A model generated the notes under the pieces. The model worked only from the letters and a program-made list of their open reading frames with translations. It made no database searches and was not told the DNA's origin. A stretch of 34,430 nucleotides of DNA, from NCBI GenBank assembly GCA_013297655.1, contig JAAFHV010000039.1:13575-48004 (forward strand), read 5' to 3'. The position numbers and the translations under genes were made by a program. Positions within the stretch are counted from its first letter, which is position 1. Each line of letters opens with the position of its first letter. Shown in pieces: positions 1-34,430 of the stretch. Source of the DNA: Myxococcales bacterium (lineage in GTDB: Bacteria; Myxococcota_A; Polyangia; Polyangiales; Polyangiaceae).

Positions 1-43
1 AGTAGGCTTTCTTCGGCATTCGATAGACACTCGGGGACGCGCC

Positions 44-1165
44 ATGAAAAACCAAAAGAGCCCCGAGAAGCGCTCCCTGCACGCCGGTCTACTCGCCGGC
101 CTCGGGCTCGTCGTCGTCGCCGCGGGGGTCGGGTTCGCGATGACGGGCGCGCCGCCGCCGCCCCCCTCGCGTCACGTCGCGCTCGCGAAGCTCGAGAACA
201 TGTCGCTCCCGGACCTGCATCCCGGCGAGGAGATCGTGATCAAGGGCACGGTGCGGACGCGGTTCGACGGAACCGTGTATGATGCAATATCTCGCACGGA
301 CCGCACTCCGGCGGGGGAGATCGTTCGTCGTGGGGGCCTCTTCGATCCGGAGACGAGCGGCTTCCGCGTCGCGAGCCACGATCCGCGCACCCACGAGGTG
401 CACCTCGTGGTCACCGGCACCTCCGGCGAGGCGTGCGCGGCGATCGGCGTGCCGGCCCCCTGTTTGATTCCTCAAGTGAAGGCTGCGGCGCTCGAGCGCC
501 TTCTCACCGAGAGCGAGCTTCGCGCGACCCTCGAGGGCACGCTCTACGCGGAGCTCCCGGAGGCACCTCCCCCTGCGGTTCCTGCGTCGCGGATCGCTGG
601 CCTGGCGACCGCCGGATTGGGTCTCATGATCGCGCTCCTCGGCTTGCTCGGACTCGTCCTCACGAGGCAGGCCTCGGCGATGGCGGGCATCCGGCGCGCG
701 GCCAAAAAAGCCCTCGGGGAGCTCCGCGGCGATCGGGCGCACGACTCCCTCCGCGCCAAGATCGCCGAGCTCATGGCTCACGCGGAGAAGCTCGACGCTG
801 CGCGAAAGAAGGCCGCCGCGCGCTTGGAGAAGCTCGACATCCGCGCCCTCGAAGAGAAGACGCGGCGCCTCGCGAACGAGGGCGCCACCGCCGACGTAAA
901 GGGGTGGGCCGAGAAGGAGCTCGCCGCCGCGCTCGAGGTGGAGCACGATCACACGAAGGCGCTCGCAGGCCTCGGTCGCGTAGAGAGCGCGCTCGGCGTG
1001 GTGGCGCTCTCGAGCCGCGAGGAGAAGGGCATTCGCGTCGACGACGCGGTGAAGGACGCTCTCGCCGACATCGAGGACGAGCTCGCGATCCGTGAAGCCG
1101 CGCTCGCCGAAGCAGACGAGGTGGTGGCGCGCCCGAAGGGGCTCAGGTCGCCGCCTAGCGTGTAG
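44..1165 (+). CDS. Two-span membrane protein with C-terminal coiled coil, unknown function
   Basis: I do not recognise a family. The 373-residue protein has a hydrophobic segment at about residues 14-33, a largely soluble region to about residue 180, a second hydrophobic segment at about 185-208, and then a long charged Ala/Glu/Lys/Arg-rich region predicted by eye to be coiled coil up to the end. Two cysteines (in an ACAAIG and a PCLIP context) lie in the first soluble region and could pair if it is extracytoplasmic. The topology suggests an envelope protein with a loop outside and a coiled-coil tail in the cytoplasm. The ATG at 44 is preceded by GGGGAC. It converges with the haem lipoprotein gene across about 270 bp. 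The coding assignment rests on continuous myxobacterial codon use and sensible composition; the function is unknown. Confidence 0.75.
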   Translation: MKNQKSPEKRSLHAGLLAGLGLVVVAAGVGFAMTGAPPPPPSRHVALAKLENMSLPDLHPGEEIVIKGTVRTRFDGTVYDAISRTDRTPAGEIVRRGGLFDPETSGFRVASHDPRTHEVHLVVTGTSGEACAAIGVPAPCLIPQVKAAALERLLTESELRATLEGTLYAELPEAPPPAVPASRIAGLATAGLGLMIALLGLLGLVLTRQASAMAGIRRAAKKALGELRGDRAHDSLRAKIAELMAHAEKLDAARKKAAARLEKLDIRALEEKTRRLANEGATADVKGWAEKELAAALEVEHDHTKALAGLGRVESALGVVALSSREEKGIRVDDAVKDALADIEDELAIREAALAEADEVVARPKGLRSPPSV

Positions 1166-1401
1166 GCGTGCAGGCGTGCAGGCTGTAGGCGCGGGGAGCC
1201 GGGTTGGCGGTTGCGACACGCGCGGGCGCGTGGAGCGTGGTCAACCTCGACGGGGGTGGCTCGAGCGCTCTCGTCGTCGAGGGTGCGTGAGGAAGCCCGC
1301 GCCAACTCAATACGGCGATTCACACCCGCATTCCCGGCCGCGACCGACCGGTCGCGAACCATCTCGGCATTCGTGCACTCCGCAACTGATCGACAGAGGC
1401 G

Positions 1402-1429
1402 CGCGCGGCGAGTGTGTCGCCGTCGCGCG
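1402..1429. terminator. GC-rich hairpin between convergent genes
   Basis: CGCGCG (1402-1407) plus GCGA (1408-1411) can pair with TCGC (1417-1420) and CGCGCG (1424-1429), leaving a 5-nt loop and a 3-nt bulge. It sits four bases past the stop of the minus-strand lipoprotein gene and could end transcription from either side. There is no T-tract, so an intrinsic terminator is only a possibility. The rest of 1166-1401 holds only short GGCGTGCA repeats (about 1166-1187) and nothing I can call. Confidence 0.35.
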
Positions 1430-1432
1430 TGA

Positions 1433-2959
1433 CTATTCGAGGACTCCGTCGAGTGCGCGGCAAAGCTTTTCGTGCTGGTCGCGGTACGCCTTGCCGAAGC
1501 CCTCGCGGTGGTGCGCCTTGTCGAGCGCGCTCGGATAGGGGATCGGGATCCACGTCCCGAGGCGATCCATCGCTTCGAAGAACGGAGCATCGAGCGCGAA
1601 GCGTTCTTCGAGGTGCGCGTACTTCTTGCGAAGGCCGTTCGGCACGACGATCCCGGCGAGGGTCGGGTGTGTCTTCACGAGGACGTCGAGAAGCCCGCTC
1701 GCGACGAGCTCGTCCAACGTGGCGCTCCCGTCGAAGTACGCGTTCCAATACGTCCCGATGTAACCGACGGCCATCGGATTCTTGCCCGCGTCGTCCGAAG
1801 CGAACCCCTCGTGGCCGTAACCGTAGCGAATGTCCACGTCGCGAATCTCGAGGTCGAAGAGCCTCCACGCTTGGCGCTCGTGGAGCTTCTTGCCAACGAA
1901 TTTGGGCTCTTCGCCGAGCGCTTCCCGCGCATCGCGAGCGACGTTCGACGACGCCTTCGGGGACGGACTGCACTCGAGCAACGTGCCGAGGAAGGCGGGG
2001 CCGAGCTTCGCAAACCTCGGGTGACCAACCACGTGCGCGACGAGCGCCCGCGCCTGCATTCGCGCGAGGACGAGGCCGAGCCGGAGCCCGGGGCGGAACG
2101 CGAACGCGCGCGAGACGGCGTGGATGTCCTCGTGGGTGTCCGGTCGATAGGGGAACGTGTCCCAAAGCGAACGACCGAAGCGCGCCCGCACGTCGGCTTC
2201 GGAGAAGAGCGGCGCATAACGAGGCAAGCTCGGGATCCGCGCGCGGAGCTTCGTGTAATCGGTGAGCTCCGCGGCTTGGGCGGGGATCTCTTTGCGCGTG
2301 AGCTCGTCGTTGTCCGAACCGTAAAATCCAGGCCAATCGGGGTACATCGAGAAGATCGGGCGCGCGCGCGGACCGTGACAGGTGTCGCACCCGCTCGACT
2401 CGAGCTTCGGGTTGCCCGGAGCGATCGGAAAATCGACCGACGAAAGATCGAAGCGACTCGTTTGTTGGTCGAACTGGTGGAGGTCCAATCGCTGACCGTG
2501 CGTCTGCTTCGGCGCGCCGCCGTTGTAGCTCACCACGAAGCCGTGCTCTTCGTCCCAAGCGATCACGCGCGGCGCGTCCGGGTCCGCGCTCTGGCTCACG
2601 CGAGTCTCCACCAAATGACCGCGCTCGCCTCGCCGCGAGAGGCCGTGCTTGAGCACGAAGTTACGCTTCAGCGCAGGCGAAAAGAGCGCGGGGACGGCGT
2701 CGAGGGTGGTCACCTCGGGGTGCCTCGTGAGCTCGGCCACGAGGACGTCGCGGCCGCGGGACGCAGCTCGTTCGGCTGATGCGTCGATGGCAGCGTCCAC
2801 ATCCGATCCGTCCACGATGCCCGCGTCGAGCGTCGCCACGACCTCTGCACGCGACGCGCGTGGAGGCGCGGCAGGTCCTGGCGGCGCGCTCCCGTTGCCG
2901 CACGCTGCCGCGAGCGCGAGCAGCGAGACGATGTGTGCGGTATGCATGAGCCTCGACAT
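1433..2959 (-). CDS. Secreted lipoprotein with a single CxxCH haem-binding site
   Basis: The protein has 508 residues and begins with a lipoprotein-type signal (hydrophobic SLLALAAA followed by Cys20 and a Gly/Ser/Pro-rich linker), so it is probably anchored in the outer membrane or periplasm. A single c-type haem motif, CDTCHG, lies at residues 191-196 (C191, C194, H195), followed by a proline/aromatic-rich stretch (ARPIFSMYPDWPGFYG). The remaining ~300 residues match no domain I know. One haem in a protein of this size suggests an electron-transfer or oxidoreductase role, but no substrate can be named. The ATG at 2959 is used; the ATG four codons later would also leave a signal peptide. It is transcribed away from nadE. 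Confidence 0.8.
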   Translation of the reverse strand: MSRLMHTAHIVSLLALAAACGNGSAPPGPAAPPRASRAEVVATLDAGIVDGSDVDAAIDASAERAASRGRDVLVAELTRHPEVTTLDAVPALFSPALKRNFVLKHGLSRRGERGHLVETRVSQSADPDAPRVIAWDEEHGFVVSYNGGAPKQTHGQRLDLHQFDQQTSRFDLSSVDFPIAPGNPKLESSGCDTCHGPRARPIFSMYPDWPGFYGSDNDELTRKEIPAQAAELTDYTKLRARIPSLPRYAPLFSEADVRARFGRSLWDTFPYRPDTHEDIHAVSRAFAFRPGLRLGLVLARMQARALVAHVVGHPRFAKLGPAFLGTLLECSPSPKASSNVARDAREALGEEPKFVGKKLHERQAWRLFDLEIRDVDIRYGYGHEGFASDDAGKNPMAVGYIGTYWNAYFDGSATLDELVASGLLDVLVKTHPTLAGIVVPNGLRKKYAHLEERFALDAPFFEAMDRLGTWIPIPYPSALDKAHHREGFGKAYRDQHEKLCRALDGVLE

Positions 2960-3255
2960 AGCCGAGAAGAGTACGCCCAGGCGGCCTTTGCTCGTCCGGG
3001 GGCGTCGGCGATCGAGGGTCTCCGAAGAGGCGGCCGGCGCGGGGAAACCGCGACTCGTCGACGGACGGCGACGAAACGGCGCTAGCTCGCCTGTTTGGGA
3101 GCCTTCAGCCGAGGTCCAGCGAGGACTGACCTGACAGCGGAACGCCGGATCGAGGGCGCTCCGTCGTTCACGCGGGCAAGAGCCCCTGGGAACGTGCGAG
3201 CATCGGCCCTACGACGAGAGCGTGACGATGGCTCGCGTCGTACGGAGGTCTGCGC
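2960..3255. other. Divergent intergenic region upstream of nadE
   Basis: These 296 bases separate the divergently transcribed haem lipoprotein and nadE genes and must hold both promoters. I see a good ribosome-binding site, GGAGGT (3244-3249), six bases before the nadE ATG. I found no convincing palindrome, riboswitch or small gene. Open frames crossing the region have the composition of antisense shadows. Confidence 0.5.
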
Positions 3256-5169
3256 ATGAGGCTCGTTCGTGTCGGAATTGCCAACGTGAACACCACGGTC
3301 GGAGCCGTGAAAGACAACGCGACCCGCGCGATCGCGCTCTCGAAGCGCGCGGCGGAGGACGGCGTGACGGTGCTCGTGTATCCCGAGCAGCTCCTCGCGG
3401 GGTACTCGCCGGAAGATCTCGTGCAGTGGCGCGCGTTCGTCGCCGCGCAATGGGTCGAGCTCGAGCGCTTCGCGGAGGCCACCAAGGACGACGGCGTGGT
3501 GTCCGCGGTGGGCCTCACCGTGGCGCGTGGCGCCCACGTGTACAACTCTGCCGCGCTCGTGCACGGGGGTAAGATTTGGGGCGTCGTCCCGAAAGAGAAG
3601 CTCCCCACGTACAACGTGTTTTACGAGGCTCGCACCCTCGCGAACGGCGTGCCCGGGCTCCTCGACGAGGTGCACGGCGTGCCCTTCGGTGATCTCGTGT
3701 TCGAGCTGGATTTCGGCACGATCGCGCTCGAGGTCTGCGAGGATATTTGGTCGCCCGATGGCCCGATGCGCCGCCGCTCGTATGCCGGCGCGGAGCTCGT
3801 GCTGAACCTCTCTGCGTCGCCCTTCCGCCTCGGCGTGGTCGAGACTCGCCGCGAGATGATCGCCACCCGCGCGGGGGACAACCTCGTCACCGTCGTGTAC
3901 TCGAACCTGGTCGGCGCCAACGACGGGCTCGTGTTCGACGGCGGCGGTTACGTCGCGCAGAACGGGCGCCTCGTGGTGGACGCGAAGCGCTTTCGCGAGG
4001 GCCTCACCGCGACCACGATCGATCTCGATCGCACCACCCGCGCGCGCACCGAGAACACCACCTGGCGCCACGACCAAATGGCGTTCGAGGCCTCGAGCGC
4101 AGCCGTCGCGACGGTCGAAGTGGACGTGCCGACCACCCGCCGCGAGGCGCTTCGTTATCCCGCGCCGAAGAACCAGAGCTTCTTCTTGCCCGCCTTCGCG
4201 AAGCCGGGAGAAGAGCCCACGCCGCGCGAGCGTTTCTTCGAGGACATCCTCGACGCGCTCGCCCTCGGGATCGGCGATTATTACGAAAAGACCGGTGCTT
4301 TCAAGACGATAGGGGTCGCCCTCTCCGGCGGTCGCGACTCGCTTTTGTGCCTCTGGCTCGCGCGCCGCTACATCGACACGCGCTACGCGAGCGAGTCGAA
4401 GGAGGCGAGGGACGCGCGGGTGAAGACGACGCTTCGTGCGTTCTTCATGCCCTCGCGCCACTCGTCCGAGGGCACGCGCAGGGCGGCAGAAGAGGCCGCG
4501 AAGGAGCTCGGTGTCCCGTTCGCGATCGTGCCGATCGACGAGGCGATCGCGCCCGAGATCGCGGCGGTCGAGACCATGCTCCAACCCGGCGAGACGGTGA
4601 ACGCCATCACGCGGCAGAACGTGCAGGCGCGCCTCCGCGGTGAGCGGATGTGGAACTGGTCGAACAGCGCGGCGGGGCTCTTCCTCCAGACCAGCAACAT
4701 GAGCGAGAAGGCGGTCGGATACACCACGATCGGCGGCGACATGGAAGGCGCGCTCAGCGTAATTGCCAATGTGCCGAAGACGGTCGTGAATGCCATCTTG
4801 GATTATCTCTACGAGACGACCCAGTCGGAGGGGATTCGCCTCACCCTCGAGAAGCCGGCCTCCGCCGAGCTCGCCGACAACCAAGAAGACGAGCGCGACC
4901 TCATGCCGTTCCCCGTGCTCGACGCTTGTTTTTCCCTCTACGCGGGCGACAAGATGGCCCCGAAGGAGGTGGTCGTCGCGCTCGTGTCCATCTTCCCGGA
5001 GCACCCGCCGGCGCAGCTCGAAGCGTGGACCATGAAGTTCGCGCGCCTCTTCTCACAGAGCATTTACAAGTGGGTGCAAACCCCGCTGTGTCTCCACGTG
5101 GGGAACCTCGATTTGGACCGCGAGCGCGCGCTGCAGCTCCCCGTGGTGCAAAAAGGGGAGTGGCACTGA
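3256..5169 (+). CDS. nadE: Glutamine-dependent NAD+ synthetase
   Basis: This enzyme makes NAD+ from deamido-NAD+ (NaAD), ATP and glutamine, the last step of NAD biosynthesis, in the cytoplasm. The 637 residues show the two expected domains. An N-terminal nitrilase-type glutaminase carries the catalytic triad Glu44 (YPEQ), Lys113 (VPKEKLPTY) and Cys161 (EVCEDIW). A C-terminal ATP-pyrophosphatase synthetase domain has the P-loop SGGRDS at residues 357-362. The length is normal for the glutamine-using, two-domain form. The start is supported by GGAGGT six bases upstream. The gene stands alone, with a divergent gene upstream and a convergent one downstream. No residue essential to either domain appears to be missing. 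Confidence 0.96.
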   Translation: MRLVRVGIANVNTTVGAVKDNATRAIALSKRAAEDGVTVLVYPEQLLAGYSPEDLVQWRAFVAAQWVELERFAEATKDDGVVSAVGLTVARGAHVYNSAALVHGGKIWGVVPKEKLPTYNVFYEARTLANGVPGLLDEVHGVPFGDLVFELDFGTIALEVCEDIWSPDGPMRRRSYAGAELVLNLSASPFRLGVVETRREMIATRAGDNLVTVVYSNLVGANDGLVFDGGGYVAQNGRLVVDAKRFREGLTATTIDLDRTTRARTENTTWRHDQMAFEASSAAVATVEVDVPTTRREALRYPAPKNQSFFLPAFAKPGEEPTPRERFFEDILDALALGIGDYYEKTGAFKTIGVALSGGRDSLLCLWLARRYIDTRYASESKEARDARVKTTLRAFFMPSRHSSEGTRRAAEEAAKELGVPFAIVPIDEAIAPEIAAVETMLQPGETVNAITRQNVQARLRGERMWNWSNSAAGLFLQTSNMSEKAVGYTTIGGDMEGALSVIANVPKTVVNAILDYLYETTQSEGIRLTLEKPASAELADNQEDERDLMPFPVLDACFSLYAGDKMAPKEVVVALVSIFPEHPPAQLEAWTMKFARLFSQSIYKWVQTPLCLHVGNLDLDRERALQLPVVQKGEWH

Positions 5170-5254
5170 CGGCTCGTCGCGTTGTCGTGTTGTCTCGCGC
5201 GCGCACGGAGGCGGCCCTCGACCTAGCAGCGCTGCCTTCGCGACCGTCGTGTGA

Positions 5255-5764
5255 TCAGTCGACGAGGGGGCGCGGGGCGAGGCGCGCCATGCGGACCATG
5301 TCGTAGAACACGCCGTGCACCGCGTACTCGTCGCGGAGCACGCCCTCGAAGTCGAACCCGAGGCGCAGGTACATCGCCTGCGCGTGGCGGTTGTCTTTGC
5401 GGACGATGAGCCAAATCTTGCGAAGCTCGAGCTCGCCGAACGCCTTCTCGACGATCGCCTTCACCGCCGACGTGCCGAAGCCGCGGCCCTGCAGCTCGCG
5501 GCGTATCACCACGAAAAGACGAGCATTTCTGGCGGGCCAGTAGATCTGGTTGAGGCTCACCTGACCGACGTACACCTCGTCGTCGAAGATGGAGTACGCG
5601 CGCTCGTTCGGCGAGGTGACGAGCTTCTCGACGTAGGCGCGCTCGTCGGCTTCGCTGATGTCGGTCTGGCGGTTCGCGAAGTACTGCATGACCTCACGAT
5701 CGTTGACCCACGTCATGACGTGGGGCACGTGGTCGACGGAGAGCGGCTCTAAGTGGAGCGGCAT
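5255..5764 (-). CDS. GNAT-family N-acetyltransferase (RimJ/RimL-like)
   Basis: The 169 residues follow the RimJ/RimL branch of the GNAT fold: an N-terminal LEPLSVDHV start, a central strand ending in YVGQVSLNQI, an acetyl-CoA-binding loop of the type Q/RxxGxG/A at RRELQGRGFGTSA, and the C-terminal NxRAxxxYxxxGF signature (here DNRHAQAMYLRLGFDFEG). This branch acetylates amino groups of protein N-termini, amino acids, polyamines or antibiotics; the substrate here cannot be told. The gene starts nine bases after the stop of the LuxR-type regulator and is probably co-transcribed with it, so the regulator may control it. It converges with nadE across 85 bp. Confidence 0.9.
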   Translation of the reverse strand: MPLHLEPLSVDHVPHVMTWVNDREVMQYFANRQTDISEADERAYVEKLVTSPNERAYSIFDDEVYVGQVSLNQIYWPARNARLFVVIRRELQGRGFGTSAVKAIVEKAFGELELRKIWLIVRKDNRHAQAMYLRLGFDFEGVLRDEYAVHGVFYDMVRMARLAPRPLVD

Positions 5765-5773
5765 GTCGGTGCT

Positions 5774-6910
5774 TCAATCCAGGGTGTCGTCGCCTTCGGC
5801 GAGCGACGAGTCGGGTGGGGGGGAGAGCACGGACGACGTGGTGCGCGACGACGTGGGCTCGGGGGAGACCAGCTTTCGCACGAGATCGGCGCGGTTCGAG
5901 ACCCCGATTTTGGCGTAGAGCCGGCGCACGTAGGTGCGCACTGTGTTCTCGCTGAGGCCCGCGATCGCGGCGACGTTGACGCCGCTGTAGCCGGCGACGA
6001 GGAGGCGCGCGATTTCACGCTCGCGTTTGGAGAGACCATCGAGCGGTTGCGGCCCGGCTTTCTCCATCGACTCGACGCGGAGGACCGCGCAGCGCGCGCC
6101 GCCGAACACGGGATCGCCCTCCAGCTTCGCGACCGCGGCGACCGTTCCGAAGGGGAGCGCGGGAGGCGTGGGCAGCGCCTCGCCGCGGGTGCGGGCCTCG
6201 AACGAGCGCTCCGCCGCGTCGACGATGGCGCGCGTATGAGGCGCGATTTCCCCTGTAAAATCGACTCCGCGCTCGCGGTTCGCGGCCCAGAGCACGGTGC
6301 CCTTGTCGCGGTCGACCACGATGAGGGTCGCCGTCACACGATGAAGCGCGCGGAGGGCGGAGGCCTCGCGAGAGAGATCGTCGTAGGCGATCTGTGCGCG
6401 GCTCTGGGTGACGACGAAGGGCGCGAGCGTCTCCAGCACGTTTGCGTCGTCTTGAGTGAAGGGAGGGTCGCTCTCCCGTCGCTCGAGACCGGCGACCCCG
6501 AAGAGCACGCCTCCCTCGTGGAGGAACACGAAGAGCGCGCGCGACAGACCGTCGCTCGCGGTTTGGGCGAAGTAGTCGAGACCCTTGCGCTCGCTCTCGG
6601 GGTAAAGCTCCTCCGCGAGGTATGCGCGTCGGCCGGAAACGACGAGGCTCTTCGCGTCGAACCCGAAGGCCTCCGAGAGCGACACGGCCTTGCCGGTGAA
6701 GACCTTGACCGAGCCGTCGACGACGCGAGACCCCTCCCGGTAGGCGAGGTGCTCGTTCGTCCCGAAGGCAAAAAACGCTGCCGGCGCGGGCACCAGCGTG
6801 CGCATGGCGTCCATCACTCGGCGCTTGAAGCTCTGGCGGGTGCCAGGCTGAACGACCGAGAGCTTCGCCGAGTCCATCGCGGATTCGCTCATGCCGCGAT
6901 GGTAAGGCAC
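5774..6910 (-). CDS. LuxR-type transcriptional regulator with N-terminal sensory region
   Basis: The protein (378 residues from GTG 6910) ends in a LuxR/GerE helix-turn-helix at about residues 308-358, with the hallmark LSKREREIARLL start and the recognition region LSENTVRTYVRRLYAKIGV. The first ~200 residues look like a GAF-type domain, followed by a short PAS-like segment (TLIVVDRDKGTVLWAANRERG), so a small molecule or redox state may be sensed. There is no phosphorylatable receiver. The start is uncertain: GTG 6910 has AAAGGG just upstream, whereas ATG 6892 has no visible Shine-Dalgarno sequence but would remove only six residues. The acetyltransferase gene follows after nine bases. The isopropylmalate-synthase-like gene is divergent, with a 107-bp shared control region it could bind. 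Confidence 0.9.
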   Translation of the reverse strand: MPYHRGMSESAMDSAKLSVVQPGTRQSFKRRVMDAMRTLVPAPAAFFAFGTNEHLAYREGSRVVDGSVKVFTGKAVSLSEAFGFDAKSLVVSGRRAYLAEELYPESERKGLDYFAQTASDGLSRALFVFLHEGGVLFGVAGLERRESDPPFTQDDANVLETLAPFVVTQSRAQIAYDDLSREASALRALHRVTATLIVVDRDKGTVLWAANRERGVDFTGEIAPHTRAIVDAAERSFEARTRGEALPTPPALPFGTVAAVAKLEGDPVFGGARCAVLRVESMEKAGPQPLDGLSKREREIARLLVAGYSGVNVAAIAGLSENTVRTYVRRLYAKIGVSNRADLVRKLVSPEPTSSRTTSSVLSPPPDSSLAEGDDTLD

Positions 6911-7011
6911 GGCCCTTTCATTTGACGAATTTGTTCCGAGCGCGGCGAGCGTGCGGCGCGCACTTTTGGCAGCTCGCGCCCGTGCCGTCGCGCGAAAATC
7001 CGTGGCATACT

Positions 7012-7017
7012 AGGAGG
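7012..7017 (+). promoter_or_regulatory. AGGAGG abutting a start codon
   Basis: A perfect AGGAGG sits with zero spacing against ATG 7018, closer than the usual 5-9 bases. There is no ATG, GTG or TTG a few codons downstream that would restore normal spacing without cutting into the protein. The site still decides against the in-frame ATG at 6922, whose extra 32 residues look non-coding. Confidence 0.5.
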
Positions 7018-8283
7018 ATGACGGACTTTGCCACGGACGCTGAACGCGCGTCCGAGCTCATCTTCGACTGGAACGAGGTCAACCGTAAGGGGCGCATCAT
7101 CCCGAAGAACGCCACGTTCTTCGACGAGACGCTGCGCGATGGCCTCCAGAATCCGTCGGTGAAAGACCCTGGGATCGAGCACAAGCTCGAGATTTTGCAC
7201 CTCATCGACGACCTCGGCATCCACGTCGCCGACATCGGCCTCCCCGGCAGCTCGCCGCGCGCCTACGAAGACGTGACGCGCCTCTGCAAGGAGGTCGTCG
7301 ACTGCAAGATGAAGGTGAAGATCGCGTGCGCCGGTCGCACGGTGGTCTCCGACATCACGCCGATGATCGACATCTCGCAGAAGGTGGGCATTCCCATCGA
7401 GGTGTATGCCTTCATCGGCTCGAGCCCGATTCGCCAATATGCGGAGTCGTGGGATCTCGACCTCCTCGTGAAGCGCAGCTCGGAGGCGATCGACGTCGCG
7501 GTCAAGAACGGCCTCGAGGTCGCTTACGTCACGGAGGACACCACCCGCTCGCGCCCGGAGGTGCTCACCGCGCTCTTCCGCGCTGCCATCGATCACGGCG
7601 CGAAGCGACTCTGCCTCTCCGACACCGTGGGACACGCCACTCCGGACGGCGTGCGCAACCTGGTGCAGTTCACGAAGAGCGTAGTCGCCGGCACCGGCGC
7701 CGAGATTGGCATCGACTGGCACGGCCACAACGACCGCGGATTTGCCCTCGAGAACGCGATCTGGGCCCTCGAGTTCGGCGCCGATCGGGTGCACGCGACC
7801 GGTCTCGGGATCGGCGAGCGGGTGGGCAACGCGCAGATGGAGCTGTTCCTCCTGAACATGAAGCTCCTCGGTCAGCTCGATCAAGATCTCACGAAGCTGC
7901 TCGAGTACTGCGAAGCCGTCGCGCGGGCGGTGGGTTGGCAGGTGCCGATCAACTACCCTCTCGTCGGCCGCGACGCGTTCCGCACCGCCACCGGAGTCCA
8001 CGCCGCCGCGATCATCAAAGCGATGGCGAAGGGCGACACCTGGCTCGCGGACCGAATTTATTCGGGAGTACCGGCCGGCATGTTCGGGCGCAAACAGGAA
8101 ATTTGCATTGGATTCATGAGCGGCGCCTCCAACGTGAACTTCTATTTGAAGGAGCGCGGAATCCCCACGAGCGACGCCCTCGTCTCGGAGATTCTCCGCG
8201 CCGCCAAAGAGAAGGACCACATCCTCACCGAGACCGAGGTCCTCTCCGTCGTCGATCGTCACCGCGCCGCCGGCAACGCCTGA
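7018..8283 (+). CDS. 2-Isopropylmalate/homocitrate synthase family enzyme (DRE-TIM metallolyase)
   Basis: This belongs to the family that condenses acetyl-CoA with a 2-oxo acid (LeuA, homocitrate and citramalate synthases). The family signature FFDETLRDGLQ gives catalytic Arg40 and metal ligand Asp41. The second metal-binding motif, H235-G-H237, lies in DWHGHNDRG, followed by the glycine-rich GLGIGERVGNAQ. At 421 residues it has the TIM barrel and a short helical subdomain but no room for the leucine-binding regulatory domain of full-length LeuA, so it is either feedback-insensitive or uses another 2-oxo acid. The HMG-CoA-lyase-like phrase DGLQN is also present, but the overall layout fits the synthases. 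I leave the symbol blank because the substrate cannot be read from sequence. Confidence 0.88.
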   Translation: MTDFATDAERASELIFDWNEVNRKGRIIPKNATFFDETLRDGLQNPSVKDPGIEHKLEILHLIDDLGIHVADIGLPGSSPRAYEDVTRLCKEVVDCKMKVKIACAGRTVVSDITPMIDISQKVGIPIEVYAFIGSSPIRQYAESWDLDLLVKRSSEAIDVAVKNGLEVAYVTEDTTRSRPEVLTALFRAAIDHGAKRLCLSDTVGHATPDGVRNLVQFTKSVVAGTGAEIGIDWHGHNDRGFALENAIWALEFGADRVHATGLGIGERVGNAQMELFLLNMKLLGQLDQDLTKLLEYCEAVARAVGWQVPINYPLVGRDAFRTATGVHAAAIIKAMAKGDTWLADRIYSGVPAGMFGRKQEICIGFMSGASNVNFYLKERGIPTSDALVSEILRAAKEKDHILTETEVLSVVDRHRAAGNA

Positions 8284-8508
8284 CAGGTCCGCTCGCTCAT
8301 GCGGGCGAGGAGGAGACCGCGACCTCGGGGAAGCCGGCGCTCGTCGTGAACTCAAAGCGCAGTCGAAGCATCTGCCCACTCGCCGAAGGAGGCCTTCGCT
8401 GAGGCTCGAGTCGCCTTTGTCGTCGACACGAAGCGCTCTGCGGTCGCGTCATGCAGGTTCGTGTGTGCGCGGTCCCCTCGCGCGCCGCCCCGTCGAGCGC
8501 TCGAAAGC

Positions 8509-8546
8509 AAAACGCCCGATCGCTCCTCGTGAGGTGCGGCCGGGCG
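8509..8546 (-). terminator. Intrinsic terminator of the receiver gene
   Basis: On the minus strand CGCCCG (8546-8541) pairs with CGGGCG (8518-8513), with a second inner CCTC/GAGG pairing, and is followed at once by TTTT (8512-8509). It begins 19 bases after the receiver stop codon. This is the clearest hairpin-plus-T-tract in the window. The remaining part of 8284-8565 holds nothing I can assign. Confidence 0.7.
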
Positions 8547-8565
8547 GGTAGGGGCTGAGAGCGGT

Positions 8566-9024
8566 TCAGCTCGATTCGGCGCGGTCGATGCTGTCGTAGA
8601 TCGCGATCTTCGGACGGGTAGCCGAAGGCGGCGGCGCGGGGACGGAGCTGCCAAGGCGACGCATACGCAGGAGCCGGCGGCGCTCGAGGACCTCGAGGAT
8701 GTCTTCCATCGTTTGGACCGTGAGCGGATCCTTGGCGACGACGTCGATCCGGCTGTCAGGGGCGCGACCAGGCACGTTCGAGACGAGCACCGTCGACGTC
8801 AGAGGCTCGGCATGACGCAAACGACGCAAGAGGTCGAGACCCCCGACGACGATCGGATCGTCTGCCGAGATGACAATCTCGAAAGGTGCGGCGAGCCACT
8901 CCGATAGAAACCGAAGCTCGGCTTCCACGACGTTGGGCTCGCGCACGAAGTGATGAGCCGGGCCGAGGAGGGTCGCGTAAAGCGACGTCCATGAGCGACG
9001 GGGATCGACGATTAGTACGCGCAC
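8566..9024 (-). CDS. Stand-alone response-regulator receiver protein
   Basis: The 152-residue protein is a receiver domain with a short proline-rich tail and no output domain. It retains an acidic residue after strand 1 (Asp7 in MRVLIVDP), the likely phospho-acceptor Asp55 at the end of strand 3 (VISADD), Ser82 at the usual Thr/Ser position (VLVSN) and Lys98 (VVAKD). The acidic pair after strand 1 is reduced to one Asp, so phosphorylation may be weak. No histidine kinase is encoded nearby. The gene is closed by a good terminator and preceded by a palindrome-rich leader. It may act by protein contact, as single-domain regulators such as CheY or DivK do, but no partner is visible. Confidence 0.75.
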   Translation of the reverse strand: MRVLIVDPRRSWTSLYATLLGPAHHFVREPNVVEAELRFLSEWLAAPFEIVISADDPIVVGGLDLLRRLRHAEPLTSTVLVSNVPGRAPDSRIDVVAKDPLTVQTMEDILEVLERRRLLRMRRLGSSVPAPPPSATRPKIAIYDSIDRAESS

Positions 9025-9227
9025 GGCGCACCGCGAGGACTGGGCGGACGAAGCGTAAACGACGTTGGCATGCCGTTTTCCTCCAAGGTCCCCACCCCGA
9101 ACGACTCCTTACAGTAGCTCGCCATCGCGGAAAGCGCAAAGGCGGACTCGCCTGGAACATCAAATATCTCGGGGGGATGCCGGATTCGCCGGTAGGTCAG
9201 ACGACCTCGACTATCCGTACGCGATTA

Positions 9228-9276
9228 CGCCAAGTTGGCGCGCCACCGGTGGCGTAGTCGCGCCAAGTTGGCGCGA
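9228..9276. promoter_or_regulatory. Cluster of three palindromes
   Basis: CGCCAA-G-TTGGCG occurs at 9228-9240 and again at 9261-9273, 33 bp apart; the second copy extends to a 19-bp dyad (9258-9276). Between them lies a perfect 14-bp palindrome, CGCCACCGGTGGCG (9241-9254). The cluster is just past the end of the aldose-epimerase-like gene and about 200 bp upstream of the receiver gene. The spacing of about three helical turns suits a repressor or activator binding cooperatively. Terminator use is less likely because there is no T-tract. Confidence 0.5.
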
Positions 9277-9290
9277 TGCGGCGGGTCACT

Positions 9291-10140
9291 TCAAGTGCGC
9301 TCGATGGTGAACGAGAGCTGGGTGGACATACCGGGCTCGAGCATGAGGAGGCGAGCTCCGGTGCGAAGCGCGTTGCCAGGGGCGGTCCACGGCTCGACGC
9401 ATACGTAGTCCTTCCCGCGCACCGTCCAGACGACCCACAGGCTCATCGGCGGTGAGGCGGTGAGCTTCAACGTGCCGTCTGGCCATGTGGTCCTCGAGGT
9501 GGAGATCGACCTCGTCCCGCGTGAGGTCGAGGTCGACAGCGACGCGCGCCTTGGTCACGTTGTCGAAGGCGTGTGTCGCCTTCGTGCCGAGCACGACCGC
9601 GCCCTTGTCGGCCTGCGCGATCGCGAAGTACGGGTGGAATCCAGCCCCGAACGGCATCGCGTCGCCGCCGCCGCCGGGTCGCGACGTGTTCTCGATCCGT
9701 AGGTCGACGCCGAACGTGTCGCCGCGCACGGAGTATATGTAATCTGCACGAAAATCCCACGGGTACATCGCGCGGGTCCGCTCGTTCGAGACGAGGGTGA
9801 GGGTCGCTTCGGCGCGCTCGGTGGTGGAGCGGCGCGTGACCTGCCAGGGCTCGTTGCGGGCGAACCCGTGTTGCTTGAGCGCGTACGAGACGCCGCCGTG
9901 CTCGTACTGGTCACCTTCGAGCTTCCCGGGTTGCGGGAAGAGGACCGGGTTTCCGCCGCGCACGTTCTTGGTGGGATCGCGGAGCGTGCTCTCGTCGAGA
10001 TAGAAGGTCTCTTTTCCTGCGAGCACGAGCCTCGTCGCGATTCCTCCGCGCGCAGGAGCGAGCACGAGGCGGCTCCCGGTGCTGGTGTCGCAGAGCTCGA
10101 GCGTCTCGAGGGCGTCGTCGCGGTCTTCGACTGTGAACAT
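9291..10140 (-). pseudogene. Aldose 1-epimerase-like gene with a frameshift
   Basis: Family members interconvert alpha and beta anomers of sugars or hexose 6-phosphates. The first ~215 residues from ATG 10140 read well, including GGNPVLFPQPGKL, KQHGFARNEPW and GFHPYF, all typical of this family. After HLEDH the reading frame becomes arginine/histidine-rich nonsense that stops at 9286. Reading from about 9486 in another minus frame restores the expected family ending (WPDGTLKL, then VVWTVRGKDYVCVEPWTAPGN) and stops at 9291. One extra base or two missing bases near 9480-9490 would explain this. It is either a recent inactivating mutation or a sequencing error. The ATG at 10140 is preferred over an upstream start that adds only low-quality sequence. 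Confidence 0.8.
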
Positions 10141-10257
10141 GACACCGACGCTACTCGGTTCTCCTGCCCGCACTCCCCAGAAAAGCCGAGCGCGCGCCGG
10201 TGAGGGCGCGCGCCGGAGGAGAGATGTGGCCTGATGGCGAGCGAGCGCCGCGGACCT

Positions 10258-10674
10258 TCAGCAGCCGGACGGGCTTGCGCTGCAGATACCCGAAGCGTCG
10301 CACTGCTTGACGACGGCGGTCTCGACGCAGTTGGGATCGCCGGGAGGGCAGATCGAGCACGACGCGCCGCAGGCCTTGCCGCCGCACGGATCGTAGGCTG
10401 GCTTGCAGACCGCGTTTCCCGCGTTGCATGCGCCAGCGGCGTCGCACTGCTTGAGCACCGCGGTCTCGACGCAGTTGGGATCGCCAGGCGGACAGATCGA
10501 GCACGACGCGCCGCAGGCCTTGCCGCCGCACGGATCGTAAGCCGGCTTGCAGACCGCGTTTCCCGCGTTGCACGCGCCAGCGGCGTCGCACTGCTTGAGG
10601 ACCGCCGTCTCGACGCAGTTGGGATCGCTCGGCGAGCATGCGCTGCAGGAATCGCCGCAGGTCTTTCCGGCGCA
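10258..10674. repeat. 144-bp tandem coding repeat
   Basis: Units of 144 bp lie at 10674-10531, 10530-10387 and 10386-10258 (the last shortened by the stop codon). They encode modules two to four of the cysteine-rich lipoprotein. By eye they differ at only a few synonymous positions and short stretches, which points to recent in-frame duplication. Confidence 0.85.
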
Positions 10675-10926
10675 GGGTTCGTACGGGGCCGCGCATCGCG
10701 GGGCGGAGGCCGTGCACCTCCCTTCGGCGCTGCACGCTTTGACGACGGCGGTCTCGACGCAGCCGGGGCGACCGTTGCAAACGCTGCAAGTCGCGCCACA
10801 GGACTTGCCGTCGCACGCGCGGGCGACGAGCTCGTCTTCCGATACGGCTGTCTCTCCGTCGGGCACGGTGGCGGAGCAGGCGAGCGCAAAGAGGGGAACC
10901 AAAGAGAAAGCGACGAGACGGTTCAT
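10258..10926 (-). CDS. Lipoprotein with four eight-cysteine modules
   Basis: A 222-residue secreted lipoprotein of no family I know. The signal peptide ends at LFALAC (Cys17). The mature part consists of four copies of a module of about 48 residues, starting at Cys38, Cys85, Cys133 and Cys181. Each has eight cysteines with the spacing C-x4-C-x3-C-x2-C-x6-(or x5)-C-x8-C-x5-C-x6-C and the consensus PCxGKxCGxxCSxC, then PNCVETAVxKQC. The even number of cysteines suggests four disulfides per module. Modules two to four are nearly identical in DNA. A paralogue with two modules is encoded 130 bp upstream in the same direction, behind an ECF sigma operon. A structural or metal/ligand-binding surface role is possible, but nothing shows it directly. 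Confidence 0.85.
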   Translation of the reverse strand: MNRLVAFSLVPLFALACSATVPDGETAVSEDELVARACDGKSCGATCSVCNGRPGCVETAVVKACSAEGRCTASAPRCAAPYEPCAGKTCGDSCSACSPSDPNCVETAVLKQCDAAGACNAGNAVCKPAYDPCGGKACGASCSICPPGDPNCVETAVLKQCDAAGACNAGNAVCKPAYDPCGGKACGASCSICPPGDPNCVETAVVKQCDASGICSASPSGC

Positions 10927-11057
10927 GGGAAGTGTCCTTTCGTGACTCCCTCATTCCCGCTCGCGAGAAAACCGATCACGGTATTTCGGAGAATCGACCT
11001 GTCGTCCGTCGTGCGCAGAAATGAAGCTGCGGGCGCGCGGAAGCGAGAGCGCCCCTC

Positions 11058-11543
11058 TCAGCAGTCCGGTGCGCTCGCTTGGCACCTTCGCGCCTTGTTG
11101 CAAAACTTGAGGACCGCCGTCTCGACGCACATGGGATCGCTCGGCGGGCACTCCGAGCACGACGAGCCGCACGTTTTTCCCTCGCAAGGGTCGTACGGAG
11201 GCGTGCTCGCGTCGGTGCAGATCGGGACGCCGCTGCGGCAGAGCCCGTTCACGTCGCAGGCCTTCACCTCCGCGGTCTCGAAGCACGACGGGTCGGTCGG
11301 ATCACACACCGAGCACGTCGCTCCGCATGTTTTGCCCTTGCACGGCGCGTAGCTGGGTTTTTGTGCGTCGACGGCGGCGTCGGTGGAGGCCTCGCGCTCG
11401 GTCGCGCCATCGCCGAGGGGGGCTCCGTCGGCGCGGACGTCGAGCGGGAGGTCGCCGAGGCTGACCCACGCGCTGCACGCCGCGGTCGGCACGGCGACGA
11501 CGAGGGTGGCGACGAGGCCGACGACGAAGCGGCGCGCGGTCAC
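11058..11543 (-). CDS. Lipoprotein with two eight-cysteine modules
   Basis: A 161-residue paralogue of the four-module lipoprotein downstream. GTG 11543 overlaps the stop of the preceding gene as GTGA, so translation is coupled. The signal peptide ends in VPTAAC, followed by an acidic, Ala/Asp-rich linker of about 40 residues. Two modules follow, with the same cysteine spacing (PCKGKTCGATCSVC and PCEGKTCGSSCSEC starts). The modules are more diverged from each other than those of the neighbour, so this may be the older form. Its place as the last coupled gene of the sigma-factor operon suggests its production is tied to that sigma factor. Molecular function is unknown. Confidence 0.85.
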   Translation of the reverse strand: MTARRFVVGLVATLVVAVPTAACSAWVSLGDLPLDVRADGAPLGDGATEREASTDAAVDAQKPSYAPCKGKTCGATCSVCDPTDPSCFETAEVKACDVNGLCRSGVPICTDASTPPYDPCEGKTCGSSCSECPPSDPMCVETAVLKFCNKARRCQASAPDC

Positions 11544-12505
11544 TTCGGTTCTCCCGCGTAGGAGCGCATGCGCTTCGCGTGGGCGCTCGAAGGATAGGTA
11601 GCGAGGAACGCGAGGGCGGCGCGCTTGGCTCCGCCGTGATCTCCGCGGCGAGAGAGGACGTCGATCCGAAGGACCGCCGCTTCCTCGGCGAGGAGCCCGC
11701 TCGGGAACGTTTTGCCGTGGCTCGTGAGCGCGGCATCGGCCTCCGCGAGAGAGCCACGGAGGAGCGCGGTGCGCGCGGCATCGACGAGGGCGAGCTCTTC
11801 GACGAGAGACGAACTCCGTGACTTCGGCGGGGTCTCTCCCGTTGGCGCGGCGCTCGGCCCTGCGGTCGCGCCGACGGTCGTAGGTTCGGGCGCGCTTCGA
11901 GGGTCGTCGAGGGCCGGAGCGGCAACGCGCGCCGCGTTCGCGCCGGTCACGGTCGTCGGGGCCGTGAGGGTGCGCGTCGCCGCGTTCGTAGGCTCGTGGA
12001 CGGCGGTCGCCAGCGCTGCCTTCGCGGGGGCGTTCGTCGGCGGCGCTGCGCTGGCGCTTGCGTTTTCATGCGGTGTGCCGGCTGCGGTGGCAGCGGGCGC
12101 CCGGGGCGAGGCGGCGTGCGCGCTGCTGCCGACGCTGTCGGTGGGAAGGTGAGCGCTGCTGGTGGGGGCAGGCGCGGCGAGCGGCCCGGGGTGGAGCGCG
12201 ATCGTCGCCACGCTCGCGAGGGCGACGCAGCCGACCCCGACCACGAGCCACTTGGCGAAGATGGCGACGCCGACCTTGGTGGCAACCGAGGGGGCGCTCG
12301 CGCCGAGCGCGGTGCTCGTCCCGGCGGCGACGGTGGCTACTTTCGTGGCGGAGAGGGCCCCTGCGGCGGCGACTCCAGCCCCGACGCCGAGAGAGGCGAA
12401 GAGCGCGTTTTTGCGTGCAGAGGGCATGCTTTCGTCGCGCCCGGCGGCGAAGAGGGCGCGGTCGAGCTCGTCATTCGGGGAGTCGGTCGAGACGGGATCG
12501 CTCAT
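11540..12505 (-). CDS. Membrane protein coupled to an ECF sigma factor, possible anti-sigma regulator
   Basis: The 321-residue protein has a short acidic N-terminal region (LDRALFAAGRDE), an Ala/Gly/Val-rich stretch ending in a hydrophobic span at about residues 84-106, a long Pro/Ala/Thr linker, and a C-terminal helical region of about 85 residues (from ELALVDAARTALLRGSLAEADAAL) resembling TPR or BamD-like repeats. In myxobacteria a protein of this plan often follows an ECF sigma gene and is thought to hold the sigma factor at the membrane. I see no zinc-binding anti-sigma motif, so the role is inferred from position. It overlaps the sigma gene upstream as ATGA and the cysteine-rich lipoprotein downstream as GTGA. 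Confidence 0.75.
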   Translation of the reverse strand: MSDPVSTDSPNDELDRALFAAGRDESMPSARKNALFASLGVGAGVAAAGALSATKVATVAAGTSTALGASAPSVATKVGVAIFAKWLVVGVGCVALASVATIALHPGPLAAPAPTSSAHLPTDSVGSSAHAASPRAPAATAAGTPHENASASAAPPTNAPAKAALATAVHEPTNAATRTLTAPTTVTGANAARVAAPALDDPRSAPEPTTVGATAGPSAAPTGETPPKSRSSSLVEELALVDAARTALLRGSLAEADAALTSHGKTFPSGLLAEEAAVLRIDVLSRRGDHGGAKRAALAFLATYPSSAHAKRMRSYAGEPK

Positions 12506-13101
12506 CGCGAGGCCTCCGTGGAAAGCGTGGGACCGCCGACGCTCGCGGCGAAAAGCGCGCGCGCGCTCGGCCGGTCGATGCGCGCTCGCACGCGCCGCGC
12601 TTCGTCGTGAAAGGCCTCCCGCGCGCGGCGGAGGCGTGACGCCACCGTTCCGGCGGGGATGGACAGGAGCTCCGCGATTTCGGCCATCGTCATCTCCTCG
12701 ATCTCGGCGAGGACGAGCACTGCGCGGAGCTCGATCGGCAACGTCCCGAGCACGTGGTCGAGGAGCACCCGCGCGCGCTCGGCGTCGAGTGCGGCGTCCT
12801 GGAGCGGCCTCGGATCGGCGAGAGGCTCGCTCGGCTCGTCGGTCTCGCGGCGGCGACCGAGGGTGCGCCGGACATGGGACGCTACGTTCGTCGCGACCCC
12901 GAAGAGAAATGCTTTCTCACGGCCGGCGGTGATCGCGTCGAAGCGCTTCCGGGCGGTGAGGAAGACCTGCTGGGTCGCGTCGTCGGCGAGGGAATCGGGG
13001 ACGCCGAGGCGCCGCACGGAGCGAAACACGAAGTCGGCGTGCGCGACGACGAGCGCCTCGAAGCGCTTCTCCGTCTCGCATGGTGCCGGTCGTGTCGCCA
13101 T
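12502..13101 (-). CDS. ECF-type RNA polymerase sigma factor
   Basis: A 199-residue group IV sigma factor that directs RNA polymerase to a small regulon. Region 2 is at about residues 14-80 (FEALVVAHADFVFRSVRRLG, then DDATQQVFLTARKRF), and region 4 at about 115-170 (LPIELRAVLVLAEIEEMTMAEIAELL with the helix-turn-helix IPAGTVASRLRRARE). The domains are joined by a short linker. The downstream gene, overlapping by four bases, probably encodes its membrane regulator, and the next one a cysteine-rich lipoprotein. The exported-protein gene ends 37 bp upstream. It is unlikely to be CarQ of the carotenoid system, since no CarR-like integral anti-sigma factor is present. Confidence 0.93.
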   Translation of the reverse strand: MATRPAPCETEKRFEALVVAHADFVFRSVRRLGVPDSLADDATQQVFLTARKRFDAITAGREKAFLFGVATNVASHVRRTLGRRRETDEPSEPLADPRPLQDAALDAERARVLLDHVLGTLPIELRAVLVLAEIEEMTMAEIAELLSIPAGTVASRLRRAREAFHDEARRVRARIDRPSARALFAASVGGPTLSTEASR

Positions 13102-13138
13102 TTTCGTCGTCCCTCATGCCCGGTCGCGGTGGACTTGA

Positions 13139-14128
13139 TCACGGAAAACGCAGGCCCGCCGAAAAGGACGCGGCGGGGAGCAGCGCCGGAGCCCGGTAGA
13201 GCGTGATCCGAGGCTCGGCTCCGAGCTCGTCGCGAACGAGCGGGAACGCGGCCAGGCCTTCCGCCTCGACGAAGAGAGTGCGCGCGATTTCCCATTCGAT
13301 TCGTAGGTTTACGGTAGGTGCGGCCCAGCCGCGAGAGCGCCCGTCGCCCGTGATTGGGGCGCGCGGGGAGCCGCGGACGACGCCGGCGTCGAGGCCCACG
13401 CAGGGCCGAATCCGCAGCCCGAAGGCGAGGTCCCAGCGGGCGACACAAGCCGACGCGCGACCGACGGTGAGGGCGAGGTCCGCCGCGATCGCGCCGAACG
13501 TCCCGTCCGTGACGGTCGCCGTCGCCGTGGCGCGCGACAACCCGAGGCGAAAAAGGGGCGAGAGGCCCGGAGCGTCCCGCGCGAGCTCGACGAACGCAGC
13601 GAACGCGAGCGACGTTCCGTCGGCACCGAGCGCCCACGGCCCCGCGCCGCCGCCGACGCCGAAGCGCCACGAAGGTCCGGCCGGCGCCACGACGCCGGGG
13701 GCGCGGGCAGGCACCGCAGGAGGCGAAGCGGGGGCCTCGGTCGTGCGCGGCTCGAGCTTCGCTTCGGGATCGAACGCGAGGGCGGCGACGAGAGAAATCC
13801 CGCGGACGACCTCCTCGCAGGTGGCGCCTTCGAGCGTCTTCGGGGCGCTCGATTGGCCATCGCGGGTGACGACGAGAGTGCCGGTCACGAGGCCCGTCCC
13901 CCGATCGCTCACGTCGACGTCGATTCGGTCCGCGCTCGCCGCGTCCATCACGATTTTGTCGCTCCGGAGAGCGAGCGCGTCGTGGAGCTTCGTCTCGTCG
14001 GTGCATCCGGCGGAGGCGACGAGGGTGAGCTTCACGTGGTGCTTGGGCTCGTCTGCGTTCGCGTTGCCGGCGCTGACGGCGAAACCCAAGGCGACGATGG
14101 GTACAGCTCTCCGCACGCTCCCGGTCAT
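13139..14128 (-). CDS. Exported protein, probable beta-rich envelope protein
   Basis: From ATG 14128 the 329-residue protein begins with a good signal peptide (RR, then hydrophobic AVPIVALGFAVSA, cleavage near ANA-DE). An upstream in-frame start at 14152 would bury the signal behind eight residues and is less likely. Residues ~25-130 form one soluble domain containing two cysteines (AGCTDE and GATCEEV). A Pro/Ala linker follows, then ~190 residues rich in alternating Gly/Ala/Leu strands (WRFGVGGGAGPWALG and SAGLRFP at the end), which look like an outer-membrane barrel or beta-sandwich. The final Phe-Pro is not the classic terminal Phe. It is the first gene of the presumed sigma-factor block. 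No family name can be given. Confidence 0.75.
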   Translation of the reverse strand: MTGSVRRAVPIVALGFAVSAGNANADEPKHHVKLTLVASAGCTDETKLHDALALRSDKIVMDAASADRIDVDVSDRGTGLVTGTLVVTRDGQSSAPKTLEGATCEEVVRGISLVAALAFDPEAKLEPRTTEAPASPPAVPARAPGVVAPAGPSWRFGVGGGAGPWALGADGTSLAFAAFVELARDAPGLSPLFRLGLSRATATATVTDGTFGAIAADLALTVGRASACVARWDLAFGLRIRPCVGLDAGVVRGSPRAPITGDGRSRGWAAPTVNLRIEWEIARTLFVEAEGLAAFPLVRDELGAEPRITLYRAPALLPAASFSAGLRFP

Positions 14129-14222
14129 AGCAAACGCGCGTACCGCTGCCACGTGCGTTGCGGAGAGAGGGGCACGAGCCGACAGGCTTCGCGCGACGAA
14201 ATCGAAGCAAATTTACCGTGAC

Positions 14223-15251
14223 TCAGCCGCGAAGGAGATCGTGCCAGCTCTCGGGCAAAATCGCGCGAGGCTCGACCGTGGCGCGCTCGGCGGGGCTCGC
14301 GGTGCGGATGTCCGAGACGTGGAGCGTGGCCTCCGCCGCCGCCGCGCCGACCGCCATTTCGATCCCGAGCGCCATCTCGGGGACGTCGGGCCAGCGCGCG
14401 TCGGGAGCGCGAAGGAGCGCCGCGTGAATGGCGCGGCACAGCGCCGCAGGCACCCACGGCGCGTGATCTTGGAGGTGGGGCACGTCTTTCGCGGAGTCGA
14501 CCACGTAGTGAAAGAACGAGCCGGCGCGCTCGAACGCGGGGCGGCCCGCGAGCGAGTGGTAAAACACCATCGCGAGCGCCCAAAGATCGGCGCGCGCGTC
14601 GGCGTGCTTCGCGCTCGTCGACTGCTCCGGGGCCATGTACGCGGGCGAGCCCATCGCGGTGCCGGACGCGGTGAGAGAGCCCGAGAGCTCCCCCAGCTTC
14701 GCGAGGCCGAAGTCCGAAACTCGCACCACGATCTCGTCGTCGCGGCGTTCGAGGAAGAGGTTCGAAGGCTTGATGTCGCGGTGCACGATCCCGCCTTGGT
14801 GGAGCATCGCGAGGCCGCGGCACGCTTGCAGCACGATCCGAACGGCGGCGTCCGGAGCGAGGCACTTTTCGCGGGCGAGGGTGGTCTCCAGATCTTCGCC
14901 TTCGAGGAGCGGCATGACGAAGTAGGGAGAGCCGGTGGCGTTGTCGACGCCGTGGTCGACGATCGGCATGAGGTTGTCGTGCGATATCGAGCGGCAGACC
15001 GAGATTTCGCGCTCGAACCTGGCGCGCCGCTCGGCCTCTTCCGCCGGCTTGGAGCGCGCGATGGCCTTCAGCGCGACGCGCTCGCCGCGCGGACCTTCGG
15101 CCGCAAAAACGACGCCCATGCCCCCCTCGCCGAGCTTCGACAAAAGGGTGTATTTTGCATCGACAACGGACGAAAGTTCGAGGAATGGGCGTGCCACGAC
15201 GGGACGTTCTCTTGCGGGGCGCGGGAAGGGCGCGCGAGCGGACCGTAGCAC
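14223..15251 (-). CDS. Hanks-type Ser/Thr protein kinase
   Basis: A cytoplasmic kinase of up to 342 residues with all core elements: glycine loop GEGGMG (41-46), ATP-binding Lys62 (VALK), catalytic loop HRDIKPSN (157-164), DFG at 180-182, and MAPE (206-209) closing the activation segment, whose TASGTAMGS has several possible autophosphorylation sites. There is no transmembrane segment, PASTA or other sensor domain; only ~40 residues follow the kinase fold. The start is uncertain: GTG 15251 or GTG 15197 (residue 19), both before the conserved YTLLSKL. It is transcribed toward the exported-protein and ECF-sigma genes and may phosphorylate a product of that block. It is divergent from the zinc-ribbon gene. 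Confidence 0.93.
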   Translation of the reverse strand: MLRSARAPFPRPARERPVVARPFLELSSVVDAKYTLLSKLGEGGMGVVFAAEGPRGERVALKAIARSKPAEEAERRARFEREISVCRSISHDNLMPIVDHGVDNATGSPYFVMPLLEGEDLETTLAREKCLAPDAAVRIVLQACRGLAMLHQGGIVHRDIKPSNLFLERRDDEIVVRVSDFGLAKLGELSGSLTASGTAMGSPAYMAPEQSTSAKHADARADLWALAMVFYHSLAGRPAFERAGSFFHYVVDSAKDVPHLQDHAPWVPAALCRAIHAALLRAPDARWPDVPEMALGIEMAVGAAAAEATLHVSDIRTASPAERATVEPRAILPESWHDLLRG

Positions 15252-15316
15252 GAAGTGAGCTGTTTTATGGTCGAGGCAAGGTGCCCCGGAGGCCGAGCTG
15301 TGGCATGCTTTTCGGT

Positions 15317-15769
15317 ATGTCGGACCTACGTTGCCCCACCTGCGGAGCGAACCTCACCCCGCAAGACATGGCGAAGCCGAACTGCACCTATTGCAAGACC
15401 GTGCTCCCTCACCACGCGCGCGCGGCGCAGCAGGTCGCGGTCGTCAACCAGATGATGCAGGACCGCAACGGAAACGGGATCCCGGACGCCTTCGAGGGGC
15501 TCATCGCCAACGCGCCGCATGGCCAAGTGCACCTCATCGGCACGAGCGCGCACATGGGGCCGGGCCAGGGCATGCCGGGCGCGCCGCCGATGATGGGCAT
15601 GCCCGGTGCAAACCCGATGATGGGCTATGGCGTGCACCACCAAATGCAGGTCGCGCAGGTCGTCACACGCACCACGAACACCGTCATGATCATGGTGGTC
15701 GTGGGTGTGGTCTTCACGTTCGTGATCATGGGTGTCGTCATGGGCGCCTTCCTGTTCGTCGCGCGCTGA
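15317..15769 (+). CDS. Zinc-ribbon protein with calcium-loop-like motif and C-terminal membrane anchor
   Basis: From ATG 15317 the protein has 150 residues. It starts with a zinc ribbon (CPTC at residues 6-9, CTYC some 16 residues later), a helix (RAAQQVAVVNQMM), then DRNGNGIPDAFE, which has the Asp/Asn spacing of thrombospondin-type-3 or EF-hand-like calcium loops. A Gly/Met/Pro-rich low-complexity stretch leads to a hydrophobic anchor of about 25 residues (IMVVVGVVFTFVIMGVV) near the end. The cytoplasmic zinc ribbon plus a C-terminal anchor suggests a tail-anchored adaptor, but no function is known. The alternative ATG at 15305 adds four residues. It ends one base from the stop of the convergent small lipoprotein gene. 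Confidence 0.75.
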   Translation: MSDLRCPTCGANLTPQDMAKPNCTYCKTVLPHHARAAQQVAVVNQMMQDRNGNGIPDAFEGLIANAPHGQVHLIGTSAHMGPGQGMPGAPPMMGMPGANPMMGYGVHHQMQVAQVVTRTTNTVMIMVVVGVVFTFVIMGVVMGAFLFVAR

Positions 15770-15770
15770 G

Positions 15771-15971
15771 TCACCGCGTCACCGAGCTCGCGGCGGAGTC
15801 GTGCGCGCCAGCGTCGGTCGCTGCGACAGAGGGGGCGGGGGCGATCGAGGCTCTCGCGTCGGGGGGAACGAGCGTCGACGGAGGCACGGGTCTTTCTTCG
15901 CATCCCGCGATCGCGCAGGCGACCACGAGCAGGAAGAACACGACCGAAACGACACCCGACGAACGCGCCAT
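15771..15971 (-). CDS. Small lipoprotein
   Basis: A 66-residue protein from ATG 15971, with a long hydrophobic signal ending in a strong lipobox (AIAGC). The mature part is a Pro/Ala/Ser-rich, unstructured peptide of about 40 residues. A GTG nine bases upstream (15980) is an alternative start. The function is unknown. Small disordered lipoproteins of this kind are common in myxobacteria and could be spacers or remnants. It lies between the zinc-ribbon gene (convergent, one base apart) and crtE. Confidence 0.6.
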   Translation of the reverse strand: MARSSGVVSVVFFLLVVACAIAGCEERPVPPSTLVPPDARASIAPAPSVAATDAGAHDSAASSVTR

Positions 15972-16043
15972 GAGTGGCACTCTACTCGGCAGTGGCAGGG
16001 AGCGATCGATCGTCGAACGTCCCCGCGTGACCGGCGGAGACGT

Positions 16044-16991
16044 TCAGCCGCCGCGGCGATCGAGCTTCGTCGCGAGATCGTCGAGCCACGCGAGGATCGG
16101 AGCCCGGTCGGCGTAGGTTGGAATGGTGAGACGGGTCTCTTCGAGGAGCCGCGCGAGCTTGGCGCGAGCGAGCGTCTCCCCGAGGGCGTGCGCGGCGTTG
16201 GGGCGGCCGAGGATCGCGTCGCGCCCCGGGGTTTTGTCCGCGGGGTGGCCCGCGGCGACGTCGAGGAGGTCGTCCGCGGTTTGGTAGGCGAGGCCGATGT
16301 GCTGACCGAACGCGCGGAAATCTTCCGCCCCTCGCCCGCTCGCCAGGGCCCCGAGGCAGGCCGCTGCCTCGAAGAGGGCGCCGGTTTTTGCGCGGTGGTA
16401 GCGCTCGAGGTCGACGCTCGGCTCGGACTCCCACGCTTGGCCCGCGACGAGACCGCGCGCGCCGCCGAGGGCACGCGCGAGGAGCTTCGTGGCGGTGACG
16501 ACCCGCTCCGGCGCGAGCGTGGCCGTGCGCGCGATCGCCTCGAACGAAGCCACGATGAGCCCGTCGCCGACGAGGACCGCGGTCGCCACTCCGTAGGCCG
16601 CGTGAATCGACGGCCGCCCGCGGCGGGTGGTCGCGTCGTCGAACGAGGGGAGATCGTCGTGGACGAGCGACGCCGCGTGGGAGAGCTCGAGCGCGACGCC
16701 ATAGGCCCGCGCGAGGGCAGCGCTGGGCTCGCCATCGTCCGTGTCCGTCTCTTCCCTGCCTAATGTGGCTGCCGCGACGACGCGGCAAAGCGCGGGGCGA
16801 ACGCGGTGGCCACCTGCGAGGAGCGCCATCCGTGAGGCTTCACGGAGCCGAGGGGGGGTCTCCCAGGGCGGGAAGAGCTCGTCGAACGTCGACGAGAGCT
16901 CTGCCTCGAAGACAGCGGTCGCCTCCCGGCTGCCGAGGTCGCGCGCGGTTTCACGGATGAGGTTCGTGGCGGATCGGGCCGGAGGCGGCAT
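16044..16991 (-). CDS. crtE: Geranylgeranyl diphosphate synthase (polyprenyl synthetase)
   Basis: This enzyme condenses IPP with an allylic diphosphate to make GGPP, the precursor of phytoene. From ATG 16991 it has 315 residues. The motifs GGHRVRP (60-66), first aspartate-rich motif HDDLPSFDD (Asp112, Asp113, Asp118) and second aspartate-rich motif DDLLD (240-244) are all present and bind the Mg-diphosphates. A TTG at 17009 and a GTG at 16997 are possible earlier starts, but the ATG is simplest. The gene is divergent from crtD across only 58 bp that contain a sequence matching the presumed CarH operator, so transcription is probably repressed in the dark. Confidence 0.92.
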   Translation of the reverse strand: MPPPARSATNLIRETARDLGSREATAVFEAELSSTFDELFPPWETPPRLREASRMALLAGGHRVRPALCRVVAAATLGREETDTDDGEPSAALARAYGVALELSHAASLVHDDLPSFDDATTRRGRPSIHAAYGVATAVLVGDGLIVASFEAIARTATLAPERVVTATKLLARALGGARGLVAGQAWESEPSVDLERYHRAKTGALFEAAACLGALASGRGAEDFRAFGQHIGLAYQTADDLLDVAAGHPADKTPGRDAILGRPNAAHALGETLARAKLARLLEETRLTIPTYADRAPILAWLDDLATKLDRRGG

Positions 16992-16994
16992 GCA

Positions 16995-17016
16995 CACAAC
17001 TTTATGCAAACCATGG
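16995..17016. promoter_or_regulatory. Predicted CarH operator between crtE and crtD
   Basis: Two adjacent 11-bp units, CACAACTTTAT (16995-17005) and GCAAACCATGG (17006-17016), align without gaps with the two units upstream of carH. The second matches ACAAACCTTGT at 8 of 11 positions and the first matches ATAAACCTTAT at 7 of 11. The shared core is TTATRCAAACCWTG. It lies in the 58-bp gap between the divergent crtE and crtD starts, so one site could control both. Confidence 0.6.
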
Positions 17017-17049
17017 ACAAGCGCAACCCGGGAGCACTACGTTTCTGGC

Positions 17050-18573
17050 ATGGCAGCGTCGGTCGTCGTGGTCGGAGGTGGCGTCGGCGGGCTCGTGGCC
17101 GCGGTCGATCTCGCGGTGGGAGGCCTCCAGGTGACGCTCCTCGAGCGGCACGCGACGGTGGGCGGCAAGATGCGCGCGGTCGCGGTGGGGCAGAGCTTCG
17201 TCGACTCCGGGCCCACCGTGCTCACGATGCGCGACGTTCTGGTCGATCTCTTCGCCGACAGCGGCGCGAACCTCGACGACTACGTGCCGATGCGCTCACT
17301 CGACGTGATCGCGCGCCATGTCTTCGCCGACGGCTCGCGGCTCGACCTGTTCGCCGACGAGCGCGAGACGGAGCGCGCGATCGCCGACTTCGCGGGCAAG
17401 GCCGAGCTCGACCGATATCGTGCCTTCCGTGCGTACGCGAAGGGGATCCTGGCCGTCGCGGAGGCGCCGTTCATCCGCGCGGAGAAGCCCACGCTCGGCT
17501 CGCTCCTCGGCCGCGTGATGGACACGGGCCTCTTCGCGCTCGCGCGGGTGGACGGGCATCGCACGATGGCGAAGGCGATCGCGTCGCATCTCCGCGATCC
17601 GCGCCTCGTCATGCTCTACGAACGTTATGCGACGTACTGCGGGGGCTCGCCCTACGAGTGCCCGGCGACCTTGAACCTCGTGTCCGCGGTGGAGGCGGAG
17701 GGGGTGAGCGTCGTGACCGGCGGCATGCAGCGACTCGCCGAGGGCCTCGAGAGGCGCGCGCGCGAGCTCGGCGTGGTGGTGCGCACGCATGCCCACGTAG
17801 CTTCGATCGAGGAGAAAAATGGGCGCGCGGTGGGGGCGGTGCTCACCTCGGGCGAGGTGGTCCGCGCCGACGCGGTCGTCCTCAACACCGACACGATCGC
17901 GCTCGGCGCCGGGGCGCTCGGCTCCGCGGACATGGGGCTCGACGCGACGTCGCCGAAGGACCGCTCGTTCTCGGCGCTGACGTATGCGGTGGTGGCGCGG
18001 CCCTCCGGGCTCGAGACCGTCGCGCACAACGTCTTCTTTTCGGACGACTACGTGGCCGAGATGCGCGACCTCGTGCGCGACGCCCGTGTTCCGCGGAGCC
18101 CATCGGTCTACGTGTGCGACCAGGGGCCGGCGGTGGAGCTGCCCGACGAAGCGCGGAAATATTTCATCATCGTCAACGCGCCGCCGACCGGGGATCGGCC
18201 CGCGGCGTGGTCCGAAGAGGAGATCTCGAGATGCGAATCCGTGACGTTCGAAACCCTGTCTCGCCTCGGGCTCCGGCTCGCGCGCGAGGCGACAGTAACG
18301 ACGACGCCGGTCGATTTCGAGCGGCTCTTTCCGCGCACGGGGGGAGCTCTCTATGGTCGCCGGCCGACGGGACCGCTGTCGTTCTTCCAGCGATCGGGGG
18401 CGCGGAGCGCGATGCGAGGCCTCTACCTCGCGGGGGGGAGCGTGCACCCGGGACCAGGCGTGCCGATGGCGGCGCGGAGCGGGCGCTTCGCGGCGCGAGC
18501 GATCCTCGCGGACCTCGCCTCGATCGACCGATCCTCGCGGGTGGCTATCAGTGGCTCTACCTCGACGGGGTGA
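17050..18573 (+). CDS. crtD: Hydroxycarotenoid 3,4-desaturase (CrtD-type, CrtI superfamily)
   Basis: A 507-residue FAD-dependent carotenoid desaturase. It has the N-terminal dinucleotide fold VVVVGGGVGGLVAA, the ERHATVGGKMR segment and DSGPTVLTMR, phrases that distinguish CrtD (acting on 1-hydroxylated acyclic ends) from phytoene desaturase CrtI. The C-terminal FAD-contact region GLYLAGGSVHPGPGVPMA is intact. Together with CrtC it would give 1-hydroxy-3,4-didehydro ends, as in myxobacterial carotenoids. ATG 17050 is the first start after the control region; longer open frames upstream run antisense through crtE. The C-terminus overlaps crtC. It cannot be excluded that it also does the work of the missing CrtI, but its motifs do not favour that. 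Confidence 0.9.
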   Translation: MAASVVVVGGGVGGLVAAVDLAVGGLQVTLLERHATVGGKMRAVAVGQSFVDSGPTVLTMRDVLVDLFADSGANLDDYVPMRSLDVIARHVFADGSRLDLFADERETERAIADFAGKAELDRYRAFRAYAKGILAVAEAPFIRAEKPTLGSLLGRVMDTGLFALARVDGHRTMAKAIASHLRDPRLVMLYERYATYCGGSPYECPATLNLVSAVEAEGVSVVTGGMQRLAEGLERRARELGVVVRTHAHVASIEEKNGRAVGAVLTSGEVVRADAVVLNTDTIALGAGALGSADMGLDATSPKDRSFSALTYAVVARPSGLETVAHNVFFSDDYVAEMRDLVRDARVPRSPSVYVCDQGPAVELPDEARKYFIIVNAPPTGDRPAAWSEEEISRCESVTFETLSRLGLRLAREATVTTTPVDFERLFPRTGGALYGRRPTGPLSFFQRSGARSAMRGLYLAGGSVHPGPGVPMAARSGRFAARAILADLASIDRSSRVAISGSTSTG

Positions 18574-19457
18574 GCGACGACGGCGCGACGTCGATCGTGA
18601 TCATCGGCCTCGTGGGGAACCCGTTCTCGCCCGCGTACGCACGCGCGCGGGCGGCGGGCTCCGGGGTCGCCGACGCGCTCGGCTTTTCGTCGCTCAACGT
18701 CGCGATCCGCGGGAGCCGCGATCGTGTGTGGTCGCTTCGGGAGCGCGCCCTCGGCCCCCTCGATCGGAGCGCCGACGCCCTCGTGCTCGGCGCGAGCGTG
18801 GTGCATTGGAGCGCCGATCGCCTGGAAATCAGCATCGACGAGCGCACGACGCCGATCCTCGGGATCGGGGCGCGGCCGGTGCGTGGCAAGGTCGTGTTTC
18901 GTCCCTCGGGGCTCACCGAGCGCTCGTACGTCCTCGACGAGCACGGTCGCCATGTGTGGTGGCCCGTCGCCCCACGTGGCCGCATCGAGGTGCGCCTCGA
19001 CGAGCCCGCGCTGCGGTTCGAGGGCGCCGGTTACCACGACGCGAACGCCGGGGACGAGCCTGTCGAGCGCGGCTTCTCGGACTGGACGTGGTCGCGTGGT
19101 CACGTGCCGCACGGCGACACCGTGGTCGTCTACGAGACGCACGGAGCGGGCCCCCGCGGCGCGAGCATCACGCACGCCTTCCGCTGGAACGGCCGCGAGA
19201 GCACGAGCTTCGTCGCGCCGCGCGCGCGCCCCTTCCGGCCGAGCCTCTGGGGTATCCCACGCGCCGCCCACGCCGACCCCGGTCACGCGCCGAGACTGGT
19301 GAAAATGCTGGAAGATACGCCCTTTTACGCGCGAAGCTTGGTGGATACACGTATCGACGGGACCTCGCTCCAGGTGGTCCACGAGAGCCTCGCCGCGCAG
19401 AGGCTCACCAAGCCCTGGGTGCGGCACTTGCTCGAGTACAAGATGGGGAAGGGATGA
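18570..19457 (+). CDS. crtC: Carotenoid 1,2-hydratase
   Basis: CrtC adds water to the 1,2 double bond of acyclic carotenoid ends. The region TSIVIIGLVGNPFSPAYARA, then FSSLNVAIRG, and later FSDWTWSR are typical of the family. The earliest start in frame is GTG 18570, which overlaps the crtD stop as GTGA and gives 295 residues. Yet the eleven codons before it read GGYQWLYLDG in frame, matching the conserved GGYxWWYxDA start seen in many CrtC proteins, and no ATG, GTG or TTG lies upstream in that frame for a long way. The protein is thus either a short form starting at the GTG or has lost a start through an indel. The end GKG is followed by crtZ after 37 bp. Confidence 0.85.
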   Translation: MSDDGATSIVIIGLVGNPFSPAYARARAAGSGVADALGFSSLNVAIRGSRDRVWSLRERALGPLDRSADALVLGASVVHWSADRLEISIDERTTPILGIGARPVRGKVVFRPSGLTERSYVLDEHGRHVWWPVAPRGRIEVRLDEPALRFEGAGYHDANAGDEPVERGFSDWTWSRGHVPHGDTVVVYETHGAGPRGASITHAFRWNGRESTSFVAPRARPFRPSLWGIPRAAHADPGHAPRLVKMLEDTPFYARSLVDTRIDGTSLQVVHESLAAQRLTKPWVRHLLEYKMGKG

Positions 19458-19494
19458 GCATGCCGTCCGCGAACGTCGCCGAGCGAGGAGCGTC

Positions 19495-20064
19495 GTGAGC
19501 GCCGTCGTGGTGTGGCTCCCCACGATGCTCGTGGTCGCGGTCGTGATGGACGTGTGGGCTGCGCTCCTGCACGGGCTCGTGTGGCACGGGGTGCTCTACC
19601 GCGTGCATGCGAGCCATCACCGCGCCCGCACCGGCCGCTTCGAGGCGAACGACGCGCTCTCCTTCTTGCACGCTCCTATCGCGATCGTGCTCGTGCTGTA
19701 CGGCTGTCGTGCCGCTCCGGGCGTCACGCGTGAGCTCGCGTTCGGCGTCGGCCTAGGGATGACGCTGTTCGGGCTCGCCTACACGCTGGTCCACGACGGT
19801 CTCGTGCACAAACGTATCCCGGTGCGGTTCCTCGCGCGCTCGCGTTTCCTAAGGAAGATCGCGCGCGCGCACCGGATTCATCACTCGAACGCGCGCGCGG
19901 GGGTGCCGTTCGGGCTCTTCAGCGGGCCGCTCGAGATGTGGCTTCGAGAAAGGCTCGCGACGCGACCGTACGTGCCCAGCGCAGCGACGCCGACGGGCCG
20001 AGGCCGGACGCGACCTTCGTCCACACCGCCGGGTGACGAACCGAGGTCCGCCGCAGGAACGTGA
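19495..20064 (+). CDS. crtZ: Beta-carotene hydroxylase (CrtZ-type, di-iron)
   Basis: This membrane enzyme hydroxylates the 3-position of a carotenoid ring. It has the four histidine clusters of CrtZ: H26-x4-H31, H38-x2-H41-H42, HDGLVH and AHRIHHS, between hydrophobic segments. GTG 19495 is preceded by GAGGAG. The conserved core ends near GVPFGLF (about residue 142); the last ~45 residues are Arg/Pro/Thr-rich and unlike the family. That tail is encoded by bases shared, on the other strand, with the end of the cyclase gene, so it may be read-through after loss of an earlier stop. It closes the crtD-crtC-crtZ operon. A ring hydroxylase implies that a cyclase works in the same pathway. Confidence 0.9.
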   Translation: MSAVVVWLPTMLVVAVVMDVWAALLHGLVWHGVLYRVHASHHRARTGRFEANDALSFLHAPIAIVLVLYGCRAAPGVTRELAFGVGLGMTLFGLAYTLVHDGLVHKRIPVRFLARSRFLRKIARAHRIHHSNARAGVPFGLFSGPLEMWLRERLATRPYVPSAATPTGRGRTRPSSTPPGDEPRSAAGT

Positions 20065-21369
20065 TGAGCTCTCGGGTGCTCGCCGTGTCGCGGAGCACGG
20101 CGGCGTAGGCCTCGTTCCCGGCGCCGTGGAGCGACGAAAACGCCGCGTCGAGGAGCGCGTTGAGCTCGTTCCCGTGGAACGTACCGGACGCCATCAGCGC
20201 GCTGAGGGCGCCCGTGAACGCGTGCACGGGCCGGTCGTCGACCACCGGATCGGGGAGCTCGTCTCCTCCGAGGATGGCGGCGCCGAACGCGTCGCCGACA
20301 GATCGATCGAGCGCAAGGTGGCCCCGAAGCCACAGTAGGTGAGCGGAGAATGCCGAGCGGCGGCGTCGCCGACGAGCACCACGCGTGGATGAGGCGAGCG
20401 TGGCGGCGGCACGAGCCGCGACCAGCCCGGGATGTAACCGAACGTGGGCCGAACGAGCTCGAAATCGCCTGTCTTGTAGCGAGGGAGCGCCTCGAAGAAG
20501 CGCGCGTAAAGGTCGACGAGGGTGCCCTCCGTGGTGGGCCGCGCGTAGTGGAAGAGGTAGACGGTGGTCTCGCCGGAGCGACCGGGGAACGCTTCCCACA
20601 CGTGCTGCTTGCCGTCGACGATGCCCTCGGTCGTCGCCAAAATCTCGCCGACGGTGGGGTCGATCGCGCCGGTTCCAGAGCCGACGGTGAGGCCGCGCAC
20701 CACCCCGCCGACGGTGGGACACACCAGATCGGCGGTGGCGGAAGGGCTCGACGCGCCGCGGGCGTCGATCGCGTAGCGAGCCGTGATTTCTCGAGCAGAA
20801 TGGTTTCGATCGACGAACGCGAGGCGCACGCCGCCGGATCCGCCGGTGAGCGAGACGAGCGTGTGATGATCGTGGAGCTCGACGCCGAGGTTCGAGGCGA
20901 GGGCACGCGCGCGGCCGAGGAGCGAGCCTGCGTCGACGGCGCGATCGAGCACGCCTTGGACTGGGTACGAGCCGCCGCCAGCGAAGCTGCAGGTGCCGTG
21001 GCGGTAGCGGGCGACGATGGTCTCTTCGAGCTCGGGCGCGGAGAGAAGACCGGCGGTGACCAGGGCGTCGAGCTCCGCGCGGCTCGCGTTCCACTCGCGG
21101 TGCGCTTCGCCGACGAGGGCACGATCGAACACCGCGACCCTCAGCCCGCGCTTCGCGAGGACCGGCGCGAGGAGGAGCGAGAGCCCGCCCCCGACGATCG
21201 CGACGTCGACGTCGACGGTGTCTCCGTGGCGTGGACCTTCGCCGACGCGTGGGTCCGCCCTGCGCGGCGCAGCGCGAACCGCGTCGAGGTGGTCGAGGCG
21301 TTCGAGGAGAACGGGGCCGCCCGCTTCGGCGACCTTCGCTCGCGCGCGATCACGAGCCGCGGCGCTCAT
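19919..21369 (-). pseudogene. CruA/CruP-type FAD-dependent lycopene cyclase, frameshifted
   Basis: The N-terminal ~355 residues from ATG 21369 match the CruA/CruP family of lycopene cyclases: a dinucleotide-binding start (VDVAIVGGG), REWNASRAEL (family REWNISRxEL), WEAFPGRSGETTVYLFHY, and VLVGDAAARHSPLTYCGFGATLR. Just after this, near 20301-20310, the frame runs into Ser/Thr/Arg-rich nonsense that stops at 20194. A different minus frame continues sensibly from DRSVGDAFGAAIL to a stop at 19919. One or four missing bases would restore it; the site contains the tandem CGATCGAT. The start overlaps the crtB stop (ATGA). Without cyclase, carotenoid ends would stay acyclic. A sequencing error is possible, so the gene may be intact in the cell. 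Confidence 0.8.
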
Positions 21370-22301
21370 GGTGCGCTCGAAGCGGCGACGAGATCGCGCG
21401 CCGGGGCGAGGGGAGGGAGCGCGAGATCGTGGGGCCGCGGGCCTGCGAACCGCGCTGTCATCGCGCGTGAGATGAGCCAGGCCTTTCGCGGCCCCGAGAC
21501 GCGCGCGCGCTGGGTGACCGAGTCGTGATGGTTCTCTGCGATCGCGCGCCCGATGTCGGAGTAGACGAGGCGCGCGGCGGCGATCGCGGGGCGGCACGCG
21601 CGGGGGAGCTCGGGTATCCCCGCGTCGGCGTTGCGGTAAATGCCGTCGGCGCGGGCGAGCAGGCGCGCGACGACGGCGCCGAGCTTGGTGTCGAACGAAG
21701 GCGCGGCGAGGAACGCGTCGGGATCGAGCCCGGCGTCCTTCATCCAGATGCGTGGAAGATACAAGCGACCTCGGCGTGCGTCCTCGCCCACGTCGCGGGC
21801 GATGTTGGTGAGCTGCATCGCGATGCCGAGATCGCAGGCGCGCGCGAGCACGTTTGCATCGCGAGAGCCCATGAGCGAGGTCATCGCCACGCCAACCGAG
21901 CCGGCCACCCGCGTCGCGTACGCGAGCAAGTCGTGCTCCGTCTCGTAGCTCCTGTTTTCGGCGTCCCAAGCGAAGCCTTCGAGAAGCGCGTCGAGCGGAG
22001 CGCGGGGGAGGCCTTCGTGGCGAACGAGCGCCGAGAGCGCACGATCGACCGCAAATGGCCCTGGATCTGCCGCGTAGATGCGGTCGAGGCGAGCGCGAAG
22101 GAGGGCCACGTTGCCCGTCACGTCCGAGCCCCCGTCGTCGACGAGATCGTCGGCCACGCGACAGAAGGCATAGAGCACGGTCGCGCCGCGGCGCACGCGC
22201 GATGGCAGGAGGAGCGACGCAGCCGAGAAGCTCTTCGAGCCCTTCGAGAGCAGCACTTCGCATGCCGCCAGGTCGGCGGGCTCTAGGCCGTCAGGAAGCA
22301 C
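21366..22301 (-). CDS. crtB: Phytoene synthase
   Basis: Joins two GGPP molecules into phytoene. From GTG 22301 it has 311 residues, with the substrate-Mg-binding motifs DDLVD (51-55) in YAFCRVADDLVDD and DVGED in NIARDVGEDARRGRLYLP, and the early SKSFSAASLLLP typical of CrtB. The reading frame stays open upstream, but that sequence is the crtI remnant read in another frame. GTG 22301 begins the conserved part and overlaps the last 11 bases of the remnant. The ATGA overlap with the cyclase gene couples their translation. Expression should come from the promoter within the presumed CarH operator upstream of the remnant. Confidence 0.93.
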   Translation of the reverse strand: MLPDGLEPADLAACEVLLSKGSKSFSAASLLLPSRVRRGATVLYAFCRVADDLVDDGGSDVTGNVALLRARLDRIYAADPGPFAVDRALSALVRHEGLPRAPLDALLEGFAWDAENRSYETEHDLLAYATRVAGSVGVAMTSLMGSRDANVLARACDLGIAMQLTNIARDVGEDARRGRLYLPRIWMKDAGLDPDAFLAAPSFDTKLGAVVARLLARADGIYRNADAGIPELPRACRPAIAAARLVYSDIGRAIAENHHDSVTQRARVSGPRKAWLISRAMTARFAGPRPHDLALPPLAPARDLVAASSAP

Positions 22302-22503
22302 TCGGCACCACGGAGTCGAGGACGCGCGCCGACGCGAGCCCTCCCTGACGCACGACGCGCGCGCGACCGCCCGGCTGGTCGTGGCGCTCGAGCTCGCTGA
22401 CGTTGCACCCCCGCGCACCGAGAATGACGGCGGCAGCGAGGCCGCCGAAGCCGCTTCCGATCACCAGCGCGCGCCGGTCGCTACCCTCGGGAGCTGCTTG
22501 CAT
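22291..22503 (-). pseudogene. crtI: Remnant of phytoene desaturase crtI
   Basis: Only 70 codons remain from ATG 22503. Residues ~10-53 are the FAD-binding start of CrtI (ALVIGSGFGGLAAAVILGARG, LERHDQPGGRARV), then ~17 residues (LASARVLDSVVPSAS) that do not match the expected GGFxFDxGPT continuation and may be the original C-terminus brought close by an internal deletion. A complete CrtI has about 490 residues. The open frame ends inside the crtB start region, so crtB is still in place as in the usual crtI-crtB order. It could still be translated as a leader peptide, since its ATG lies at the predicted transcription start. A functional crtI must be elsewhere if the pathway works. Confidence 0.75.
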
Positions 22504-22509
22504 GGGGTA

Positions 22510-22537
22510 CGTATAAACCTTATACAAACCTTGTCAA
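22510..22537 (-). promoter_or_regulatory. Sigma-70-type promoter of the crtI remnant-crtB operon
   Basis: On the minus strand TTGACA (22537-22532) is followed after 16 bp by TATACG (22515-22510). The predicted start of transcription falls at or within a few bases of ATG 22503, which suggests a leaderless message. The -35 box and spacer overlap the 11-bp repeats assigned to CarH, so bound CarH would block polymerase. Confidence 0.55.
22513..22534. promoter_or_regulatory. Predicted CarH operator upstream of carH
   Basis: Two perfectly adjacent 11-bp direct repeats, ATAAACCTTAT (22513-22523) and ACAAACCTTGT (22524-22534), agree at 9 of 11 positions. CarH tetramers of the B12-dependent photoreceptor family bind direct repeats with exactly this 11-bp period overlapping a -35 box. 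The site lies between divergent carH and the crtB operon and would allow autoregulation. carH itself has no Shine-Dalgarno sequence before its ATG at 22541. Confidence 0.7.
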
Positions 22538-22540
22538 CGT

Positions 22541-23515
22541 ATGGCCCCCCCGTCCCGCGTCCCGTCCGAGCCGCTGCTCCGTATTCACGCGGTGGCCGAT
22601 CTCACCGGCGTGCCGGAGCCCACCCTCCGCGCGTGGGAGCGTCGTTACGGGATCCCGTCGCCGGTGCGAACCGCCTCGGGGTATCGGCTCTACGGTCCGC
22701 GCGAGATCGGCGAAGTCCGAGAGATGCGGCGCTTGTGCGAGGGCGGCTTCGCGGCTGCCGAAGCGGCAAACCTCGTGCGCGCGAAGGCCGAAGCAGCGGT
22801 CGCCATCGCAGAGCCCGCGGCCGCACCTCCGGCGCCGACGTTTCCGACCGATGCGTACGCGGCGGCGGTCGAAGCGCTCCTCGACGCGGTCGCGCGCTTC
22901 GACGACGACGCCCTCGACGAAACGCTCCGGCGCGTGATGTTCCTCGGCACGCCGCTCATGGTGCTCGAGCGTGTGCTCCGGCCCGCGCTCCACTCCATCG
23001 GCACGATGTGGGAGAAGGGGGAAATCTCGGTCGCGCAGGAGCACCTCGCGTCGCATCGCATCGGCACGTTCATGCGCGAGTCGCTGCGGTTCTCGCCCGG
23101 GGCGAACGCGCAAGACCGTGTGCTCCTCGCGTGCTTCGCCGACGACGACCACGAGCTCGGTATGGTGGGGGTCGCGATGCGGCTCTCGGAGTGGGGGCTC
23201 CGTCCCGTCATCCTCGGCGCGCGCACGCCGCCCTCCGCCATCGCCGCGGCGGTGAACGCGCTGTCGCCTCGTCTCGTCGCGCTCTCGATCACGATCGCCC
23301 CTCCCGAAGAGCGCCTCCGCGAGCTCTGCCGCGACTACGCACACGCGTGCGGCTCCGTACCTTGGCTCGTCGGCGGAGCGGCGGCGAGCAGCGTCGCAGC
23401 TCACGTCGAGGGCAACGGCGGTGTCCTCGTGCCTCCGTCGACCGACGCGCTGAAAGCGATGGTCCTTCGTTTGATGGACGGCGGCCCGAAGCTGCAGGGC
23501 CCGAAGAGCAAGTGA
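22541..23515 (+). CDS. carH: CarH-type B12-dependent light-sensing repressor
   Basis: A 324-residue MerR-family regulator. The N-terminal winged helix has TLRAWERRYGIPSPVRTASGYRLY (residues 28-51, quoted in part). The helical cobalamin-cap domain holds the W-x9-EH motif diagnostic of CarH (Trp157, Glu167, His168). The Rossmann-type cobalamin domain has DxHxxG (Asp202, His204, Gly207), where His204 would be the lower cobalt ligand. In known CarH proteins adenosylcobalamin drives tetramer formation and DNA binding in the dark, and light breaks the Co-C bond and releases the operator. The residue after Trp157 is Glu, where Thermus CarH, as I recall, has the His that binds cobalt after illumination. 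Divergent from the crtB operon; likely targets are the two 11-bp repeat sites. Confidence 0.93.
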   Translation: MAPPSRVPSEPLLRIHAVADLTGVPEPTLRAWERRYGIPSPVRTASGYRLYGPREIGEVREMRRLCEGGFAAAEAANLVRAKAEAAVAIAEPAAAPPAPTFPTDAYAAAVEALLDAVARFDDDALDETLRRVMFLGTPLMVLERVLRPALHSIGTMWEKGEISVAQEHLASHRIGTFMRESLRFSPGANAQDRVLLACFADDDHELGMVGVAMRLSEWGLRPVILGARTPPSAIAAAVNALSPRLVALSITIAPPEERLRELCRDYAHACGSVPWLVGGAAASSVAAHVEGNGGVLVPPSTDALKAMVLRLMDGGPKLQGPKSK

Positions 23516-23608
23516 GCACGCCGCGCACGCCGTGAGCGGACGCGAGACGTGTGCATCATGCAGCTACATCGAGAGCCAGGCCGACGCTCGGGCTCGGTCC
23601 TTTCGACG

Positions 23609-24811
23609 TCAGTCGGCGAGCGCGTCGACGAGGCGGCTCACGTCTCGCTCGGCGACGCCGCAGAGGGCGACACGGAGGGTGCCTTTGCCGGGCACGACGA
23701 ACACGCCCTTTTCGCGCATGCGGGCGGCGCGCGCCTCCGCGTCGTCGGCGAACACGGTGACGAAGAAGCCACCCTCGTAACGGGGATACACGAGCTTGCC
23801 TTTGGCCTTCTCGTTGAACGAGCGCACACGCTGGCGGAGGTTCTCTTTCAGGGCCTCACGCTCGGCTTCGCAGGCGGCGCGGAGGGCCGGATCGGTGAGG
23901 AGCTTCGTGACGGCGACGAGGCCGCCGCGGTTGCAGTTCGACCAGGTGCCACGGCACGAGTAGGCGAGGGCGGCCTCGGTGCGGGAGCGCTCTTGCGCCT
24001 CTGGCTCGCAAGCGACGAGGGCACCTACGCGAAGGCCATAGTGGGTAAACGATTTCGACGCGCTCCAAGCGAACAAGAGTCCAATCTTGCCGAGGAGGGG
24101 GACCAAGTGGCTCATGAACGCGCGCGGCTCGGTCTCGGCGTAGGCGAAGTAGGCCATGTCGCACAGGAGCGTGACGGGGCCGTTTTTCCCGTGCTTCTCG
24201 AGCACGGTGGCGACCTTTCCCCACTCGGGCATGCTCATCGAGTAGCCGGTGGGGTTGTGGCAAGGATCGTTCAAGAAGAGGAGCACGCGACCCTGCGCCG
24301 CGAGCTGCTTCTCGATCGCGGCGTCGAGCGCGTCGACGTCGAGCCCGCCCGCGTCGTCGAACATGCGGAACGTCTCGATCCCGCGGTCGCCCTCGTCGGC
24401 CAGGGTTTGATAGGGGCCCCAGTAGTACGAGGTGGTGAGCATCTTCTGGCCCGGCTCGAGGTAGTTCGCGAGCGCGTGGCGCAAGGCTCCCGTGCCCCCG
24501 GGAGTGGCCGCGCCGCACGCCGCGGAGCGGAGCTCGGGTGACGCGGAGAAGAGGTCGTCGATGACGGCCTTCAAGAACTCGGGGGTGCCGGCGATGGGGG
24601 CATAGGCGGCCCATTCGCCCTCTGGCACCTCACGAATCGCGCGCGCTGTCGCGGGCAAAACCGCGAGCTTCCCCGCGTCGTCCAAGAGGGCGCCGACCGT
24701 CGCGTTGACGATGGATTCTCCCTTGGACTTTCGGCTCGTCGCCTCGCGGTTCAGAGCAAAAATGGGGTCGTCGGCGGGCCGGGAGGAGCGGGAGGGGACG
24801 AGGCGGGACAT
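23609..24811 (-). CDS. PLP-dependent aminotransferase, class I/II
   Basis: From ATG 24811 this has 400 residues of the fold-type I aminotransferase family. Visible signatures are the glycine-rich TPGGTGALRHAL segment, the Asn of DPCHNPTGYS that holds the PLP ring hydroxyl, CDMAYFAY with the conserved Asp/Tyr, the Schiff-base lysine in SASKSFTHYGLRVGA, and a late RVALCG with the carboxylate-binding Arg. The layout resembles aromatic amino acid or aspartate aminotransferases, but the substrate cannot be fixed. In-frame sequence upstream of 24811 is poor, so the ATG is preferred. The carH gene is convergent 93 bp away; no functional link with carotenoids is evident. Confidence 0.9.
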   Translation of the reverse strand: MSRLVPSRSSRPADDPIFALNREATSRKSKGESIVNATVGALLDDAGKLAVLPATARAIREVPEGEWAAYAPIAGTPEFLKAVIDDLFSASPELRSAACGAATPGGTGALRHALANYLEPGQKMLTTSYYWGPYQTLADEGDRGIETFRMFDDAGGLDVDALDAAIEKQLAAQGRVLLFLNDPCHNPTGYSMSMPEWGKVATVLEKHGKNGPVTLLCDMAYFAYAETEPRAFMSHLVPLLGKIGLLFAWSASKSFTHYGLRVGALVACEPEAQERSRTEAALAYSCRGTWSNCNRGGLVAVTKLLTDPALRAACEAEREALKENLRQRVRSFNEKAKGKLVYPRYEGGFFVTVFADDAEARAARMREKGVFVVPGKGTLRVALCGVAERDVSRLVDALAD

Positions 24812-24973
24812 GCCGTCGGAGCCTAGCACTCCGCGCAGAGGCTCGCGTCTCCCGAGCGTCGCGAAAATGGCATCGCCATGCTCACGCGCCACGACGCGAC
24901 GCGTGACGCTGCGTACGCGCGGTGCCTCGTCGTGGTGCGTCGAGCGAGGGAGGCTCGCGTCGCTCCTCGGTCG

Positions 24974-26035
24974 TCATCGCGCGCTCGTTCGGAAGGGGCC
25001 CTCGCGCACCCGAGAGCGCTCCTCGTCGAGCCTTCGAGCGAGGCCGACCGCGCCTTCTTCGTCGTCGCACGCGACGGTGAGCACGTCGCGAACGAAGGAC
25101 TCGTCCGCGCGGAGCACCAGCCGAACGTCGCGGCCGGAGAGGGTGATCGTCTCGATGGCCTGCCACGCGACGGTCCGCGGCCCGCCATCGACGAGGAGAC
25201 CTCCCTCGCCGATCGCGATCGTGACGCGCTCGGACCGCTCACGGAGCGCGCCTGCGAGCACACCCGCGACGACGAGCACCGAAGCCACGAGGAGCAGCGG
25301 CGCGAAGGGACCGAACGCCGACCGCGCCGCCGTGGCGAGCTCCTCGAAGAAGCTGCCCTTCAAGAGATCGTCGCACGAGAGCGTCTCCGGCAAATGGGGC
25401 CTCCCGAAGAACGGACGCATGACCCAGGAGAGCTCCGCGCCGCAGAAAAACTGGGTCGCCATCCAGGCCACGAGCACGCGCCGCGCGACCCGAGGGCCGA
25501 GCCCGAGGCGCGTGAGCAGCGCGCGGAGCCGGATCACGCCTGCCATCCCGGCGAACGCCACCACCGCGACGTGGAGCACGAGGAGGCCACGCGCGACCTC
25601 GAGCGACGGCTGCGCGCGAGGGTCCGTAATGGCCAGTCCCACGATGGATGGATCGGGCAATGGCGCGCTCTCGACGAGCAAGATCGACGCGGGGGCAGCC
25701 GCGCCGAGCACCGCTGCGGTGACCGCGAGGGAGAGCAGGATGCAGACCACCGTCTGCCGCACCGCGAGCTTCGATCGAAGGAGGATCGCGAGCATCGCGC
25801 CGAGCCCGATCGTCGACGCGGCGATCGCGAGGAGCAGCGTGGGCAGCTTGAGCGCGGAGAAGACGGCTTGTTTGCTCCCGCGCCATATCCCGAACGCGAC
25901 TCCGTATGCCCCCGCGCCGAAGACGATCGTGACGATCGCGGAGGCGACGAGACGAGGGAGCCCTTCGCCTCTTCGAATCCGGGCGAGCAGCGCGTCGTCG
26001 AGTCGGCAGAGGGCGGCGGGCCCGACGAAGCTCAC
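24974..26035 (-). CDS. Polytopic membrane protein, unknown function
   Basis: A protein of 353 residues from GTG 26035, which overlaps the stop of the upstream membrane protein as GTGA. About six hydrophobic spans are visible between residues ~30 and ~285 (for example VASAIVTIVFGAGAYGVAFG, TLLLAIAASTIGLGAMLAILL, TVVCILLSLAVTAAVLG, PLLLVASVLVVAGVLAGAL). The last ~75 residues are soluble and beta-rich (VTIAIGEGGLLVDG, ETITLSGRDVRLVL) and look like a small PH-like or bPH2 domain. The early arrangement (FGxG, then a Lys-Leu-Pro-Thr-Leu-Leu stretch) recalls the neighbour upstream, so the two are probably paralogues forming one complex. I cannot name a function. Confidence 0.8.
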   Translation of the reverse strand: MSFVGPAALCRLDDALLARIRRGEGLPRLVASAIVTIVFGAGAYGVAFGIWRGSKQAVFSALKLPTLLLAIAASTIGLGAMLAILLRSKLAVRQTVVCILLSLAVTAAVLGAAAPASILLVESAPLPDPSIVGLAITDPRAQPSLEVARGLLVLHVAVVAFAGMAGVIRLRALLTRLGLGPRVARRVLVAWMATQFFCGAELSWVMRPFFGRPHLPETLSCDDLLKGSFFEELATAARSAFGPFAPLLLVASVLVVAGVLAGALRERSERVTIAIGEGGLLVDGGPRTVAWQAIETITLSGRDVRLVLRADESFVRDVLTVACDDEEGAVGLARRLDEERSRVREGPFRTSAR

Positions 26036-26850
26036 GAGCCGAGCGCTCGTAGCCAATGGGTGAGGAAAAAGAGACGACCTTCGAGCGCCCAGCCGGTCGC
26101 CGCGCCGACGAGCGGGCGCAACGTGGTCGTCATTTGGAAGAGCACGATCATGAAGAGCGATCCCCACAATCGGAGCCCTCGCACCGGAGCTTGGTTCATC
26201 GCTCCGAGGGTGCGGTTCACGAGGCCGAGACCGAGCAGGGTGCTCAGCGCGAGGAACAGCAGGTGAAGGCCACCCACGAACGCGACCGACGTGGTCGCCT
26301 GCGAGAAAATCCAGGCGATCGGCGCGAACCCGAGCAGCAAGAGGCCCATCAGCGCGACGCCCATCAAGAGCGCTCCCCACGTCTCGCGCACGCTCTGACG
26401 CGCGCCGGAGAGGCACGAAAAAATATGCAGGCTCGGAAAACAAATGAGCGCACACACGAAGATGCCGAGGGTCATCTTCAGCGGCACGATCAGAAACTGG
26501 ACCCCGCCGCCGAACGACGCCGTCACGAGCCCTACGATCATGATGCTCGCTGCGATGACGAGGGAGAGGCGCCCGAGCGTGCCACGGCCATCGCGCATCG
26601 CGTGGAGCAGGCTGGCGGGGGACTTCAAAAGCGCCTCGACGACGGCGATGGGCCCGCTCCCGAGCGCCGGAACCTCGAGCGTCGCCGTCGAGCGGGAGGT
26701 CGCGTTCGCGTCGCGTGGTCCCGTAGTCATCGTTGCGTGCGCGTGCGCGTGCGCGCGGTCGTGGTCGTGGCGCTCGAGCGTGACAGTCGTGTCGTCGCGC
26801 TCGGACGAAGGAGAGTCGAGGGAACCGGAAGGAAGGAGAGGCGCTTGCAT
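26032..26850 (-). CDS. Polytopic membrane protein, unknown function
   Basis: A 272-residue protein with a polar N-terminal region of about 70 residues containing a His/Ala/Asp run (HDHDRAHAHAHA, possible metal binding), followed by about six transmembrane spans (SLVIAASIMIVGLVTASFGGG, MTLGIFVCALICFPSLHIFS, LLMGVALMGLLLLGF, LLFLALSTLLGLGLV, LFMIVLFQMTTTL). CFPSLHIFSCLSG is a phrase found in other myxobacterial membrane proteins of this sort that are still unnamed. It is translationally coupled to a second membrane protein with a C-terminal soluble domain. Together they could form a transporter-like or envelope complex. The ATG at 26850 is preceded by GATCGAG. Confidence 0.8.
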   Translation of the reverse strand: MQAPLLPSGSLDSPSSERDDTTVTLERHDHDRAHAHAHATMTTGPRDANATSRSTATLEVPALGSGPIAVVEALLKSPASLLHAMRDGRGTLGRLSLVIAASIMIVGLVTASFGGGVQFLIVPLKMTLGIFVCALICFPSLHIFSCLSGARQSVRETWGALLMGVALMGLLLLGFAPIAWIFSQATTSVAFVGGLHLLFLALSTLLGLGLVNRTLGAMNQAPVRGLRLWGSLFMIVLFQMTTTLRPLVGAATGWALEGRLFFLTHWLRALGS

Positions 26851-27240
26851 CTCGATCGTGTAGCCGCGTGCGGACGGCTCGTCCGTCGTGTGCGCGGCGA
26901 GCGGCTCGAAAGTGTCGACGGGAGGCTCGTGCCGCGCAACGAGCGGCCGCCGCGTCGTCGCGTTGTCGTCGCGTTGTCGTCGCGTCGTCGCGTCGTCGCG
27001 TCGTCGCCGCTTGCACGCTCACGCCGGTGGTGTGGCTCTCGGTCGCGTCGGTGCGGGCCGACGCGGACGCGGGAGGCGAACCCCGGACATCGACGTGGAC
27101 CGCCGAAATCGCTCGGGAATCCAAGGGCTACGAGGGGGCGCGCGTAGAGACGAAGCTCGGGCGCGGCGGGCGAAGAACGGCCTCCGCGGCGGCGCGCGGG
27201 CTGCAGCGGGGAGCGCTTTTGCGCTACCTTCTATCGAGAT
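26851..27240. other. Divergent intergenic region with a microsatellite-like repeat
   Basis: These 390 bases separate two divergent genes. Apart from the GTCGTCGC-type repeat at 26951-27009 I see no palindrome, small gene or clear promoter. Open frames crossing it are arginine-rich shadows. Confidence 0.5.
26951..27009. repeat. GTCGTCGC-type tandem repeat
   Basis: The stretch consists of about six units of CGCGTCGT or the longer CGCGTTGTCGT (8 and 11 bp) in a row. It sits about 100 bp upstream of the start of the 272-residue membrane protein. Length variation in such a repeat could change promoter spacing, but this is not shown. Confidence 0.7.
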
Positions 27241-28806
27241 ATGCGCAGGACGAAGCTGGCGGTCACCCTCCTCGGTTCTTTCATGATGAGCGCGTGTGGG
27301 CCTACCGCGTTCAAAGGCCCGCAGGGGCCCGAGCCTGGCACGGGCACACCGAAACAATCCGTGGCGGCGGGCACGGTGAACCCGGTGGAGATGCCCTTCG
27401 GGGTGCACACCCGCAGCCGCAACGGCATCACGCGCCTCCACGCGCAGCTCGGCGACGGCGACTTCGTGTCGTCCGGCGTGATGGTGGCGGCGACCTCCGA
27501 CCTGAACAAGCCGCTCGCGAAGATCGAGGACGCCAAGGAGATCTTCGTCGTCGGCGGGGTGCCCGACGACTTCTATACGTTCTCCGCGACCCTCATCGGC
27601 AACTCGGTACGGCGCGTGAAGGGCGGGGTGGTGGGCCCGTCGTTCCGCGCGACCGGTGCCGAGAGCTACACCGCGGTCGGCGTCTCCGAGGATGGCGCTT
27701 ACGTGCTCGTGGGCAACAAAAACGCGCCCCAGCCCTACGCCAAAGCGCGGGTCGATTTCGTCGCCGACGGCATGAAGCCCTCGGGTCTTTCGATCGCGCC
27801 GCAGTACTGCTGGGACGCTATCAAGGCCCGCAAAGGGGAGGTGCTCCTGGCGGGTCGCGCGTGCCGCGAAGGCGACGGGCGGCTCGTGATCGAGCGCTTC
27901 GCCGGCGGCTCGAAGGTGGGCACCCTCGACAAGCTCCCGGGCGACTTTCCGCGCGAGGTTCGCTTCAAGGACGTGCACCTCCACGCGCAGCGCACGGGCA
28001 TCTTCGTGACGGCGACGATGGTGCTTCCGGCAGGGGAAAAACCCTACGCCGCGAAGTGGAACGGCAAGGCGTGGAGCGTGGTCCCGGTCCCCGATCAGTT
28101 CAACGAGATCCTCTCGTTCTCGGAGGCGGTGGACGGCTCGCTCTTCGTCGTGGAGACGCAGGTGGCGGCGCGCACCGCGCAGGTGTGGCGCCACGACACG
28201 ACCGGCGCTTGGCGACCGGTGCCGCTCCCCAAGCTGCGCGACGAGGAGCACCTCGTCTATTCGAAGGTCGTTGGAAAGTACATGCTTCAAAAGCCGCCCC
28301 AGTTCGTGCCGCTCTCGGTGTCGGCGCGCTCGGCGGACGAGGTGTGGGTCGCGGCCTCGATCGAAGACGGCGACGATCTCATCCACTCGCTGCTTCACAA
28401 GACGCAGGTGCCCACGTTCGTGGAGTGGCCGGACATTCCGCGGCCCGCGACGCCTCCGATCGGCGAGTGCAAAGTGACGTACTTTTTGGCGCTCGGGGCC
28501 ATTCCCCCGAACCACGGTTCTTACCAAGACGTGCGCAGGCTCATCGCCGGCCACCACGAGGTCGAGGGCATGTCGCTCTTGGAGACGGTGCAAGGAGGCC
28601 ACCGCGTGTACGGCGTGCACCACACGAGCCGCGAGTCGATCACGCGGGTGCAAGAGCTGCTCGGCAAAGGTGGCATCAAGGGCGAGCTGCGCTGCGAGGC
28701 GCCCGCCGCGACGCGGGTCGTGAATTTCAAGATCACCACCGGCGAGCTCGGCGTCGAAGAGGCCCCCGAGAACCCGAACAACGGCCAAGAGCACACCGAC
28801 GACTAG
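27241..28806 (+). CDS. Secreted lipoprotein, probable beta-propeller-like
   Basis: The 521-residue protein has a lipoprotein signal (LAVTLLGSFMMSAC, Cys19). The body shows repeated short strand-turn-strand units with Trp/Tyr and Gly-Asp turns (for example AAKWNGKAWSVVPVP, VWRHDTTGAWRPVPLP, EVWVAASIEDG) every 45-60 residues, which suggests a beta-propeller such as those in PQQ or WD-like domains, but no exact repeat consensus can be written. The last ~90 residues (HHEVEGMSLLETVQGGHRVYGVHH) may form a separate domain. The end is hydrophilic (NNGQEHTDD). The ATG at 27241 is preceded by TCGAGAT. The gene ends exactly where a long inverted repeat starts. Confidence 0.8.
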   Translation: MRRTKLAVTLLGSFMMSACGPTAFKGPQGPEPGTGTPKQSVAAGTVNPVEMPFGVHTRSRNGITRLHAQLGDGDFVSSGVMVAATSDLNKPLAKIEDAKEIFVVGGVPDDFYTFSATLIGNSVRRVKGGVVGPSFRATGAESYTAVGVSEDGAYVLVGNKNAPQPYAKARVDFVADGMKPSGLSIAPQYCWDAIKARKGEVLLAGRACREGDGRLVIERFAGGSKVGTLDKLPGDFPREVRFKDVHLHAQRTGIFVTATMVLPAGEKPYAAKWNGKAWSVVPVPDQFNEILSFSEAVDGSLFVVETQVAARTAQVWRHDTTGAWRPVPLPKLRDEEHLVYSKVVGKYMLQKPPQFVPLSVSARSADEVWVAASIEDGDDLIHSLLHKTQVPTFVEWPDIPRPATPPIGECKVTYFLALGAIPPNHGSYQDVRRLIAGHHEVEGMSLLETVQGGHRVYGVHHTSRESITRVQELLGKGGIKGELRCEAPAATRVVNFKITTGELGVEEAPENPNNGQEHTDD

Positions 28807-28959
28807 AGCACCGAACAGTTCGATGACCGAGGATTTTCGCTGAGTTGCGAGCCGTGCGAGGCGCGACGACGAGTCCTACTGCTGCTAGCCGAGGAGGAGC
28901 AACGAAGCACGGCGACGCAAATCGGCGAAAAGCCGACCGAATCGAAATGTTCGGTGCTC
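28806..28959. repeat. 154-bp element with 43-bp imperfect inverted repeats
   Basis: The left arm (28806-28848, from GAGCACCGAACA) matches the reverse complement of the right arm (28917-28959, ending TGTTCGGTGCTC) at 33 of 43 positions, including 12 perfect pairs at the ends and TTTTCGC further in. The middle (28849-28916) can also partly fold (GCCGTGC with GCACGGC). Transcribed, it would be one long hairpin. It starts on the last base of the lipoprotein stop codon. There is no obvious target-site duplication or open frame in it. Confidence 0.65.
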
Positions 28960-28976
28960 GTGCGTCGATGCACGAG
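28957..28976. terminator. Short perfect hairpin after the long inverted repeat
   Basis: CTCGTGC (28957-28963) and GCACGAG (28970-28976) form a 7-bp stem with a GTCGAT loop. It follows directly on the right arm of the 154-bp element. No T-tract follows, so a terminator role for the lipoprotein transcript is only possible. The rest up to 29195 holds nothing recognisable but must contain the promoter of the Roadblock-PYP operon. Confidence 0.35.
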
Positions 28977-29195
28977 AGCTCCGCGCGACGATCAAAATTC
29001 GGCGCGCACGGACCTCTTCGTTTTTGTTCGTGAAACCATTGTCGCGAACCGTGCGTTGGCCCTACTGCCCGCCAGTGCCTCGTGCTCCCGTCGTGGAGCG
29101 AGGTAGCTGCTGAATCTAGTCGCGGGGGGGCGTGCCTGACCGGCAAGGAATTGCTCGGTCGAGCCGAACACGCCCAAAGCGGGCCGAAGGAAGTC

Positions 29196-29561
29196 ATGCT
29201 CAACGCGAACCGTTTGGCTCAGATCGTCGCGCGCGGAAATCCAGACGTGATCGGCCTCCTCGTCGTCGACGCCGACGGCAAGGTGCACGCCTCCGATTCG
29301 ACTTCTCCCGAGGTCATGCGCGCGGCGATCGCGATGGCGGTGCCGCTCCGGGACTTGATTGATCGCACGGCGGCGGAGCTCGGATGTGGAGAGCACTCCG
29401 CGACCTTGGTCGAGGGCCGCGAGGCGTCGTTCGCGATCGCCGACGTCGACGGGTTCCGGTGCGTGTTGGTGATCGGCGCGAGCGGCGCGGCGCCCGGATC
29501 GCTGCGCGCGGATAGCCTTTGGTTGGCCGCTCGCCTGCGTGACGAAGGCGGTGCTTCGTGA
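29196..29561 (+). CDS. Small Roadblock/LC7-like protein
   Basis: A 121-residue single-domain protein with the Roadblock/LC7 layout: an N-terminal helix (LNANRLAQIVAR), the hallmark strand-turn-strand VIGLLVVDADGKVHAS, a central helix (PEVMRAAIAMAVPLRDLIDRTAAELG), two strands (EASFAIADVDGFRCVLVIG) and a closing helix. Proteins of this fold, such as MglB of myxobacteria, bind and regulate small Ras-like GTPases in polarity and motility. ATG 29196 is chosen because GAAGGA lies five bases upstream; longer in-frame starts add poor sequence. The stop overlaps the next start as GTGA, so it is made together with the membrane and PYP-domain proteins. The assignment is by pattern, without a search. Confidence 0.7.
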   Translation: MLNANRLAQIVARGNPDVIGLLVVDADGKVHASDSTSPEVMRAAIAMAVPLRDLIDRTAAELGCGEHSATLVEGREASFAIADVDGFRCVLVIGASGAAPGSLRADSLWLAARLRDEGGAS

Positions 29562-30661
29562 TCGATTGGTTTCTCATCGCGTCCGCGTCCGCGTCGGTCG
29601 TCTCCGGCGCCATCGCGTGGACCGTCGCCGGGCGTCGCGCACACGCCCGTGCCGAGCGGGCATGTGACGCCAAGCTCGCCGTCGCGACGTCGGCGCGCGA
29701 AGAGGCCGACCGACGTGCGCTCACGCTCGATCACGAGGTCGCTTACTGGAGGGCCACCTCCCTCGCGCCACGCGAGCTCGCGCCGGCCGCGGTCTTTCAC
29801 GATCGCATGGCGGCCTCCGAGCACGAGGTGCTCGTCGCGCTGCTCCGCGGCCTCTGCCTCGTCGACACGGCGGTCATCGCCGACGCGACGGGCTTGTCGC
29901 GCACGCGGGAGGGCGAGGGCGAAGCTTCGTCGCTCGCGGCGCTTGCGGCCCCATTCGACCGGTTACAGAGCGCACTCGAGAGGCTCGGTCTCGCCGTCGC
30001 GGAGGCTCGCCTCGAGACATTGGATACGACCCACGTCACGATCCGGCCGCTCGGGGGGAGGGCGCGAGGGACGTTCCTCGTCGCGAAGGGCTCGAGTCTG
30101 CCCGTGAATCCGCTGGCGGTCGACGCGGTGGCGCACTCCGCTGCCGGCAAGACGCTCCCGACTCCGCTGCCGCGCCTCGTCGCGGGCTGGCGTGGGAGCT
30201 CGGACAAACGACGCGCGAGCAACGGCGGGCCCATCGAGTTCTTCGACGACCTCGAGCGCGAGATGGATCGCGCCAACCTGCGCGCGGCGGTGCTCGGCGA
30301 CGTCGCGGCGGTCTATTTTTCGGCTGCGGAGGACGGTCCCTCTGCCGACGTGAGAGCGTCCGCGTTCATGGCGATGAACGCGTTCCAAGAGCGTGCCGCG
30401 CAGACACTGCGCGGCGCGGGGATGGCGCGCGTCGATCTCGTCGTCGCCTCGGGCGGGGTGCTCCGCTGGTCGGCCCTCCCGGGCGCGCGAAACCTCGGGC
30501 TCGTGCTGCTCGCGGACGACGGAGCGACGTCGCCTGCGTGGATGGAACGGCTGAGCGGGCGTCTGCGCCGGGGCCTCGACGCCTCCGCAGCTCGTGCGTC
30601 CTCTTCGGGGCCCGCGCTCGAACGAGCGACCGCGAGCAGCGTAGGAAGGAGCGCCCGGTGA
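29558..30661 (+). CDS. Membrane-anchored protein with two probable Roadblock-like regions
   Basis: A 367-residue protein starting at GTG 29558, coupled to the gene before it. A single N-terminal hydrophobic segment (WFLIASASASVVSGAIAWTVAG, residues 4-25, quoted in part) is followed by a helical, coiled-coil-like region to about residue 70. Two regions resemble the Roadblock/LC7 pattern: about 85-190 (LVDTAVIADATGLSRTREG, then RARGTFLVAKGSSLPV) and about 225-340 (ANLRAAVLGDVAAVYFSA, then NLGLVLLADDG). Both face the cytoplasm if the N-terminus is the anchor. It may be the docking platform that links the small Roadblock protein and the PYP-domain protein to the membrane. The next gene starts by GTGA overlap. 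Confidence 0.65.
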   Translation: MIDWFLIASASASVVSGAIAWTVAGRRAHARAERACDAKLAVATSAREEADRRALTLDHEVAYWRATSLAPRELAPAAVFHDRMAASEHEVLVALLRGLCLVDTAVIADATGLSRTREGEGEASSLAALAAPFDRLQSALERLGLAVAEARLETLDTTHVTIRPLGGRARGTFLVAKGSSLPVNPLAVDAVAHSAAGKTLPTPLPRLVAGWRGSSDKRRASNGGPIEFFDDLEREMDRANLRAAVLGDVAAVYFSAAEDGPSADVRASAFMAMNAFQERAAQTLRGAGMARVDLVVASGGVLRWSALPGARNLGLVLLADDGATSPAWMERLSGRLRRGLDASAARASSSGPALERATASSVGRSAR

Positions 30662-31410
30662 AGCAGCCCGAATCGAAGGCCTCCCCGCGCCGCACCCTCC
30701 CGGCGCCGAGCGAGCCGCTCGACGTGAACGCGATCGTCGCCGAGCGGGACCGCTTGCGCTTCGAGATCGGGAGCTTGCACGCCGAGCTCGGTCACCTGCG
30801 AAGCGAGCTCGCGCGGCTCCGCGACGAGCGACGACACGGCTCCGACCTCGCCATGGTCGACGCCGAGCTCCCCGAATCCGGAGACCGCTTGCCGCTTCCC
30901 TCCGCGCTCCCGTACCTGCCGAGCGTCACACGCGAGGTCGCGCGGCCGAAGGGGCTGATGGGTGCACTCTACACACCCGACACCCAGCCCACCGGCGCGC
31001 CGAAGCCGTACTCGCCGCCCCCCGTGGCAGAGGGCTTCGACTTCGGCGCGGTGTCGCGGCTCTCCCCCGAAGAGCTCGATACGCTCCCCTATGGGCTCAT
31101 CTGCCTCGACGGGCAGGGGCGTGTCGTCCACTACAACGACGTCGAGTCGCGCATGGCGCGGTTGCCGAAGTCGCGGGTGATTGGACGAAACTTCTTCGTC
31201 GACGTCGCTCCTTGCGCTCGCGTGCGGGAGTTCGAGGGGCAGTTTCGTGAATTGGTCCGCGACCCCGGGCGCGTGCGCGTCCGTTCGTTCGACTTCGTCT
31301 TTCGGTTCGAGCACTCGGAGCAGCACGTCACGATCGTGATCACCCCGGCGCGAACGCGCGGTCTCTACAACTTGGCGATCTTGAGGCGCTCCGTCGTCGC
31401 TCACCCGTGA
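30658..31410 (+). CDS. Coiled-coil protein with a photoactive yellow protein (PYP) domain
   Basis: From GTG 30658 (AGGAAGGA eight bases upstream) the protein has 250 residues: a coiled coil at about 24-58, a Pro-rich linker, and a PAS domain of the PYP type from about 141 to the end. Compared with Halorhodospira PYP, the chromophore cysteine is present in DVAPC (Cys186 = Cys69), as are the chromophore-bonding Tyr159 (= Tyr42) and Glu163 (= Glu46), with no gap between them (27 residues from Tyr to Cys in both). VIGRNFF also matches VIGKNFF. Thr50 and Arg52 are replaced by Ala and Leu, so absorption and kinetics may differ. PYP uses p-coumaric acid; no ligase or ammonia-lyase gene for it is in the window. 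It likely senses blue light and signals through its coiled coil. Confidence 0.85.
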   Translation: MKQPESKASPRRTLPAPSEPLDVNAIVAERDRLRFEIGSLHAELGHLRSELARLRDERRHGSDLAMVDAELPESGDRLPLPSALPYLPSVTREVARPKGLMGALYTPDTQPTGAPKPYSPPPVAEGFDFGAVSRLSPEELDTLPYGLICLDGQGRVVHYNDVESRMARLPKSRVIGRNFFVDVAPCARVREFEGQFRELVRDPGRVRVRSFDFVFRFEHSEQHVTIVITPARTRGLYNLAILRRSVVAHP

Positions 31411-31451
31411 GGCCGAGGTCGCACGCCGCGCGAGCAGTACGAGGTAGGGGG

Positions 31452-31477
31452 CGGCTGCCGCGCCGGTTCCGCAGCCG
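31452..31477. terminator. Hairpin downstream of the PYP gene
   Basis: CGGCTGC (31452-31458) and GCAGCCG (31471-31477) form a 7-bp stem with a 12-nt loop, 42 bases past the PYP stop, followed by GCCACGATTTG. It could end the Roadblock-PYP transcript, though the T-tract is weak. Confidence 0.4.
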
Positions 31478-31494
31478 GCCACGATTTGTCAAAG

Positions 31495-31531
31495 TGTCAC
31501 GCGTTCGGAGCCGAAGCGGGGCTCCGTGACA
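31495..31531. promoter_or_regulatory. Two-part dyad upstream of the MYXO-CTERM gene
   Basis: TGTCA (31495-31499) pairs with TGACA (31527-31531), enclosing CGGAGCC (31506-31512) and GGCTCCG (31520-31526) with a 7-nt loop. It lies about 80 bases before the start of the next gene. It may be an operator, a second terminator hairpin or an RNA leader structure. Confidence 0.35.
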
Positions 31532-31609
31532 GGTTGGCGTGCGGGTGGGTCTCGGTGCGCGATTCTTCGCGAGGATCGTCGTGGCACGGGCTATGCTCCG
31601 CGACGCCCG

Positions 31610-32821
31610 ATGCCTCGTTTTCGCACCCTCTTCGCGTCGCTGCTCGTGCTCGCGGTCTTCTTCGTCGCGGGCCGCGCGAGCGCTCAGTCCATCTCCGTGA
31701 ACAACAAGACGTCGCTCGTCCGGCTCGCCGCCGACGGATCGATCGTCACGAAGCGGCAGATCAACCCCGAGGCGGTGAACTACGCCGATTGCCTCGCCAA
31801 CCAGAGCATTCAAATCTCGTACGTGGCCTCCGGGGCCGACGGCTTGAAGACGCTCGAGGTCTGGGCGGGCCAGCAGGACTGCAAGCCGGTCGCGGCGCGC
31901 TCCGGAACCACGCAGCAGTGCTGGCGCCCCGCGGGCAACCTGCCCGGCGCGCAAACGGGCACCATCACGATCCCGATCCGGAACATCCTCAAGAAGCGCG
32001 TCACGGGCAGTGACGTGGTCGACGCGACCAACGATCCGTCGGTCTGCAAAGACATCGCGCTGTCCACGTACAGCCTCTATTTCATGTGGTTTCAGGGCAC
32101 GGGCACCGAGCCGGTCGGCACGTCGGACCAGGTCGACATCCCCGTGAAGACGCAGGGGCCCTCGCCGCTGAGCGGTCTCACCGTCGCGCCCGGCAACACG
32201 CGCCTCATCGTCACGTTCGCGGCCACCGGCGAGGCCGGCGTCACGGATCAGCAGGGCGTACGCGTCTACTGCGACGACAAGCCCACCTCGAAGGCGCCGA
32301 CCACGAGGAACGTCGTCACGTGCGCCGACACCGGCACGAGCACCGAGGACGCCGGCGACGCCGAGGTCGACGCTTCGGGGGTCGACGCCGGGTGCACCAC
32401 CACCACGGAGACCACGTCCGGCGGAGGGGAGTGCTCGTCGAGCGCGCTCCTTCCGGTGACCCAAGACGGCGGCGCCCCTGGTTTACCCGACGAAAAGTAC
32501 CTCTGCGCGCAGCTCGGCGGTAACACCGGCAGTCGCGTCGTCGTCGAGAACATCAACGGCGCCGCGCTCGAGAACGACAAGACGTACGCCGTCGCGGTGG
32601 CGTCCGTCGACTCTTACGGCAACGTGGGCGGCCTCGGCGATCCCACCTGCGCGACGCCGGGCGCGACCACCGATTTTTGGCAGCTCTACCGTGATTCGGG
32701 CGGACAAGCGGGGGGCTGCTCGTCGGAGGGCGCGCCCATCGGCGGTCTCGTCTCGATGATTCCCGTGCTCGGCGCCATCGCGGCCGTGATACGTCGCCGC
32801 GTCCGGAGGACCGAGAAGTGA
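31610..32821 (+). CDS. MXAN_2561-type MYXO-CTERM-anchored surface protein
   Basis: A 403-residue exported protein. It has a signal peptide (LFASLLVLAVFFVAGRASA-Q), several cysteine pairs, an Asp/Thr/Ser-rich central linker with acidic repeats (EDAGDAEVDASGVDAG), and beta-rich regions resembling fibronectin-type folds (SPLSGLTVAPGNTRLIVTF; YAVAVASVDSYGNVGG). The C-terminus has a Gly-Cys, a hydrophobic segment (GLVSMIPVLGAIAAVI) and a basic tail (RRRVRR), the plan of the MYXO-CTERM sorting signal, which is thought to anchor proteins on the myxobacterial surface. The next gene encodes a barrel protein of the kind that follows MXAN_2561 in Myxococcus; the family link is from memory of that gene pair. 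Start ATG 31610 fits the signal peptide. Confidence 0.75.
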   Translation: MPRFRTLFASLLVLAVFFVAGRASAQSISVNNKTSLVRLAADGSIVTKRQINPEAVNYADCLANQSIQISYVASGADGLKTLEVWAGQQDCKPVAARSGTTQQCWRPAGNLPGAQTGTITIPIRNILKKRVTGSDVVDATNDPSVCKDIALSTYSLYFMWFQGTGTEPVGTSDQVDIPVKTQGPSPLSGLTVAPGNTRLIVTFAATGEAGVTDQQGVRVYCDDKPTSKAPTTRNVVTCADTGTSTEDAGDAEVDASGVDAGCTTTTETTSGGGECSSSALLPVTQDGGAPGLPDEKYLCAQLGGNTGSRVVVENINGAALENDKTYAVAVASVDSYGNVGGLGDPTCATPGATTDFWQLYRDSGGQAGGCSSEGAPIGGLVSMIPVLGAIAAVIRRRVRRTEK

Positions 32822-33588
32822 TGTCGAGGGTCAGCAAGAATACGGTAGCGGCGCTCGCCGGAGCGCTGCTCGTGGGATGCTTCGCGAACGAAGCGCGGGC
32901 CGACGGTTTGACGTCTCGGAAGACGCGCTACGCGAGCCCGCAGCATTTTGCGCTCGAGGTGCGGTTCTCGCCCTACACGCCGCAGATCGACGAAGAGCCG
33001 GGCCTCACCAGCAAGCCGTACGAGACCACGTTCGGCACCATGCCGCGCGTGATGTTCGCGGGCGAGTTCGACTGGCAAGCGATCCGCATCCCGCATCTAG
33101 GCACGCTCGGTCCTGGCGTGGGCCTCGGTTACACGAACATGAGCGAGACGGCGCGCCTCATCCGCGACAACACCCCCTCGGGCGACGAGACCTCCCTCGA
33201 TATTTGGCAAACCTTCGCCGTCGCGGTGCTCCGCGCCGACGTGCTTTGGCGGGACTTCGGCGTGCCGTTCGTGCCCTATGTCAAAGGCGGCCTCGGGCTC
33301 GGGCTCTGGCGCTCGGGCAACACTGGTGGCACCGCCGAAGCGAACACACCGACCGGCAAGGTGAGCGGCAAGGGCTACTCGTTCGGCTCCCACGTGGCGC
33401 TCGGCCTCGCGTTCGCCCTCGACTTCCTCGATCGCGGCGCGTCGGTGAACATCGACCAGGCGGTCGGCATCAACAACACGTACTTCTACTTCGAGTACTA
33501 CTTCAGCAACCTGAACGGTATTGGGCAGTCGAACGCGCTTCGGGTCGGCGCGAACACCTGGGCGATGGGCCTTACGTTCGAGTTCTGA
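32821..33588 (+). CDS. MXAN_2562-type outer-membrane beta-barrel protein
   Basis: A 255-residue protein with a signal peptide (TVAALAGALLVGCFANEARA-D) followed by alternating amphipathic strands rich in Gly, Tyr, Phe and Trp, such as HFALEVRFSPYTPQ, GPGVGLGYTNM, FVPYVKGGLGLGLWR and YFYFEYYFSN, and a terminal MGLTFEF ending in Phe, the classic recognition signal for outer-membrane barrel assembly. By length and order it matches the MXAN_2562 family. The ATG at 32821 shares one base with the stop of the surface protein gene, so the two are made together; the barrel may help export or position its partner. No enzyme motif is seen. Confidence 0.82.
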   Translation: MSRVSKNTVAALAGALLVGCFANEARADGLTSRKTRYASPQHFALEVRFSPYTPQIDEEPGLTSKPYETTFGTMPRVMFAGEFDWQAIRIPHLGTLGPGVGLGYTNMSETARLIRDNTPSGDETSLDIWQTFAVAVLRADVLWRDFGVPFVPYVKGGLGLGLWRSGNTGGTAEANTPTGKVSGKGYSFGSHVALGLAFALDFLDRGASVNIDQAVGINNTYFYFEYYFSNLNGIGQSNALRVGANTWAMGLTFEF

Positions 33589-33627
33589 GGCTCGCCGCCG
33601 CCAACCGCGGCCCACGCCTCGCGCTCC

Positions 33628-33704
33628 GAAAACGCCAGCGCTGGTGAATTCGGAAAACGCCAGCGCTGGTGAATTTCGGAGAACGCCGGCGTCGGCGAGC
33701 TTCG
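33628..33704. repeat. Three tandem 25/26-bp intergenic repeats with a central palindrome
   Basis: Units lie at 33628-33652, 33653-33678 and 33679-33704. The first two differ by one inserted T; the third agrees with the second at 19 of 26 positions. Units one and two each contain the perfect palindrome CCAGCGCTGG. The array is 40 bp after the barrel gene and about 140 bp before the protease gene. There are no unique spacers, so it is not a CRISPR array. Confidence 0.75.
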
Positions 33705-33847
33705 CGAACCGGCGCGCAGGGCGTTCGTGTCCCAGCGGCCGCGGGGCGCGTGGCAGGACGCCCCGCACCGACGCGTGGCAATAGGCGACGTTTGGCCAAA
33801 AACTGCGGACTTTTGCTCGCGGCACGCCGGTTGCTCGGGGAAGGAGC

Positions 33848-34430
33848 ATGCACACCCCAAGATGGAGCGCGGTCGTCGTGGCGTTGCCCTTGTTCGTCGT
33901 GGGTTGCTCGGAGAGCGCGAGCGACGTGGCGGTGGCGACCGCCCCGTCGGCGGTGGGCTTCGTGGTCGACGACGTGCCAGGTCGCCAGACCGGGCCGCAC
34001 TGCACCGGCACGCTCGTCGCGCCGCGGGTGGTGATGACGGCCGCCCACTGCATCCTCTCGCCCGAGGAGGTGCGCCTCATGTACACGAGCGACGCCGCCA
34101 AATGGGGAATCGCGTTCGGCATCGGCAACGCGAACGAAGCGAACCGCGTGCGCGCGATCAAAATCGTGCTCCACCCGCAGTACGATCCTACCCACCAAGT
34201 ACCGACCGACTTGGCGTACCTCGTCCTCGAGCGCGACGTCCCCGACGGGGCTCCTGCTCACCTCGCGCCCCATCGTGAGCGGTGCGGTTACGAGGCGTTC
34301 GGATACGGGCCCACGGCGCGCGCTTCGCTGCGTGGGGGCGAGATGTCGCGCGCTTCGTTCTGCGCGCCGGCCGGCCTCGACGAGAAGGGCTTCATCCGCG
34401 CGAAGGGGGAAGAGGGCTCGATCTGCTTCG
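33848..34430 (+). CDS. Trypsin-like serine protease lipoprotein (partial, runs off the window)
   Basis: The first 194 codons are present and open to the window edge. A lipoprotein signal (VVVALPLFVVGC, Cys19) replaces the usual secretion signal, so the enzyme is probably membrane-tethered. The S1-family core is visible: CTGTLVAPRVVMTAAHC with catalytic His, and TDLAYLVLERDV with catalytic Asp. The last residues, EEGSICF, are where GDSGGP with the catalytic Ser would follow just outside the window. The activation peptide normally found before IVGG is replaced by a short Ala/Val stretch, so zymogen processing is unclear. AAGGAG (33841-33846) lies one base from the ATG. S1 proteases of this kind are common in predatory myxobacteria. 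Confidence 0.85.
   Translation, partial: MHTPRWSAVVVALPLFVVGCSESASDVAVATAPSAVGFVVDDVPGRQTGPHCTGTLVAPRVVMTAAHCILSPEEVRLMYTSDAAKWGIAFGIGNANEANRVRAIKIVLHPQYDPTHQVPTDLAYLVLERDVPDGAPAHLAPHRERCGYEAFGYGPTARASLRGGEMSRASFCAPAGLDEKGFIRAKGEEGSICF

Follow-up and report, generated by a model that had tools for sequence, protein, structure and literature searches.

A conserved gene unit of Myxococcota joins a PYP-family protein to two proteins of Roadblock or predicted Roadblock fold

In Myxococcota a known photoreceptor family is encoded with a conserved set of partner proteins that is not described in the open-access literature searched. The unit consists of three genes, encoding a small Roadblock/LC7 protein (gene A), a predicted membrane protein with two Roadblock domains (gene B) and a coiled coil fused to a PYP domain (gene C). 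It was analysed here in the window, a stretch of 34,430 nucleotides from a Myxococcales bacterium (assembly GCA_013297655.1, contig JAAFHV010000039.1, positions 13,575 to 48,004). PYP itself probably arose in this phylum. The preliminary description of this DNA had proposed a survey of the operon in other Myxococcota, and the unit proved to be conserved: searches of 379 genomes of the phylum with gene C and with gene B, together with order-level sampling that added cassettes in the genomes G437, G483, G416 and G382, gave a total of 18 complete A-B-C units in 16 myxococcotal genomes belonging to seven families.

The coordinates of the unit are collected in Table 1. The three reading frames are as previously claimed and are joined by GTGA stop/start overlaps, at 29558-29561 between A and B and at 30658-30661 between B and C. 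An alternative upstream GTG for gene A is present at 29082 with the frame open, and is not favoured by the alignment of orthologues.

Table 1. Features of the A-B-C unit, in positions of the window.
Feature	Position	Strand	Basis or remark
Gene A: free-standing Roadblock/LC7 protein, 121 aa	29196..29561	+	PF03259, PDB profile, AF2 and Foldseek
Gene B: 367 aa; N-terminal hydrophobic segment, helical stem, two predicted Roadblock domains	29558..30661	+	GTG start overlaps A stop
Gene C: coiled coil and PYP protein, 250 aa	30658..31410	+	GTG start overlaps B stop
Gene B, predicted transmembrane segment, ~residues 3-24, followed by Arg-Arg	29564..29629	+	Hydropathy only
Gene B, predicted Roadblock domain 1, residues 85-198	29810..30151	+	VIA-align Z 10.1 to 9jue_F, 9.5 to MglB 6h5b_C
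Gene B, predicted Roadblock domain 2, residues 222-347	30221..30598	+	VIA-align Z 9.1 to MglB 1j3w_A; also LAMTOR and Rag CTD
Gene C, coiled coil, residues 33-60; hydrophobics at 33, 37, 40, 44, 47, 51, 54	30754..30837	+	Sequence; heptad score 0.82
Gene C, PYP domain, residues 133-238, with Tyr159, Glu163 and Cys186	31054..31371	+	TIGR02373; phmmer to 1mzu and Halorhodospira PYP
Gene C, Cys186 codon, equivalent of PYP Cys69, putative chromophore thioester site	31213..31215	+	Register from phmmer and orthologue alignment

Gene A has the Roadblock/LC7 fold. The protein of the window scores just below the Pfam cut-off for PF03259 (E=1.9e-4, 21.5 bits against 23), and the family is matched by 12 of 14 gene A orthologues, with a best E of 4.1e-11. 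A profile built from the 14 proteins retrieves Roadblock structures from the PDB with E=1.8e-17 and MglB with E of about 3e-4, and the AF2 model (pLDDT 90) aligns to Roadblock/MglB structures in Foldseek with a TM of ~0.8 (about 0.83). Family profile, PDB profile and fold match hence all confirm the small Roadblock/LC7-like protein that had been proposed. Gene A should not be called MglB, since both the MglB-type C-terminal helix and an equivalent of Asn37 are missing. With its 121 residues the protein stops once the last core helix is complete, as against 160 amino acids in the MglB of the same genome, and none of the 14 aligned gene A proteins has asparagine at the Asn37 position, which is occupied by D, E, S, K or R instead. 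At the position of Arg98 the gene A alignment shifts by one residue. In MglB the C-terminal helix contacts MglA and is tied to GEF activity, and Asn37 and Arg98 are GAP contacts to Switch I (PMC11016934).

Gene B of the window, searched alone, matched no Pfam family, and its Roadblock call therefore needed fold comparison. PF03259 was matched by 3 of 13 gene B orthologues, and the top two PDB matches of a gene B profile were both Roadblock structures, aligned to different regions with weak E values of 0.15 and 0.59. The structural model, of middling confidence (pLDDT 78), has a long helix at its N-terminus along with two alpha/beta domains, and the best structural matches of these two domains were all Roadblock, MglB, LAMTOR or Rag structures (Z 10.1 for the first and 9.1 for the second). 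On this model gene B carries two Roadblock folds, so that the two Roadblock-like regions of the preliminary description are borne out by fold comparison while the sequence profiles are weak. Failure to find a Roadblock match by HMM or fold for both upstream proteins had been named beforehand as grounds for abandoning the idea, and it did not occur. The hydrophobic N-terminal segment reaches a KD19 of 1.68 in the window and of 1.3-2.8 at the same place in 12 other orthologues. From hydropathy and the positive-inside rule only, it is predicted to be a membrane anchor that leaves the C-terminal part of the protein in the cytoplasm.

Gene C is, by its sequence, a member of the PYP family and would carry p-coumarate on Cys186. 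TIGR02373 matches residues 133-237 with E=6.7e-23, and its score of 81 bits stays below the equivalog cut-off, which is set at 143 bits; this model is reported to match just a small subset of PYP homologues (PMC9664959). The closest relatives in the PDB, by phmmer, are Ppr and the Halorhodospira PYP. Tyr159, Glu163 and Cys186 equal Tyr42, Glu46 and Cys69 plus exactly 117 in a register free of gaps, just as had been noted before, and the three residues are invariant in 14 gene C orthologues and in all 20 cassette-type PYP domains. Ser164, Ala167 and Leu169 also agree with the family consensus Ser47, Ala50 and Leu52, which was drawn from 984 PYPs (PMC12826048). A loss of key PYP residues would weigh against a photoreceptor and is rejected, as Glu46 and Cys69 are kept in 54 of 54 myxococcotal PYP domains; Phe42 is found in four of them. 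Inability of the PYP domain to bind p-coumaric acid, the other ground for abandoning the idea that had been named beforehand, did not show up either as far as the residues tell. The fusion to a coiled coil was likewise recognised correctly, with hydrophobic residues at a strict 3-4 spacing over residues 33-54, and a heptad segment comparable to that of the window is present in 18 of 18 cassette C proteins, although the shuffle p-values of these segments are optimistic because the best segment was picked first.

Small-GTPase machinery sets cell polarity in myxobacteria, and the composition of the unit suggests that a process under GTPase control receives a blue-light signal. What the tools show is the gene linkage, the folds and the chromophore residues; complex formation, docking, the light response and the GTPase target are what we infer. 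Gene C would bind p-coumarate on Cys186 and change shape in blue light, and its coiled coil would dock on the helical stem of B. The N-terminal helix would hold B in the inner membrane with its Roadblock domains in the cytoplasm, where free A may pair with them to form an MglB- or Ragulator-like dimer platform. This A/B platform would bind a Ras-like GTPase of the MglA family whose gene lies elsewhere, and light may then alter the recruitment or activity of the GTPase at the membrane, or the handling of MglB by the platform. As an outcome, light would bias polarity, gliding or another GTPase-controlled process. To a Roadblock platform of this kind, tethered to the membrane, gated by blue light and acting on an MglA-family GTPase from outside the unit, we assign a probability of about 0.5. 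That the photoreceptor acts directly on the Roadblock platform, and through it on a bacterial Ras-like GTPase at the membrane, which would constitute a light-to-GTPase route in Myxococcota, is put forward tentatively and at somewhat less than an even chance.

No GTPase gene is located in or beside the A-B-C unit in the gene maps of the window and of the cassette loci, and a GTPase partner encoded in or next to the cassette is rejected on these maps. In the window's genome a canonical mglB-mglA locus is found on a different contig, and a query with the MglA protein identified six MglA-like G domains in this genome, MglA and five more. The PF00025 search, which returned only MglA and a translation factor, and the PF08477 search, which returned nothing, were consequently not sensitive enough. 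One MglA-like G domain, contained in a longer frame, is found on the window's own contig ~4 kb before the window (G000:C323:8903-9382); with ~33 kb between it and the cassette, we do not regard the two as linked. The 17 genomes tested, with an intact or a degenerate cassette, all have at least one MglA-type GTPase. Because GTPases of this type are probably widespread in Myxococcota, their presence is a necessary condition rather than evidence of a link.

The unit has no GTPase, and A has neither the C-terminal helix of MglB nor an equivalent of Asn37, which would also be in keeping with A and B forming a membrane scaffold without direct GTPase contact, to which light recruits MglB or an unrelated effector. 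A precedent for such a scaffold would be MglC, a Roadblock member of the polarity module with MglB as its binding partner (PMC7949163). Against it stand the two halves of B, which both match the Roadblock folds of MglB, LAMTOR and Rag best. Roadblock folds mostly serve GTPases, and no cassette genome tested is without an MglA-type GTPase, although these are probably common in the phylum; we consider a scaffold of this kind rather unlikely.

The supply of chromophore bears on whether gene C responds to light at all. TAL and acyl-CoA ligase are the enzyme types that make the PYP chromophore. The window's genome, which is 97.6% complete, has a single PF00221 gene, with Ser-His and Glu-Asp-His-Val motifs and thus of the histidine ammonia-lyase type, and no recognisable tyrosine ammonia-lyase was found in it by PF00221 search and motif typing. 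The typing of PF00221 genes as HAL or TAL follows an alignment and what we take to be the selectivity residues, and leaves out G054, G301 and G175. In the genome G136 a lyase that is TAL-like by the same rule (Tyr-His-Leu and Asn-Gln-Asp motifs) overlaps an acyl-CoA ligase gene, and the pair adjoins the cassette in divergent orientation; neither protein is above a specific NCBIfam cut-off. The best match to the G136 ligase in the window's genome is an ordinary acyl-CoA ligase (39%). TAL-like and acyl-CoA ligase genes were also observed in G151 (L065; G151:C1:2898294-2901769) beside a second, non-cassette PYP, with the cassette elsewhere in that genome. Some genomes of the families f30 and f39 have tandem PF00221 genes (L060, L063, L069 and L070), the second copy of which shows Ala-Ala-Gly and not Ala-Ser-Gly at the expected MIO triad.

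A PYP domain that reports p-coumarate or another aromatic thioester from the surroundings, or that works as an apoprotein, would be a chemical sensor, and would agree with the lack of a TAL-like PF00221 gene in the window's genome and in most cassette genomes with a readable lyase, as well as with the ordinary nature of the ligase that best matches that of G136 in the window's genome. We nevertheless regard a chemical sensor as quite improbable, given that the chromophore-binding and consensus pocket residues are kept and that a TAL-like and ligase pair does adjoin the G136 cassette. Absence of TAL nearby is moreover usual, as only 5% of known pyp operons carry it (PMC12826048), and is accordingly a weak argument against a photoreceptor here.

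The conservation of the unit was followed from both ends. PYP-like matches to gene C were obtained in 53 of the 379 genomes, the strongest of which all carry A and B, except for a fragment in G256. When the loci were scanned with profiles, all three genes turned up at each of the first 14 cassette-type loci retrieved, the window among them. Some 20 other PYP loci, many represented with flanks of only 1.5 kb, showed no neighbouring A or B. Gene B as query gave 15 loci in 13 of the 379 genomes, 15 of 15 at cassette loci, with two degenerate loci as the exceptions, and a contig scan with a single-protein query returned only one relative. In a tree computed from 54 PYP domains, a branch with support 96/87 sets the 20 of cassette type apart from the rest, and the label changes once. 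Of the 17 collinear loci, 14 have frames of B and C that share either 4 bases or 1, and the flanking genes vary between loci. Overlaps of 4 bases between adjoining genes are frequent in bacteria and could be had by three unrelated chance neighbours, but recurrence at 18 loci with different surroundings places the arrangement far beyond chance, all 15 B homologues are at the unit and the rearranged G160 locus (gene order C-A-X-B) still keeps all three genes, so that this explanation is refuted and practically without probability.

An extra ORF, X, is also located between A and B in G236 and G382. Gene X (L038 ~7058-7683; L037 ~9524-10165), inside the cassettes of family f4 genomes, is small and encodes a protein with a hydrophobic segment at its N-terminus and a stretch rich in proline; it has no Pfam match. 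The degenerate cassette of G256 (L033 7240-10028) retains a B fragment of 110 amino acids and a C whose reading frame is broken; this locus also has a V4R-like fragment, encoded on the other strand, and an adjoining second PYP gene. G449 has a lone cassette-type PYP (L135 2033-2626) from which A, B and its own coiled coil are all missing, a joint loss hinting that the coiled coil serves the A/B partners.

Among known systems, the PYP of Halorhodospira halophila and Ppr of Rhodospirillum centenum resemble gene C in the Tyr42/Glu46/Cys69 register and the consensus pocket, but in gene C a coiled coil precedes the PYP domain, and the other two genes of the unit encode Roadblock proteins. The partners of PYP named in the main texts of two surveys are kinases, GGDEF/EAL, MCP (chemoreceptor), phytochrome, V4R, REC and BLUF (PMC9664959, PMC12826048). 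"Roadblock" is mentioned in neither of these main texts, of 2022 and 2025 respectively, nor is "GTPase" in that of 2025, which agrees with the earlier remark that no system of this composition had been described. Searches of the main texts of open-access papers likewise gave nothing relevant on PYP with Roadblock, or on Roadblock with blue-light photoreceptors.

MglB and MglC of the Myxococcus polarity module share the Roadblock/LC7 fold with A and, on the model, with both domains of B. In contrast to them, the cassette is not encoded with mglA, A is without the C-terminal helix and Asn37 equivalent, and B has a predicted membrane segment in one chain with its two Roadblock domains. Likeness to Ragulator (LAMTOR), with its membrane-tethered Roadblock dimers, is by analogy only, LAMTOR and the Rag CTD being among the structural matches of B; the cassette is bacterial, with a single-chain tether bearing two Roadblock domains and a photoreceptor as partner. 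The actinobacterial conservons (CvnA-D), in the account available from PMC13343842, are likewise operons of a sensor protein and a Roadblock protein. The gene maps of the window and the cassettes, however, contain no CvnD-type small GTPase, no histidine-kinase-like sensor of the CvnA type and no CvnC, and have PYP instead.

Further observations relate to light in these genomes. The window contains a carotenoid cluster at 16044-22256, with a CrtD/CrtI-type desaturase (17050-18573), a hydroxylase-like gene (19495-20064) and a phytoene synthase-like gene (21366-22256), followed at 22541-23515 by a regulator with MerR and B12-binding parts that resembles CarH (113 bits, cut-off 400). Cluster and regulator are a candidate second light-responsive system ~6 kb from the PYP unit. 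Elsewhere, and in several genomes, a PYP fused to a V4R-like domain adjoins, and often overlaps, a serine/threonine protein kinase gene (L048 8544-10657, in the window's own genome on contig C100; L047, L049 and L138). This pairing is absent from the PYP operon table of 2025 (PMC12826048).

How PYP hands on its signal is considered an important gap in the field (PMC12826048). The unit described here names two conserved partner proteins of PYP, which in the sampled genomes go one-to-one with a single PYP clade, and by which the question becomes testable through co-purification and gene deletion. If the GTPase link is true, the unit would let blue light act on the machinery that sets polarity in gliding myxobacteria, and may offer a natural tool for the control of Roadblock/GTPase modules by light.
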